From positions 1-55,257 of the forward strand of contig VGXN01000006.1 of NCBI GenBank assembly GCA_016873335.1: a DNA stretch of 55,257 bases. The letters run 5' to 3'. Below the pieces are notes generated by a model that did not search any database, was not told where the DNA came from, and saw only the letters and a program-made list of their open reading frames with translations. The DNA comes from Phycisphaerae bacterium. GTDB taxonomy: Bacteria; Planctomycetota; Phycisphaerae; Phycisphaerales; SM1A02. Below, in pieces: positions 1 to 55,257 of the stretch. Position 1 is the stretch's first letter. The number at the start of each line of letters is the position of its first letter. The translations under genes and the position numbers were made by a program.

Positions 1-1
1 T

Positions 2-1006
2 ATGGGCATGGACACTGCGCAGGCAATCGTGGACTGGCGAGACTCGGACACGGAGCCGGGGCTCCTCGGTGCGGAAGCGTCGTTCTACCGTGGTCGGGGA
101 AAGTCCTACGGTCCTCGAAACAAGGACTTTCGCAGCAGCGCAGAGGTGGAATTGGTCGCCGGCGTCATGCCCGAATCGTTCCGCGGCGAGGACTGGAACC
201 TCAACGGGCGTCTCGATGCGAACGAAGATGATGGTGAGTTCACATGGCCTGAGGACAATGAGGACGGCGTGCTCGATGCGGGCTGGAGTGATCTGCTCAC
301 GGCGTCTTCACGCACATCGCCGCTTGCACTGAGTGGACAACCTCGACTGAATCTCAAGGCACAGGAGACGGACACTCAGGTCTTGATGGAACGCGTTCCG
401 ATGTCAGAGCCGCAAGCGACGGCACTCCTCGCCTATGCAAGGACGCCGAATGCGCGACTCGAGCAGTTGATGGTGGCACCGCTCAGCACGCTTTCGGGTG
501 GGCAAGGGCAACAGGGTGCGCAAGGGGCTCAGAGTGGCACGGGAGCGGGACGGACGGGGCGGTCGAGCGGTGGTTCGGGTCGGCGCGGCGGATCGGTGCA
601 GCAGCAGTCACCCAACAACCTCGACCCTGTCACGGTGGGCAATGTGCTCAACGAGTGCACGCTCGAGGAGTTCACGCAGCCGAAGGCGGGCAAGATGAAC
701 ATCAACACCATCTCGGAGGAAGTATTGCGCGATGTGTTCGACCTGAACCCGCGACTTGCGAGCGCCATCATCCAGCGGCGTGACGCGAAGTCGGTGGGGC
801 TTACCAGCCTTGCCACCATCATGGACATCCCAGGAATGACGCCCGAAGTACTCTCCACGCTGTCTCGAGTACTTGATGTCCAGAGCTTTGTCTTCACGAT
901 CTCTTGCAAGGGTCGCTCCTTTATGGGAGGCGCAGAACATGAAATGGTGGTGACGGTTGATCGTTCCACAGTGCCAGCACAAATCCTGATGTACCGAGAA
1001 CCTTGA
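2..1006 (+). CDS. gspK: General secretion pathway protein K (GspK-like minor pseudopilin), 5'-truncated by the window edge
   Basis: The reading frame is already open at the window edge, so the N-terminal prepilin helix lies upstream and is not visible. What remains (334 aa) looks like the periplasmic part of GspK, the large minor pseudopilin at the pseudopilus tip of type II secretion. A helix-hairpin-helix-like segment (KMNINTISEEVLRDVF, about residues 230-245) followed by ASAIIQRRDAKS is typical of the family. Around residues 60-95 there are two acidic Asp/Asn/Gly loops (NLNGRLDANEDDG and DNEDGVLDAGW) that look like calcium-binding loops; GspK structures are known to bind calcium. A Gly/Gln/Ser-rich insert lies near residues 165-205. 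It is followed 30 nt later by the GspL-like gene, and the order K-L-M-N-D supports the assignment. Confidence 0.8.
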   Translation: MGMDTAQAIVDWRDSDTEPGLLGAEASFYRGRGKSYGPRNKDFRSSAEVELVAGVMPESFRGEDWNLNGRLDANEDDGEFTWPEDNEDGVLDAGWSDLLTASSRTSPLALSGQPRLNLKAQETDTQVLMERVPMSEPQATALLAYARTPNARLEQLMVAPLSTLSGGQGQQGAQGAQSGTGAGRTGRSSGGSGRRGGSVQQQSPNNLDPVTVGNVLNECTLEEFTQPKAGKMNINTISEEVLRDVFDLNPRLASAIIQRRDAKSVGLTSLATIMDIPGMTPEVLSTLSRVLDVQSFVFTISCKGRSFMGGAEHEMVVTVDRSTVPAQILMYREP

Positions 1007-1036
1007 CCGAAGACGACTGACCATCGAACCGAACGC

Positions 1037-3019
1037 ATGACACTCAAGCGCCCCAAGACCAAGCAGACGAAGGCCGCAGCGGACCCCGCGCGCGTGGCCA
1101 TTTTTTCGCCGCATCCGGTCAAGGGCAGCGTGACGCGGTGCGATGCTCTGGTGGTCGCACTGACGGGCACAAAGATCGAGTGCATCGCTGCGCAGTCGTG
1201 GGAAGGTGCATCGTGCCTCGCGGACGCGCACGGGTGGGCAGCGGAGCAACTCGCTGCAAGAACGGTGATGCTGCTCGATGGGGCGGATGTGATTTCGCGG
1301 ACGATGGCACTGCCACCCGCATCGCCCGATCAGTTGGAGATGGCGCTACGGCTGCAAGTCGAAAACGTGATGCTCGGCGGCGCGGCACGTTGGCGAACCG
1401 GAGCGGCAGTGCTGCCCTCCAACGATCCAGACCGCGAGCGTGTCGCGCTGATGGTCGACTGGCCAGTGGCGAGTGACGGTCCTCCACTTCCAAGTTGCTT
1501 TGGCGATGCGCGGGAGGTGCTGTACGCGCCGCCGATCGCCGCGCTTGCAGCTTTGACGCTTGCAACCATCGCACGCGGATCGCACGAGTCGATGTGCTTG
1601 CTGCTGCAGCGCGAGTCGGGCGGCATCTCGCTCGCGTACTCCAACGGCATCAAGATCGCGCTCCGTACCGCGCTTGAAGACGGAAGGGACTTGTCAGCTT
1701 GGAAGGAAGCCGTCGTGCGAACCGTCGCCGAAAGCCTCATGATGTTGGAACTGCCCGATGCGGCGCTCGCGCAGACGATGGCTGCATTGCGTCAAGCGAT
1801 CGACAAGCAACCGGACGGGCTGCTGCTGCCGTGCGGGGATGGATGGTCTGCAGTCGCAGGTCTTGCGTCAGGGGTGAGCGACCGCAGCGAATGGCAGCAA
1901 CGCTTCGGCGTTGCGCTCGGATGTGCCGTTGCTCTGACGAGTTCGCTTGCTCGCTTGCTTTCCCTTCGACTCAAAGCTGAGGCGGAGAGTGCACAGTGGT
2001 GGCTTCGCATGCTGCGAACCTTGGAGCGACCAACGGTCGCTGCAAAGCTCGGCGTTGCGGCGCTGCTCGCGCTCGCTTTGGTGCCGATGGGCGTGGCGCG
2101 CGGGCGTCTGGCATATCTCGAGTGGCAGGTACCTGACCAGAAACTGCTTCGGGCCCAGATGGACCGTGCCGACAAGGAACGGCAGATCTACGAAGAGATT
2201 TCCCATCAGGCGACTCCCGTGACCAAGTTGCTCGGCGATCTTGCATCCTGCACGCCAGAAGGGATCGAGGTGACAGGAATCACGATCGATCAGCAGGGCC
2301 AACAGTCCAAAGTGGATGTGCAGGCTGAAGCAAGTAGGTCGGAGGGCGCACGTGGGACGAAGGAGCCCTTCCAACTCGTCAACTTGATGCAGCAGTGGCT
2401 GCGCGAGTCGAAAGTTTTCGAGAAGATTGAGAAGTCCACCGAGAAGGCAGATTCAAACGGTGTTGTGTCATTCAATCTGACGATGTCGGTCAAGGACCCA
2501 GTACGAATCCCTGCCTACAAAGCAGAGCAGGACTTTGCGGCAAAGAGCCTGCGCGAACGACGGTACGGACCGCCGCCAACGGATCCATCGGCGGCGGGGT
2601 CCGCATCTGCTGCGTCATCCTCCATGGCACCTTCGGATACCGCCGCTGTCCCAGCCGCTTTGCCGAGCGATGTTCCCTCGGAGGAAGCGAGTCCGGCTGT
2701 TCTGGGATCGGCAGCACCTGCCGCGGCTGCGGACGCTGTGGTCGCTGCGGATTCGGGGAGCCGGCGTTCAGGCACTGGATCAGGACGAGCGCCAGGCGCA
2801 GCACGCACCCGCGAGCGCTCCGCGGAATCGTCCAAGCCATCGATTCCGCCGCCGCTGACTGACGCACAGATCGGGTCCATGACCGAAGTGGAGGCGAAAG
2901 AAGCCGTGGGCCGTATCGCGACAGCGAAGAACGCTGCGGGCTTGGATGAGGAGACTCGTGATCGCCTCAAGCGAGAGTTCGATGCCGTGATGCGGAGACT
3001 GCGCGAGGTGAAGAAGTGA
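1037..3019 (+). CDS. gspL: GspL-like type II secretion inner-membrane protein (PilM-like plus PilN-like), with extra C-terminal tail
   Basis: 660 aa. Residues 1-330 are a soluble PilM/GspL-type actin-fold-like domain (note LPPASPDQLEMALRLQVEN near 95-115). One membrane helix lies near 335-356. A PilN-like periplasmic domain follows (about 360-490), including the LLGDLASCTPEGIEVTGI stretch. After that comes a low-complexity Ala/Ser/Pro linker (about 505-600). A charged helical tail (about 606-660) starts LTDAQIGSM and ends in a Lys/Arg-rich helix. GspL normally recruits the secretion ATPase GspE and bridges to GspM. The tail is not part of standard GspL and matches the tail of the GspN/C-like protein two genes downstream, 16 of 48 positions identical without gaps. 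The stop overlaps the GspM start by 4 bp (GTGA), so translation is probably coupled. Confidence 0.8.
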   Translation: MTLKRPKTKQTKAAADPARVAIFSPHPVKGSVTRCDALVVALTGTKIECIAAQSWEGASCLADAHGWAAEQLAARTVMLLDGADVISRTMALPPASPDQLEMALRLQVENVMLGGAARWRTGAAVLPSNDPDRERVALMVDWPVASDGPPLPSCFGDAREVLYAPPIAALAALTLATIARGSHESMCLLLQRESGGISLAYSNGIKIALRTALEDGRDLSAWKEAVVRTVAESLMMLELPDAALAQTMAALRQAIDKQPDGLLLPCGDGWSAVAGLASGVSDRSEWQQRFGVALGCAVALTSSLARLLSLRLKAEAESAQWWLRMLRTLERPTVAAKLGVAALLALALVPMGVARGRLAYLEWQVPDQKLLRAQMDRADKERQIYEEISHQATPVTKLLGDLASCTPEGIEVTGITIDQQGQQSKVDVQAEASRSEGARGTKEPFQLVNLMQQWLRESKVFEKIEKSTEKADSNGVVSFNLTMSVKDPVRIPAYKAEQDFAAKSLRERRYGPPPTDPSAAGSASAASSSMAPSDTAAVPAALPSDVPSEEASPAVLGSAAPAAAADAVVAADSGSRRSGTGSGRAPGAARTRERSAESSKPSIPPPLTDAQIGSMTEVEAKEAVGRIATAKNAAGLDEETRDRLKREFDAVMRRLREVKK

Positions 3020-3618
3020 GTACGGCTGCAGGCAGCAAGCATGTGCTGCTCGCGCGGTTCATGGCGCTGAGTCCGCTCATGCGCTACGCGCTTGTTGGGA
3101 TCTTCGCCCTCGTGCTTTGGCTCTTTCTCGACGACTATTGCTGGGCGCCAGCACGCAAGTGGTCGGATGAGTGTGCGCGGATCGAGCAGGATCTTGCGCA
3201 GTGCAACGAGTTTCGTTCGAGCCTGCCCGATTCGGCAAAGAACAGCGCTGTGACATACGGGAGGGTCACCATCCCGACAGACATCCCGACAACTCGGGAG
3301 GGGCTCTCGACGAGCGTCGATGAGATTCTGCGGAAGAACGGAGTCGCCAAGTTCGGCTACGAAGAGATTGGTGGTGGAAAAATGCCATCGGGCGCCTTCC
3401 TGAAGTCCGTTGGGACCAATCGCGTGGAGCGCTGCCGTGGAAAATTTCAAGTCGAGACGACGGCTGAAGTGATTACAAAACTCACTCGCGATCTCGAGCA
3501 ATCAGACTCGATCGATGCCATTGCAAGCATCACGATCCGACGCAACAAGGATGACAAGGCGAAGTTGACCGTGGACCTTGTGGTCGAAGGGTGGGCAAAT
3601 GCTGGGGGTGCAAAGTGA
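3016..3618 (+). CDS. gspM: GspM/PilO-like type II secretion protein
   Basis: 200 aa with a GTG start that overlaps the preceding stop. A short cytoplasmic N-terminus is followed by one membrane helix (about residues 23-41), a coiled segment and a small alpha/beta periplasmic domain, the PilO/GspM layout. GspM pairs with GspL in the inner-membrane platform. Sequence similarity within this family is always low, so the call rests on topology, length and position between GspL- and GspN/C-like genes. Its own stop overlaps the next GTG start by 4 bp. It lacks the C-terminal tail shared by its two neighbours. Confidence 0.7.
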   Translation: MSTAAGSKHVLLARFMALSPLMRYALVGIFALVLWLFLDDYCWAPARKWSDECARIEQDLAQCNEFRSSLPDSAKNSAVTYGRVTIPTDIPTTREGLSTSVDEILRKNGVAKFGYEEIGGGKMPSGAFLKSVGTNRVERCRGKFQVETTAEVITKLTRDLEQSDSIDAIASITIRRNKDDKAKLTVDLVVEGWANAGGAK

Positions 3619-4601
3619 CACCGCAGTACCGCATCGAGTGGACACGGGTTGGCTGGTCACTCGGCATCAGTGCCGTGTCGGTGGCGACATTGGTTTGGCT
3701 GGGTGCCTCGGCGCTCATTCCGATTTTTGCAACGCTGCGCACATCTGGAAGTGCCGACAGTCTTGACGAGCCACTCAAGAAGCCGCTGCAAGAGCATGAC
3801 GAACTCATGCAGAGGTCCATTGATCGGTTCATCGGCAGAAGCCTCTTTGATCGAGTCCCAACGGACTGGCCACGACCTGCACCCGTGCAGCGTGCTGCTC
3901 CAGTCGTCGCTCGGACGGAACCACCACCACCACCACCACCGCCGCCGCAGCGAATCTACGGCGGGCCAAAGCCGCTGGCAATCATCGGTGACTCCGTGAT
4001 CTTCGATGGATCAGCCGAGCCAGTGCGGGTCGGGGCGACCTTTGGCGAGGTAAAGGTCCTCCGTGTGGTGCTGCCATACAGCGTGGTGGTCTTGTGGGAC
4101 CGTGGCGAACACACCGTGCCACTCTTCGCGAACGATGAAACTCTTTGGAGGAGTGCTGCGCCAACACAGGATGACTTCCTGGCCCCAACATGGTCAACTC
4201 CAGCGGGTCGCATGAGTGAGCCGCAGTGGGGCGATGGATCACTGAACAGACCGCGCACTCTCGCCTCACCTGACGCCCGCGCAAGCCTGCCATCTAGCGC
4301 AGCTTCCGTCCCAGAAACACCTGAGCCAGAACCCGCCGACGACAGATCTTCGCCACAACCGGCGACCGAAGTGCCTGCGCCCGCCACAGCACCTCAGGGC
4401 ATGCCACCGTCCCTGACTCAGATTCAAGTCCAGAGCATGTCGCGCCCCCAGGTCGTTGCCGCGCTTGCACGCACCATGGCCGCGCGGGCGCAACCAAACC
4501 TCGACCAAGCGACGCAGCAAAGGCTCCAGCGTGAATTGGAGATGCTCCGTGCCCGTCAAAGCGCACTCCCGCAGATAGATCAGGGTCGAAACCAGCAATG
4601 A
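3615..4601 (+). CDS. GspN/GspC-like (XpsN-type) type II secretion protein with proline run and C-terminal tail
   Basis: 328 aa from the GTG at 3615, which overlaps the gspM stop (GTGA); a start 24 nt upstream is also open but less likely. One membrane helix (about 12-38) is followed by a spacer, a run of about ten prolines (near 105-115) and a beta-rich segment (about 118-185) resembling the homology region of GspC, which contacts the secretin N0 domain. After a Pro/Ala/Ser linker the protein ends with a tail beginning LTQIQVQSM (about 266-320) that is homologous to the end of the GspL-like protein. The order K-L-M-N-D is that of the Xanthomonas xps cluster, where XpsN takes the GspC role. 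The stop overlaps the secretin start (ATGA). Confidence 0.65.
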   Translation: MTPQYRIEWTRVGWSLGISAVSVATLVWLGASALIPIFATLRTSGSADSLDEPLKKPLQEHDELMQRSIDRFIGRSLFDRVPTDWPRPAPVQRAAPVVARTEPPPPPPPPPQRIYGGPKPLAIIGDSVIFDGSAEPVRVGATFGEVKVLRVVLPYSVVVLWDRGEHTVPLFANDETLWRSAAPTQDDFLAPTWSTPAGRMSEPQWGDGSLNRPRTLASPDARASLPSSAASVPETPEPEPADDRSSPQPATEVPAPATAPQGMPPSLTQIQVQSMSRPQVVAALARTMAARAQPNLDQATQQRLQRELEMLRARQSALPQIDQGRNQQ

Positions 4602-7600
4602 ATTGCCCTCAGTCGCGTTCCAATGGAGACACCATGACTCGTATCCCCCAACCTCCTCATGCAACAGCCGACCGGTCATCGACTGGGTGCCCGCGATCGG
4701 AGACTTCTCGTGGATGCCTCTGCATGATCGTTGTCACCGCGCTTGCCTCCATGGGAAGCCAGCCTGCATTCGGGCAGACAACTCGGGGAGTGAGCCCAGC
4801 AACCCAGCCAAGCGCACCGCCACAGCCGGCCGATCCACCGCCGCCTGACATCGCGCCGCCCCCAGCAGCGATTCCCATTGTCACGCCTGCGCCAGCCGTT
4901 CCCGCTGGAGTCTCTGGTGGAACGCCTAGTCAGCGCACATTGAATGCCCGTACTGCAGTTCCCGCCCCTGCTGTTGCACCCGCGCCAGTTCCAGTTCCAG
5001 CAGCGATTCCTGAGCAGCAGCCGCTGGACCCCGCTGCCGATGCAGGGCAGAACCCCGACCCTGACTTGCAGCAGCCCTCGCCTGACGGCGCCAGCGCCAC
5101 ACAGTCTGGGGTCATCGATCCTTGGGAGCCACCCGCACGACAGGGGCGACGCGATCGGCGTCCCACCGATCCAGAGGAGCGATCGGTGTTCGCGGTGAAT
5201 GGTCGATCGGTCAAGGATCTCATTCCCCTGATCGTGTCGTGGACGGGAAAGCCTGTCATCCCAAAGTCCGACACGCTGGAGACGAAGAAGATCACCATCC
5301 TCAATGACAGACCCGTGACGCGCGTCGAAGCGCTCGAACTGATCTACCAAGCCCTGCGACTCAACGGCGTCGGAATCGTGGAGACGGATTCTCTCATCAT
5401 GATCGACGATCTCGCGCAGGTGAACAAACTGCTCCCGAGCGTTGTGCTTGGACCTGAGATCAATGTGCTCGAGCTTCTGGAAAACGGTCAGTATGTCATC
5501 AAGATCTTCCAGCTGAAGCACGCCCGCGCATCATCGGTCGAACAGCTCATCTCCACATCGAAACCTGACTACGCGCAAGTCTCGACCGATGCGAGTTCCA
5601 ACCAACTCGTTGTGGAGAGCGATGTGGGATACGCCAAGCGGGTCCAAGAGGTGATCCATCTTGTTGATGTGCCACCGTATGAAGACACGATCACTGAGAC
5701 ATTCCGCCTGAAGTTCGCTGATGCGACCGTCATTGCCGACGCCATCAATGTGGTGTTCGTGCCGAACAGCGCAGCGGGTGGCGGCGGTCGTGCCGCCCAG
5801 CCGCGACAGGGGAATCGGGCTGGGCAGAATCCGCAGCCAATCAATCCAGCGGCGGGTGGCGGTGATGCGCCCATACTGACCACGCAGGTTCTTGCTGCAA
5901 CCAACTCGATCACCATTCGCACCACCCCAGAGATCATGGAGAACATCCGATCGATGGTCCTTGAGTGGTGGGATGTCGCACCCGACCGAGGTGGCAGCAT
6001 CTTCAAGTCCTACGATTTGGCTTATACAGATCCACTGAAGGTGAAGGAATTGCTTGATGCGCTGCTCGGATCGGGCGGCGGCACAACACGCACGGGCGGG
6101 CAGCGGAACAACGCCCGAAACCTCGCTGTCCCCGGCGGTGGCGGAGGCGGCGACGCTGGTGGCGCGACTGCCGCGACGCAAGGAGTCTTCACGATCGAGG
6201 CGTACCCAGACTCCAACAGACTCGTGGTTGTCTCGAAGGCTCCCGACAACTTCGTATGGCTGGACGCGCTCCTTGCGAAGATCGACACCCCGCTTGAGGC
6301 AGGAATGCCAGAGAACATCCCTCTGAAATATGCGAGCGCTGTGGATGTCGCACAACTCATCAATATTCTGCTCGCCGAGAGTGGATCGGGTGGATCTCTT
6401 GAGGCACCCGCAGAGGGCTTGAACGCGGACTTCACTTCAACGCAGGGCGGTGATGTCGGAACGACACCCGGGGTGACGGGTACGACCGGCGGTAGTTCGA
6501 CCAGCACACCGCGCGAGATTGAGTTCCCCTGGCAGGGCGGTGGCGGAGCCCGCGGCGGGAATCAGGACCAGCAGTCAGAAGTCAGCGCACTCATCGGCAA
6601 GAGTCGTGTGGTGCCAGTCGCGGAACAGAACTCGCTCCTTGTCTTGGCGCCGCCAGAGATCAAGGGCCAGATCAAGGACTTGATTACGAACCTCGATACG
6701 CCGGGGCGCCAAGTCATGATTGCAGCAATTCTTGCTGAAGTGGAACTTGGCGATCAGTTTGCCATGGGAATCCAGTTTGGTCCCGCCGGATCGATTGCGC
6801 CGTTGAACCCGAACAACGCAGTGGTCATCGGGGCTTCGGGGGAAGGTGATCAGCTGAGCTTCACAGGCGCCAAAGACAACATCTTTCCTTCGGTCTTGAA
6901 CGTCTCAAACTTCAACTTCGGTGTGAATGCCACCGTCATCCTTCAGGCGTTGCAGCGCGACACATCCGTACGAATTCTTCAGCAGCCGCGCGTGTTCACC
7001 ACGGAAAACGAAGAGGCTGTCTTCTTCACAGGACAGGATGTCCCCTTCCTGACTGGAACCACGACGGGTGGAACGACGGGTGGCGGCACCACAAGCAGCT
7101 TCGACCAGATCTCCGTTGGAATCGGTGTCAATGTGCGTCCTCGTATTACGCAGGATCGAAACGTCGCCATGGAGGTCAACATCCTGTTGTCCAACATCAA
7201 CACCACAAGTTCCCTGAACGTGGGTGGCAGCAACAACCCAGTGATTGACCGAAGGCAGACGCAGACTCGTGTCACTGTCAAGGACAAGCAGACCATCGTG
7301 CTCAGCGGGGTTCGACGAGAATCGGAGAACTTTGAAAAGAATGGATTCCCCGTCTTGGGACAGATTCCCATTCTCGACATCTTCTTCAGCAACAAGGATG
7401 AGCAAAAGTCCGTCGCTGAACTGCTCGTCTTCATTACGCCGACGGTGGTCATCAATCCTGATGAGAACGACAGCAACTTCAACGCGGACGATCGAGAGCG
7501 GCTCGAGGTCTTCAGCAAGCCACTGAATGCCACAACCGAAGGGCTGGTGGAGCGAAACAGCCTGAATCTGCCTGAGAAGAGCGGCGAGCAGCCTGTTGAT

Positions 7601-7636
7601 CCGATCGCGCCAATCGGTCCGGCGAAAGGACCGTAA
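4598..7636 (+). CDS. gspD: Type II secretion secretin GspD
   Basis: 1012 aa, clearly longer than typical GspD (about 650-750). The ATG at 4598 is coupled to the previous stop (ATGA). A second ATG at 4634 is preceded by GGAG and is a real alternative. A hydrophobic export signal ends near AFGQ, then a Pro/Ala/Gln-rich linker (about 60-185), N0 (about 195-285), N1/N2/N3 domains with several Gly-rich insertions (about 290-690) and the secretin barrel domain (about 700-950). The barrel carries the QVMIAAILAEVEL, VPFLTG and QTQTRVTVKDKQTIVLSG blocks and the ending ELLVFITPTVV. It forms the outer-membrane channel. The extra length is mostly low-complexity linker, so the fold looks complete. A roughly 60-residue polar tail follows the barrel. 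Confidence 0.95.
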   Translation: MNCPQSRSNGDTMTRIPQPPHATADRSSTGCPRSETSRGCLCMIVVTALASMGSQPAFGQTTRGVSPATQPSAPPQPADPPPPDIAPPPAAIPIVTPAPAVPAGVSGGTPSQRTLNARTAVPAPAVAPAPVPVPAAIPEQQPLDPAADAGQNPDPDLQQPSPDGASATQSGVIDPWEPPARQGRRDRRPTDPEERSVFAVNGRSVKDLIPLIVSWTGKPVIPKSDTLETKKITILNDRPVTRVEALELIYQALRLNGVGIVETDSLIMIDDLAQVNKLLPSVVLGPEINVLELLENGQYVIKIFQLKHARASSVEQLISTSKPDYAQVSTDASSNQLVVESDVGYAKRVQEVIHLVDVPPYEDTITETFRLKFADATVIADAINVVFVPNSAAGGGGRAAQPRQGNRAGQNPQPINPAAGGGDAPILTTQVLAATNSITIRTTPEIMENIRSMVLEWWDVAPDRGGSIFKSYDLAYTDPLKVKELLDALLGSGGGTTRTGGQRNNARNLAVPGGGGGGDAGGATAATQGVFTIEAYPDSNRLVVVSKAPDNFVWLDALLAKIDTPLEAGMPENIPLKYASAVDVAQLINILLAESGSGGSLEAPAEGLNADFTSTQGGDVGTTPGVTGTTGGSSTSTPREIEFPWQGGGGARGGNQDQQSEVSALIGKSRVVPVAEQNSLLVLAPPEIKGQIKDLITNLDTPGRQVMIAAILAEVELGDQFAMGIQFGPAGSIAPLNPNNAVVIGASGEGDQLSFTGAKDNIFPSVLNVSNFNFGVNATVILQALQRDTSVRILQQPRVFTTENEEAVFFTGQDVPFLTGTTTGGTTGGGTTSSFDQISVGIGVNVRPRITQDRNVAMEVNILLSNINTTSSLNVGGSNNPVIDRRQTQTRVTVKDKQTIVLSGVRRESENFEKNGFPVLGQIPILDIFFSNKDEQKSVAELLVFITPTVVINPDENDSNFNADDRERLEVFSKPLNATTEGLVERNSLNLPEKSGEQPVDPIAPIGPAKGP

Positions 7637-7639
7637 GCG

Positions 7640-8836
7640 GTGCACCGCACGGTGGTGCCCGCGCGATGTCGAGCGGTCGGATCTCTCGTGTTCGCATTCA
7701 TGCCTGCCGTGCTCTTCGCTGCCGCATGCGGCGGTCCCCTTGGCGGCAGCAGGCCGCTTGTCGCAGCGGATGGAGAGGGTCCTCAGCGGACTGATGTTGG
7801 CACGAGAGAGCCTGCGCAGCTTGTGCTGGCGCGGCAATCCGCGGTGCGCTTTCGCCTTGTGCCACTGCAGACCTGTCCGAGCAACGGATTCACTCTGCCG
7901 ATCGTGAGCCCCGACGGTACGTACGCGGCCGTACAGTCGTTGGGCGCGGCGCGGTGGCAGACTCTGCTCGCCTCCTCGAACGAGCACGGTCTCGATGGTG
8001 GTCGTATCACCATGCATGATCTCACGAAGGGAACTTCTGCCGTGGTGCCTGGGGGCGAAGTGCTGCTCGGTCGTTCTGCCGATACACGGGGATGTCTGAT
8101 CGAGTCACCGCGCCCTGATGGCTCACGCTGGATCGGTCTCGCGCCGTGGGATGGTTCGGAGCCGCAGTGGTTGGTGCAGGACGAGCAGGTGAACGCCTTC
8201 GCATCGATCGGTCCGAAGGATCGGCTCGTGTGGTGCCGCCGAGCGCGCGAGGGCAACCAGTTTGATTTGGTGGTTCGGCACGCCGATGGCGAACAGGTGA
8301 TCCCCGCACCAGAGGACGGCAATTGGCTCGCGCCACAGTTCACGGGCGACGGGCGCTCTCTCGTGGTCTTGCGACTTCGCGATGGAGTCCTGAGCGCATG
8401 CTGCTTCGCCGTTGGTGACCGCGCCGCGGATCACCCTGAACGCGTGCTCGACCTGTCCTGGCGCGCGACGGCACCGATGGCATACCAGACGGTCGTCCCG
8501 CAGCGGATGGAACTGCTGGGTGGCGCGCAGTGGGCATTCTTTCATCCACGCTTTCGCCGCGTGGGGCTGTGGGATGTCCGAAGCGGTCAGTCCAAGTTGT
8601 TTGGGACTGGCAGCGCATCGATTGTCCAACTTGATGCGGAGCGGTTCCTGGTGGCAACCACCGATGGACTCGACATTGACTCTCTCACGATGGGCGATGC
8701 TCGCAGCGATGCGTCGCGACTGCTCGATGGTGTCTGGGTTCCGCTCCTGCGCCTTGCAGACGATCGCGCAGTCATCGCTCGCATGCGTGGAACGCAAGTC
8801 GACATCGCCCGCCTCGACCTGCTGCCACCAAACTGA
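7640..8836 (+). CDS. Predicted lipoprotein with TolB/WD40-like beta-propeller
   Basis: 398 aa. GTG start 3 nt after the secretin stop, so probably the last gene of the secretion operon. The N-terminus is a lipoprotein signal with lipobox LFAAAC (Cys near residue 30). The body has repeated short blocks such as SPDGTYAAVQ, SPRPDGSRWIG, PQFTGDGRSLVVL and FHPRFRRVGLWDVRSG, the D-G-x-x-L/A pattern of TolB or WD40-like blades. No catalytic motif is visible. It may be an envelope scaffold or a co-transcribed passenger; nothing in the sequence shows a role in secretion itself. Confidence 0.6.
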   Translation: MHRTVVPARCRAVGSLVFAFMPAVLFAAACGGPLGGSRPLVAADGEGPQRTDVGTREPAQLVLARQSAVRFRLVPLQTCPSNGFTLPIVSPDGTYAAVQSLGAARWQTLLASSNEHGLDGGRITMHDLTKGTSAVVPGGEVLLGRSADTRGCLIESPRPDGSRWIGLAPWDGSEPQWLVQDEQVNAFASIGPKDRLVWCRRAREGNQFDLVVRHADGEQVIPAPEDGNWLAPQFTGDGRSLVVLRLRDGVLSACCFAVGDRAADHPERVLDLSWRATAPMAYQTVVPQRMELLGGAQWAFFHPRFRRVGLWDVRSGQSKLFGTGSASIVQLDAERFLVATTDGLDIDSLTMGDARSDASRLLDGVWVPLLRLADDRAVIARMRGTQVDIARLDLLPPN

Positions 8837-8851
8837 CATCAAACGGTTCTG

Positions 8852-9457
8852 TCAGCGCTTGCGAGGGCTGCCGCCAGCACCATGCTTTCCACCCGACTTG
8901 CCAGCGGACTTCCCGCCAGGCTTCACGCCGGACTTCTGCGGCGGTGCGGGCGGCGGAGACTTCTTGGCTGGCTGCTTTGGCAAGGCGCGCGGGGAAGGCG
9001 GCTTGGGACGCCCGCGGCCACCACCCCCCCTGCCATCGCCATCGTCATCGTCGCCATCCTCATCATCGCCATCGTCATTGTCGCCATCGTCATTGTCGCC
9101 ATCCTCATCGTCGCCATCCTCATCGTCGCCATCTCCATCGTCGTCTTCATCGTCATCATCGCCGTCACCCGTGTAATCCGAACTGCTGCGACGCCCGTCC
9201 CCAACGCGATCTTCGTCCTCATCATCCTCTTGGTCAGTCTCTTCAAGCTCTTCGTTCGGCAGTGACTGCGGCTCAAGATCATCCTCGTCACCAAAGTCAT
9301 CGTCGTCCTCTTCCTCCGCATCAGGATCAGGCTTTGGCTTCGCGCCATCCTCGTCCTCACCAAAGCCGTCTTCATCGCCAAACTCCTCGTCCTCAAAGTC
9401 ATCTTCTTCCTCGAGATCGAAGTCCTCCTCGTCCTCGTCTTCCTCGTCGTACGCCAT
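8852..9457 (-). CDS. Charge-polarised low-complexity protein: acidic Asp/Glu N-terminal part, Lys/Pro/Gly C-terminal part
   Basis: 201 aa from MAYDEEDEDEE; the longer open frame upstream has no supporting signal. There is no signal peptide and no membrane segment. The first two thirds are almost entirely Asp/Glu with Gly and end in seven copies of a pentapeptide close to DGDDE. The last about 50 residues are Lys/Pro/Gly/Ser-rich and basic. Both ends are predicted to be disordered. The repeat is made by a 15-bp tandem DNA repeat. I do not recognise a family. Possible roles include a basic-protein or nucleic-acid-protein chaperone, or metal binding, but these are guesses. That it is a real gene is supported by sustained acidic composition and by the lack of another gene in the 750-bp space; no TAnnnT element or clear ribosome binding site was found upstream. 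Confidence 0.6.
   Translation of the reverse strand: MAYDEEDEDEEDFDLEEEDDFEDEEFGDEDGFGEDEDGAKPKPDPDAEEEDDDDFGDEDDLEPQSLPNEELEETDQEDDEDEDRVGDGRRSSSDYTGDGDDDDEDDDGDGDDEDGDDEDGDNDDGDNDDGDDEDGDDDDGDGRGGGGRGRPKPPSPRALPKQPAKKSPPPAPPQKSGVKPGGKSAGKSGGKHGAGGSPRKR
9038..9142 (-). repeat. 15-bp tandem repeat, 7 copies, coding for an acidic pentapeptide
   Basis: On the + strand the unit reads gccatc-n-tcat-n-gtc with small changes (units start at 9038, 9053, 9068, 9083, 9098, 9113 and 9128). The length is a multiple of three, so copy-number change would keep the frame. It encodes the D/N/E-rich pentapeptide run of the acidic protein. Neighbouring units are identical in pairs (9068/9083 and 9098/9113), which suggests recent slippage duplication. 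Confidence 0.85.
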
Positions 9458-9604
9458 CGGGTGCGGGAGTGTCGTCCAGCGAAGGCACTCCTGTGCGGGC
9501 GGGTGAGGAACACGAGGACTGGATGGGGCACAAATCATGCTTCGGCAGCGTCGGGATAACGCCGCGGGAATATCCCCGCCCGACCGCCGCATGTCAACTG
9601 CGAC

Positions 9605-12600
9605 TTATGGCAGCGAAACCGCGACGGTGGATTGAGGACCGCCGAGCAGCAGCCATCCATCGACCGCACTCGCCCGCTCCAACTTTCCCTGCACGAAGTC
9701 CACCTCGTACGCAGGACCGAGCAGGCGCGCGCCTTCGCTCCAACCGAGGCGGTGCAGAAGGACCTGTGATGTTCCGGGGGCCCCCATCCCGCGTGCCACC
9801 GCGGCGCGCCCAACCTGCTCCACGGCAAGGAGCGCTGCCGACTGTGGAACCACGCCGTCCAACATGCGATCACCATGCAGTGCCGAGAGTCCCCGCAGGG
9901 ATCCATCGAGCGCAAACATGGCGACTCCCTCCGTGTTCCATGTGATGAGTAGATCGCCCGATCGCATCCACCGCCGAAGCGGTTCACGCAGTCTCCCCCC
10001 CTGTGGCAGCGAGAATCGAATGGTCTGTGGCCGACCTGTGCTCCAATCTGTTGGCATCGTTCGATCCATCGAGTCCGTCGTGATGCACACAGGACCCAGC
10101 ACCTGACAATCTGCCGTGGCACGCACACGGGCAGCGGTCGACTGCCAGACGATCCCACGCAGGGGTCCGAACGCATCCCATCGCCCAAGGCCACGAATCG
10201 ATCCGAACAGCACCGAGCCGGGACTTGCAGCACGCACCCACCGAACCTGATCATCCACAAGTTCGAACTCACCCAAGCGCTCACCAGACTTTCGGTCGCA
10301 GAGGTACACCGATGACTTGGGCGAGTCGAGCGTGTTCACAATCCCAGCCACCACGATCGCTGCCTCTGATGCATCGACCGCCAACACTTCCTGAAGACCC
10401 ACGTTGCGTGACCAGAGCAGTTTGCCATTCAAAAGGCTGATGCTGCCCATCCACCCGTCGTCACGCATCACGATGAGATCGCTTGTTCCATGCAGCGGTG
10501 GGTGGATTCCAGCACCCGTGGGAGGGCGGTCAGGAGCAACGAAGAGTTCAACGTTCTCGATGCTCCACATCTCGGCGCCATCTCCATCGACGCGCCGCAC
10601 GGAGCAGATGCCACGCTCAGGCTGTTCGATGATGATCCCGCCCTTCCCCGACGGGATCACGAAGGTCGCTGCCGAACGCAGTTCGACGCGCCAACGCTCG
10701 GCCAGCGCGGGTCCCTCCACGCAGAACAGAGTGCGTTCATCCTGGAAGAACGCCTGCCCGTGGAGCGAACTCTGATCATGTCCGATGCCCGTGGGAACGA
10801 GGCGACCGCCAAGCACAACCGCTTCAGGTGCAGCGCCATTCGAAGCAGTCGCAGGTGCAGACTGCGGCCGCGGCAGCCCATCCACGATCCACCGCGCCCA
10901 CTCGGGCACGGCGCGAAGCTCCCCCGCCGCATCCCAGTTGCTCGGCATGACGCCGCAACATCGGACACGGTCGACCGCCTGCGCACGAGCGAGGTGCAGA
11001 TCCGCAGATGCCAGCAGTTCGAGTGCGCCGCGAAGTGTCTTCAGCAGCGCGTCCTGTTGACCGCACAGGATCGATGCCTCCAGCGCGCTCATGCACGATG
11101 CAGCCGCGGCGGACGTATCGCCGCTGCCGAGTTGCAGACGCGCCGCTTCAAGCCAGGCACGTGCCGACTCCAGAGTGCCCGATTGAGCGGCAGCCCATGC
11201 GGTCAGTTCGACTGCCGAACCTGTGGCTGGCATCGGCGATGTCTCGCGGATCGGACCGCCTCGGCGAATCACCTCTCGCAAACGCGTGATGACCGCATGC
11301 GAACTGGCGATTCGCAGCGCACCATCTTCGCCTTGCGCAGCCACCATCGCGTTTGACATCTCCGTGGATGTCAGCACCTGCCGCCATGCGGCGACCGCCG
11401 CGTCGATGCGCCCCGATTGCTCGAGCCAGTCACCCTGCGCGAGCACCACGAGGGCCCGGTCCGATGGCGAACACTCCGATGCGGCCAACTGCACGAACAG
11501 TGCATCGGAACCCTCGCGCCCGAGCAGTCCGCTGCGGGCCGCATCGATGAGGGACTTGATGAGCTGCGAACGGCGTTCAGGCTGATCTCGCACGGCCGCG
11601 ATCGCGGCGGAAGCGGACTTCGTCGCGAGCCGAAGCGCATCGACATCCTTGTTGCGAAGCGCGAACTCAAGGAGCCCAAGCAGGACATCCACATCGGTCG
11701 GGCGGCGCGTGATGGAGTCGGTGAGGATGCTGCGCGCGCGCGTCGGATCCATGAGCACTTCAATGGACTCGTTGCCAACGGCTGTCACGATGCCGTCTCG
11801 GATCGTGACAAGCGCCGGTCCTCGCACAGGCAGCGTCAACAGACGGGAGCCGTTTGCGCCGTCAATCAGCGCGGTGCCTCCCGCGAGCGGAACGACCAGC
11901 GCGGATCCATTGTTTGGAAGCCACCCAACCTGCACACGACCACGAATCGGTGACCGAGCGGTGGCTGCCAACAACGCGCCCTCATCGCTCTCATCGCGGA
12001 AGCGCCAGAGCGGGCGGCGAAGATCGTTCACATCGACGGCGGTCACCGAGTCACCGACGAGGAAGAGCCTCGTGCCAGTGGGGTCAGCCATCACGCACCG
12101 CACCACATCGAGCGCTGTCCCGCGCCCAATCGGAACGCTGTCGATCTCATCACCCGTCGCGGCATCGAGCAGTTGCAGGCGCTGGCTGCCAGGCGCGATC
12201 ACCACGACACCACGCGAGGTCAGTGTCGGTCCACCCATGTCCCAAGGAAAGAGATCGACCAGCATGTCACGGATGGGAACGGGATCACGCCGTACCCAGC
12301 GAACACGACCATCCGCCGCATCGAGACAGGCGACCGCACCCGCGCCGCTTGAAACAAACACCGTGTTGCCTGCCGCAGCGGGTGTTGTGTACGGGCGTGT
12401 CGATGCGGCGCGTATGCCAGGCGCGACACCCACAGGTGTGACCCAGCGGATCGAGCCTGAGCGGAGATCGATACCGATTGCCGACGAAACAGTCTCGAGG
12501 CGCGATGTGACCTTGCGCCCCATGAGCACGACCGTGTCCCCCACGACCGTCGGCGCGCCCGAGAGGAATGTGTCGTTCAGTCCGTATGCGTTGGCGATGC

Positions 12601-13741
12601 GCTCGAGTCCAAACTCCCACAGACGCTGCCCACTCGTCAGATCGACGCAGACCAATCGTCCGCCGCCTGATCGCTCGTTGCCCAGCGCATGTCCCGAGAG
12701 CGCGAGCACGCGATCACCAGCGACGGTCACGATCTGCAGGTCGCCGACCTGCGTGTCACTGCGCGGCGCATTCGCCGAGCCGATGAACTGGTACCAACGG
12801 GGCTCCATGGAAAACGCGTCATAGGCGCGCAGCACATAGCCCTCGTTGACAAGGACCGTGGAGCCCACGATGGTGGGCACCGACACAAGCAAACGCCCAC
12901 TCGACTGGGAATCGGGCATCGGATCGGACTGAACCCCACCCTCGACAAGATCACGCAGTCGGGCTGCGATCGAGTTCTCGAGCGGATCACTCCAGAGGCG
13001 GACGGCGTTCACCGCAACGGTGCCAAATGGCCCTGCGACCAGCGGGCTGATCGCGGCACCTTCGGCGGGCGGGAAGGATCCGACGATTGCCGACAGCCGT
13101 TCCCCTGCTGCGCGCGCCGCTGGAGTCTCGATCACCTGCAGTTCCCGCGTCATCTGTGTGGCGCGTTCACGGTCCCCAAGTCCCGCGGCGGCGAGCGCGC
13201 GGAGCGTGATCAGCAGCGTCTGATCAGCGGACGCAAGATCCGGGTGATCCGAAACGGATTGCAGGAATGCCTGTGCCTGTGCAAAGCTCGCGGTGTCGAT
13301 GGCATCCTGAGCAAGACGCATGGCGGCCGCGAGACCTGCGGCAGTCCAAAGCCGAGTCTCGTAGACCGTTCGAACGAGTCCCGCGTCCAGTTGGCGCTGC
13401 GCATCACCGGACTGCGCCGCGCGGAAACTCGCAAGGACGCGTGGCTCCGCCAGCAGGAACGACTCGCAGCGCGCGCGCGCATCGCAGAACTGATCCGCCT
13501 TTCCAGCGACATGGACGAGGCGCCGTCCGAACTCATCGAGCACGCGCGCGATGAGCCGTGCCGACTCCGCCGGATTGCCTTGCGCCTGATCCTGCGCCTG
13601 CTCGAGCATCTGCTCCGCCGTGGGCGAGTCATCGACGACCACGACCGCGAACTCCTGCGCATGCAAGGGAACGCACACGATCGCAGCGGCGATCAAGCCG
13701 AGCATCCGCACCCAACACCGCGCTCGCAACGCCGGTCGCAT
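9605..13741 (-). CDS. Large exported protein with two PQQ-type beta-propeller regions
   Basis: 1378 aa from the ATG at 13741, which gives a clean Sec signal peptide (MRPALRARCWVRMLGLIAAA, cleavage after PLHAQ). The frame stays open to 14146 but that part overlaps the oppositely oriented LEA14 gene and lacks a signal. TACGAT lies 6 nt before this start. An N-terminal helical, TPR-like region (about 30-230) precedes a first propeller (about 250-680) with PQQ-repeat blocks such as GRLVCVDLTSGQRLWEF and AVACLDAADGRVRWVRR. A second helical region (about 720-960) and a second propeller (about 980-1370, for example GSISLLNGKLLWSRNVG) follow. No quinoprotein dehydrogenase active-site pattern is seen, so it is more likely a binding scaffold, broadly BamB-like, in the periplasm. 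No partner gene is adjacent. Confidence 0.75.
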   Translation of the reverse strand: MRPALRARCWVRMLGLIAAAIVCVPLHAQEFAVVVVDDSPTAEQMLEQAQDQAQGNPAESARLIARVLDEFGRRLVHVAGKADQFCDARARCESFLLAEPRVLASFRAAQSGDAQRQLDAGLVRTVYETRLWTAAGLAAAMRLAQDAIDTASFAQAQAFLQSVSDHPDLASADQTLLITLRALAAAGLGDRERATQMTRELQVIETPAARAAGERLSAIVGSFPPAEGAAISPLVAGPFGTVAVNAVRLWSDPLENSIAARLRDLVEGGVQSDPMPDSQSSGRLLVSVPTIVGSTVLVNEGYVLRAYDAFSMEPRWYQFIGSANAPRSDTQVGDLQIVTVAGDRVLALSGHALGNERSGGGRLVCVDLTSGQRLWEFGLERIANAYGLNDTFLSGAPTVVGDTVVLMGRKVTSRLETVSSAIGIDLRSGSIRWVTPVGVAPGIRAASTRPYTTPAAAGNTVFVSSGAGAVACLDAADGRVRWVRRDPVPIRDMLVDLFPWDMGGPTLTSRGVVVIAPGSQRLQLLDAATGDEIDSVPIGRGTALDVVRCVMADPTGTRLFLVGDSVTAVDVNDLRRPLWRFRDESDEGALLAATARSPIRGRVQVGWLPNNGSALVVPLAGGTALIDGANGSRLLTLPVRGPALVTIRDGIVTAVGNESIEVLMDPTRARSILTDSITRRPTDVDVLLGLLEFALRNKDVDALRLATKSASAAIAAVRDQPERRSQLIKSLIDAARSGLLGREGSDALFVQLAASECSPSDRALVVLAQGDWLEQSGRIDAAVAAWRQVLTSTEMSNAMVAAQGEDGALRIASSHAVITRLREVIRRGGPIRETSPMPATGSAVELTAWAAAQSGTLESARAWLEAARLQLGSGDTSAAAASCMSALEASILCGQQDALLKTLRGALELLASADLHLARAQAVDRVRCCGVMPSNWDAAGELRAVPEWARWIVDGLPRPQSAPATASNGAAPEAVVLGGRLVPTGIGHDQSSLHGQAFFQDERTLFCVEGPALAERWRVELRSAATFVIPSGKGGIIIEQPERGICSVRRVDGDGAEMWSIENVELFVAPDRPPTGAGIHPPLHGTSDLIVMRDDGWMGSISLLNGKLLWSRNVGLQEVLAVDASEAAIVVAGIVNTLDSPKSSVYLCDRKSGERLGEFELVDDQVRWVRAASPGSVLFGSIRGLGRWDAFGPLRGIVWQSTAARVRATADCQVLGPVCITTDSMDRTMPTDWSTGRPQTIRFSLPQGGRLREPLRRWMRSGDLLITWNTEGVAMFALDGSLRGLSALHGDRMLDGVVPQSAALLAVEQVGRAAVARGMGAPGTSQVLLHRLGWSEGARLLGPAYEVDFVQGKLERASAVDGWLLLGGPQSTVAVSLP

Positions 13742-13747
13742 CACAGC

Positions 13748-13858
13748 ATCGTAGGGGCGCGCACGCCACGGGCACTCGAGCGCCATCCGAATCTGTGCGA
13801 AACCACGAACGCTGGTGCCCCCGAACGCATCACGGCTGAGCGCGACAGCGCGTAGATT
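13748..13858. promoter_or_regulatory. Divergent leaderless promoters for the PQQ protein and the LEA14-like lipoprotein
   Basis: On the minus strand TACGAT (complement of 13748-13753) ends 6 nt before the PQQ-protein ATG. On the plus strand TAGATT (13853-13858) ends 7 nt before the LEA14-like ATG. Both spacings would place transcription start on the start codon. No convincing -35 box is visible. Confidence 0.45.
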
Positions 13859-13865
13859 GACCGTC

Positions 13866-14372
13866 ATGCGCGCTCTCGCATGTGCTCTGCTTGCCCTGCC
13901 AGCCGTGGTGGGCTGCACCGCATCCCCTGAGGTGCGCGTGTTGGCGCTTGAGCGTGTTTCAACGGGTGCAAACGCGGACGAGTTCGCGATGCGGATCGAA
14001 CTGCGCAACCCGAACACGATTCCGCTTGTCCTCGACCGCTGGAAGTATTCCGTGTCGACGCCCACCGGATCTTGGAGCACGGAGTGGATTGCGACGCGCA
14101 CTTTGCCCGCGCGCTCCATCACTCTTGAGCGCCTCCCAGTCGTCATCCCCCATGCGGTGGCGATGAACCCGCCCGCTGACTCAACGGGCGCATCAGCGAC
14201 GGACGCCGTTCCGCTCTCCTGGCGCGCGAGCGGGTCGCTCAGCTACTTGTTGCCGGGACAACTCGCGGAAACGCTCTTCGATCTTGGGATCAGCCGACCG
14301 GACGTCGATTTTTCCGGCTCCGGGACTTCTTCGGCGCCGGGGGCAGAGGCTCCAGCAGTCGACCGACAGTGA
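13866..14372 (+). CDS. LEA14-like (water-stress/hypersensitive-response domain) lipoprotein
   Basis: 168 aa from the ATG at 13866. Lipoprotein signal with lipobox VVGC (Cys17). The following domain, with the ALERVS...EFAMRIELRNPNTIPLVLDRWKYSV pattern, fits the LEA14/WHy fold, in which the Asn-Pro-Asn sequence is characteristic. It is likely anchored in the outer or inner membrane and faces the periplasm. WHy proteins are linked to desiccation and membrane stress, but the function here is unproven. The last 83 bp overlap the 3' end of the polyphosphate kinase gene on the opposite strand. A start upstream in the same frame (13815) was rejected because it lacks the signal and the TAGATT-7-ATG element. 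Confidence 0.75.
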   Translation: MRALACALLALPAVVGCTASPEVRVLALERVSTGANADEFAMRIELRNPNTIPLVLDRWKYSVSTPTGSWSTEWIATRTLPARSITLERLPVVIPHAVAMNPPADSTGASATDAVPLSWRASGSLSYLLPGQLAETLFDLGISRPDVDFSGSGTSSAPGAEAPAVDRQ

Positions 14373-16524
14373 GATCCTCCTGCGCTGCGCTGCTCCCTCG
14401 CGTGGCCGCCGCCAGCGAGTCCGCCATCAGACGGGCGTGGACGCCAAGCCTGCGAGGATCGTCCTTCGTCAGCCCGTCATCACTGACCCGACTGTAGGAG
14501 CCATCCGCACGCAACTCCCAAGAATACGCGACATCCTGCAGCGAATAATCGAGCACAGTCCAGAGCGTGCGCCGATGCTCCGGACGCTCGATGGGTGCGG
14601 CGGCTTCGACGCGAGTCTGCAAATTGCGGTACATCCAGTCGGCGCTGCCGATAAGGAAATCGCCGTCGAACGGATTGTCCTTGCCTGCACCGAACCAGAA
14701 GATGCGACTGTGTTCGAGAAAACGCCCAAGGATCGAACGCACGCGGATGCGGTCCGACACTCCGGGAACCTGCGGACGGAGGCAGCAGAACCCGCGCACG
14801 ATCAGGTCGACCGACACACCCGCTTGACTGGCGCGGTACAGCGCCTCCATCACGCCGCGGTCCTCCAACTGATTCATCTTCGCGATGATGCGCGCGGGCT
14901 TCCCTGCGAGCGCGAACTCGATCTCGCGCTCGATGAGTTCAAGGAAGCGCCGCTTCATGTTGATCGGCGCGATGAGCAACTTGTTGAACGTGGTTTGCCG
15001 TGACCGCCCCGTCATGTAGTTGAAGAGATCAACCAGATCTTCGGTGATCAGCGGATCGGTCGTGAGCAGCCCGATGTCCTCATAGAGCCGAGCGGTGCGC
15101 GAGTTGTAGTTGCCCGTTCCCACATGACCGTAGCAGCGGATGCCGTCCGTTTCACGGCGCACCACCAACGCTGTCTTCGTGTGTGTCTTGAGCCCGATGA
15201 CGCCGTAGGCGACATGCACGCCCGCGTTCTCAAGTTTCCGTGCCCATTCGATGTTGCGCGCCTCATCAAAGCGTGCGCGCAGTTCCACAAGGACCGCCAC
15301 CTGCTTTCCACTTTCCGCGGCGCGGACAAGGCTTCCAATGAACGGACTGTCGCCACTCGTGCGGTAGAGCGACTGCTTGATGCACAACACCTTCGGATCT
15401 TCGGCCGCTGCCGCGATGAAGCGTTCCACGCTGAGCTCGAAGCTCTGGTATGGGTGGTGAACGAGGATGTCCCCGCGGCGAATCTCCGAGAAGATGCTCG
15501 CGCCGCTCTCGGTGGGAAGTTCCACGGGCGGAAGCGGAACCCATCGTGGATAACGCAGTTCCGCGCGATCAAGATCGGCGATGGGATCGAGGATCCCGTA
15601 ATCGATCAAACCCGCCGTCTCGTAGATGTCCTCCGCACCGAGGCTCAATTCCTCCATGAGGAATCGAACGATGCGGGGGCTTGCACCGCCCGCCACTTCG
15701 AGCCGAACGACACGCGCGAACTTGCGCTCCTTCAGTTTCTGCTCGACCGAGACAAGCAGGTCATCCGCCGCATCCCGTTCGGGCTCGATCTCCGCATCGC
15801 GTGTGATGCGGAAGGGAAGCACCTGCAGGATCTCCATGCCGGGGAAGAGTTCCTCGAGGTGATGCTCGATGATCTCCTGCACGGCGATGAATCTGCCGCC
15901 CGCACGAAGCTCGAAGAGCCGCGACGGCGACTCCGGGATCTTCACGCGCGCGAACAACGTCTCCGGTTCGCCGGGACGCCGCACGACAAGCCCGAGCGAA
16001 ACGCTCATGTTGGAGATGAACGGGAATCGATGGCCTGGATCAACGGCGAGTGGCGTGAGGATCGGGAAGATGTTGCGGCGGAACCATGCCTGCGTCTCCG
16101 CGCGCTCCGCGTCGGTCAGATCCGCCCAGCCAACGATGTGGATTCCCGCCGATCGGAGCGCAGGGAGCAGTGTGTCGCGGTAGATCTTCGCCTGAAGGCA
16201 GTCGAGTTCCAGAACGCGCGTCCGAACCGTGTGCATGAGTTGCGCGGGACTGACCCCGCCGAGCACACCCGTGGAGAGCCCCTCCTCCATGTCGTGCCGC
16301 AGCGCACCCACGCGCTTCATGTAGAACTCATCGAGGTTGCGCGAGTAGATCGAGAGAAAGCGGACGCGCTCGAGCAGCGGCACTTTCGGATCGCTGCACA
16401 TCTCAAGGACGCGCGCGTTGAACTCGACCCACGACTGATCGCGGTTGATGAATCGCGCAGGATCTGCGGACGCGCCCCCTGCCGATCCGTCGACCGCGGG
16501 TTCACGATCCGGTTCGCGGGTCAT
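14290..16524 (-). CDS. ppk1: Polyphosphate kinase 1
   Basis: 744 aa, normal length. Polymerises the terminal phosphate of ATP into polyphosphate, reversibly. The N-terminal domain starts FINRDQSWVEFNARVLEM. The catalytic C-terminal domains show GLKTHTKTAL (around residue 445, the autophosphorylated histidine), CYGHVGTGNYNSRTARLYEDIGL, VRGFCCLRPQVPG and FLEHSRI (second conserved histidine). All expected residues seem present. The ATG overlaps the stop of the upstream pterin gene (ATGA), so the two form an operon. The 3' end runs 83 bp into the LEA14-like gene from the other direction. Confidence 0.96.
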   Translation of the reverse strand: MTREPDREPAVDGSAGGASADPARFINRDQSWVEFNARVLEMCSDPKVPLLERVRFLSIYSRNLDEFYMKRVGALRHDMEEGLSTGVLGGVSPAQLMHTVRTRVLELDCLQAKIYRDTLLPALRSAGIHIVGWADLTDAERAETQAWFRRNIFPILTPLAVDPGHRFPFISNMSVSLGLVVRRPGEPETLFARVKIPESPSRLFELRAGGRFIAVQEIIEHHLEELFPGMEILQVLPFRITRDAEIEPERDAADDLLVSVEQKLKERKFARVVRLEVAGGASPRIVRFLMEELSLGAEDIYETAGLIDYGILDPIADLDRAELRYPRWVPLPPVELPTESGASIFSEIRRGDILVHHPYQSFELSVERFIAAAAEDPKVLCIKQSLYRTSGDSPFIGSLVRAAESGKQVAVLVELRARFDEARNIEWARKLENAGVHVAYGVIGLKTHTKTALVVRRETDGIRCYGHVGTGNYNSRTARLYEDIGLLTTDPLITEDLVDLFNYMTGRSRQTTFNKLLIAPINMKRRFLELIEREIEFALAGKPARIIAKMNQLEDRGVMEALYRASQAGVSVDLIVRGFCCLRPQVPGVSDRIRVRSILGRFLEHSRIFWFGAGKDNPFDGDFLIGSADWMYRNLQTRVEAAAPIERPEHRRTLWTVLDYSLQDVAYSWELRADGSYSRVSDDGLTKDDPRRLGVHARLMADSLAAATRGSSAAQEDLTVGRLLEPLPPAPKKSRSRKNRRPVG

Positions 16525-16907
16525 CGGCAGGGTGCCTCCACCGCGCGCGGAATGAACCGCGCCGCACAGCCTGGCGCCTCGGTGACGCGGACAGCCTGGA
16601 CTCGAACACCTTCGGGCAGTCGACGCGCGACCTCCTGCGCCACATGACGCGCGACCGCTTCCGCGCTTGGGTTCACGCGATCGAACGGTGGCGTTGCGTT
16701 CAAGTTGACGGATCGAAACGGCTGCAGGACTTCGTCGAGTGTCCGCTCGAGATGATGGAAATCGAAGGCCAGTTCATCGGCGTCGAGACGGTCGGCGGCA
16801 ACCGTGAGATCCACCTGCCAATCGTGCCCATGCGGCACCTCGCGCTCACCGCGCAGGAGCAGCGCATGCGCAGCCGAGAAGGTCCGCCGCACCTCAAGTT
16901 CGAACAT
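16521..16907 (-). CDS. 6-pyruvoyl-tetrahydropterin synthase family protein, PTPS-III type (predicted dihydroneopterin aldolase replacement)
   Basis: 128 aa from the ATG at 16907 (MFELEVRRTFSAAHALLL); the longer frame upstream is not supported, and TATACT sits 7 nt before this ATG. Zinc-ligand histidines are seen at His14 and in PHGHDW (His26, His28). The catalytic cysteine of QueD and PTPS (CxxxHGH) is absent: the position is Arg22. A glutamate at residue 23 gives the motif ExxHGH. That motif defines PTPS-III, shown in other bacteria and Plasmodium to make 6-hydroxymethyl-dihydropterin from dihydroneopterin triphosphate and so bypass FolB in folate synthesis. Later family marks are DFHHLERTLDEV, NPSAEAVARHV and VRVTEAPG. 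First gene of an operon with ppk1. Confidence 0.8.
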   Translation of the reverse strand: MFELEVRRTFSAAHALLLRGEREVPHGHDWQVDLTVAADRLDADELAFDFHHLERTLDEVLQPFRSVNLNATPPFDRVNPSAEAVARHVAQEVARRLPEGVRVQAVRVTEAPGCAARFIPRAVEAPCR

Positions 16908-16914
16908 GAATCCG

Positions 16915-16986
16915 AGTATAGGGAGACATGGGTGGAAGTCCGCACACCGCTCGCCCACTCGCGCACCCCCTTTTCCCCGATAGAGT
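16915..16986. promoter_or_regulatory. Divergent leaderless promoters for the PTPS-III gene and the phosphohexomutase gene
   Basis: Minus strand: TATACT (complement of 16915-16920), five of six matches to TATAAT, 7 nt before the PTPS-III ATG. Plus strand: TAGAGT (16981-16986), 7 nt before the mutase ATG at 16994. No ribosome binding site could fit in a leader this short. Confidence 0.55.
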
Positions 16987-16993
16987 GCGCGGA

Positions 16994-18409
16994 ATGCAGG
17001 ATGCACCTCTCATGCTCTCTGTTTCTGGCGCGCGCGGCATTGTGGGTGCGTCGATGACTGAGGATGTCGCCCGGCGATTTGCCCGCGCGTTCGCAGAACA
17101 TGTGCGCACTGGTTCGCACTTGGCCGTGGGCAGTTCCGCGCCACGGATGGTGCTCGGGAGTGATGGCCGGGGCTCGGGTGGCGCACTCGCAGTCGCCGCC
17201 GCCGATGGACTGCAGGAGTGTGGCTTCGATGTGATCGACATCGGTACGGTGGCCACGCCGACAGTCGGACTGATGATCGGTCAACTGCAGGCCGTAGGCG
17301 GGATCGCTGTGACGGCGAGCCACAATCCCGTGCAGTGGAACGGACTCAAGACGCTGAATGCCGACGGGCTCGCACTGCCGGCAGCAGAGGCGGCGAAGGT
17401 CATCGCCACATTCCGTGCGGGTGTGGCACAACCGCCAGCCCCGCGGCGCGGCGTGCGTTCACAGCACAGCAACGCGGATGAGACGCATGTCGCGCGCGTA
17501 CTGTCGCTCGTCGATGTCGATCGCATCCGTGCCGCGCAGTTCCGCGTGGTGCTCGACAGCGTGAATGGCGGTGGTGCGCGGTCCGGCGGGCTCTTGCTGC
17601 GCCAACTTGGCTGCGATCTGCTGCACTTGAACGCGGAGCGCACGGGGTCGTTCGCACACATACCGGAGCCCACTGCAGAGAACCTCGGCGACCTCTGCGA
17701 TGCGGTTCGCAGAGATGGTCGCGCGGTGATTGGATTTGCACAGGATCCCGATGCGGACCGCTTGGCGATGGTGGATGGGGCTGGTCGGTACATCGGCGAG
17801 GAATACACGCTGGTGCTCTGCGCTTTGCGCATGCTGCAGCGGCATGGACAGGGCGCACTCGCCACCAACCTTTCGACGAGCCGAATGATCGACGATGTGG
17901 CCGCGCGCTTTCCGAAGTCGCGCGTGTGGCGCACCGCCGTTGGCGAGGCGAATGTGGTCGGCGGGCTGCGTGCCCACGATGGCATCATCGGCGGCGAGGG
18001 CAATGGTGGGCTGATCTGGCCGCGCGTCTGCTGGGTTCGCGACTCGCTTTCGGCCATGGCGCTCACGCTGGAACTGCTGGCGCACGAGGGAACATCGCTC
18101 GCGGAGATCGTGCAGGGATTGCCGAAGTACGCGATGATCAAGCGCAAGATGGATCTTGCCGCCGTGGGCGGACAGGCTGCGGTGGCCCCTGCGCTTGATC
18201 GAGTCCGCGCGCATTTCGGGGCGCGCGCCGATGCGCGCATCGATGATGCGGATGGCGTTCGCATCGACCTGCCGGCAGGGTGGGTTCACCTTCGTGCATC
18301 CAACACGGAGCCGATCATCCGCCTGATTGCTGAGGCCGCCTCTGCGGGCGGTGCCGAGGCGCTCGCCGCGGAGTGCGCGACCGCTGCAGGACTTTCGGCA
18401 GGCGGCTGA
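16994..18409 (+). CDS. Alpha-D-phosphohexomutase (phosphoglucosamine/phosphomannomutase family, GlmM-like)
   Basis: 471 aa from the ATG at 16994, chosen by the TAGAGT element 7 nt upstream; in-frame starts at 16928 and 17012 also exist. All four domains are visible: the GARGIVGASMTEDVA start, the phosphoserine loop TASHNPVQWNG, the metal loop DPDADR, the sugar-recognition GEGNGG and the phosphate-binding RASNTEPIIR. It interconverts hexose 6- and 1-phosphates. The exact substrate cannot be read from the sequence. GlmM is a common annotation for such proteins, and the UAP1-like pyrophosphorylase at 21408 would use GlcNAc-1-phosphate, but that is context only. Confidence 0.88.
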   Translation: MQDAPLMLSVSGARGIVGASMTEDVARRFARAFAEHVRTGSHLAVGSSAPRMVLGSDGRGSGGALAVAAADGLQECGFDVIDIGTVATPTVGLMIGQLQAVGGIAVTASHNPVQWNGLKTLNADGLALPAAEAAKVIATFRAGVAQPPAPRRGVRSQHSNADETHVARVLSLVDVDRIRAAQFRVVLDSVNGGGARSGGLLLRQLGCDLLHLNAERTGSFAHIPEPTAENLGDLCDAVRRDGRAVIGFAQDPDADRLAMVDGAGRYIGEEYTLVLCALRMLQRHGQGALATNLSTSRMIDDVAARFPKSRVWRTAVGEANVVGGLRAHDGIIGGEGNGGLIWPRVCWVRDSLSAMALTLELLAHEGTSLAEIVQGLPKYAMIKRKMDLAAVGGQAAVAPALDRVRAHFGARADARIDDADGVRIDLPAGWVHLRASNTEPIIRLIAEAASAGGAEALAAECATAAGLSAGG

Positions 18410-18431
18410 ACGAGTGGTGCACTTCCTGTCG

Positions 18432-18437
18432 TAGTAT
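18432..18437 (+). promoter_or_regulatory. Leaderless promoter -10 element of dapA
   Basis: TAGTAT ends 7 nt before the dapA ATG. The mutase gene ends at 18409, so dapA probably has its own promoter in the 35-bp gap. Confidence 0.5.
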
Positions 18438-18444
18438 CGATCGG

Positions 18445-19374
18445 ATGATCCTCTCCGGCGCATTCACCGCCATCGTCACTCCCTTCAGCGCCGACGGCAC
18501 GCGGGTCGATCTTGCACGACTCGAACAGCAGGTGAAGTTCCAAGCGGAGGGCGGGGTGAGGGGGATCGTGCCCTGCGGCACCACGGGCGAGGCGCCGACT
18601 CTGTCCGAAGCGGAGCACGAGTCGGTCGTGGATTGTGCCGTACGCATCGGCAAGCCACTTGGCTTGCACGTCGTGGCTGGCGCCGGCAGCAATTCCACCG
18701 CACACGCCATCCATCTGCACCGTCTTGCGCATCAGCTTGGTGCGGATGCTTCGCTGCAAGTGGCACCCTACTACAACAAGCCATCGCAAGAGGGTCTCTA
18801 CCGACACTTCATGGCAGTCGCGGACAGTTGTCCACTGCCGATCATGCTCTACAACATCCCTGGGCGTTCGGCTGTGACGATCACGCCCGAGACGGTGGCA
18901 CGCCTGAGCGCGCATCCGAACATCGTGGCGATCAAGGAAGCCACTGGTTCCATGGATTCGGCGAGCGACATCCGTCGTCGCTGCGGCATCGCGATCCTCT
19001 CTGGAGATGATTCGCTCACCGCATCGTTCGCCGCGGTCGGTGCGGAGGGAGTCGTCAGCGTGGTGTCCAATCTTGTGCCCTCCCGCGTGGCGGCGTTGTG
19101 CGCCGCGATCGCCGCTGGCTCGCTGCACGAAATGCGGCGTCTGCACGATGCGTTGTATCCGCTCGCGCGCGGGCTGCTCTCACTCGATGTGAACCCCGTC
19201 CCGCTGAAGGCTGCGCTGCAACTGCTTGGGCGCGACAGTGGTGCCGTCCGTCTGCCTCTTGCGCCCGCGTCCGATGCCGCGCGCAGCGAGATCGCGCGCC
19301 TGCTGAGTGCGGCAAATCTGCACGCAGCGGATGCCAAGCCACCTCGTGCTGCGGCCGTTGAGGCGTCCACATGA
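18445..19374 (+). CDS. dapA: 4-hydroxy-tetrahydrodipicolinate synthase
   Basis: 309 aa from MILSGAFTAIVTPF; the upstream extension in frame lies in the mutase gene. Condenses pyruvate with aspartate semialdehyde in the lysine/diaminopimelate pathway. TIM-barrel marks: GTTGEAPTLSEAEH, YYNKPSQEGLYRHF, YNIPGRS and the Schiff-base lysine in IKEATGS. The last about 20 residues are an Ala/Pro-rich extension. The stop overlaps the start of the Nudix gene by 4 bp (ATGA). Confidence 0.95.
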   Translation: MILSGAFTAIVTPFSADGTRVDLARLEQQVKFQAEGGVRGIVPCGTTGEAPTLSEAEHESVVDCAVRIGKPLGLHVVAGAGSNSTAHAIHLHRLAHQLGADASLQVAPYYNKPSQEGLYRHFMAVADSCPLPIMLYNIPGRSAVTITPETVARLSAHPNIVAIKEATGSMDSASDIRRRCGIAILSGDDSLTASFAAVGAEGVVSVVSNLVPSRVAALCAAIAAGSLHEMRRLHDALYPLARGLLSLDVNPVPLKAALQLLGRDSGAVRLPLAPASDAARSEIARLLSAANLHAADAKPPRAAAVEAST

Positions 19375-19937
19375 GTGGTTCGGATCGCGTTCCACCCACG
19401 CCCACGGAGCGGCTCCTCGACTGGCCCGAACTGCCCTTTCGCATTGCAGTGCTGGTCTATCTCTTCGATGCCAACGGGCGCCTGTTGATGCTGCATCGGC
19501 GCAAGCCGCCGAACATCGGGCGCTTCTCTGCGATCGGCGGAAAGATCGAAGTGCAGCGCGGCGAATCGCCCCACGAGTGCGCACGGCGCGAGACATTCGA
19601 GGAAGCGGGCATGCTGCTGCAGCCCGAAGACCTGCGGCTGATGGGGATCATCTCCGAGCGCGCCTATCTCGGCGAACACCACTGGCTGATCTTCCTCTTC
19701 GAGTCCACGCGCCCGATCGACCATGCGTCGGTCGCGCGCATGTCCTTTGACGAGGGAGAACTCCGCTGGGTTCCTGAGGCGGAGGTCGCCGATCTCCCGA
19801 TTCCAGAGGCCGACAAGATCGTCATGTGGCCCAATGTGCGGCGCCACCGCGGTGGATTCTTCATGGCGGAGATCGACTGTTCAGTGCAGCCCGCGGCGCA
19901 CCGCGTGGTGGAGAGCGCACCGCCCCGAGCAGGCTGA
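19371..19937 (+). CDS. Nudix hydrolase
   Basis: 188 aa. A Nudix fold with the box running from GGKIEVQRGES to RRETFEEAGM. The REUxEExGU half is perfect; between the first Gly and the first Glu there are two residues more than in the classical box. It hydrolyses nucleoside diphosphate derivatives in general, but no substrate can be assigned (NTP clean-up enzymes of the MutT type are similar in length and layout). Translationally coupled to dapA. Confidence 0.88.
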   Translation: MSGSDRVPPTPTERLLDWPELPFRIAVLVYLFDANGRLLMLHRRKPPNIGRFSAIGGKIEVQRGESPHECARRETFEEAGMLLQPEDLRLMGIISERAYLGEHHWLIFLFESTRPIDHASVARMSFDEGELRWVPEAEVADLPIPEADKIVMWPNVRRHRGGFFMAEIDCSVQPAAHRVVESAPPRAG

Positions 19938-19948
19938 CGGGGCGCTGC

Positions 19949-20680
19949 TCAGTCGGCACAGAGCGCGCGCATCTCGGCGACCGCGGCGCGCATTCCGACA
20001 AGCACGGCGCGGCTCACGATGGCGTGACCGATGTGCAGTTCCCACAATCCAACGCAGTGCGCGATCGGCCGGACATTCTCTCGGTGCAGCGCATGGCCTG
20101 CGTTGAATCGCATGCCGGCTGCGACGATCTGATCGCCAGTCCGCTGCACATCGCGCAGTGCCGCACTCGCGCGCGGGCCGAGCGTTCCCTCATCATGGAA
20201 CGCATGTGCGTAGGGACCTGTGTGCACCTCGCAGATCGCAATGCCGAGGCGTGCGGCAGCCGCGACCTGCCGTTCCTCGGCATTGATGAACACACTGACG
20301 GGGATGCCTGCGCTGCGCAGCGGCTCGATCACCGCCTGCAGCCGTTCACGAAGACCGTGCACATCAAGCCCACCTTCCGTCGTCACTTCGTTGCGCCCCT
20401 CGGGCACAAGCATGACGGTCTCGGGACGCGTCGCAAGCGCCACAGCGACCATTGGAGCTGTCGGTGCCATCTCCAAGTTCAGCGGAACGCGCAGCGACTT
20501 TCGAAGGCGTTCAACATCCGCATCCTGAATGTGGCGACGGTCCTCCCGCAGGTGCACGGTGATGCCGTCGGCGCCACCCGCCACGGCCTCCGCCGCTGCA
20601 AGCACCGGATCGGGCTCCCATGTCCGACGCGCCTGACGGATGGTCGCGACATGATCGATGTTGACGCTCAATCTCGCCAC
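19949..20680 (-). CDS. pdxJ: Pyridoxine 5'-phosphate synthase
   Basis: 243 aa, GTG start. Final ring-closing enzyme of the DXP-dependent vitamin B6 pathway (1-deoxyxylulose 5-phosphate plus 3-amino-2-oxopropyl phosphate). Characteristic blocks are LSVNIDHVATIRQARR, DGITVHLREDRRHI, LNLEMAP, LVPEGRNEVTTEGGLD and ELHIGHAIVSRAV. The length is normal. It is divergent from phoU with only 17 bp between the two start codons. Confidence 0.96.
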   Translation of the reverse strand: MARLSVNIDHVATIRQARRTWEPDPVLAAAEAVAGGADGITVHLREDRRHIQDADVERLRKSLRVPLNLEMAPTAPMVAVALATRPETVMLVPEGRNEVTTEGGLDVHGLRERLQAVIEPLRSAGIPVSVFINAEERQVAAAARLGIAICEVHTGPYAHAFHDEGTLGPRASAALRDVQRTGDQIVAAGMRFNAGHALHRENVRPIAHCVGLWELHIGHAIVSRAVLVGMRAAVAEMRALCAD

Positions 20681-20685
20681 GGGGT

Positions 20686-20692
20686 TATCCTA
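20686..20692. promoter_or_regulatory. Symmetric bidirectional -10 element between pdxJ and phoU
   Basis: The 7-bp sequence TATCCTA reads TATCCT on the plus strand (6 nt before the phoU ATG) and TAGGAT on the minus strand (6 nt before the pdxJ GTG). The whole divergent intergenic region is 17 bp, so both transcripts would start at their start codons and any -35 contact must lie inside the other gene. Confidence 0.55.
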
Positions 20693-20697
20693 GAACG

Positions 20698-21381
20698 ATG
20701 GCGTCGTTCGAGTCGAAGCTTGTGGAGTTAAGTTGCCTGCTTGCCGCGCAAGGCGGCAGCGTGCTGCGGCTTGTCACACTCGCGGTCGAGGCATACTTCG
20801 ATCACAACGAACCGAAGGCAGCGCAGGTCATCGCCCTCGATGATGAGATCGACACGGTGGATGTTGCGATTGAGCGGCAGTCGATCCCGATCCTCGCGAT
20901 GGGACAGACCGACGAGAACGCGATCCGTGAGGTGCTGACGCTGGTGAAAGTCAACAACGAACTCGAGCGCATCGCCGACTGCGGCGTCAACATCGCGGAA
21001 CAGGTGGTCGGCCACCTGAAACCAGCGGAGTCGATGCCGCCCACCTTTCGGGTGATGGCGAACAGCGTTCTTGGGATGCTGCGCGACAGCCACCGCGCGC
21101 TGGTGGACAACGACCCTGAACTGGCGCGGCAGGTCCTCCTGTTTGATGACACCGTCGACCGTTTCCGAAACGAACTGCTGCTGCAGGCGCAGGAACAGGT
21201 CGCGCTTGGCAGCATCAGTGTTCACTTCGCATTTCGCATCACGACGGCGACGCGGAACATGGAACGCATCGCAGATCACTGCACGAACATCTGCGAGCAG
21301 ACGATCTACCTGCGAACGGGCAAGATTGTGCGACACCGCCCGGAAGGCTGGTCGGACCCCGTCGTCCCGAAGGCGACATAG
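20698..21381 (+). CDS. phoU: PhoU-family phosphate signalling/transport regulator
   Basis: 227 aa, the normal PhoU length with two three-helix PhoU repeats. Metal-binding marks are E/D-x3-D type segments such as ALDDEIDTVDVAIERQ, NNELERIADCGVNIAEQV and NMERIADHCTNICEQTIYL. PhoU links the Pst transporter to the PhoR kinase, but no pst or pho gene is in the window. Here it precedes the UDP-sugar pyrophosphorylase by 26 nt in the same direction. Confidence 0.93.
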   Translation: MASFESKLVELSCLLAAQGGSVLRLVTLAVEAYFDHNEPKAAQVIALDDEIDTVDVAIERQSIPILAMGQTDENAIREVLTLVKVNNELERIADCGVNIAEQVVGHLKPAESMPPTFRVMANSVLGMLRDSHRALVDNDPELARQVLLFDDTVDRFRNELLLQAQEQVALGSISVHFAFRITTATRNMERIADHCTNICEQTIYLRTGKIVRHRPEGWSDPVVPKAT

Positions 21382-21407
21382 CCGCCGCTCGCGAAGACCC
21401 CACTGCC

Positions 21408-22841
21408 GTGGCGACAGCCCAGCGACCATCACTCGACGAACGCCGCAGCGCCGCTGCCGCCCGCCTTCGCGAATTCGGGCAGCAGCATCTGCTGCACTTC
21501 TGGGATCGATTGTCCGATGTGGCGCGCAGCAGTTTGCTCGACGAGATCGATGCACTGCCGCTGGAGATGCTGCAGCGCACATTCGCCGATCAGAGTGCGG
21601 CCCCGAAGCCTGATCCGCACAGCATCTTGCCCGTGGATCCGGTGGTGATGGATCGTGTGGATACGGAGCGGTACGTGCGCGAAGGGTCCGCTGTGATCGC
21701 AGCCAATCGTGTCGCGGCATTCACAGTCGCGGGTGGTCAGGGAACGCGCCTTGGCTCCGATGCGCCCAAGGGCACCTTCCCCGCCACGCCGATCCTGCGG
21801 AAGTCCCTCTTTGAGGTCTTTGCGGAGTCGATCGGTGCGGCGCGCGCGCGCTGGTCTGCACGGATTCCCTGGCTCATCATGACGAGCCCGCTGAACCATG
21901 ACGCAACAGGCCGCTTCTTCGCTGCGCATGACTGGTTTGGACTCGGCCAGGAGAGCGTTCATCTGATTGTGCAGGGAACGCTTCCCTCGCTCGACCGCGC
22001 AGGGCGCGTCCTGCTTGCCACCGAGAGCGCGATCGCGCTCAATCCCGATGGACATGGCGGCGCGGTGCGTGCGCTCGATCAGAGCGGGTGGCTCAATCGT
22101 CTCGCACGTGAGGGCATCGACACACTCTCCTACTTCCAAGTGGACAATCCGCTGTGCAAGCCAGTCGATGCGCTGTTCATCGGTCTCCACCACGCGCACC
22201 CCGACAGTTCCGGGGAAGTGTCGAGCAAGGTGGTTGCGAAGACATCGGCGGCCGAGAAGGTCGGCGTGTTCTGCCAGCGCGGCAACTCGCGCTTCGTGAT
22301 GGAGTACAGCAATATGCCGCGCGAGATGACCGAGGCGCGCGATGCCGAGGGTGCGCTGCTGCACCGTGCAGGCTCGATTGCCGTGCATGTCTTTGGTGTG
22401 CCGTTCCTGCAGCGGCTTGTCCGTGAGGGGCATGGGCTGCCCCTGCACCGCGCGCTCAAGAAGGTGCCTTGCATCGATCCCGAAACGGGAACACACCGCG
22501 TGCCGACGGAGCCAAACGCGTTCAAGTTGGAGTCGTTCATCTTCGACACAGTGCCCGCCGCGCGGCGCGCGCTGGTTGCGCAGACCACGCGAACCGAGGA
22601 GTTTGCACCGATCAAGAATGCGGTCGGTGAAGATTCCCCCGCCACGAGCAGCGCACTTCAGTCGGAACGCGCCGCGCAGTGGCTGGAACGCTGCGGCGTA
22701 CGGATCGCGCGAGATGCCGCGACGGGGCGATGCCTCGCGGAGATCGAACTTTCGCCGCGGACCGCGCTGGATGCGGCAGCACTCGCGACGTGCGCCACAC
22801 TGCCTGCACGCATCGGTGCGGGAGAACGCCTCACCATTTGA
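21408..22841 (+). CDS. UDPGP-family pyrophosphorylase, eukaryotic UAP1/AGX-like (probable UDP-N-acetylglucosamine pyrophosphorylase)
   Basis: 477 aa, GTG start 26 nt after phoU. Makes UDP-sugar from UTP and sugar 1-phosphate. The nucleotide-binding motif VAGGQGTRLGSDAPKGTF, the FQVDNPLCKPVDALFIG strand, KLESFIFDTVP and the EEFAPIKNAVGEDSP block all follow the human and fungal UAP1/AGX pattern rather than bacterial GlmU or GalU. The last motif favours N-acetylhexosamine over glucose. No acetyltransferase domain is present. The 19-bp gap to the convergent recJ gene holds no clear terminator. Confidence 0.85.
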   Translation: MATAQRPSLDERRSAAAARLREFGQQHLLHFWDRLSDVARSSLLDEIDALPLEMLQRTFADQSAAPKPDPHSILPVDPVVMDRVDTERYVREGSAVIAANRVAAFTVAGGQGTRLGSDAPKGTFPATPILRKSLFEVFAESIGAARARWSARIPWLIMTSPLNHDATGRFFAAHDWFGLGQESVHLIVQGTLPSLDRAGRVLLATESAIALNPDGHGGAVRALDQSGWLNRLAREGIDTLSYFQVDNPLCKPVDALFIGLHHAHPDSSGEVSSKVVAKTSAAEKVGVFCQRGNSRFVMEYSNMPREMTEARDAEGALLHRAGSIAVHVFGVPFLQRLVREGHGLPLHRALKKVPCIDPETGTHRVPTEPNAFKLESFIFDTVPAARRALVAQTTRTEEFAPIKNAVGEDSPATSSALQSERAAQWLERCGVRIARDAATGRCLAEIELSPRTALDAAALATCATLPARIGAGERLTI

Positions 22842-22860
22842 ACCCGCGTTGGCGCTCCGC

Positions 22861-24609
22861 TCACACGCGGTCAGCGACATCCGCCACTTGGAGCGCAGGG
22901 CGATTTCGTCCGCTCCACATATCCACCTGCGGCGAACCGATGATCTGAATACCGAGCCCGCGTGTCAGGCGCTTCGACTGCGCGGCTTGCCGCCACCACG
23001 TACACGAGAGTTCTGCGGTTGGCGAATCGCCAAGCCGCACGAAGAAACTGATGTGATCACGGTCCTTGCCGAAGATGCGCGGCGTGGAAGTGATGACGGC
23101 ATCGTGCGCCCAGACGGTTGGCGAAGGAAATCCACGACCGAACGGACCGAGCTGCTGCACCGCCGCGAACGACTCCGCCGAAATGTCACTGCCCACGAGA
23201 CACACATCCGCCCGCACCGATGGACCCGCGTTCGGTGGGCGATGTGCGGCGGCGTGTGCGGAGAGTGCCTCGCGGAATGCCGCAATCTTCCTCTCGGACA
23301 CGGCGACACCAGCGGCGGCCGCATGACCGCCGAAGCGTTCAAGATGCTCGGCACACGTTTCAAGCCCCCCGAGGATCGAGTACCCATCGATGCTCCGCGC
23401 GGAGCCATACGCCATCCCCCCGCCCGACTGCATGAGCACCACTGGAACATGCAGGCGATCGGCGAGCCGCGCGCACGCGGTGCCAACGATGCCGCGCGAC
23501 CACAGCGGATCGTCAAGGACGCACGCCCCGCGTGCGGCGCCAAGCCCCTCGTCCTGCCGCTCCAGCGCCTGCTCAAAGATCTCTCGCTCTTCGGCCTTGC
23601 GCTGTTCATTCAAGGCTGCGAAACGGCGCACCGACTGCACCGCTTGCCGTTCGCTTGCCGCATCGGTTCCATCGACCATGCGCGGTAGTGAAAGGAGTTG
23701 CATGCCGTCCATCGCACTTCCAAGCCGCCCGCAGGCGTTCAAGATCGGTGCGATCCCAAAGGAAATCCGCTCACTATCCACATGGTCCTGCGGTCCGATC
23801 CCTGCCTGCTCGGCAAGTGCGCGCAGTCCAGGCAAGCTGCTGCGAGCGATCCTCGCCATGCCGAGCCTGGTGATGATGCGGTTCTCACCGATGAGCGGCA
23901 CGATGTCCGCCACCGTCCCGAATGCGGCGAGCGCGAGCGTCTCGACGAGCATCTCCCGCAGTTCGGGCGTCACACGATCGTTGCCACACCACGCGCGGCA
24001 AAACGCCAGTCCCACCTTCCATGCGACCGCCGCTCCGCACAGCGTTCCATCGCCACCACCCAACGAAGGATGTGCGATCGCGTGTGCGTTCGGCAAACGA
24101 CCATCACTGCGCGCAGCGTGATGATCCGTGATCAGGACCTCGAGTCCGAGATCACGCGCCACTGCAACCTCCTCGAGCGCGGTGATTCCGCAGTCGACGG
24201 TCACGATCAGCTGCGCACCATCGGCAGCAAGTTGACGCACCGCTTCCAACGAAAGCCCGTATCCCTCGGTCGCGCGTTCGGGGATGTACACGCGCGGCGC
24301 ATCGCCCCCCCGGACATGACGAATCAGGTGAACCAATATCGCGGCGGCACACATGCCGTCCGCGTCATAGTCGCCGAAGATCGCGATGCGCTTTCCCGAT
24401 CGCACGGCGTCGGCAAGTCGACCACCCACTTCGACCGCACCAAAGAGATCCTCAGGCGGCTTGAGATGATCGAATGTGGGTGCTGTGAATCCCGCGAGTG
24501 CATCGGCATCGATGCCGCGCGCAGCAGCAACGCGCTGCAGGAGCGTGCCCCGCGTCGGTCGTGCCGCCGCACCGTCCGGCAGTATCCACCGCTTCAGCCA
24601 GCCTTGCAT
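22861..24609 (-). CDS. recJ: Single-stranded-DNA-specific 5'-3' exonuclease RecJ
   Basis: 582 aa from the ATG at 24609 (MQGWLKRWILPDG); TAGTCT lies 7 nt upstream, which argues against the longer frame to 24663. DHH-family motifs: IFGDYDADGMCA, IVTVDCGITA, LITDHHA, the GTVADIVPL block and, in the DHHA1 part, FGGHAAAAG. A C-terminal OB-like domain completes the usual RecJ length. Acts in recombinational repair and mismatch repair. Confidence 0.96.
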   Translation of the reverse strand: MQGWLKRWILPDGAAARPTRGTLLQRVAAARGIDADALAGFTAPTFDHLKPPEDLFGAVEVGGRLADAVRSGKRIAIFGDYDADGMCAAAILVHLIRHVRGGDAPRVYIPERATEGYGLSLEAVRQLAADGAQLIVTVDCGITALEEVAVARDLGLEVLITDHHAARSDGRLPNAHAIAHPSLGGGDGTLCGAAVAWKVGLAFCRAWCGNDRVTPELREMLVETLALAAFGTVADIVPLIGENRIITRLGMARIARSSLPGLRALAEQAGIGPQDHVDSERISFGIAPILNACGRLGSAMDGMQLLSLPRMVDGTDAASERQAVQSVRRFAALNEQRKAEEREIFEQALERQDEGLGAARGACVLDDPLWSRGIVGTACARLADRLHVPVVLMQSGGGMAYGSARSIDGYSILGGLETCAEHLERFGGHAAAAGVAVSERKIAAFREALSAHAAAHRPPNAGPSVRADVCLVGSDISAESFAAVQQLGPFGRGFPSPTVWAHDAVITSTPRIFGKDRDHISFFVRLGDSPTAELSCTWWRQAAQSKRLTRGLGIQIIGSPQVDMWSGRNRPALQVADVADRV

Positions 24610-24616
24610 CGCAGGC

Positions 24617-24700
24617 AGACTACGCCGATGACTCGAGCGCATCGACCGACCGTGCGCCCGCACCGCATCTTCCGTGAGTTACCATCGAAACCGAAGGAGA
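24617..24700. promoter_or_regulatory. Divergent recJ (leaderless) and adk (leadered) promoters with adk ribosome binding site
   Basis: Minus strand: TAGTCT (complement of 24617-24622), 7 nt before the recJ ATG. Plus strand: TACCAT (24680-24685) is 22 nt before the adk ATG, giving a leader of about 15 nt that contains a strong Shine-Dalgarno, AAGGAGA (24694-24700), 7 nt from the ATG. The contrast shows both initiation modes in one gap. Confidence 0.5.
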
Positions 24701-24707
24701 CGCTCCC

Positions 24708-25334
24708 ATGACCGAACGCTACAAGTCTGTGCTGCTCTTTGGCGCGCCTGGCGTGGGCAAGGGAACCCAAGGCAAGATCCTCGGCAAGATTCCTGGGTTC
24801 TTCCATCTTGCGTGCGGCGACGTCTTTCGATCGCTGGATATGACGAGCGATCTCGGCAAGCAGTTCCTCGCCTACTCCAAGCGCGGCGAACTCGTGCCGG
24901 ATGAACTGACGATCGAGATGTGGCGGCAGAACATGCACGCGCAGACCGTGCTCAGCCTGTTCAAGCCGAAGCAGGATCTGCTGGTGCTCGATGGCATCCC
25001 GCGCAACGTGGCGCAGGCGAAGGCGCTGAAGAAGTCGCTTGATGTGCTGAAGGTGATCCATCTCTTCTGCGGTGATGAAGAGGCAATGATGCAACGGATG
25101 CGGCGCCGCGCACTCAAGGAGAACAGGATGGACGATGCGGACGACAAGGTCATCCGCCACCGCTTCGAGGTCTATCACAAGGAAACGCACCCCGTCCTTG
25201 ACTTCTACTCCCCATCGATCGTGGTGAACATCGATGCGGTGGGTTCACCGGCGCAGGTGTTCATGCGCGTCCTTGATGTCGTGGTGCCCGTGCAGGACGC
25301 GCACTTCAACCAACCCGCCGCTTCAGCGAACTGA
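24708..25334 (+). CDS. adk: Adenylate kinase family protein
   Basis: 208 aa. Reversible AMP + ATP to 2 ADP. P-loop GAPGVGKGTQG, AMP-site CGDVFRSLD, DGIPRN in place of the usual DGFPRT, and the Arg-rich catalytic stretch DDKVIRHRFEVYHKETHPVLDFY. The LID is short, without zinc cysteines. One of the few genes here with a textbook Shine-Dalgarno, consistent with high expression. A nucleoside monophosphate kinase of related specificity cannot be excluded. Confidence 0.9.
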   Translation: MTERYKSVLLFGAPGVGKGTQGKILGKIPGFFHLACGDVFRSLDMTSDLGKQFLAYSKRGELVPDELTIEMWRQNMHAQTVLSLFKPKQDLLVLDGIPRNVAQAKALKKSLDVLKVIHLFCGDEEAMMQRMRRRALKENRMDDADDKVIRHRFEVYHKETHPVLDFYSPSIVVNIDAVGSPAQVFMRVLDVVVPVQDAHFNQPAASAN

Positions 25335-25381
25335 ACGAATACAGCGTGTCGATCGGCGCGTCGCACACCGCGCCCGACTCA

Positions 25382-26416
25382 TCAGGGTGCGCCCGGCACA
25401 TCGAGATCGGCGGGCTCTGTGCTGCCCCGCCTTCGGACGGCAATGGGCTTCGGAGCAAACCGCTCTTCCGCCTGCTGCAGCGCGAGCAGTCGCCGCTCCA
25501 GCACGAGACTCCGCGACATCGACGGGAATTGCCCCTCAAACTTGTCCAAATCGGCTGCCGTCGTCAGTTGCATGTCGATATTCAGACGCTGCTCGACGAA
25601 GCCACCCTGACCGTCAAGTCTCGGTCGCCCGCGCTCATCGCGTTCCGGGCGCGCGACGCGGAGTTTCACGGTGTCGCCAGGCAGGCGCGACTGGATGAGA
25701 TCCACCAGATCATTGGAGTTGGAAATCGGCTTTCCATCGATCTCCTCGATTCGGTCACCGACCTTCAGCACCGTGCTCGCGGGCATGCCCGGAAGCAGCA
25801 TGATGATCTCGACTCCGGGTCGCTGCGGATCGCCGCTCGGTTGCATGCGGATGCCCAGCGCGCCGCGAGGCAGCGCAATCACCTTCTCGCGCGCCGCAGC
25901 AAGCAGACGCTCGCGCTGCTCCGTGCTGAGTTGCTCGCGGTCGAGCACGGCAAAGAGCTGCTCAGGCGCGACGGAAGCATCCGTCAGAACGCGGCTCGCC
26001 TCACTTCGCTCGTTGAACACAGCGGAGTCGAGTGCAGCGACCGCCGCCCGCACCTTCGCCGAAATCTTCACGGACGCCAAGACCTCCGGCGACCACAAGC
26101 GAAGCACTTCGGGTGCTGGCGTGGTGGGCTGCCCCATGAGATCGCCCCGCCACAGCTGCGGCTGCTGAAGCGCAGGGTTGACCGGAACTTTGCGAACATT
26201 CTCCTGCACATCGGCAGCGACCCCTCCGCGAATGCGCAGCGCGTCCACCTGTTGCCCCTGCGCATCGCGCACAGCACCCTGACTTGCCCATGCAAGCGCA
26301 GTCGAACCCGCCGCCGCGAGCAGGGCTGCCGCGACTGTGGCGCGCTTGCGCTGCCATGCATGCCGTGCATGCGAGACCTGCGAGGTCCGCAACGGCGCTG
26401 CGGCATCACTCGACAT
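25382..26416 (-). CDS. Membrane-anchored or exported PDZ-domain protein
   Basis: 344 aa from MSSDAAAPLRTSQ; the frame upstream lies in yicC. A basic N-terminus and one hydrophobic segment (about 28-45) suggest a signal anchor. A helical middle contains LLAAAREKVIALPRG, followed by one PDZ domain (about 215-305: GALGIRM, PGMPASTVLKVGDRIEEIDGK, LVDLIQSRLPGDTVKLRV). No protease catalytic triad is present, so it is not a DegP/HtrA enzyme. The start overlaps the end of yicC by 11 bp, making it the last gene of the tpiA-secG-yicC unit. Its partner is unknown. Confidence 0.75.
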   Translation of the reverse strand: MSSDAAAPLRTSQVSHARHAWQRKRATVAAALLAAAGSTALAWASQGAVRDAQGQQVDALRIRGGVAADVQENVRKVPVNPALQQPQLWRGDLMGQPTTPAPEVLRLWSPEVLASVKISAKVRAAVAALDSAVFNERSEASRVLTDASVAPEQLFAVLDREQLSTEQRERLLAAAREKVIALPRGALGIRMQPSGDPQRPGVEIIMLLPGMPASTVLKVGDRIEEIDGKPISNSNDLVDLIQSRLPGDTVKLRVARPERDERGRPRLDGQGGFVEQRLNIDMQLTTAADLDKFEGQFPSMSRSLVLERRLLALQQAEERFAPKPIAVRRRGSTEPADLDVPGAP

Positions 26417-27290
26417 TCTGAGCCTGCTCCTTGATGCGGTCGATGGCAGTCTTGATGTCCACAACCTGCTGCGCAGTCTCCACGTCCGCGGACTTGCTCG
26501 CGATCGTGTTTGCCTCGCGCAGGAGTTCCTGTCCAAGGAAGTCGAGCGGTCGCCCCACGGGTTCGCGGTTGGCAGGATCGAGAAGCCGTTCAAGTTGATC
26601 GATGTGCCCGATCAGCCGAACCACCTCCTCGGCGATGTCCGAACGCTCGGCAAAGATCGCCACTTCACGGAGCAGATCCGATGGTTCGACACTCTTGCCG
26701 ACTTCCTTCAGCATCGCATCCATGCGCTGGCGGAGGCGCGTCTGATACGCCTCGACCACCTGCGGCGCGCGCGCCTGAATCGACATCGTCCGTGCGCGCA
26801 GGGTCTTCGCGCACTCGCTGAGGTGCGTCCGGATGGTTTCGCCCTCGCGTGCGCGGGATTCAAGCACACGTTGACATGCCTCGTCGACCAGTCGAAGCAC
26901 CGTCGGACGCAGGTGCTCAAGGAACACCTCACCGCCATCCTCCACCACCACGCCCGGAAGCGCCAGCAACTGACCGCGGTCCACCTTGCGTGCCTCTTCC
27001 GAGCCAAGCATCTGCGTCAGTTGCGCGATGTAGCCATTGAGTACCTCACCATCGATGCGCGCACTGCGGCGCGCGGCGGAGGCAACGATTCGCAGCGTCA
27101 CAAGGACACTGCCGCGAACAAGCCGCCGCGTGCAAGCGACTTCGATCTCGCCTTCCAGCGCGGAAAGTTCCTCAGGAACACGAAGCGTGCACTTGAAGTG
27201 ACGATTGTTGACGGATCGAACCTCGACTTCGACGGGCACGCCATCGACTTCGCCGCACGCGACTCCGAAACCGGTCATCGAGCGGATCAT
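26406..27290 (-). CDS. yicC: YicC/YloC family endoribonuclease
   Basis: 294 aa, normal length. Starts with the hallmark MIRSMTGFG and ends with the conserved DFLGQELLREANTIASKS and IKTAIDRIKEQAQNVE blocks. YicC/YloC proteins are manganese-dependent endoribonucleases in the bacteria studied. It lies 20 nt after secG in the same direction. Confidence 0.95.
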   Translation of the reverse strand: MIRSMTGFGVACGEVDGVPVEVEVRSVNNRHFKCTLRVPEELSALEGEIEVACTRRLVRGSVLVTLRIVASAARRSARIDGEVLNGYIAQLTQMLGSEEARKVDRGQLLALPGVVVEDGGEVFLEHLRPTVLRLVDEACQRVLESRAREGETIRTHLSECAKTLRARTMSIQARAPQVVEAYQTRLRQRMDAMLKEVGKSVEPSDLLREVAIFAERSDIAEEVVRLIGHIDQLERLLDPANREPVGRPLDFLGQELLREANTIASKSADVETAQQVVDIKTAIDRIKEQAQNVE

Positions 27291-27310
27291 CGGTGTCGTC
27301 CTGCGTGCGG

Positions 27311-27814
27311 TCAGGGAGTCGGCGCTGGCTGCGCGGGCGCTGCTGGCGCTGGCGCTGGCACTGGCGCGGGTGCTGCAGGATCTGCTGGCGCGGGTGCGGG
27401 TGCTGTTGGCGCGACAAGCGGCTGATCGACCGCGGGGGTTGCGTTCACATCGACTGGCACCGCAGCACCAGTCGCGGCGCTCGGATCCGTGGGGGCAGCA
27501 GCGGGCTGCAGCAGATTTGTGCCCGCCTCCGAAACCTGCGCCGCCGGTTCTTCAACTGCCTGCTCCGGCGCCGGGTTGTCCATCACATTCAGCGTGATCG
27601 CGATCACGAGGTAAACCGAGAACGCACCCAGCGTGAGGTAGGTCAGTACATCGCCGGTTCGACCGCCGAATGCCGTGTCCGTTGCGCCACCGCCCGCACC
27701 GCCGAACGCCTGGGCGAGTCCGCCACCCTGCGGGCGTTGCACCAAGATGATGAGCACCAAGATGACGCTCGAGGCGGCGAACAGGAAGGTGAGCAAGTTG
27801 AACCAGAATCCCAT
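27311..27814 (-). CDS. secG: Preprotein translocase subunit SecG with long Pro/Ala tail
   Basis: 167 aa. Two membrane helices (about 4-24 and 58-78) flank the conserved loop ILVQRPQGGGLAQAFGG. SecG is usually 75-110 aa; here about 85 extra residues follow the second helix, first acidic (EQAVEEPAAQ), then almost only Pro and Ala. The tail has no domain and is probably disordered. The gene follows tpiA by 21 nt, a common pairing. Confidence 0.93.
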   Translation of the reverse strand: MGFWFNLLTFLFAASSVILVLIILVQRPQGGGLAQAFGGAGGGATDTAFGGRTGDVLTYLTLGAFSVYLVIAITLNVMDNPAPEQAVEEPAAQVSEAGTNLLQPAAAPTDPSAATGAAVPVDVNATPAVDQPLVAPTAPAPAPADPAAPAPVPAPAPAAPAQPAPTP

Positions 27815-27835
27815 GAATGCGTTCCTCGGCCAGGC

Positions 27836-28609
27836 TCAGCTGGCTGCAACTCCGACCGTCGCCGCGGTGCACAAGGCCAGGAAGTCGTGCGCTTTCAGCG
27901 AAGCGCCGCCAACCAGCCCACCATCCACGCCGTCCACCGCAAAGATCGACTTCGCGGTCGCCGGCACCAACGACCCGCCGTACACCACGCGGACGCCAGA
28001 GGCGAGCCGAGCATCATAGCGTGCCGCAAGCGCAGAACGGATCTCGCGGTGCGCCTCGCCCGCATCGGCTGGTTGTGCCGTGATGCCCGTGCCAATCGCC
28101 CACACCGGTTCGTATGCGATCACGACATCGTCCATTGCCGCAGCATCGATCGCGGCAAGCGCCGAACGCAACTGCGCCGCGATGATGTCATGCGCCTTCC
28201 CAGCATCGCGCTCCGCGCGCGTCTCGCCAACGCACAACACGGCACGAAGCCCGCTGCCAAGCGCCATCGAAAGTTTGTCCGCAATCAACGCCTCACTCTC
28301 GCCGATCGTGTGACGACGCTCCGAGTGACCGACGATCACCCACGATGCGCCGACATCGCGCAGCATCTCGGCACTGACCTCGCCAGTGCGGGCGCCGTTC
28401 ACCTCGCCCGACAGATCCTGAGCGCCGAGCGCGACGGGCGAGCCGGCGATCGCCTCCGCGACAGGCAGCAGATACGGAAAGGGCGGAAAGACCACGACAT
28501 CCGCAGCCCAGTCCGCGCCGGTGCCCTCCGCGATCGCATGCGCAAGCGAACGCGCGCTTGCATGATCGGTATTCATCTTCCAGTTGCCACCGATGAAGGG
28601 ACGCCGCAT
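27836..28609 (-). CDS. tpiA: Triosephosphate isomerase
   Basis: 257 aa from MRRPFIGGNWKMN; the longer frame overlaps alaS. TACCAT lies 7 nt before this ATG. Catalytic residues: Lys in GNWKMN, His in IVGHSERR and Glu in AYEPVWAIGTG. Phosphate loop VYGGSLVPATA. Glycolysis/gluconeogenesis. First gene of tpiA-secG-yicC-PDZ. Confidence 0.96.
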   Translation of the reverse strand: MRRPFIGGNWKMNTDHASARSLAHAIAEGTGADWAADVVVFPPFPYLLPVAEAIAGSPVALGAQDLSGEVNGARTGEVSAEMLRDVGASWVIVGHSERRHTIGESEALIADKLSMALGSGLRAVLCVGETRAERDAGKAHDIIAAQLRSALAAIDAAAMDDVVIAYEPVWAIGTGITAQPADAGEAHREIRSALAARYDARLASGVRVVYGGSLVPATAKSIFAVDGVDGGLVGGASLKAHDFLALCTAATVGVAAS

Positions 28610-28616
28610 CCCTCGG

Positions 28617-28645
28617 ATGGTACGGGCTGCACGACTGCGTATCCT
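28617..28645. promoter_or_regulatory. Divergent promoters for tpiA (leaderless) and alaS
   Basis: Minus strand: TACCAT (complement of 28617-28622), 7 nt before the tpiA ATG. Plus strand: TATCCT (28640-28645), 13 nt before the alaS ATG, which would give a leader of about 6 nt. The full gap between the two start codons is 49 bp. Confidence 0.45.
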
Positions 28646-28658
28646 CCCCGCTCTCGCC

Positions 28659-31496
28659 ATGTCACAGCCACGAAGCGCAGCTGAAATCAGGTCCGCGTTC
28701 ATCGACTTCTTCCGAAAGAAGGCGGGGCACACCTTCGCTGCAGGCAGCGCCGTTGTGCCCTTCGACGATCCGACACTGCTCTTCACCAACGCTGGCATGA
28801 ATCAGTTCAAGGATGTGTTTCTTGGGCGCGGTTCACGCGCGTTCACACGCGCGGTCAATTCGCAGAAGTGCATCCGTGCGGGCGGCAAGCACAACGACCT
28901 CGAGGATGTGGGCAAGGATGTCTATCACCACACGTTCTTCGAGATGCTCGGCAACTGGTCATTCGGCGACTATTTCAAGAAGGAGTCGATCGACTGGGGG
29001 TGGGAACTTCTGACGAATGTGTATGGACTGCCGAAGGATCGCCTCTACGCGACCTATTTCGGCGGCGACAAGGCTGCGGGGCTCGCTCCCGATGATGAGG
29101 CGCGCAAACTGTGGTGCGCGCATCTGCCTGCGAATCGCGTGTTGCCAGGATCGATGAAGGACAACTTCTGGGAGATGGGTGAGACGGGACCATGCGGTCC
29201 ATGCTCGGAGATCCACTTCGACCGCATCGGTGGGCGCGATGCCGCGAGGCTCGTCAACAGCGGCGATCCCGATGTGCTCGAGATCTGGAACCTCGTCTTC
29301 ATCCAGTTCAACCGCGAAAGTGGTGGAACGCTGAAGCCGCTGCCCGACAAGCATGTCGACACGGGCATGGGACTCGAGCGTTTGGTGAGTGTGATTCAAG
29401 GCAAGCGATCGAACTACGACACCGATCTGTGGAAGCCGATCTTCGACGCGATCGCGCGGACGACGGGAGCGCGCCCCTACGGAGGGTCGTTGACCGATCC
29501 GACGGACATCGCGTACCGAATCATCGCCGATCATGTGCGCTGCCTGACTGCGGCGGCATGTGATGGTGCCGGTCCGGGCAGCGATGGCCGCAACTATGTG
29601 CTGCGGCGCATTCTCCGCCGCGCCGCGCGGCATGGGCGACAGACGCTCGGCATGGAGCGGCCGTTCGTGCATCTGCTTGTGCCTGCCGTGGTCGAGACGC
29701 TCGGCGGTGCGTTCCCCGAAATCGCAGCGGGTGCCGCCAAGGCTGCGCAGACGATCCGCGCGGAGGAAGAACTCTTTGGCAAGACGCTCGGGCGCGGCAT
29801 CGCGCTGTTCGACGAGTCCGCCGAGCGCGCACGGCAGTCGGGAAGCGGCACGATCACCGCCGACGATGCCTTCCGCCTGCACGACACGTGGGGGTTCCCT
29901 GTCGATCTCACCGAGGTCATGGCTGCTGAGCGCGGACTGCGGGTGGATGTCGCGGGCTACGAGTCGTTGATGGAACGCGCCCGCGAAACAAGCCGCGCAG
30001 GAGCGCAGGGCGGCGAGCGCATGGAACTGCCTCCCGATGCGATGGCGAAGCTCGCGGCCATGCACATCCATGCCACCGATGACTCCGCGCGCGATCTTGG
30101 TCATCCGATGCGTGCGCGCATTCGCGCGGTGTGGGACGGCAAGCACTTTCGTGAGTCGCTCGAGACTGGACACATCGGCGGCATCGTGCTCGACCGCACC
30201 TGTTTCTTCGCCGAGAGCGGCGGGCAGGAAGCGGACGAAGGCGACATTCGCACATCGGCGCAGCGTGGCGCACGCGGCGGCGGCGCGGGTCACTTCGAGG
30301 TCCGCAATGTTCAGCGGTTCGGCGAGTATGTCCTGCACATTGGTCGCGTGGCGCACGGCGTGGTGCATGTGGACAGCGATGCGGAAATCATGCTGCATCA
30401 CGAACGGCGCGAGCGCATCCGCGCGAATCACACCGCCACGCATCTGCTGAATCTTGCGCTGCGCACAGCTGTGGGAGAGGACGTGCAGCAGCGCGGATCG
30501 CTCGTCGCGGCGGATCGACTTCGCTTCGACTTCGCATCGTCACGCGCGCTCACGGCGGGCGAAGCGCAGCAGGTGGAAATGCAAGTCAACGCGGCAATCG
30601 CTGCAAATCTCCCAGTGTCGATCGGCACACTCCCGCTCGCCCACGCCAAGACGATCACTGGTGTCCGTGCCGTCTTTGGCGAGCGCTACCCAGATCCTGT
30701 CCGTGTGGTCAGCATCGGTGCCTCGATCGCGGATCTTGACCGAACACCGAATGATCCGCGCTGGGGTTCACTGTCAATCGAGTTCTGCGGCGGAACGCAC
30801 CTCGCGTCCACGGGCAGTGCGAAGTCGTTCGTGCTGCTGTCGGAGGGTGCGTCTTCGGCTGGTGTGCGCCGCTGCTTCGGTCTCACGGGCAGTACGGCAA
30901 ACGAAGCGGCAGAGACCGCGCGCCAGTTCGCGGCACGGGTCGAAACTGCGCTTCGTCTCGATGGCGATGCGCTGCTGACGGAAGCGGCAGAGATCGCGCG
31001 GGCGGAAACGGCCCTCACCATCGGGATGTGCGCGCGCCATGCGCTCGCACCTCGACTCGATGCGCTGCGTGAACGGACGAAGGATGCCCGCCGCAAGATG
31101 GAAGGCTCGACGCGTGATGAGGCGGTCACGCAGGTGCGCGCACTGACGGAGGCGCATGTCGCAGGTGACTCGCGCCGTCCGCTCGTTGCAGTGATCCGCG
31201 GCGCGGACGCGGCCGCACTGATGGCTGCGCTCGACTCGTCGCGCGCACAGTTGCCGGAGACACCGATTCTCCTCCTCAGCCCCGACAGCGAGTCAGGGAA
31301 GGTGGCCATTGCCGCCACAAGCCCCGCGTGGGCGATCGCGAAGGGACTGAAGGCAGGCGATTGGGTTCGCACGACTGCCCAAGCATGCGGCGGGTCGGGC
31401 GGCGGCAAGCCCGACACGGCCCAGGCAGGCGGCAAGGATGTCAGCAAGGTGGCTGAGGCTGTCGACGCTGCGCGCGCGTTCGCGGCGAACCGTTGA
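28659..31496 (+). CDS. alaS: Alanine--tRNA ligase
   Basis: 945 aa from MSQPRSAAEIRSAFIDFF. The class II catalytic core is at the N-terminus (LLFTNAGMNQFKDVFLG, GMGLERL). The editing domain has the zinc-binding histidines HTATHLLN and CGGTH. A C-Ala domain with the usual glycine-rich GGSGGGKPDTAQAGG end follows. Slightly longer than the usual about 875 aa. Confidence 0.97.
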   Translation: MSQPRSAAEIRSAFIDFFRKKAGHTFAAGSAVVPFDDPTLLFTNAGMNQFKDVFLGRGSRAFTRAVNSQKCIRAGGKHNDLEDVGKDVYHHTFFEMLGNWSFGDYFKKESIDWGWELLTNVYGLPKDRLYATYFGGDKAAGLAPDDEARKLWCAHLPANRVLPGSMKDNFWEMGETGPCGPCSEIHFDRIGGRDAARLVNSGDPDVLEIWNLVFIQFNRESGGTLKPLPDKHVDTGMGLERLVSVIQGKRSNYDTDLWKPIFDAIARTTGARPYGGSLTDPTDIAYRIIADHVRCLTAAACDGAGPGSDGRNYVLRRILRRAARHGRQTLGMERPFVHLLVPAVVETLGGAFPEIAAGAAKAAQTIRAEEELFGKTLGRGIALFDESAERARQSGSGTITADDAFRLHDTWGFPVDLTEVMAAERGLRVDVAGYESLMERARETSRAGAQGGERMELPPDAMAKLAAMHIHATDDSARDLGHPMRARIRAVWDGKHFRESLETGHIGGIVLDRTCFFAESGGQEADEGDIRTSAQRGARGGGAGHFEVRNVQRFGEYVLHIGRVAHGVVHVDSDAEIMLHHERRERIRANHTATHLLNLALRTAVGEDVQQRGSLVAADRLRFDFASSRALTAGEAQQVEMQVNAAIAANLPVSIGTLPLAHAKTITGVRAVFGERYPDPVRVVSIGASIADLDRTPNDPRWGSLSIEFCGGTHLASTGSAKSFVLLSEGASSAGVRRCFGLTGSTANEAAETARQFAARVETALRLDGDALLTEAAEIARAETALTIGMCARHALAPRLDALRERTKDARRKMEGSTRDEAVTQVRALTEAHVAGDSRRPLVAVIRGADAAALMAALDSSRAQLPETPILLLSPDSESGKVAIAATSPAWAIAKGLKAGDWVRTTAQACGGSGGGKPDTAQAGGKDVSKVAEAVDAARAFAANR

Positions 31497-31505
31497 CGCG
31501 ACGAA

Positions 31506-32828
31506 TCACGCGGATTGCCGGCGGAGGCTGAGCGCGCCCCAGGCGATCGCCGCGGCGACCACTGCCACCACGAGCACCGCACCGATCGCCGTCAGTTGTG
31601 ACTGCATGGACCCGCCGCGCCAAAGCGGACCTTCGAGCGCGGCGATCGCCCAACGGAACGGGCTGACCGCGCTCACCGATGCGAGTGCAGGCGGCATGAA
31701 CACGAGCGGGACGGAGCCGCCGCCGAGAAGCGCAAGAATGAGGATCACGGACCGCCCCGCGCCCTCACTCCCACCGAGGCTCTGGAACAGCGACGCCACC
31801 GCCATCGCCACCATCGTGAACGCGACCGCGATGGCAGCCATCGCAGGCAACAGCAGCGCCGGTTGCACGGGACGCACGCCAAAGGCGGTCACTGCCAGCA
31901 CCATCAGCATCGCCTGCATCAGCAGCGCCATGCAGAAGCAGGCGAGCGCCTTGCCGGCAAGCACCATGTGCATCGAGAGCGGCGCCGCACACAAGCGCCG
32001 AAGCGTGCCGCGATTGCGTTCCACGGAAAGGCTCGTCACGAACGCCATCACGCAGCCCGCGAGCCCCCACACCACGCCCTGCGGAAAGGTGACGGCGAAA
32101 CTTGATGGAGGACGCACAGGATCATCCACCACCGCACTCTGCGCGATGCGGACGGGGCGGAACGCGCTCAGCCGCGGGAACGCACCCGCGGCATCGCCAC
32201 TGATCTGCTTCTCCAAACGGCGTTGCACCTTCTCCTCGCGCGCCACAGCGAGCCGCTGCGCCGCAGCAAGCAGATCGAGAAGCGCGGCGCGTTCATCCTC
32301 GCTCGTTCCCATGTCGGATGCGGACAACGCACGCAGCAGTGCCATCTGCCGCTGAAGGCGCGCGCTGTCGCCCACGCTCAGCATGAACTGCACGAAGCCG
32401 ATCTCCATCAGTTTGCCTTGCAGCAATCCGAGTTCCGCGGAACGGCTTGGGTCGCCGAGCACTTCAATCGGCATCGACCCGCCCGTCAGCAGCGCCTCCG
32501 CCGCCATGTCGAACTCCTCGGGAACAATGACGACTGCGCAGCAGCGCGCGGATCGGACGCGCGCGATCGCTTCCTCGCGTCCCTCCACACGATCCACCTG
32601 CAGCGCGGGATCCGCCTCCAGTGCGCCGACGAATGACTCAGCGAGCGGCCCGCTCCCCTCACGGACGAGCGCGACCGTGATCGGCCCCGGCACTGCCATC
32701 CGCCCAAACACCATCCCAAAGAGCACGGCAATCACCAGCGGAAACACCAGGGTGAACACAAACGCACTGCGGTCGCGCAGCAGCAGGCGCAGATCCTTGC
32801 AAACGAGGGCGAGGAGCGGACCAGTCAT
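31506..32828 (-). CDS. ABC-2 type transporter permease
   Basis: 440 aa. One N-terminal membrane helix (about 22-45), a large extracytoplasmic domain (about 46-240) and five or six C-terminal helices: the ABC2_membrane_3 layout, with the MERNRGTL-like block as SVERNRGTLRRLCAAPLS. Probably an exporter of a drug, lipid or other small molecule; the substrate is not readable. Start overlaps the ATPase stop by 4 bp. Confidence 0.9.
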   Translation of the reverse strand: MTGPLLALVCKDLRLLLRDRSAFVFTLVFPLVIAVLFGMVFGRMAVPGPITVALVREGSGPLAESFVGALEADPALQVDRVEGREEAIARVRSARCCAVVIVPEEFDMAAEALLTGGSMPIEVLGDPSRSAELGLLQGKLMEIGFVQFMLSVGDSARLQRQMALLRALSASDMGTSEDERAALLDLLAAAQRLAVAREEKVQRRLEKQISGDAAGAFPRLSAFRPVRIAQSAVVDDPVRPPSSFAVTFPQGVVWGLAGCVMAFVTSLSVERNRGTLRRLCAAPLSMHMVLAGKALACFCMALLMQAMLMVLAVTAFGVRPVQPALLLPAMAAIAVAFTMVAMAVASLFQSLGGSEGAGRSVILILALLGGGSVPLVFMPPALASVSAVSPFRWAIAALEGPLWRGGSMQSQLTAIGAVLVVAVVAAAIAWGALSLRRQSA

Positions 32829-33562
32829 TCGCGGAGCTCCCGACCCGTCAGCTTCAGCAGCACACTCTCCAGTCCGTGCGCAGCACGGCTGCTTCCCGCG
32901 CCGTGAATCGCGACCAGTTCATCCACGGTGCCCTCCGCCTGAATCTTCCCGTGATCCATCAGCGCGATGCGGTCGCTCAACTTCTCCGCCTCTTCCATGT
33001 CGTGCGTCGTCAGCAGCACGGCACATCCCGATGCGGCACGGGCACGAATGATGCCGCGCACATGCGCACGCGACTGTGGATCAACGCCCGCCGTCGGCTC
33101 ATCGAGCACCAGGAGAGGCGGCTCATGGACGAGTGCCACCGCAAGATTGAGTCGCCGCTTCATGCCACCCGAATAGCTCCCGACACGCTCATCGGCACGC
33201 GTTGCCAGACCGACCATGTCGAGCGCTTCGAGCACCTGACGACGGCTGCGAAAGGCTCCGTACAGTTGCGCATACAGCTTGACCGTTTCCGTTGCGGTGA
33301 GCATGTCGTAGAGCGCCAGTTCCTGCGGCGCGAATCCGATGGCTCGCCGCACCGATGCGTTCGATGGATCCCCCGCGGCGCCGATCATCACGCTGCCCGA
33401 GTCCGGTCGCATCAGCCCTGTCGCAAGCGCGACCGTCGTGGATTTGCCCGCGCCGTTGGGTCCGAGCAGTCCGACCACCTCTCCCGCCGCCACACAAAGT
33501 GACACACGCTCGACAGCGCGCACCGTTCCGTAGCTCTTGGACACCTCGCGCAGCGCCAGCAC
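32825..33562 (-). CDS. ABC transporter ATP-binding protein
   Basis: 245 aa, GTG start. Walker A GPNGAGKSTT, Q-loop APQELALYD, signature YSGGMKRRL, Walker B LLVLDEPTAGVD and H-loop TTHDMEEAE. CcmA/NatA-like. TAGGAT lies 6 nt before the GTG. Forms a two-gene exporter with the permease. Confidence 0.95.
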   Translation of the reverse strand: MLALREVSKSYGTVRAVERVSLCVAAGEVVGLLGPNGAGKSTTVALATGLMRPDSGSVMIGAAGDPSNASVRRAIGFAPQELALYDMLTATETVKLYAQLYGAFRSRRQVLEALDMVGLATRADERVGSYSGGMKRRLNLAVALVHEPPLLVLDEPTAGVDPQSRAHVRGIIRARAASGCAVLLTTHDMEEAEKLSDRIALMDHGKIQAEGTVDELVAIHGAGSSRAAHGLESVLLKLTGRELRE

Positions 33563-33568
33563 GCCGTC

Positions 33569-33604
33569 ATCCTACGGATCGCCGCCGAAAACCCGCGCTA
33601 GCCT
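33569..33604. promoter_or_regulatory. Divergent leaderless promoters for the ABC exporter and acs
   Basis: Minus strand: TAGGAT (complement of 33569-33574), 6 nt before the ATPase GTG. Plus strand: TAGCCT (33599-33604), 7 nt before the acs ATG. The gap between the start codons is 49 bp. Confidence 0.45.
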
Positions 33605-33611
33605 GTTGTGC

Positions 33612-35591
33612 ATGAGCGATGCCATCACCAGTGTGCTGCAGGAGAACCGCGTCTTCGAGCCGAGCGAGCACTTCCGCACGAGCATCGGAACGGTTCATGT
33701 GCCGAACATGGATGCGTACCGCGCAGAGCATGCGCGTTCACTGGGGGATCCTTCGAAGTACTGGGGTGAAGTGGCGCGTGGCTTCCATTGGATGCACCCA
33801 TGGCAACGCGTCTTGGAGTGGAACGCACCCGATGCGCGATGGTTCGTGGGTGGGCAGACCAACGCATGCTTCAACTGCGTCGACCGTCAGGTGGAAGCTG
33901 GCTTCGGTGATGATGTGGCGATCATCTGGGAGGGCGAACCCTGTTCACCTGAACCGGAAGTGCGTCGACTCACCTACCGCGAACTGCAGCGCGAAGTGTC
34001 ACGCACGGCGAATGCACTGCTGTCGATGGGCGTGAAATGCGGCGATGTCGTCACGATCTACATGGGCATGGTGCCCGAACTGGCGATCGCCGTTCTTGCC
34101 TGTGCCCGCATTGGCGCACCGCACTCGGTGATCTTCGGTGGCTTCGCACCCAATGCGATTGTGGACCGTGTCCTCGATGCACAGAGCAAGGTCATCATCA
34201 CCTGCGATGGTGCGTGGCGCCGCGGTCAGGTGGTGCCGCTGAAGGCGAACGTGGACGAAGCGTGCACGCGACTCCCCGAGGTGCGCCATGTGCTGGTGCT
34301 TCGCCGTACGGGCCGCGAGGTGACGATGCACCCGACCCGCGACCTGTGGTGGCATGAGTGTGTTGGTGCACAGTCGGATGACTGCCCGTGCGCGGCGGTC
34401 GACTCGGAGCATCCTCTCTTCCTGCTGTACACGAGTGGTTCAACGGGGAAGCCCAAAGGAATCGTGCACACCACGGGCGGCTACATGGTCTTCACCGCGC
34501 ACACGGCACGACTCACATTCAATCTCGTGCCAGCGCGCGGGCAGGTCTACTTCTGCACGGCGGACCTCGGCTGGATCACAGGCCACTCCTACATCGTGTA
34601 CGGACTGCTGCCCAATCGCGTGCCGACGCTGATGTACGAGGGCGCGCCGAACTTTCCCGCCGAGGACCGCTTCTGGGCGATCGTGGAGCGCCACCGTGTC
34701 ACGCACTTCTACACCGCACCAACAGCGATCCGCTCGTTCATGAAGTGGGGCGATGCGCATCCGCAGCGGCATGATCTTTCGAGCCTGCTGGTGCTCGGCA
34801 CCGTCGGCGAGCCCATCAACCCAGAAGCATGGATGTGGTACCACCGCACGATCGGCTCCTCACGCTGTCCGATTGTGGACACGATGTGGCAGACGGAGAC
34901 AGGTGGGCACATCATCACACCGCTGCCGGGTGCGACCCCGACAGTGCCGGGTTCATGCACGCTGCCAATGTTCGGCATCGATGCGGCCATCGTGAACGAA
35001 CGCGGCGAGGAACTTCCCGCGAACACGGGCGGACTGCTGGTGATCCGAAAGCCATGGCCATCCATGCTGCGCGGCATCCACGGAGACCGTGCGCGATTCA
35101 TCGAGACCTACTGGTCAAAGGTGCCGGGGATGTATGTCGCAGGCGATGGAGCGCGGCGCGATGATCGCGGCTACTTCTGGATCATGGGTCGCATCGATGA
35201 TGTCATCAATGTCAGCGGGCACCGTCTTGGCACGATGGAGGTGGAGAGCGCACTTGTCTCACATCCCGCCGTGGTGGAAGCCGCCGTCGTGGGCATGCCC
35301 CACGAAATCAAGGGGACGGGGATTGCCGCATTCGTGACACTCGGTCCCGACTTTGCGAACAGTGCAGGCGCGCCGCTGAAGCGGGAACTGCAGGAGCATG
35401 TCGCCCACGAGATCGGCGCGATCGCACGCCCCGACATGATCCGCTTCACCACGCTGCTGCCGAAGACTCGCTCGGGGAAGATCATGCGGCGGCTGCTGCG
35501 CGATATCGCATCGGGACGCGAGTCACGCCAGGACACAACGACACTCGAGGACTTCTCTGTTCTTGCCAAGTTGCGAGAGAGCGACGAGTAG
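33612..35591 (+). CDS. acs: Acetyl-coenzyme A synthetase
   Basis: 659 aa from MSDAITSVLQENRVFEP. Activates acetate to acetyl-CoA through acetyl-AMP. Motifs: LYTSGSTGKPKGIVHTTGGY (P-loop), DTMWQTETGGHI, YVAGDGARRDDRGYFWIMGRIDDVINVSGHRLGT and the C-terminal KTRSGKIMRRLLR with the regulatory lysine that Pat-type enzymes acetylate. No acetylase or deacetylase gene is nearby. Confidence 0.96.
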   Translation: MSDAITSVLQENRVFEPSEHFRTSIGTVHVPNMDAYRAEHARSLGDPSKYWGEVARGFHWMHPWQRVLEWNAPDARWFVGGQTNACFNCVDRQVEAGFGDDVAIIWEGEPCSPEPEVRRLTYRELQREVSRTANALLSMGVKCGDVVTIYMGMVPELAIAVLACARIGAPHSVIFGGFAPNAIVDRVLDAQSKVIITCDGAWRRGQVVPLKANVDEACTRLPEVRHVLVLRRTGREVTMHPTRDLWWHECVGAQSDDCPCAAVDSEHPLFLLYTSGSTGKPKGIVHTTGGYMVFTAHTARLTFNLVPARGQVYFCTADLGWITGHSYIVYGLLPNRVPTLMYEGAPNFPAEDRFWAIVERHRVTHFYTAPTAIRSFMKWGDAHPQRHDLSSLLVLGTVGEPINPEAWMWYHRTIGSSRCPIVDTMWQTETGGHIITPLPGATPTVPGSCTLPMFGIDAAIVNERGEELPANTGGLLVIRKPWPSMLRGIHGDRARFIETYWSKVPGMYVAGDGARRDDRGYFWIMGRIDDVINVSGHRLGTMEVESALVSHPAVVEAAVVGMPHEIKGTGIAAFVTLGPDFANSAGAPLKRELQEHVAHEIGAIARPDMIRFTTLLPKTRSGKIMRRLLRDIASGRESRQDTTTLEDFSVLAKLRESDE

Positions 35592-35603
35592 CCCTGCTTC
35601 TCA

Positions 35604-36443
35604 TCAGGGAGGCAGGCTCCAATCGGCGCGGTCCGCTTGATCGGCCCAGCGGCGCATGTCGCGCAGAGCGTTCACCCCCACTGCCGCCACGGCACCATCC
35701 ATCGTGCCCACACATGCCTCGTCGCGGTAGCGGGCGCTGAGGTTGCCAAACGACGCGGGAACTTCAGGGTCGTACCGCTCCTGCCACTGTGGCTGCATGA
35801 GCATCGGGCTCTCGAGTCGGAAGTAGCCCTCGGCGATGCCGCCATCGACCGTCGCATTCGTGCGACTTGATGCGAAGACGATCACGCGCGCGGGATTGCG
35901 TGCCATCGAGATTCGGCGGAGATAAAAGTTGGCGAGCGGATTGGGCTGACCGTTTGGCAGCGTCGGTGGGAGGAACCCGAGCCGTTCGCTGTCGCCGCCG
36001 ATCCAAGTCGAGTTCATGCCGAACGACGGATAGAGACTCGCGAAGTAGAGCATCTGCTCAGGATCACCGTTCTCCAACTTCGACCACATCTCTGCCTGCG
36101 GACCTGCGAACAGCGCGCGCATGTCACCCCCGAGATACGGCGTGAGTCTCCACGGCCACCGTGCCGCAATGTTGGCGCCGCCGCCGTAGGTCTGCGCGGG
36201 GATCGGCTCGCCATTTCCCTGAAACGCCGGCAAGCCGGGCAGGAATCCAGGGATGAGCATGCCGCCGTTGTCGAGTGAATAGCCCATCCAGCCCTGCAGC
36301 ACGCTGCGCAGAGCAGCGAGTTCCGTGGTCTGCCGCGCCGTGCGCTGCACCACTGTGACCGCAGATGCCGAAAGCGCCACAAGCAGCGCGATAACACCGA
36401 TCACAGCGAGCAGTTCCACCAGCGTGAACGCACGGGGGCGCAT
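35604..36443 (-). CDS. Type II secretion-type pseudopilin (prepilin N-terminal methylation protein)
   Basis: 279 aa from MRPRAFTLVELLAVIGVIALLVAL, a prepilin signal with a short basic leader, cleavage predicted between Ala5 and Phe6 (Ala rather than Gly at -1) and Glu at +5. The rest resembles planctomycete DUF1559-like or H-X9-DG-type pseudopilins, with a late DEACVGTMDGAVAAVG segment. It is probably processed by a prepilin peptidase and could be a substrate or minor subunit of the T2SS at the window start. It is convergent with acs. A longer frame upstream was rejected because the leader peptide must be short. Confidence 0.82.
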   Translation of the reverse strand: MRPRAFTLVELLAVIGVIALLVALSASAVTVVQRTARQTTELAALRSVLQGWMGYSLDNGGMLIPGFLPGLPAFQGNGEPIPAQTYGGGANIAARWPWRLTPYLGGDMRALFAGPQAEMWSKLENGDPEQMLYFASLYPSFGMNSTWIGGDSERLGFLPPTLPNGQPNPLANFYLRRISMARNPARVIVFASSRTNATVDGGIAEGYFRLESPMLMQPQWQERYDPEVPASFGNLSARYRDEACVGTMDGAVAAVGVNALRDMRRWADQADRADWSLPP

Positions 36444-36518
36444 TCCACGGCGAATCTGCCGTGCGTGAAGCGGCGCGGCACTCCAGCGCGTGTGCGGCGC
36501 AGAGACAACGGTCGTGGC

Positions 36519-36548
36519 TTGCTTTTGCACTGATCGATTGCCTATTGT
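36519..36548 (+). promoter_or_regulatory. Possible -35/-10 promoter of the dockerin protein
   Basis: TTGCTT (36519-36524), an 18-bp spacer and TATTGT (36543-36548) would start a leader of about 40 nt before the ATG at 36595. The region is visibly richer in A+T than its surroundings. Confidence 0.3.
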
Positions 36549-36594
36549 TCTTCCCTGAAGCGAACCTTTCAATACTAGTCATACGAGATACCTC

Positions 36595-37632
36595 ATGCGT
36601 TTCACTCAACATTCTTCCATCATTGCCTCCTTGCTTGCCGCCCTCTCTTGCGCCGCTGTGCTCCACGCGGATTCCATCCAAGGCTCGTGGCAGGCACCTG
36701 CGCTTGACCGCTGGATGTACCCGTTCAACGCAACGCCAGGAACACGCCCGACCATTTCGACCTTCGGATCAGATCCCGCGTCTGCGGATTTCGACAGCCG
36801 TGATGGACAGTTCATCGTGGCATTCGATACGGCGCCAATCGTTCCGGGCGGACTTGGTGCGGAGAACTACACAGTGACGAGCGCCGTGCTGACCGTGGAG
36901 TTCGCGAATGACCGCATCGTGGCCTATGACCCGACACCAGATTCGTGGCAGACCTTTCTCGCACCGGGCGACCCGGCGTTTGTGGCCGATGCCGATGCGG
37001 GGCAGCCGATCGAACTCTTTGGATGCGGATTTCGAAACGGCTTCAGTGCGACGAACTTTGTGGAGAACTCGCCGTATGCGACGCCACCAAACCCACTTGC
37101 CTCGGGCGTGCGAAACGCGTTCGCACTCAGCTTCGATGGCTCAGGCGCACCAATCGATGTGTCGAACAATCCTCGGCTGGGCTTTGATCCCCAGCAATTT
37201 GCAACTGGGCAGATCAGCGAACTCGCACCTGGGGAACTGATTCCGCTGCGCGCCAAGATGACCTTCAGCGTGTCCGTTTCAGAGCCGCAGATTCAGGCGT
37301 ACCTCCGACAAGGTCTCAACCGCGGGCGCGTGTTCTTGGTCATCAGCAGTCTGACCTTTGTGCAGCAGCAGGGCGGGAACTTCCCCGCCTTCTACGCGAA
37401 GGAAAGCCCCCTCATTGCGGTGGGGCAGGCGCGCCCCGCTTCACTCGCACTGTCCGTGGAGACGGGACCGAACTGCGCCGCCGCAGACATCAACTGCGAT
37501 GGAGCCGTCAACGGCACGGACTTGACGGTCCTTCTGTCGAGTTGGGGCTCGAGCGGCAGCGGAGACATCAATGGCGACGGTTCGGTGAACGGCACCGACC
37601 TGACGGCGCTGCTCGGCGCCTGGACGAACTGA
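36595..37632 (+). CDS. Secreted protein with C-terminal dockerin-like repeat pair
   Basis: 345 aa. Sec signal peptide (cleavage near VLHADS). The central region (about 30-285) is beta-rich with no recognised catalytic motif. The end is a type I dockerin-like pair of calcium-binding repeats: DINCDGAVNGTDLTVLLSSWG (about 299-319) and DINGDGSVNGTDLTALLGAWT (about 324-344). Dockerin ends on non-cellulosomal proteins are very common in Phycisphaerae. It may act as an attachment or sorting tag. I cannot assign the main domain. Confidence 0.8.
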   Translation: MRFTQHSSIIASLLAALSCAAVLHADSIQGSWQAPALDRWMYPFNATPGTRPTISTFGSDPASADFDSRDGQFIVAFDTAPIVPGGLGAENYTVTSAVLTVEFANDRIVAYDPTPDSWQTFLAPGDPAFVADADAGQPIELFGCGFRNGFSATNFVENSPYATPPNPLASGVRNAFALSFDGSGAPIDVSNNPRLGFDPQQFATGQISELAPGELIPLRAKMTFSVSVSEPQIQAYLRQGLNRGRVFLVISSLTFVQQQGGNFPAFYAKESPLIAVGQARPASLALSVETGPNCAAADINCDGAVNGTDLTVLLSSWGSSGSGDINGDGSVNGTDLTALLGAWTN

Positions 37633-38097
37633 GTCCCCCAACGACAATCGGCAGCCGCGAGGCGAAACGCGACGAGGTGACTGACCGGCCGACATCGGCG
37701 TGCAGCGCTCGACCGAGTCCGCACAACTGCGCGTCCTGCGCAGCGGACTCGGCCGAGCCCGTTCCTGAGACCGCGCGCGCGGTCCCAATCTTCCCCTCTG
37801 GCCCTCCCTCTGGCCCTCCCTCTGGCCCTCCCTCTGGCCCTCCCTTTGGGCCTTCCCTGCCTCCGCCCGTGAAGTCGTGGCCAAGGCGCAGCGACAGCCA
37901 GCCTGCTCCTGAAAGGCAAGCGAGTCATTCTCCGCCTCTGACCAAGACTTCACGGTCTATTCAACACCTACTGCAACCAGCTGCAACACAACCCCCGCTG
38001 GGAACTTCTCTTCGACACATCCCTGCGGACTGCACGCAGGCCGATTTCCCAAAGATCCTCAAAACAGAAGGAAGTCAGCTCCAGTGACTTAGCTGCC
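37633..38097. other. 465-bp region without a convincing gene
   Basis: Lies between the ends of the dockerin gene (+) and the sigma-like gene (-). Several frames stay open, but they have no family resemblance, no start with a TAnnnT or Shine-Dalgarno signal, and they cover a simple tandem repeat. A 6-bp stem with a 7-nt loop (CCTGCG 38022-38027 with CGCAGG 38035-38040) lies downstream of the sigma-like gene on its strand and lacks a U run. It may hold an untranslated RNA or decayed sequence; nothing more can be supported. Confidence 0.5.
37794..37853. repeat. 12-bp tandem repeat, about 5 copies
   Basis: Unit ccctctggccct at 37794, 37806, 37818 and 37830 (four exact copies), with a degenerate copy at 37842. 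If translated it would give Pro-Ser-Gly-Pro or Arg-Glu-Gly-Gln repeats depending on strand and frame, but no supported gene covers it. Confidence 0.85.
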
Positions 38098-38361
38098 TCA
38101 CTCGATCCCGCCAGCGCCAACCAGTTCGCCGACTTCGGCCTCCGACCTGCACAGCGCATCCACGAAGGCCTTTCGCACTTGGGACACGCGATGACGAATG
38201 GCAGCCAGCGCCGACTCCACCTCATCCTCATCCACCTCGAGGACTTGGGAAATCTCGCTTGCCGGCATTTTGTCGATGTAATGCAGTTCCACCACGAGAC
38301 GCTCAAAACCACTCAAACTATGCGCCAAAAGTGACACAAGTTGGGCTGATTTTTCGAGCAT
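38098..38361 (-). CDS. Stand-alone sigma-70 region 4-like helix-turn-helix protein
   Basis: 87 aa from MLEKSAQLVSLL, with GGAG 8-11 nt before the ATG. Residues about 18-60 follow the sigma region 4 pattern: LSGFERLVVELHYIDKMPASEISQVLEV then EDEVESALAAIRHRV. Region 2, needed for the -10 element, is absent, so it cannot be a complete sigma factor. The helix that should read the -35 element is unusually acidic (EDEVES). The gene starts 44 nt inside the end of the HD-GYP gene in another frame, so the two are co-transcribed and probably coupled. It may be a regulator or a sigma decoy; this is inference. Confidence 0.6.
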   Translation of the reverse strand: MLEKSAQLVSLLAHSLSGFERLVVELHYIDKMPASEISQVLEVDEDEVESALAAIRHRVSQVRKAFVDALCRSEAEVGELVGAGGIE

Positions 38362-39064
38362 GTGCGGTCTCCTTGCACGCTTGCGCTCTCGGATGCCCCC
38401 ATGGCATTCCGTCGCCACTACAAGGTGCAGAATAGCACAAATCCTCATTCTGTCCACTCACAACCATAATTCTCTCCGAATTGGCATCGCCCCACTGCTG
38501 CAACGCGCAGTCCGATTGCCACAGATCGGCAAAGTGCACCGCGAGTTCGGGATCAAACTGCGAACCCGCGCAGCGCAGTACCTCATCAACAGCATGCCGC
38601 GATGAGCGCCGGGGTGCATAGGGGCGATCAGAGCAGATGGCATCAAATGCGTCGGCAAGAGCGATGATCCGAGATGCCAACGGAATCGCATCTCGTTGCA
38701 GCCGATCGGGATAGCCCTGTCCGTCCCACCTTTCGTGATGGCTGCGAACGCCACTTCTGGCAAAGTGCAACTCGTTGAATGCGCCGATCAGCCGGGCCCC
38801 CGTTTCAGGATGACGACGGATGACGGAGAACTCCTCCTCGCTCAATCGACTCGGCTTGAACAGGATCTCATCTGGAACGGTCAACTTCCCAAGATCATGA
38901 ATCATCGCAGTCGTGTGGACGTCCTCGATCTGGCCCTGATCGAGTCCGAGATGCGCAGCAAGTGCCGCTGCGAGTGATGCCACACGATGACAGTGCCCTG
39001 GTCCCTCGCCTTCCTTCGCCTCAATGAGACGGACGAGCACTTCGATGCAGTTGTTGCGTTCCAT
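38318..39064 (-). CDS. Minimal HD-GYP domain protein (predicted cyclic-di-GMP phosphodiesterase)
   Basis: 248 aa. The domain starts almost at residue 1 with no receiver, PAS or membrane part. Metal and substrate motifs: HCHRVASLA, IHDLGKLTVPDEIL (His56, Asp57), HPETGARLI, HHERWDGQGYPD (about 109-120) and RIIALADAFDAI. All canonical HD-GYP residues are present, so c-di-GMP hydrolysis is expected. A roughly 50-residue tail with several Cys follows. GGAGGGC directly precedes the ATG. The 3' end overlaps the sigma-like gene by 44 bp. Confidence 0.88.
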   Translation of the reverse strand: MERNNCIEVLVRLIEAKEGEGPGHCHRVASLAAALAAHLGLDQGQIEDVHTTAMIHDLGKLTVPDEILFKPSRLSEEEFSVIRRHPETGARLIGAFNELHFARSGVRSHHERWDGQGYPDRLQRDAIPLASRIIALADAFDAICSDRPYAPRRSSRHAVDEVLRCAGSQFDPELAVHFADLWQSDCALQQWGDANSERIMVVSGQNEDLCYSAPCSGDGMPWGHPRAQACKETAHARKISPTCVTFGA

Positions 39065-39150
39065 GCCCTCCGCCTTCGGCGGTCGAAGGCACTCCCTTCA
39101 GCGGACTTCGCAAAATACGGTGCAAGGAGTCCGATACCATTGGCTCGCGG

Positions 39151-40404
39151 ATGCGCGTTCACCCGTTTTTTGCCCTGCGAGCGGCTGCGAACCGCGTTTC
39201 ACAGGTGGCATGCCCCCCCTACGACGTGGTCGATTTTGCGGGCGCGGCGGCTTGCGCGACCAACCCAAACAGCTTCATGCGTGTCGTGCGCCCTGAGGTG
39301 GACTTCGGACACGATCAGGACCCGCACTCGCCAATCGTGTACGCGAAGGGACTGGACAATCTGCGCGGACTGCTTGAACGCCGCTGCATGGTGCGCGAGC
39401 CGCGGGAGAACTTCTTCGTCTATCGGCAGGCGGCACAAGGACGAACGCAGAGTGGATTGGTGTGCTGTGTGGATGTCGCGGACTATCTCAGCGGCGTCAT
39501 CGCACGGCATGAACTGACCCGCCCCGACAAGGAGCAGGACCGTACCGACCACATGGTCGCCGTGGGCGCACACTGCGAGCCCGTGTTCCTCACCGTGGCA
39601 GGGCTCGATGGCTTTGTGGCGCAACTTTCGCGCGATATGAATCATCGCCCGCTCTTTCACTTCACGGCACCAGACAAGGTGATCCACACGCTTTGGGATG
39701 CCACTTCGGTCGACACCTACCGAAAGCTGTTTGCGGATGTGCCGAGAATCTTCATCGCGGACGGTCATCATCGGAGTGCGGCAGCCGCGCGTGCCGCAGC
39801 AGCGCTGTCCAATGCAGGGAGTGGCATTGATCGCACGGAACTCGGGCGCTTCCCCGCGGTGATCTATCCGGCTGAGGAGCTGCTCATCCTCCCCTATCAC
39901 CGCTTGGCGCGGCTCGCGCCAGGGCAAAGAACAGAGCATGTGGAACGCGCGCTCAGCGAGGTGGGAGTCCTCGATCCGGTCGACGAAAGCGATGGGCCCG
40001 CGCCGCGCGCGAAGGGGGAGGTCACGATCTACCTGAACAAGTCCTGGTGGCGGCTGCGCCTGCCGCGCGCCAACGGCGATTCACCCACGGATCTCCTCGA
40101 CGTTGTCCGCCTCTCGCGCACCGTGCTCGGCCCCATCCTCGGGATCACCGACGAACGCACCGATCCACGGCTGGCGTTCCACGGCGGATGCTCCCCGCAG
40201 GAGCTGTCCGCACACGTGGAGAACGGCAGCGCGGACATCGCATTCGCCATGCATCCCACATCGATCGATGAACTGCTGACCGTTGCGGGCGCAGGACTCA
40301 TCATGCCGCCCAAGTCCACCTGGTTCCACCCGAAGATCCGCAGCGGCCTGTTCCTGCACTCGTTCTCGCCCGCGCTCGATGCATCGCTAGCATTGCAGGC
40401 ATGA
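39151..40404 (+). CDS. DUF1015 family protein with DGHHR motif (possible free-serine kinase relative)
   Basis: 417 aa, a typical DUF1015 length. Starts MRVHPFFALRAAANRV and VACPPYDVV, both family marks. IFIADGHHRSAAA (Asp204-Arg208) resembles the DGHHR motif of SerK/SbnI-type ParB-fold free-serine kinases. It is the first gene of an operon with SerA-like and SerC genes, overlapping the SerA-like start by 4 bp (ATGA). The pairing points to serine or phosphoserine metabolism, but the reaction is not established from this sequence. TACCAT lies 10 nt before the ATG. Confidence 0.8.
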   Translation: MRVHPFFALRAAANRVSQVACPPYDVVDFAGAAACATNPNSFMRVVRPEVDFGHDQDPHSPIVYAKGLDNLRGLLERRCMVREPRENFFVYRQAAQGRTQSGLVCCVDVADYLSGVIARHELTRPDKEQDRTDHMVAVGAHCEPVFLTVAGLDGFVAQLSRDMNHRPLFHFTAPDKVIHTLWDATSVDTYRKLFADVPRIFIADGHHRSAAAARAAAALSNAGSGIDRTELGRFPAVIYPAEELLILPYHRLARLAPGQRTEHVERALSEVGVLDPVDESDGPAPRAKGEVTIYLNKSWWRLRLPRANGDSPTDLLDVVRLSRTVLGPILGITDERTDPRLAFHGGCSPQELSAHVENGSADIAFAMHPTSIDELLTVAGAGLIMPPKSTWFHPKIRSGLFLHSFSPALDASLALQA

Positions 40405-41666
40405 GCGAACAGGAGCCGACCGTGTTCGCCACGCCACTGGCGATGGCTTCGCGTGTGCTGGTGGTGGACCGCCTTGGTGCACATGCGCTCGACGGGCTCC
40501 GCGCCGCGGGCTGCGACGCCATCCAGAATCCGATGCTCGAGGGTGCAACGCTGCCCGATGCGATGCGCGACATCGAGCCTCACATCCTCGTCACGCGTGA
40601 TGCCTGCGTGGATGACCGAGTGCTTGGCGCCACGGAGCGGCTCGCGCTCGTGATCGGAACAGGACCGACGATCGAGCGCATCGATGTGGAAGCGGCAAGC
40701 AACCGCGGCATCTTCGTGGCGCACTGCCCGGGGCGCACCGCATCGGCCGTGGCGGAACTCGCATGGACCTTGATCCTCGCATGCGACCGCGATCTGGTGA
40801 ACGCAACGCAGCGCGCGCGCACCGGGCAGCGCAGCGAAGGAGGACGCGAGGCTCCAGGGATCGCGGGTCGAACACTCGGTGTCGTTGGACTCGGTCAGGT
40901 GGGACAGGAGGTTGCGCGGCGCGGCATCGCATTCGGCATGCATGTCGTCGCGTGGAGCCGGCACATCACGGAAGCGCGGTGCAACGCGCTCGGCATCGAT
41001 TACTGCGCGAACCTCGTCAATCTTGCAAAGCTCTCCGATGTGGTCAACGTCAGTGTGACAGGCAACGAGGAGTCCGAAGGTCTGCTCGGCGACAAGTTCT
41101 TCCAAGCGCTGCGCACAGGGTCGACCATCGTCAACACCAGTCTCGGAAGCGTGGTGAACGAACGTGCCCTGCTCAACGCCTGCCGCTCGAAGGGCATTCG
41201 CGCAGGACTCGACCTGCATTCTGCGGATGGGATGTCGAGCCCTGGTTCGCCGCTTGCCGAACTGCTGGCGGAACCTGGTGTCATCGCCACGCTTGATGCG
41301 GCTGCGCACACGGCACAGGCCCGCGAGTCGATCGATCACGATGTCGTTCGCATCGTGCGTCAATGGCTCGAAACAGGGACGGTGCACTCGTGCGTGAACC
41401 GTTCATCGGTCAGCAGCGCAACGACGCTGATCCATGTGCGTCATCTGAACCGCCCAGGCGTGCTCGTCGGCATCTTTGATGTGCTTGGACAGGCGAGCAT
41501 CAATGTGGAGGAGATGGAGAACGTCATCTGCGAAGGCAACCAAGCCGCGATCGCACGCATTCATTTGAACGAGCTGCCGACGGAACGCACCATGCGGCAG
41601 ATCCGTGAGGCGCCGCATGTGCTCGGCGTGCATGTGCAGTCCATTCGGCGCGACGCGCGCGATTGA
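40401..41666 (+). CDS. SerA-like 2-hydroxyacid dehydrogenase with ACT domain, catalytic residues lost
   Basis: 421 aa with the layout of D-3-phosphoglycerate dehydrogenase: substrate domain, NAD domain with VVGLGQVGQEVAR (about 160-172), and a C-terminal ACT domain (about 343-421) as in serine-feedback-regulated SerA. The three catalytic residues of the family are changed. Arg of NTARGGxVDE is Leu248 (NTSLGSVVNE), Glu of DVFxxEP is Asp276 (DLHSADG), and His of TPHxGxST is Asp299 (ATLDAAAHT). The reading frame is intact and flanking residues are well conserved, so this is not decay. It may be a sensor, a partner of SerC, or use different chemistry. The ATG overlaps the DUF1015 stop; serC follows 12 nt later. 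Confidence 0.85.
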   Translation: MSEQEPTVFATPLAMASRVLVVDRLGAHALDGLRAAGCDAIQNPMLEGATLPDAMRDIEPHILVTRDACVDDRVLGATERLALVIGTGPTIERIDVEAASNRGIFVAHCPGRTASAVAELAWTLILACDRDLVNATQRARTGQRSEGGREAPGIAGRTLGVVGLGQVGQEVARRGIAFGMHVVAWSRHITEARCNALGIDYCANLVNLAKLSDVVNVSVTGNEESEGLLGDKFFQALRTGSTIVNTSLGSVVNERALLNACRSKGIRAGLDLHSADGMSSPGSPLAELLAEPGVIATLDAAAHTAQARESIDHDVVRIVRQWLETGTVHSCVNRSSVSSATTLIHVRHLNRPGVLVGIFDVLGQASINVEEMENVICEGNQAAIARIHLNELPTERTMRQIREAPHVLGVHVQSIRRDARD

Positions 41667-41678
41667 AATCCCCCAACG

Positions 41679-42776
41679 ATGGGACGCATCTGGAACTTTT
41701 CAGCAGGTCCTGCCGCTATGCCGGAGGAGGTGCTGCGGGAACTCGGCGGCGATCTGCTCGATCTCGAAGGCACCGGGATCGGCATCTTGGAGCATTCCCA
41801 TCGGCAGCCGCCGTTCGACCGCGTGCTTGAGGGTGCGCTCGATTGTTGCCGCCGCCTCGGTGGGATTCCCGACTCGCACGAGATCCTCTTCGTTCCAGGC
41901 GGTGCGACATTGCAGTTCACGCTCATTCCACTGAACCTGCTGCCAGACGGCGGCGTGGCGGACTACCCCGATACGGACATCTGGACCGCGAAGGCGATCG
42001 TGGAAGCGCGCGATGCCGTGCCGAACGCGCAGATCGTGGTTCCGTTTGAGGGGAAACGCTGCGCCTACGACCATGTGCCGAGCGACGCCGAGTGTCCTGC
42101 GAGCAAGGGCGCCGTGTACCTGCACTACTGCTCCAACAACACGGTGCACGGCACTCAATACCAACGACTCCCCCGCTGCGCGGATGGCGCAGTGCTGGTC
42201 AACGATGCGAGCAGCGAGATCTTTTCCCGTCCCATGGACTGGTCCAAGCATGGCCTGGTGTACGCATCGGGTCAGAAGAACCTCGGCGTGGCCGGCATGT
42301 CCGTCGTCATCATTCGCCGCGATCTTCTGCAGCGCGCGCCGCGAAAGTTGCCCTCGATGCTCTCCTACGCCGCCCATGCGAAGGCAGGCAGCCGCATCAA
42401 CACGCCACCCAACTTCGCCATCCATGCGCTGTGGCGCATGTGCCAGTGGATGGTGCGCGAGGGTGGTGTGGGGGAGATGGAACGCCGCTCGCATGCGCGC
42501 GCGACCTTGGTGTGGGAGACGATCGACGCCTCGGGCGGGTTCTACACACCGCTTGGGCAGGCATCCTGCCGCTCCGTGATCAATGCGTCCTTCCGCCTGC
42601 CGAACGCACAGCTCGACCAACGCTTCTGGAAGGATGCGGCAAAGGATGGCATCGATGGGCTGGCGGGTCACCGAGAGGCAGGCGGCATCCGCGCATCGAT
42701 GTACAACTCCTGCCCCTTGCCCGCAGTCGAAGCGCTTGTTGCGTTCATGCACGAGTTCAAGCGCACAAACGGCTGA
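41679..42776 (+). CDS. serC: Phosphoserine aminotransferase
   Basis: 365 aa. Converts 3-phosphohydroxypyruvate and glutamate to phosphoserine. Marks: IWNFSAGPAAMPEEVL, ILFVPGGATLQF, YCSNNTVHGTQY, PLP-lysine in YASGQKNLGVAG and GLAGHREAGGIRASMYNS. All look functional. Third gene of the serine operon. Its stop touches the stop of the convergent DUF1080 gene with no gap. Confidence 0.95.
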   Translation: MGRIWNFSAGPAAMPEEVLRELGGDLLDLEGTGIGILEHSHRQPPFDRVLEGALDCCRRLGGIPDSHEILFVPGGATLQFTLIPLNLLPDGGVADYPDTDIWTAKAIVEARDAVPNAQIVVPFEGKRCAYDHVPSDAECPASKGAVYLHYCSNNTVHGTQYQRLPRCADGAVLVNDASSEIFSRPMDWSKHGLVYASGQKNLGVAGMSVVIIRRDLLQRAPRKLPSMLSYAAHAKAGSRINTPPNFAIHALWRMCQWMVREGGVGEMERRSHARATLVWETIDASGGFYTPLGQASCRSVINASFRLPNAQLDQRFWKDAAKDGIDGLAGHREAGGIRASMYNSCPLPAVEALVAFMHEFKRTNG

Positions 42777-43436
42777 TCAGGGCAGTGGTCGAAGCCTGAT
42801 GTTTCGGAACTCGATGTGTGCGCCCTCGGACTGCAAGGCGATCCAGCCATCGATCACTTCGCAGCGCGTCGCGGTGTTCTGCACCACGCCGTTCACCTTC
42901 AACTGCAGACTGTCCCCCTCCAGCCGAATGGAATACTGATTCCACTCGCCGAGCGGCTTCTCGTTTGACGGGTGCGCCTTCGCGGTATGCCGTCCATTCG
43001 TGCGATCGCGATTGGTCATCATCGGAAAGTCATCGATGTTCCAAATGTCCCCCGCACTGCCGCTCTGCAGTTGCGCCTCGATCGACTTGGGCCACACTTT
43101 GTCGGGGTACTGCACACGCATGAGCACGCCCGAGTTTCCCGCTCCCTTCGATGGATCGAAGCGCCACTCCAGCTCAAGCTCAAAGCTTGTGTACTTGCCC
43201 TCCGTGCGGAGATACCCCACGGGCTGACCCGCGCACACGAGCACGCCGTCGCGCACCGTCCATGTCTCCGCGGGCGCATCCGCAGGAAACACCTTCCAGT
43301 TCGTCAGATCCGTGCCGTTGAACAGTTCGATGGACCGCCGCTCACTCGGCGACATGTCCTTCGGCGGTGCGCACGAGAGCAGCATCCATGCGACGCCGCC
43401 GATGCAGATTGCGGCCAGCCTTGGCGGAGAACGCAC
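42777..43436 (-). CDS. DUF1080 (3-keto-disaccharide hydrolase-like) lipoprotein
   Basis: 219 aa. Lipoprotein signal with LLSC (Cys22). DUF1080 beta-sandwich marks: IELFNGTDLTNWKV, YTSFELELEWRF, NSGVLMRVQYPDKVWPKSIEAQLQ, GEWNQYSIRLEGDSLQLKVNGVV and ALQSEGAHIEFRNIRLRPL. Related to laminarinase-like folds. DUF1080 proteins act on sugars, some as 3-keto-glycoside hydrolases, and are greatly expanded in planctomycetes. Lies 3 nt after the DUF2934 gene in the same direction. Confidence 0.88.
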   Translation of the reverse strand: MRSPPRLAAICIGGVAWMLLSCAPPKDMSPSERRSIELFNGTDLTNWKVFPADAPAETWTVRDGVLVCAGQPVGYLRTEGKYTSFELELEWRFDPSKGAGNSGVLMRVQYPDKVWPKSIEAQLQSGSAGDIWNIDDFPMMTNRDRTNGRHTAKAHPSNEKPLGEWNQYSIRLEGDSLQLKVNGVVQNTATRCEVIDGWIALQSEGAHIEFRNIRLRPLP

Positions 43437-43439
43437 AGG

Positions 43440-43838
43440 TCAGTGTCCGCGTGAGCCGCCCGATGGCTTGCGCTTGAGTTCCATTTCGGCGGCGACCCAA
43501 TTGTCGAACTCCGTGCCACCGTTTTGCAGCCAACTGTGGTAGGCGGCAAGTTGGATCTGGCTGAAGCTTGGCCCCGCCTCTTTCGATGACCATGTCAAGG
43601 GCGATGTCTCGACGATGGTCGAGGAGCGCGGCTTTGCCGAAGTGTTGCCCGTGGTCACACTGGCTTTCCGCGCCTTGGAGCGCTTGACCTTCATCGCGGG
43701 CAACTTTGCCGCGACGGTCGTTCGCGTCTTGCTCGCTGGCTTCACGCTCGCGCGCGACTTGGTCTTGCGCACGCTGCCTGCCTCGGACGACTTCGCTGTG
43801 GTGGTGCGCTTCTTCGGCGCAGACTTGGTGGTTGGCAT
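43440..43838 (-). CDS. Basic lysine-rich protein with C-terminal DUF2934-like domain
   Basis: 132 aa from MPTTKSAPKKRTTTAK, preceded by a strong Shine-Dalgarno AAGGAG. An in-frame ATG at 43904 is a possible longer start, 9 nt after TACCCT. The first about 85 residues are Lys/Arg/Thr/Ser/Ala-rich and resemble histone H1-like tails, so they may bind nucleic acid. The end, IQLAAYHSWLQNGGTEFDNWVAAEMELKRK, fits DUF2934, a short domain of unknown function. Co-transcribed with the DUF1080 lipoprotein. Confidence 0.72.
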   Translation of the reverse strand: MPTTKSAPKKRTTTAKSSEAGSVRKTKSRASVKPASKTRTTVAAKLPAMKVKRSKARKASVTTGNTSAKPRSSTIVETSPLTWSSKEAGPSFSQIQLAAYHSWLQNGGTEFDNWVAAEMELKRKPSGGSRGH

Positions 43839-43923
43839 GTCATTCTCCTTGGGGGTTCGCACGCGACCACTCTGAGAACTTTGGCGCTTGGGTCGGTGCG
43901 GCATGATGCCCCTAGGGTAACGA

Positions 43924-44589
43924 TCACCCCACCCCAAAGTCGAGTGGTGGAGGCGCCTGCAGTGCCTCGCGCCCCATCGCGAGATCGAAGCACTCCCGGG
44001 TGGTTGCCCAGGACTCGCCACCCATGCGTGCGACCGCCCGGAGTCGCTGCGGGTCGACGGCACCATCCGCCAACAGCGCATCATCGATCCACGCATGAAC
44101 GACTTCGCCCACCACGATGTTGCCGCCGCCCGCCTGCCCCGCCGCAAGACGCACGACCTGGAGCGTGCGACACTCAAACACCGCCGGACTCGCCGCCACC
44201 GATGGCGGTGCGACCACCGTGCTTCGGCGCTCGTCCAGCCCCGCGAATGTGAACTCACTTTCTCCAAATGGCAGCGACTCGGCGGCCGCGGCGACGCGCC
44301 GCACGATCGCCTCCGTGCAGACACTGACGGTGAACTCCCCCTGCCCACCCTCGGTGCGCGGCTTGGCGTTCCGAAGGGAATCCTTCTCGCTCCCATCACG
44401 GTTGTTCACGGGACAGAAGAGCAGTGACATCGGACGCGATCCGATCCCCGTGAAGAATGAGAAGGGCGCGAGGTTCGCCCGTCCCGCCAATGAGCATGTA
44501 CCGACCACCGCGATCGGTCGCGGCACGATGACACCGATCAGCAAGCGGTAGCAGGCAGCGATCGACTCCTGGCTCGGCGTGAAGTGCAT
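43924..44589 (-). CDS. Flavin reductase-like (FMN-binding split-barrel) protein
   Basis: 221 aa from the ATG at 44589; a GTG 9 nt upstream (44598) is also possible, but TACCGT lies exactly 7 nt before the ATG. Family marks: VIVPRPIAVVGTCSL, ANLAPFSFFTGIGSRPMSLLF and FTVSVCTEAIVRRV. Proteins of this family bind FMN and act as NAD(P)H:flavin oxidoreductases or related enzymes. The substrate is unknown. Divergent from sthA. Confidence 0.86.
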   Translation of the reverse strand: MHFTPSQESIAACYRLLIGVIVPRPIAVVGTCSLAGRANLAPFSFFTGIGSRPMSLLFCPVNNRDGSEKDSLRNAKPRTEGGQGEFTVSVCTEAIVRRVAAAAESLPFGESEFTFAGLDERRSTVVAPPSVAASPAVFECRTLQVVRLAAGQAGGGNIVVGEVVHAWIDDALLADGAVDPQRLRAVARMGGESWATTRECFDLAMGREALQAPPPLDFGVG

Positions 44590-44596
44590 GGCGTCC

Positions 44597-44623
44597 ACGG
44601 TATCGCCGAGCCGCTCCTATGCT
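44597..44623. promoter_or_regulatory. Divergent leaderless promoters for the flavin reductase gene and sthA
   Basis: Minus strand: TACCGT (complement of 44597-44602), 7 nt before the ATG at 44589. Plus strand: TATGCT (44618-44623), 6 nt before the sthA ATG. Both genes code for pyridine-nucleotide- or flavin-linked enzymes. Confidence 0.45.
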
Positions 44624-44629
44624 GCGCCC

Positions 44630-46054
44630 ATGACCGAGGCGTATGAGTTCGATCTGACCGTCGTGGGGAGCGGACCGGCCGGACAGTCTGCCGCGATCCA
44701 AGCGGCAAAGCTCGGGAAGCGTGTGGCGATGGTCGAGCGTCGCCGTGGAGTGGGCGGCGTTTCCGTTCACTTGGGAACCCTTCCGTCCAAGACTTTCCGC
44801 GAGGCGGTCCTCAGCCTCCAGCGCGGCACGGTGCGCAAGTCGTTGGAAGCGGCGGGCGCGGATCCGATTCGCCTGACGATGCCGATGCTGATCGACCGGG
44901 TCAGCGGCGTCATCAACGAAGAGCAGCAACTCATCCGCCAGAACCTTCTGCGGAACGATGTGCGGATCCTGTCGGGCTTCGCCTCTTTCATCGATACGCA
45001 CACCATCGCGGTCGACAGCCCCGAAGGCGATCGACGCGTGACGACTGCGTTCACGCTGCTTGCCACGGGAACCCGCCCCGTGATCCCCGCCTCGTGCCCC
45101 GATCATTCGAGTGATGACAACCCCATCGTGTTGACAAGCGACGGCGTGTTGGCACTGCGCGAGATTCCTCGGACGATGCTTGTGGTCGGCGGCGGCGTGA
45201 TCGGCGTGGAGTACGCATCATTCTTCGCGACGCTCGGCACCAAAGTGACGCTGATCGAACGAGCGGAACGCCCAATCTCGTTCATGGATACCGAGACGAT
45301 CGACGAGATGATTCATGACATGCGGCTGCAAGATGTGATCTTCCGCTGCGGTGAGGCGGTCGTTCGCATCGCCTGCATCGACGAGAATCCGCGGCGGGTT
45401 GTGGTCGAACTGGAAAGTGGCAAGCGCATGACGGCGGATGTCGCGCTCATCTCTGCGGGGCGGCAGGGCTGCACCGAAGGCCTGCATCTCGATGCGATCG
45501 GTCTTGCGGCAGATTCACGCGGACGCATCAGCGTGAACGAGAACTACGAGACCACGGTGAAGGGCGTGTACGCAGCGGGCGACCTGATCGGCTTCCCTGC
45601 GCTCGCTGCGACAAGTTCGGCGCAAGGGCGCATCGCCGCGTGCCACATGTTCGGCACCCCAACTGCACCGATGGGCAATGACTACCCGCTTGGCATTTAC
45701 AGCATCCCCGAGATGAGCAGCGCTGGTGCAACGGAGCAGACACTCACCAAAGACAAGGTTCCGTATGAGATTGGCGTGGCGCGCTACAGCGAGATCGCAC
45801 GAGGCAAGATTGCCGAGACATCGGATGGCTTCCTGAAGCTGATCTTCCACCGCGAGACGCGTCAGCTTCTGGGCGTGCACATCCTCGGTTCGAACGCGAC
45901 GGAACTGGTGCACATCGGACAGGCCGTGATCCGACTGAAGGGCGGACTCGACTTCTTCCTCACCAACGTCTTCAACTACCCAACCTACGCCGAGTGCTAC
46001 AAGGTGGCGGCGTACAACGCCTCCAACAACCTGATCAACAACACACTGGCGTGA
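44630..46054 (+). CDS. sthA: Soluble pyridine nucleotide transhydrogenase (Si-specific)
   Basis: 474 aa from MTEAYEFDLTVVGSGPAG. FAD- and NAD(P)-binding glycine motifs GSGPAGQSA and VVGGGVIGVEYAS. It belongs to the disulfide reductase superfamily but lacks the CxxxxC redox pair: the region reads GGVSVHLGTLPSKTFR, as in SthA where the active disulfide is lost. Moves reducing power between NADPH and NADH. The C-terminal dimer domain ends FNYPTYAECYKVAAY. Length is normal. Confidence 0.9.
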   Translation: MTEAYEFDLTVVGSGPAGQSAAIQAAKLGKRVAMVERRRGVGGVSVHLGTLPSKTFREAVLSLQRGTVRKSLEAAGADPIRLTMPMLIDRVSGVINEEQQLIRQNLLRNDVRILSGFASFIDTHTIAVDSPEGDRRVTTAFTLLATGTRPVIPASCPDHSSDDNPIVLTSDGVLALREIPRTMLVVGGGVIGVEYASFFATLGTKVTLIERAERPISFMDTETIDEMIHDMRLQDVIFRCGEAVVRIACIDENPRRVVVELESGKRMTADVALISAGRQGCTEGLHLDAIGLAADSRGRISVNENYETTVKGVYAAGDLIGFPALAATSSAQGRIAACHMFGTPTAPMGNDYPLGIYSIPEMSSAGATEQTLTKDKVPYEIGVARYSEIARGKIAETSDGFLKLIFHRETRQLLGVHILGSNATELVHIGQAVIRLKGGLDFFLTNVFNYPTYAECYKVAAYNASNNLINNTLA

Positions 46055-46093
46055 ACGCACCCCAAGTGGTGCGAGGCGCACAAACGCGGACGC

Positions 46094-46912
46094 TCACTCG
46101 GCGACCGCTGGTGCGGCGAGCGGACGCACCCAAATGTTCCGAAACTGCAACGCGTCGCCGTGATCCTGCAACTTGATTGGCGCACGCTCGCCGTGCGGCG
46201 AATACGACGCGCGCCGCATGTGCGCGGTCTCTCCGAGCACCTCAGAGTTCTCCTGCACGAGCACACCGTTCAGCAGCACCGTCATCGACGCAGTGCGCAC
46301 GATCCCCGCCGCCGCATCGAAGCGCGGTCCACGGAAGATGACGTCATAGACGTTCCACTGCCCCTGCGGGCGGCAGGCGTTCACGAGAGGCGGATGCTGC
46401 CCATACATCGAACCCGCCATGCCATCGACATAGGTGACGTTGCCCGACGAGTTCAGAATCTGCAACTCGTAGCGCGACATGAAGAAGATGCCGCTGTTGC
46501 AGCCCTTCTGACCGTCGCACTTCAGGTCGGTGGGAACCATCCACTCGATGTGAAACTGGCAGTCACCGAAGGAGTCGCGCGTCGCGATGTCTCCGGTGCG
46601 CGGCACGATAGAGAGCACGCCGCCATCCGCCTTCCACCCAATCGGCGACTCCGAACCGGCCTTGACCCACTTCGATGTGTCGCTGCCGCCAAAGAGCACG
46701 ATGGCATCGCTCGGCGGCGTCATCACGCATGCGGCACCCGTCTGGACCGCGGGCGGCTGCGGCCGCGTCATGTCATGCACATCCCAGCGGAACGAACGCT
46801 GCTGCGACTGCATCCACCCACCTGCGAGCGCCGCACAGCCGAGCGCGAGCAGCGCGGCGAACGCGGCGCTCCGACGGGACCAGTTTCGCGGGGCGAGGCG
46901 TTGGACTGTCAC
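46094..46912 (-). CDS. DUF1080 (3-keto-disaccharide hydrolase-like) exported protein
   Basis: 272 aa. An N-terminal hydrophobic segment (about 15-33) acts as signal peptide or anchor. DUF1080 marks: IVLFGGSDTSKWVK, FGDCQFHIEWMVP, GCNSGIFFMSRYELQILNS, NVYDVIFRGPRF, TVLLNGVLVQ and LQDHGDALQFRNIWVRPL. This is the larger form, with an insert around MYGQHPPLVNACR, distinct from the copy at 42777. The ATG overlaps the stop of the SYLF gene by 4 bp. Confidence 0.9.
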   Translation of the reverse strand: MTVQRLAPRNWSRRSAAFAALLALGCAALAGGWMQSQQRSFRWDVHDMTRPQPPAVQTGAACVMTPPSDAIVLFGGSDTSKWVKAGSESPIGWKADGGVLSIVPRTGDIATRDSFGDCQFHIEWMVPTDLKCDGQKGCNSGIFFMSRYELQILNSSGNVTYVDGMAGSMYGQHPPLVNACRPQGQWNVYDVIFRGPRFDAAAGIVRTASMTVLLNGVLVQENSEVLGETAHMRRASYSPHGERAPIKLQDHGDALQFRNIWVRPLAAPAVAE

Positions 46913-47451
46913 TTGGCTGACCCTGCGTGGTAGTCGAATTGCTGCCCGCCGATCGATGCATCAAGCATCGCACCTGTGCTGCTGCCGATAAAGACCGCGA
47001 CACCACTCTGATAGTCGTTCGCTGCGCCGGCACCTGAGGTCGCCATCACGGCGGAAGCCTGCGCCGCGAACTGGAATGTGCCCGAGGTGAACTGCTTCAG
47101 CGCGGACTCATCCTTGAAGAAGATGAATTCATCGAACACCTGCCCGCCGATCTGCGCACCGAACGAACCTTGGTTCATCGAGCAGAAGCCGATGGAACGC
47201 CCACCGGAGAAGACCTCGCCATTACCTGCAGCGCCACCAAAGATGAGACCACCCTTGCCGACGGACGGGAGCACCACATAACCAGACGAGTTTGCGAAGA
47301 ACTTTTCGATGCTCGGATCGCGCAGCTTCAGCCGCTCGATCGCAGCGCGAACTTCCGTGCCGAGATCCTTCTTCTGCTCCTCGGTCTTTGGACCCGTGGC
47401 GCAGCCAATGAGTGCGAGAGAGAGTGCGGCGATGGCGGCGATTCGTTTCAT
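46909..47451 (-). CDS. SYLF/Ysc84-domain lipoprotein (predicted lipid-binding)
   Basis: 180 aa from MKRIAAIAALSLALIGC, lipobox LIGC (Cys17). The SYLF domain covers the rest: SSGYVVLPSVGKGGLIFGGAAGNGEVF, IGGQVFDEFIFFKDESAL and the glycine-rich GVAVFIGSSTGAML. SYLF domains bind phosphoinositides in eukaryotes; in bacteria they are periplasmic lipoproteins of uncertain role. TAGGAT (complement of 47501-47506) and AGGAAC before the start suggest a leadered transcript of about 43 nt. Co-transcribed with the DUF1080 gene. Confidence 0.9.
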   Translation of the reverse strand: MKRIAAIAALSLALIGCATGPKTEEQKKDLGTEVRAAIERLKLRDPSIEKFFANSSGYVVLPSVGKGGLIFGGAAGNGEVFSGGRSIGFCSMNQGSFGAQIGGQVFDEFIFFKDESALKQFTSGTFQFAAQASAVMATSGAGAANDYQSGVAVFIGSSTGAMLDASIGGQQFDYHAGSAK

Positions 47452-47571
47452 CTGGGGTTGTTCCTGCGGTGTCGAGGTGTGATGGAGGACGTGGGCAAGA
47501 ATCCTACCTTCGCCGCACACGGCGGTCCTGCGCTTGTGAAGTACGGCAAGTTGGGGTACCACGCCACAAAG

Positions 47572-48795
47572 ATGGCAGCGCCAACGAGCAGGTTTCTGCA
47601 TGGAGCGACGGGCACGCTGACGCTGCTGACCGCGCTGAACCTGCTCAACTATCTCGATCGCTACCTCCTCGCCGGCATCGTGGCGCCGCTTCAGCAGTCG
47701 CTCGGTGCCACGCAGACGGAGATCGGATTCCTCACGAGCGCGTTCTTGCTGGTCTACATGATCGCCGCGCCCGTGTTCGGACTCGCCGCGCGGCGCGCAA
47801 GCCGACCACACCTGCTCGCGGTGGGCATCTTCATCTGGAGCGCGGCCACCCTCGCAAGCGGCTTCGTTCACACGCTGCTGCAACTCCTGCTGCTGCGCGC
47901 GCTCGTGGGCATCGGCGAAGCGGCGTACTCCACGCTCGGTCCTGCCCTGCTCGCGGGACACTTCAAGCCTGAACGGCGCGCGCCCGCGCTCAGCATCTTC
48001 TATGCGGCGATACCGATCGGCACGGCACTCAGCTACATCGCATCAGGCATGCTGTCGGAACAGTGGGGCTGGCGCTCGGTCTTCATTGCAGGTGGCGTGC
48101 CAGGGCTGTTGCTTGCGTTCCTCTGCCTGCGGCTGCGCGAGCCGCCGTTGAACGCGATCGAACAGGAACCCGAAGTCAGCGCATCGGCGGGGCAGCGCGC
48201 GGCGGCGCTGCGCACGGTGCTTGGCAGCGCCAACTTTCGAGTCGCCACGATCGGACTCACGGCGTTCACCTTTGCCTTCGGCGCGCTCGCCGTGTGGATG
48301 CCACACTACCTCACCACCGTTCGCGGCTGGAGCGCAGTCGATGCATCCGCGTCGTTCGGCATCATCATTGTGGCAGCGGGACTGCTCGGCACGCTTGGCG
48401 GTGGCGCGGTGGCGCGCGCACTCGGCGGTGGCTCGCGCGCGTGCCTTCTCCTGTCCGGTGTCTGCATGCTTGCGGCGGCACCGCTCACCGTGGCGGCTCT
48501 GTACTGTACGGACACGGTGCTGGTGATGACTGTCCTGTTCCTGGCGGCGACATTCGCTTTCGCATCGCAAGGACCCGTGAACGCGGTGCTGGTGAACGCC
48601 GTGCCCGCGGACCTTCGCGCATTCGCCGTGGGTGCGAACGTGCTTGCGATCCACGCCTTCGGTGATGTGCCAAGCCCCGTGATCGTCGGGCGCATCGCCG
48701 ACTCGTCGTGGGGCTGGGAGTGGGCGATGGCGCTCATCCCCGCAGCGATGCTCCTGTCGGCTCTGGCATGGCTGCCGATCTGGAGGCGCCCATGA
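47572..48795 (+). CDS. Major facilitator superfamily transporter, Spinster-like
   Basis: 407 aa from MAAPTSRFLHGATG; a start at 47482 would add a polar extension and is less likely. About twelve membrane helices. The first helix contains LNYLDRYLLAGIV, close to the INYLDRY mark of Spinster (Spns) lipid transporters, followed by the usual loop 2-3 region GLAARRASRP. Substrate unknown; lysolipids or sphingoid lipids are the best-known Spns cargo. The stop overlaps the start of the PAP2-glycosyltransferase gene (ATGA). Confidence 0.85.
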   Translation: MAAPTSRFLHGATGTLTLLTALNLLNYLDRYLLAGIVAPLQQSLGATQTEIGFLTSAFLLVYMIAAPVFGLAARRASRPHLLAVGIFIWSAATLASGFVHTLLQLLLLRALVGIGEAAYSTLGPALLAGHFKPERRAPALSIFYAAIPIGTALSYIASGMLSEQWGWRSVFIAGGVPGLLLAFLCLRLREPPLNAIEQEPEVSASAGQRAAALRTVLGSANFRVATIGLTAFTFAFGALAVWMPHYLTTVRGWSAVDASASFGIIIVAAGLLGTLGGGAVARALGGGSRACLLLSGVCMLAAAPLTVAALYCTDTVLVMTVLFLAATFAFASQGPVNAVLVNAVPADLRAFAVGANVLAIHAFGDVPSPVIVGRIADSSWGWEWAMALIPAAMLLSALAWLPIWRRP

Positions 48796-51272
48796 TCGAC
48801 ACGCCGGCACAGATGCCCTCTCTGCACCGCGTGGCGCGTGCGACTCTGATCGGGCTCGGCGTGCTCGCGATCTTCTTCTTCATCGACCACGAGATCGCTC
48901 TCTTAGGCGCAAGTCTTCCATGGGCGGTCCACGATGCCGCGCTGATACTGACCGAGTTCGGTGAGGGACAGTGGATCATCGTGCCATCCGTGGTGCTCTT
49001 CGTGTACGGCTGGCGAACGGGGCGCGACAATCTTGCGCGCTGGGCATTCCTGCTGGGCGTGACCGTTGCCGTCTCTGGTGGGCTCGCGAACGCGCTGAAA
49101 TTTGTGTTCGGGCGCTTGCGTCCCGCTGCGTTCATCTCCGGTGATCTCAGCGGTTTCGAGTGGTTCGAGAAGGGATGGGTTCGGTCATCCTTTCCGAGTG
49201 GACATGCAACGACCGCCGCGGCCGCTTCACTGGTGCTTGCGATCTGGTTCCCCAAACTGCGATGGCCGATCATGATGGCGGGTGTGGCGATCGCCGCCAC
49301 TCGCATCGTCCTCGAGGCGCATTACCTGACCGATGTGGTCGCGGGCTGGCTGCTTGGTGCAGGCTGCGTGGTGACTGCGCTCTGGATCTGGTGGAAAGTG
49401 CATCCACCTTCGGTGCCACGCGCGATGGATGCGGGCTGGCCGCGATCGCCGACCGCAATCGCGTGGACGGCAATCGCGGCGGGAACGCTGCTGCGCGTGC
49501 TCGTGGGCGTGTCGCTGCCGCTTGGCATCGACGAGGCGTATGAAGTCGGCGCATGCCAGTCGGTCACGCTCTCCGGGTTCGATCACCCGCCGCTCGTCTA
49601 TCTGCTCGCGCGCGTCGGGCTCGCGCTCTGTGGCAGCGGTCCCGTGGAGGCAATTTGGATTCGCCTCCCCTTCATCCTCCTCTTCGCGTTCACCACCTGG
49701 ATGGCATGGCGCACGGCACGCCTGTTGTTTTCGCCGCAGGCTGGCGCGTGGACCGCAGTGCTGCTGAATCTCTCGGCACTCTTTGCGGTGGCACTTGGCG
49801 GTTGGGCGCTGCCCGATGGACCGCTGCTCGCGGCGCTGATGGTGATGGCGTGGGCGCTTGCTCGCGGCGGCGTGCTCGGCGCAGTGCAGATTGAGGGTGT
49901 CCGACCATGGAGCGCGTGGACAACGTGGATCATCGCGGGCGCGGCGCTCGGTGTCGCGGGGCTCGCCAAATACCAAGCCGCACTTGCAGGGCTTGGCGTG
50001 CTGCTGTTCCTGCTTTCCACGCGCGAGGGACGCCAACTTCTGCGCCATCCTGCGCCGTGGATCGGCGCCGCGACTGCGCTCGCAGTGACAAGTCCAGTGC
50101 TCATCTGGAACGCGATGAATGATTGGGCTTCCTTCCGATTCCAGGGCGCGCGAGCGGCCACGGACGGCGGCTTCCATCCCCTTCGCGTCCTTGAGTCGCT
50201 TGGTGCGCAGGCGGGGATCATTCTGCCGTGGATCTGGGCCCCACTCCTGTTCGAGGTAGTGAAGGCGCTGCGGCGCGGTCCACACGCAGGCACGCAGGCA
50301 CGGTCGACATGGTTCTTTGCGTGCATGACCCTTGTGCCCGTCACCACATTTCTCCTGATTGCTGCGTGGAGTCCGAAGGGGCTCCCCCACTGGGCCGCGA
50401 TCGGATACCTGTTCGCGTTCCCGCTGCTTGGTCTCGCCACAGCGCACGAGCTCGCTCATGGCAAGCGCGCACTGGTGCGCAACTGGCTGGTGTTCTCGGC
50501 GGTCGTCCTTCTTGTGGTTGTGCCGATCGGTGTCTCGCAGGCGGCGAACGGATGGGTGCAGCGCACCATCCCAGCGGCCGCTGCCATGAAGGATCCGACG
50601 CTTGAGGCGCTGCCTTGGAACGCCATCCGCACTTTCGTGGTACGGCGAGCGAGCGAACGCGCGGCGTTTGCGGCGAGTCAGCCGCCGTTCGTGCCGCCCC
50701 CCGCGGTGTACACGCTCGGCGCACAGGCGGGCGATGCGGCGACTGATGTTCCCTGCACCGACGAGATGCCGACAGCGCTGCCGCCCCTCTCCCCCGTCCA
50801 GGATGTGCTCGCGCCGCCGCCGCCAGCGCCGTCCACGTGGGAGCGCAAGCCGCCGAAGGTGACGCGGCCGCCCCGCGCGCCCGATCCGCAGCCACCGCTG
50901 CCCGAGTTGGACGCGGACATCCTCGTGCGCTGCGGCGATGAAGGAGTGGCGCGAGACAGGTTCTTCGCAGCCGCGATCAACTGGCGTGATGCGGGAAAGT
51001 TGGCCACAGCGCTGCACGGCACGAACATCGATGTGGCGTGCCTCAGCAGCGACGCACGACAGTTCGGATGGCTGCACCGCGACCGCGATCTCGTCGGACG
51101 CGATGCGCTGCTCTTCGTGACGAGCGATCAGGTCGATGGAGCGATGCGCGACCTCGCACCGCGCTTCGCATCACTCACGCCAATCGCGGTCATTCGCCTC
51201 AATCGTGGCAGCAGCATCGCGCAGACACTCACGGTCCTGTGCGCGATCGACTACAGCGGGAACGACAGCTAG
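48792..51272 (+). CDS. Fusion protein: PAP2 lipid phosphatase + ArnT/PMT-type glycosyltransferase + C-terminal soluble domain
   Basis: 826 aa from MIDTPAQMPSLHR. Residues about 20-210 are a membrane PAP2 phosphatase with all three motifs: KFVFGRLRP (about 103), SSFPSGHATT (about 132) and RIVLEAHYLTDVVAG (about 171). Residues about 225-610 are a polyprenyl-phosphate-sugar-dependent glycosyltransferase (GT-C, ArnT/PMT_2 type) with LGIDEAYEVGA (about 244) and GFDHPPLVYLLARVG (about 262). Pro-rich residues about 650-720 link to a globular C-terminal domain (about 725-826) with no motif I recognise. One chain could dephosphorylate a lipid and glycosylate it. It is coupled to the Spinster-like transporter and its stop overlaps the convergent stop of the next gene (shared CTAG). 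Confidence 0.85.
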   Translation: MIDTPAQMPSLHRVARATLIGLGVLAIFFFIDHEIALLGASLPWAVHDAALILTEFGEGQWIIVPSVVLFVYGWRTGRDNLARWAFLLGVTVAVSGGLANALKFVFGRLRPAAFISGDLSGFEWFEKGWVRSSFPSGHATTAAAASLVLAIWFPKLRWPIMMAGVAIAATRIVLEAHYLTDVVAGWLLGAGCVVTALWIWWKVHPPSVPRAMDAGWPRSPTAIAWTAIAAGTLLRVLVGVSLPLGIDEAYEVGACQSVTLSGFDHPPLVYLLARVGLALCGSGPVEAIWIRLPFILLFAFTTWMAWRTARLLFSPQAGAWTAVLLNLSALFAVALGGWALPDGPLLAALMVMAWALARGGVLGAVQIEGVRPWSAWTTWIIAGAALGVAGLAKYQAALAGLGVLLFLLSTREGRQLLRHPAPWIGAATALAVTSPVLIWNAMNDWASFRFQGARAATDGGFHPLRVLESLGAQAGIILPWIWAPLLFEVVKALRRGPHAGTQARSTWFFACMTLVPVTTFLLIAAWSPKGLPHWAAIGYLFAFPLLGLATAHELAHGKRALVRNWLVFSAVVLLVVVPIGVSQAANGWVQRTIPAAAAMKDPTLEALPWNAIRTFVVRRASERAAFAASQPPFVPPPAVYTLGAQAGDAATDVPCTDEMPTALPPLSPVQDVLAPPPPAPSTWERKPPKVTRPPRAPDPQPPLPELDADILVRCGDEGVARDRFFAAAINWRDAGKLATALHGTNIDVACLSSDARQFGWLHRDRDLVGRDALLFVTSDQVDGAMRDLAPRFASLTPIAVIRLNRGSSIAQTLTVLCAIDYSGNDS

Positions 51273-52672
51273 AGGTTCGCGACTGCCCAACCGGGGCGAG
51301 GTGCGCGCCGCAGCATGCGGCTCGCGACAGGACTGTTCGTGAACGCGCATCGTTCCGAGTCGAACATCAGTTCCTTGCCGGGATCGAGCGCACTGACCGC
51401 CCCGATGGACAGGCTCTCACAGAGTCGCCCTCCCTTCTCGAAGCGCGAGACACATGCATCCTTCTTTCCCGCAAGACATGCATCCACCCAGTCATGCCAG
51501 TGATTCGATGCGCCGAGATCTTCCGTCGGCAGATCGACTGGCTTGCCATCGACGAACACACGCGACCACGCATACTCGATCGGGAACCAGAGCACGCCCT
51601 TGTCGCCGACAGCGATCACACCGCCATCACCTTTCACGACTTCCTCCCCAGTCTTGCCGCCTTCCCAACCCTCGGGCAGACCAAGCGCACGGAAATCGGG
51701 TAGCCGTCCACCATCGAACCAGTGCAACTTCAACCCATTCGGTCCCGTCTTGGGTCCGGGCGCGTAGGTCACGATGACCGTCTCACGCTCCGGGTACTGA
51801 TCGCTCGTCGCCTTCTCCGGATCGCAGCGCACGGAGAGGGGCATCCCCAGTTCCAACTCATAGAACGGCACATCGACTATGTGGCAGCCCATGTCGCCAA
51901 ATGCACCCGTTCCCCAGTCGATCGTGCCGCGCCAGTTGAACGGTGTGTAGCCGTCCTTGTAGGGACGCTCCGGGGACACCCCCAGGAACAAATCCCACGA
52001 CAGCCACTCGGGAATCGGATCGCTGCCCGGCGGACGGTTGCCGCCCTGCGGCCACCAGCCTGCCGGGCGATTCGTCCACCCATAGATGTCGCTGATGCGC
52101 CCCACAACACCTTCCCGAAACAGTTTCGCACCGTATCGCCGCCACTTTGTCGCGATCCGCTGCGTTCCCATCTGCGTCACGATGTGCGGCTTCGACGCGG
52201 CCACTTCGGCAAGCCGGCGGTTCTCCCACGCGCCATGCGCGAGCGGCTTCTGGCAATACACATGCTTGCCCATGTTCATCGCGGTCATCGAGATCGCCGC
52301 ATGCATGTGGTCGGGCGTGCTCACGACAACCGCATCAAAGCTCCTCTCCATCGACGCGAACAGTTCCCGCCAATCGGCGAATGCCTTCACATGTGGGAAC
52401 CGTGGCGGCACTGGCTTGCCCTCCTTGTCCTTCGTGCCGAGCTGCCACGCATCGAGCGCACGGCGATCGACATCACACAGCGCCACAATCTCCACCATCG
52501 GATGCGAAGCGACCGCACGGAGGTCATCATTGCCCATCCCACCACAGCCGATCTTCGCCACACGCAGTTTGCTGTTGCTTTGTGGACGCTGCCGCGAGAG
52601 TCGCGTCACGGCCTTGAATGAGATCGGCGCCGCGAGCGAAGCGAGAACGAAATCACGTCGTGAAATGGTCAT
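51269..52672 (-). CDS. Gfo/Idh/MocA family oxidoreductase with Tat signal
   Basis: 467 aa from MTISRRDFVLASLAAP, a twin-arginine signal (SRRDF). Rossmann N-terminal domain: VAKIGCGGMGND, VALCDVD, VVVSTPDHMHAAISMTAMNMGKHVYCQKPLAH (the EKP-type motif reads QKP). C-terminal domain: TIDWGTGAFGDMGCHIVDVPF and SNHWHDWVDACL. NAD(P)-dependent sugar or polyol oxidoreductases of this exported type are abundant in planctomycetes. No catalytic partner gene adjoins. Confidence 0.92.
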   Translation of the reverse strand: MTISRRDFVLASLAAPISFKAVTRLSRQRPQSNSKLRVAKIGCGGMGNDDLRAVASHPMVEIVALCDVDRRALDAWQLGTKDKEGKPVPPRFPHVKAFADWRELFASMERSFDAVVVSTPDHMHAAISMTAMNMGKHVYCQKPLAHGAWENRRLAEVAASKPHIVTQMGTQRIATKWRRYGAKLFREGVVGRISDIYGWTNRPAGWWPQGGNRPPGSDPIPEWLSWDLFLGVSPERPYKDGYTPFNWRGTIDWGTGAFGDMGCHIVDVPFYELELGMPLSVRCDPEKATSDQYPERETVIVTYAPGPKTGPNGLKLHWFDGGRLPDFRALGLPEGWEGGKTGEEVVKGDGGVIAVGDKGVLWFPIEYAWSRVFVDGKPVDLPTEDLGASNHWHDWVDACLAGKKDACVSRFEKGGRLCESLSIGAVSALDPGKELMFDSERCAFTNSPVASRMLRRAPRPGWAVANL

Positions 52673-52723
52673 GCGTGTAGTGGACACGAAAGTCAGCCCC
52701 GATGCGAGGGGCATGCCTGCGAT

Positions 52724-52729
52724 TACACT
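52724..52729 (+). promoter_or_regulatory. Leaderless promoter -10 element for the kup leader ORF
   Basis: TACACT ends 6 nt before the GTG at 52736. Transcription would start at or next to that GTG rather than at the kup ATG 47 nt downstream. Confidence 0.4.
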
Positions 52730-52735
52730 GCAGCC

Positions 52736-52786
52736 GTGGGCATGTGGGCGGCGGGCAGTCAGCCGCAATCCTGCCCCGCAGCATGA
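52736..52786 (+). CDS. Possible 16-codon leader peptide coupled to kup
   Basis: GTG start, peptide VGMWAAGSQPQSCPAA, then TGA at 52784-52786 overlapping the kup ATG (52783-52785) as ATGA. There is no Shine-Dalgarno before kup itself, so kup could be translated by termination-reinitiation from this leader. No run of regulatory codons is evident. Too short to judge by composition. Confidence 0.35.
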   Translation: MGMWAAGSQPQSCPAA

Positions 52787-54735
52787 GCGCCATCGATTCC
52801 CCAGTATCGCCCACGGATGGGCACGCCAGCGCGACCGCGAAGTTGAAGGCTGGCGTCGTTCTTGCGGCCGTCGGCATCGTCTTTGGGGACATCGGCACGA
52901 GCCCGCTGTATGCGCTGCGTGCCGGATTCCTGCTGCCCGGTCAGGACACAGTGAGCGCAGAGGCGGTCTCGGAGCCGCTGATCTACGGACTCATCAGCGT
53001 CTTCTTTTGGACGCTCGTGCTCGTCATCGGCGTCAAGTATGTGCTGTTCATCCTCCGCGCGGACAACCGAGGTGAGGGCGGCATCTTTGCCCTGCTGTCG
53101 CTGCTGCCGACTCGTCAAGAGGGCAGCGTCTTTGGACTGCCCAAACGCTGGTTCATCCTTGGCATCGTGGGTGCGGCGCTTCTGTATGCGGATGGCCTGA
53201 TTACCCCCGCGATCAGTGTGCTCTCCGCGCTTGAGGGTCTGAAGGAGTTGCAGTCCTCCGAGCATCGGGCTGAGCCGCTCTTCTCGACCGAGGTGATCAT
53301 GCTGATGGCGCTGGTGGTGCTGTTCGGACTCTTTCTCATTCAGCGCAAGGGCACGGCGTTCATCGGCTTCCTGTTTGGTCCCGTGATGCTGGTGTGGTTC
53401 CTGACGCTCGGGGTGCTCGGCGCGGTCAGCATCGTGAAGACACCCCAGATTCTTGAGGCGCTCAACCCAATCCACATCGTGGAAGTCTTTCGCGGATCGT
53501 TCGCCGCTGCCATCATTGTCGTCAGTGCCGTCATGCTCTGCATCACGGGCGGCGAAGCCCTCTACGCAGATCTCGGCCATTTTGGGCGGAAATCCATTGG
53601 TGCCGCGTGGTACTTCATCGTGATGCCGGGTCTCTTCCTGAACTATCTCGGTCAGGGTGCGCTGCTGCTTCGAACCCCTGAGGCCATCGTGAATCCGTTC
53701 TTCCAGCTCGTCCCCGAGTGGGGCATCGGCCCCATGGTGATCCTTGCGACCGCCGCGGCGATCATCGCCAGCCAAGCGATCATCACAGGCATGTTCGCAC
53801 TGACGCACGCCGCGATCCAGCTCGGACTCATGCCTCGACTGCGGGTCATCCACACGTCCGAGCATGGCTCGCAGGTGTATGTGCCATTGATGAACGGCAT
53901 CGCAGTCGTGCTCGTCTGCCTCATCGTGGTGATCTTCCAGACATCGGAACGTCTCTCCTACGCCTATGGCCTTGCCGTTGCGCTCGACATGGGACTTGTT
54001 GCCGTGCTGTTCGCAGTGCTGATGAAACGCCACCGTGGATGGGGCGCCGTGCGACTCACCGCATTCCTTGGCATCTTCTTCACGCTCGATCTCGTCTTCA
54101 TCATCGCCAACATGTTCAAGATCCCCAAGGGTGGTTGGCTCACGCTGCTGATTGCGGCCACGACCTGCTACGTCATCTTCACGTGGATCCGCGGGCGAAA
54201 GATCATGGTGGAGCGCTACGCGCGGCAGACCCTCGACTTCACTCATCTCGTCAACAGTCTGCAGACGCACCCCTTGCCTCGAGTCTCGGGCACGGCAGTC
54301 TTCCTCACGCAGCAGCAGGCAGGCGTGCCGCCAACCTTGCTGCATCACATCAAGCACAACAAGGTGCTCCACGAGAAAGTCGTCATCATGACGGTGCAAA
54401 CTGTTGCGGTGCCCTTCGTTGAGCCTGAGAATCAAGTGGAGGTCGCGGAACAGTCGGATGGATTCTGGACGGTTGCTGCCACCAATGGATTCCTTCAGTC
54501 CGCCGATGTTCCGCGACTCATGCGACTTGCGGGAGAGCAAGGACTCGAAACACACGAGGGCAGCACGACCTACTTCCTTGGCAGGAACATTCTGTCGCCG
54601 CGCGGTCGATCGGCGATGCCGGGCTTCCAGAAGCGGCTGTTCTGCACGCTCGCTCAGATCAGTTCAAGCAATCCCTTGTACTTCTCGATCCCGCCTGGGC
54701 GCATGATCGAACTCGGCGTTCAAGTGGACATCTGA
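52783..54735 (+). CDS. kup: KUP family potassium uptake protein
   Basis: 650 aa from MSAIDSPVSPTDG. A proton-coupled potassium importer with twelve membrane helices in the first about 460 residues, hallmark GIVFGDIGTSPLYALRAGF near 30-48, YADGLITPAISVLSALEGL and GGEALYADLGHFGRKSI, then a cytoplasmic C-terminal domain (about 480-650). Length is normal. It may be translationally coupled to a 16-codon leader. Confidence 0.95.
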   Translation: MSAIDSPVSPTDGHASATAKLKAGVVLAAVGIVFGDIGTSPLYALRAGFLLPGQDTVSAEAVSEPLIYGLISVFFWTLVLVIGVKYVLFILRADNRGEGGIFALLSLLPTRQEGSVFGLPKRWFILGIVGAALLYADGLITPAISVLSALEGLKELQSSEHRAEPLFSTEVIMLMALVVLFGLFLIQRKGTAFIGFLFGPVMLVWFLTLGVLGAVSIVKTPQILEALNPIHIVEVFRGSFAAAIIVVSAVMLCITGGEALYADLGHFGRKSIGAAWYFIVMPGLFLNYLGQGALLLRTPEAIVNPFFQLVPEWGIGPMVILATAAAIIASQAIITGMFALTHAAIQLGLMPRLRVIHTSEHGSQVYVPLMNGIAVVLVCLIVVIFQTSERLSYAYGLAVALDMGLVAVLFAVLMKRHRGWGAVRLTAFLGIFFTLDLVFIIANMFKIPKGGWLTLLIAATTCYVIFTWIRGRKIMVERYARQTLDFTHLVNSLQTHPLPRVSGTAVFLTQQQAGVPPTLLHHIKHNKVLHEKVVIMTVQTVAVPFVEPENQVEVAEQSDGFWTVAATNGFLQSADVPRLMRLAGEQGLETHEGSTTYFLGRNILSPRGRSAMPGFQKRLFCTLAQISSSNPLYFSIPPGRMIELGVQVDI

Positions 54736-54772
54736 GAGCGCAACCGCGGTTGGACGCGCGCGCGGACGCGAT

Positions 54773-54778
54773 TACCAT
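54773..54778 (+). promoter_or_regulatory. Leaderless promoter -10 element of the Sel1-repeat lipoprotein gene
   Basis: TACCAT ends 7 nt before the ATG at 54786, the same hexamer and spacing as tpiA on the other strand. Confidence 0.45.
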
Positions 54779-54785
54779 CCGCAGC

Positions 54786-55257
54786 ATGGGTGGAATGCCC
54801 CACATTTCCCCGCCCCGCCTGCGGTCCGCCGCATGGACCCTGGTCACCATCGTCGGCACAACGCTGTTCGCTTGCTCCAAGCAACCACCCTTGGCACCCG
54901 CGGATCTGTTCGCGCAGGCGCAGGCGCAGGAGGAGGGCACCACCGGTCCTGCCAACATCGATGCGGCGGTGATCCTGTACGAGCGCTCCGCAGAGGGCGG
55001 CAATCTGGGCGCCATGCAGCGACTCGTTGCGCTTCACCGCAGCGGTTGGAACGGCAAGCCGCCCAACCGGGTCGCGCTGCAGCGTTGGCTCGGAGAGGCG
55101 GCAAAGCTCGGTGACGGGGAATGTGCGCTCGAACTTGCAGGCATGATTGCGCGGGGCAATGGCATCTCGACGGACGAGGCGGATGCGACCCGTTGGTACC
55201 GACTTGCTGCCGAAGCCGGCAGCATCGAGGGCGCACTGCGCTACGGTCTCCGTCTCG
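54786..55257 (+). CDS. Sel1-like repeat lipoprotein, 3'-truncated by the window edge
   Basis: At least 157 aa; the frame is open to the last base. Lipoprotein signal with lipobox TLFAC (Cys30). From about residue 58 there are Sel1-like (TPR-related) repeats: AVILYERSAEGGNLGAMQRL, ALQRWLGEAAKLGDGECALEL and DATRWYRLAAEAGSIEGALRY. Such repeats mediate protein contacts; a specific role cannot be stated. TACCAT 7 nt before the ATG supports the start. Confidence 0.8.
   Translation, partial: MGGMPHISPPRLRSAAWTLVTIVGTTLFACSKQPPLAPADLFAQAQAQEEGTTGPANIDAAVILYERSAEGGNLGAMQRLVALHRSGWNGKPPNRVALQRWLGEAAKLGDGECALELAGMIARGNGISTDEADATRWYRLAAEAGSIEGALRYGLRL

Follow-up and report, generated by a model that had tools for sequence, protein, structure and literature searches.

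Type II phosphoglycerate dehydrogenases (SerA), such as E. coli SerA and yeast Ser33, have the domain order substrate, dinucleotide and ACT, and a functional enzyme is recognised by a catalytic Arg/Glu/His triad, i.e., Arg240, Glu269 and His292 in E. coli SerA. In the ACT domain of the E. coli protein, H344, N346 and N364 are the residues that we take to bind serine. Two departures from this scheme have been described. In the type IIIK SerA subfamily the His is replaced by Lys and the Glu is missing, yet the enzyme is catalytically active (PMC6303947), and in ANGUSTIFOLIA, a plant CtBP sister clade, the 2-hydroxyacid dehydrogenase fold is kept without the catalytic residues and serves a non-enzymatic role, for which the dinucleotide domain matters (PMC6303947, PMC5469197). 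At the end of the serine pathway, many bacteria that carry SerA and SerC lack any known phosphoserine phosphatase, as in 450 gut genomes (PMC9026213), and the same gap is seen in Clostridium perfringens (PMC7311316). Serine and phosphoserine are also the substrates of SerK of Thermococcus and SbnI of Staphylococcus (PMC5120207, PMC12704722), and Thermococcus SerK converts serine into phosphoserine with ADP (PMC5120207).

In the window, i.e., the whole stretch of 55,257 nucleotides that was analysed, a gene for a SerA-like protein of 421 aa (termed SerL here; 40401..41666, forward strand) lies between a gene for a 417-aa DUF1015 protein (39151..40404, forward strand) and serC (41679..42776, forward strand). 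The SerC product scored 387 bits against NF003764 (cut-off 253) and was the sole phosphoserine aminotransferase of its family found in the genome; in the genomes of the genus, serC was present in one copy, inside this operon. SerL is coupled on both sides, in agreement with the first-pass annotation: its start codon overlaps the DUF1015 stop in the ATGA at 40401-40404, and 12 nt separate its stop from the serC start. The frame of SerL is open, its GC and GC3 match those of the neighbouring genes, and the DUF1015-SerL-SerC order is retained across most of the family; scans of the locus for promoters and terminators gave no signal. The order is rearranged in genus g19 (e.g., L150 and L155), where DUF1015 lies downstream of SerL on the opposite strand, ~1.1 kb off. 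Also encoded nearby in the window are a dockerin-containing protein (36595-37632, forward strand), an HD-domain protein (HD_5; 38318-39064, reverse strand), a 3-keto-disaccharide hydrolase (PF06439; 42777-43436, reverse strand) and a pyridine nucleotide-disulphide oxidoreductase (44579-46054, forward strand).

SerL was assigned by domain profiles, alignment to E. coli SerA and a structure model. A profile search found PF00389 and PF02826, and with its Rossmann GxGxxG motif the protein belongs to the 2-hydroxyacid dehydrogenase superfamily. Its AlphaFold2 model (mean pLDDT 87, pTM 0.72) had E. coli SerA and yeast Ser33 as best PDB matches, over the full length at ~10 A rmsd, and because of this large deviation the domain arrangement is predicted to differ from theirs; the substrate-plus-dinucleotide part alone came within 2.4-2.7 A of the Pyrococcus and human enzymes. 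SerL thus resembles type II SerA in domain order, fold and serine-site residues, but at ~28% identity it lacks the Arg/Glu/His triad, Asn108 and some of the substrate loop. The dinucleotide-binding segment, located by alignment, runs from GLGQVG (residues 163-168) to AWSR (40887..40961, forward strand), and its Rossmann glycines are invariant in the 17 genus members of 17 that cover them. The ACT domain, placed by alignment and model, occupies 41418..41645 (forward strand), and its H348, N350 and N368, which correspond to H344, N346 and N364 of E. coli SerA, are identical in 17/17 members of the genus, so that serine binding by SerL is predicted from residue conservation. The proposal that the NAD motif and the ACT domain are kept therefore stands for the dinucleotide motif and the ACT residues, with a small correction at the NAD-type Asp: S186-R187 occupies the place of E. 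coli D181 in SerL and in its intact relatives alike. With Ser-Arg in place of this Asp, NADP(H) is no less likely than NAD(H) to be the dinucleotide that SerL would bind; an [ST]R fingerprint for NADPH has been described in a related subfamily (PMC6303947).

In alignment with E. coli SerA, the triad reads Leu248 (for Arg240; codon 41142..41144), Asp276 (for Glu269; 41226..41228) and Asp299 (for His292; 41295..41297), all on the forward strand. This is the loss claimed in the first-pass annotation, which had also placed the surrounding motifs correctly (VAEL at 117, GLGQVG at 163, NTSLGSVVNE at 245, DLHSADG at 271 and ATLDAAAHT at 296). SerL scored well below the NCBIfam phosphoglycerate dehydrogenase cut-offs (188 bits against 454, and 142 against 404). 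Its genus was sampled with the window genome and 18 others, 17 of which carry an orthologue at 59-89% identity; in the remaining one, G001, none of the three operon genes was found. The Arg240 position has lost its Arg in all 18 SerL proteins, the window's included (Leu in 15, Pro in 2, Glu in 1), and the His292 position is replaced in the same 18 by Asp, Gln, Arg or Thr; the Glu269 position holds Asp, Glu, Ala, Val or Ser. The altered form is thus conserved, and the normal residues, sought in close relatives as evidence against it, were seen only in more distant genera of the family. Since R/E/H is present in most family relatives beyond the genus, the alignments indicate a lineage-specific loss and not an error. 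The window genome is a draft (2.0 Mb, 228 contigs, 90% complete), in which a mutation confined to one genome, or an error of sequencing or assembly, might be suspected; losses of this kind recur in 18 separate genomes of the genus, which effectively rules this out. In a separate scan, the named close relatives were planctomycete drafts from a deep lake cast and from Baikal. The change is concentrated at the active site: when SerL of the genus was compared with 92 full-triad orthologues over the columns at least 95% conserved in those 92, 6 of 7 active-site columns, a set chosen from general knowledge of the family, were changed vs 9 of 76 other conserved columns (Fisher p 8e-5). The substrate-site residues A82 and N108 are changed too.

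Loss of the active site is not accompanied by decay of the gene. Within the genus, pairwise dN/dS was 0.03-0.11 for SerL, and in the same genomes it was 0.04-0.12 for SerC, 0.05-0.09 for the intact SerA and 0.07-0.13 for DUF1015. A value as low as that of SerC argues that SerL is in use. In genus g18, where SerL has another set of losses, the median was 0.07. SerL hence combines conserved loss of catalytic residues with ongoing purifying selection, as expected of a pseudoenzyme.

A second, intact serA, whose presence had been proposed as a check, was found elsewhere in the window genome (contig C14, 20742-21983; 406 codons from the ATG). Its product is of the E. coli type (50% identity to E. 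coli SerA), has the R/E/H residues and passes the NCBI phosphoglycerate dehydrogenase model (546 bits, cut-off 404). With an intact E. coli-type SerA in 19/19 genomes of the genus, the use of another dehydrogenase, one of the options raised in the first-pass annotation for serine synthesis in this lineage, is the most likely one. The window genome encodes a third 2-hydroxyacid dehydrogenase with R/E/H intact (L051; G000 contig 15, ~24906-25772, minus strand), and nothing marks it as a phosphoglycerate dehydrogenase.

Across the family, SerL was scored as damaged when Arg or His was replaced, or when Glu was replaced by anything but Gln. Damaged SerL was found in 41 genomes (genera g1, 18; g2, 2; g6, 2; g18, 9; g57, 9; g60, 1), and every one of these 41 also has the E. 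coli-type SerA. Where SerL is present and a second SerA was undetected, Arg and His are kept (35/35 genomes). A further 59 genomes hold both proteins with Arg and His of SerL intact, which is why the second SerA is seen to permit the loss of the triad without forcing it. Damaged SerL from g1, g2, g6, g18 and g60 is grouped in a single clade of the SerL tree (SH-aLRT 99), with g57 nearby. Partial states exist: g57 has lost only the Arg, and g18 the Glu and His but not the Arg. In a tree-aware view, the link of triad loss to the second SerA depends on ~2 evolutionary events (1-2 independent pairs), too few for it to be statistically established. SerL relatives with Glu replaced by Gln only (R/Q/H) occur in genera g37, g39 and g42 and in another family of the order, f2 (L043-L046), a substitution also known from formate dehydrogenases; the f2 proteins stop before the ACT domain and have no adjacent DUF1015, which lies elsewhere in the genome.

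The DUF1015 protein upstream of SerL matches PF06245 (E 8e-71) and carries a DGHHR motif (aa 204-208; 39760..39774, forward strand). Its structure model (pLDDT 94, pTM 0.92) has a fold like that of the free serine kinases: the nine best solved matches were SerK/SbnI entries and 1vk1, a Pyrococcus protein (Z 11.4-13.4), and the next ones, Noc, sulfiredoxin and ParB, reached Z <=4.8. Sequence searches, among them a profile search of PDB sequences, detected no SerK/SbnI relative, and DUF1015 is longer than these kinases. A literature search for DUF1015 with serine, or for PF06245, found no paper, and none was found whose title or abstract dealt with the function of DUF1015; a survey of the ParB fold names 'DU1015' among the domains fused to it. 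The SerK-like predicted fold, the exclusion of SerB described below and the operon make DUF1015 a strong candidate for the enzyme of the phosphoserine-to-serine step. The direction would be set by the pathway, since Thermococcus SerK runs the opposite way, and other phosphatases could serve as an alternative for this step.

SerB, the phosphoserine phosphatase of the HAD family, would occupy the same proposed step with an unrelated fold, and the window genome has no SerB above the cut-off. Among 151 genomes of the family, 96 have an intact DUF1015, 48 a SerB-like protein, none both and 7 neither; one of the 48 SerB-like proteins is a fragment at a contig end, and six of the 7 genomes with neither are <=77% complete. 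None of the family's SerB-like proteins reached the curated TIGR00338 cut-off, but the phosphatase motifs DFDST and GDGxTD are present in each of the ten whose sequences were inspected. In seven of these ten (L205, L208-L212 and L214; genera g17, g43 and g62), the phosphatase and an E. coli-type SerA form one in-frame fusion, with open reading frames of ~550-714 codons, e.g., L208 (G156 contig 96, 8686-10560), and in g44 SerB-like and SerA likewise share one open frame of the same length. In four genera with a SerB-like protein (g6, g18, g43 and g44), the ORF in the DUF1015 place before SerL has only ~216-247 codons and lacks DGHHR (e.g., L218:2290-3003 and L220:3330-3977), and in g57, which also has SerB-like, it is strongly diverged, with EGHHR in some members. 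PF06245 detected the four remnants sampled from named genomes and had no match to the g6 ORFs before SerL. The dN/dS of the remnants (median 0.10 in g43 and 0.14 in g18; 0.27 for the single g6 pair) points to some persisting purifying selection, and for this reason they may be non-catalytic partners too. On the SerL tree there are at least four coincident changes of DUF1015 and SerB-like. The exclusion within the family has a Fisher p of 3e-32 with relatedness ignored, and a tree-aware test had only 2-4 independent pairs, too few to be informative. Among 128 genomes drawn from across the phylum, SerB-like was found in 20/83 with DUF1015 and in 33/45 without it (p 8e-8, not tree-corrected), so that the exclusion is weaker there yet still present.

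These observations, i.e., the residue losses, the conservation, the purifying selection, the presence of an intact SerA and the operon structure, all of them read from genome sequences, are best accounted for, with a probability of about 0.65, if SerL descends from a working phosphoglycerate dehydrogenase and is now a conserved pseudoenzyme, the reaction having been taken over by the separate SerA. Serine would first have been made by an ancestral DUF1015-SerA-SerC operon; 3-phosphoglycerate oxidation would then have passed to a second SerA, of the E. coli type and encoded elsewhere in the genome, after which the operon SerA would have lost its substrate-binding and catalytic residues and been retained as a folded, dinucleotide-binding and, by residue conservation, serine-binding protein. 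At present, the separate SerA would convert 3-phosphoglycerate to phosphohydroxypyruvate, SerC of the operon would form phosphoserine, and DUF1015 would yield serine by a SerK-like phosphotransfer; SerL most likely serves the operon enzymes without catalysing a reaction, either as a subunit or as a partner that senses ligands. SerC and DUF1015 are the first candidates for its partner because of their proximity. A bolder proposal, which we advance tentatively as possible, is that DUF1015 is in Phycisphaerales and other bacteria a SerK-fold enzyme that replaces SerB and makes serine from phosphoserine, possibly by passing the phosphate to a nucleotide and not to water, with the operon SerA homologue, in this lineage, as a non-catalytic subunit, binding serine and a dinucleotide, of a SerC/DUF1015 assembly.

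A narrower form of the pseudoenzyme explanation, which we find rather doubtful, makes SerL a regulator that senses NAD(P)H and serine and binds to SerC, much as the first-pass annotation suggested. The preserved ligand residues and the closeness of the serC start fit such a role, for which ANGUSTIFOLIA, with the same fold devoid of catalytic residues and a non-enzymatic function, sets a precedent (PMC6303947, PMC5469197). However, the partner could instead be the other SerA, DUF1015 or some further component, and genus g43 retains an intact-triad SerL without an adjacent serC. ANGUSTIFOLIA is eukaryotic, stands outside any serine operon and, to our knowledge, has no ACT domain. The idea that the ACT domain came under tighter constraint once the catalytic residues were lost was rejected: its within-genus divergence relative to the rest of the protein was no different in damaged and in intact genera (p 0.92), and a sensor role gains no specific support from selection on this domain.

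That SerL is inactive is likely, although not certain, from its sequence, since the active type IIIK enzymes mean that loss of these residues is in itself no proof. It might accordingly still catalyse a reaction by another mechanism, an option that the first-pass annotation raised, or on another substrate, as a neofunctionalised 2-hydroxyacid dehydrogenase would: it is under strong purifying selection, its dinucleotide motif is intact, type IIIK SerA functions without the Glu/His pair (PMC6303947), and an Asp or Gln could share in catalysis. A new catalytic site should settle on one residue, however, and within one clade the His position holds Asp, Gln, Arg, Thr, Gly, Cys or Asn, the Arg240 position is Leu, Pro, Glu, Gln, Lys or Arg across members, and the substrate site is changed as well; as the Arg is also lost, we consider continued catalysis unlikely. 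It is far less probable still that SerL is a functionless, decaying relic, retained only by its place between two needed genes. Its absence from several genera of the family that have the other SerA suggests that it is dispensable there, but a dN/dS of ~0.07 over many species, a frame open in all of them and a constraint equal to that of SerC speak against decay.

If SerL is a conserved pseudoenzyme, it would provide a clean natural case of the conversion of an enzyme, in which the active site has decayed throughout a genus while the protein remains under strong selection, and for which intact relatives, the partial states of g57 and g18 and the likely replacement enzyme are all on hand. In addition, the operon context offers, in DUF1015, a testable candidate for the recognised phosphoserine phosphatase gap.
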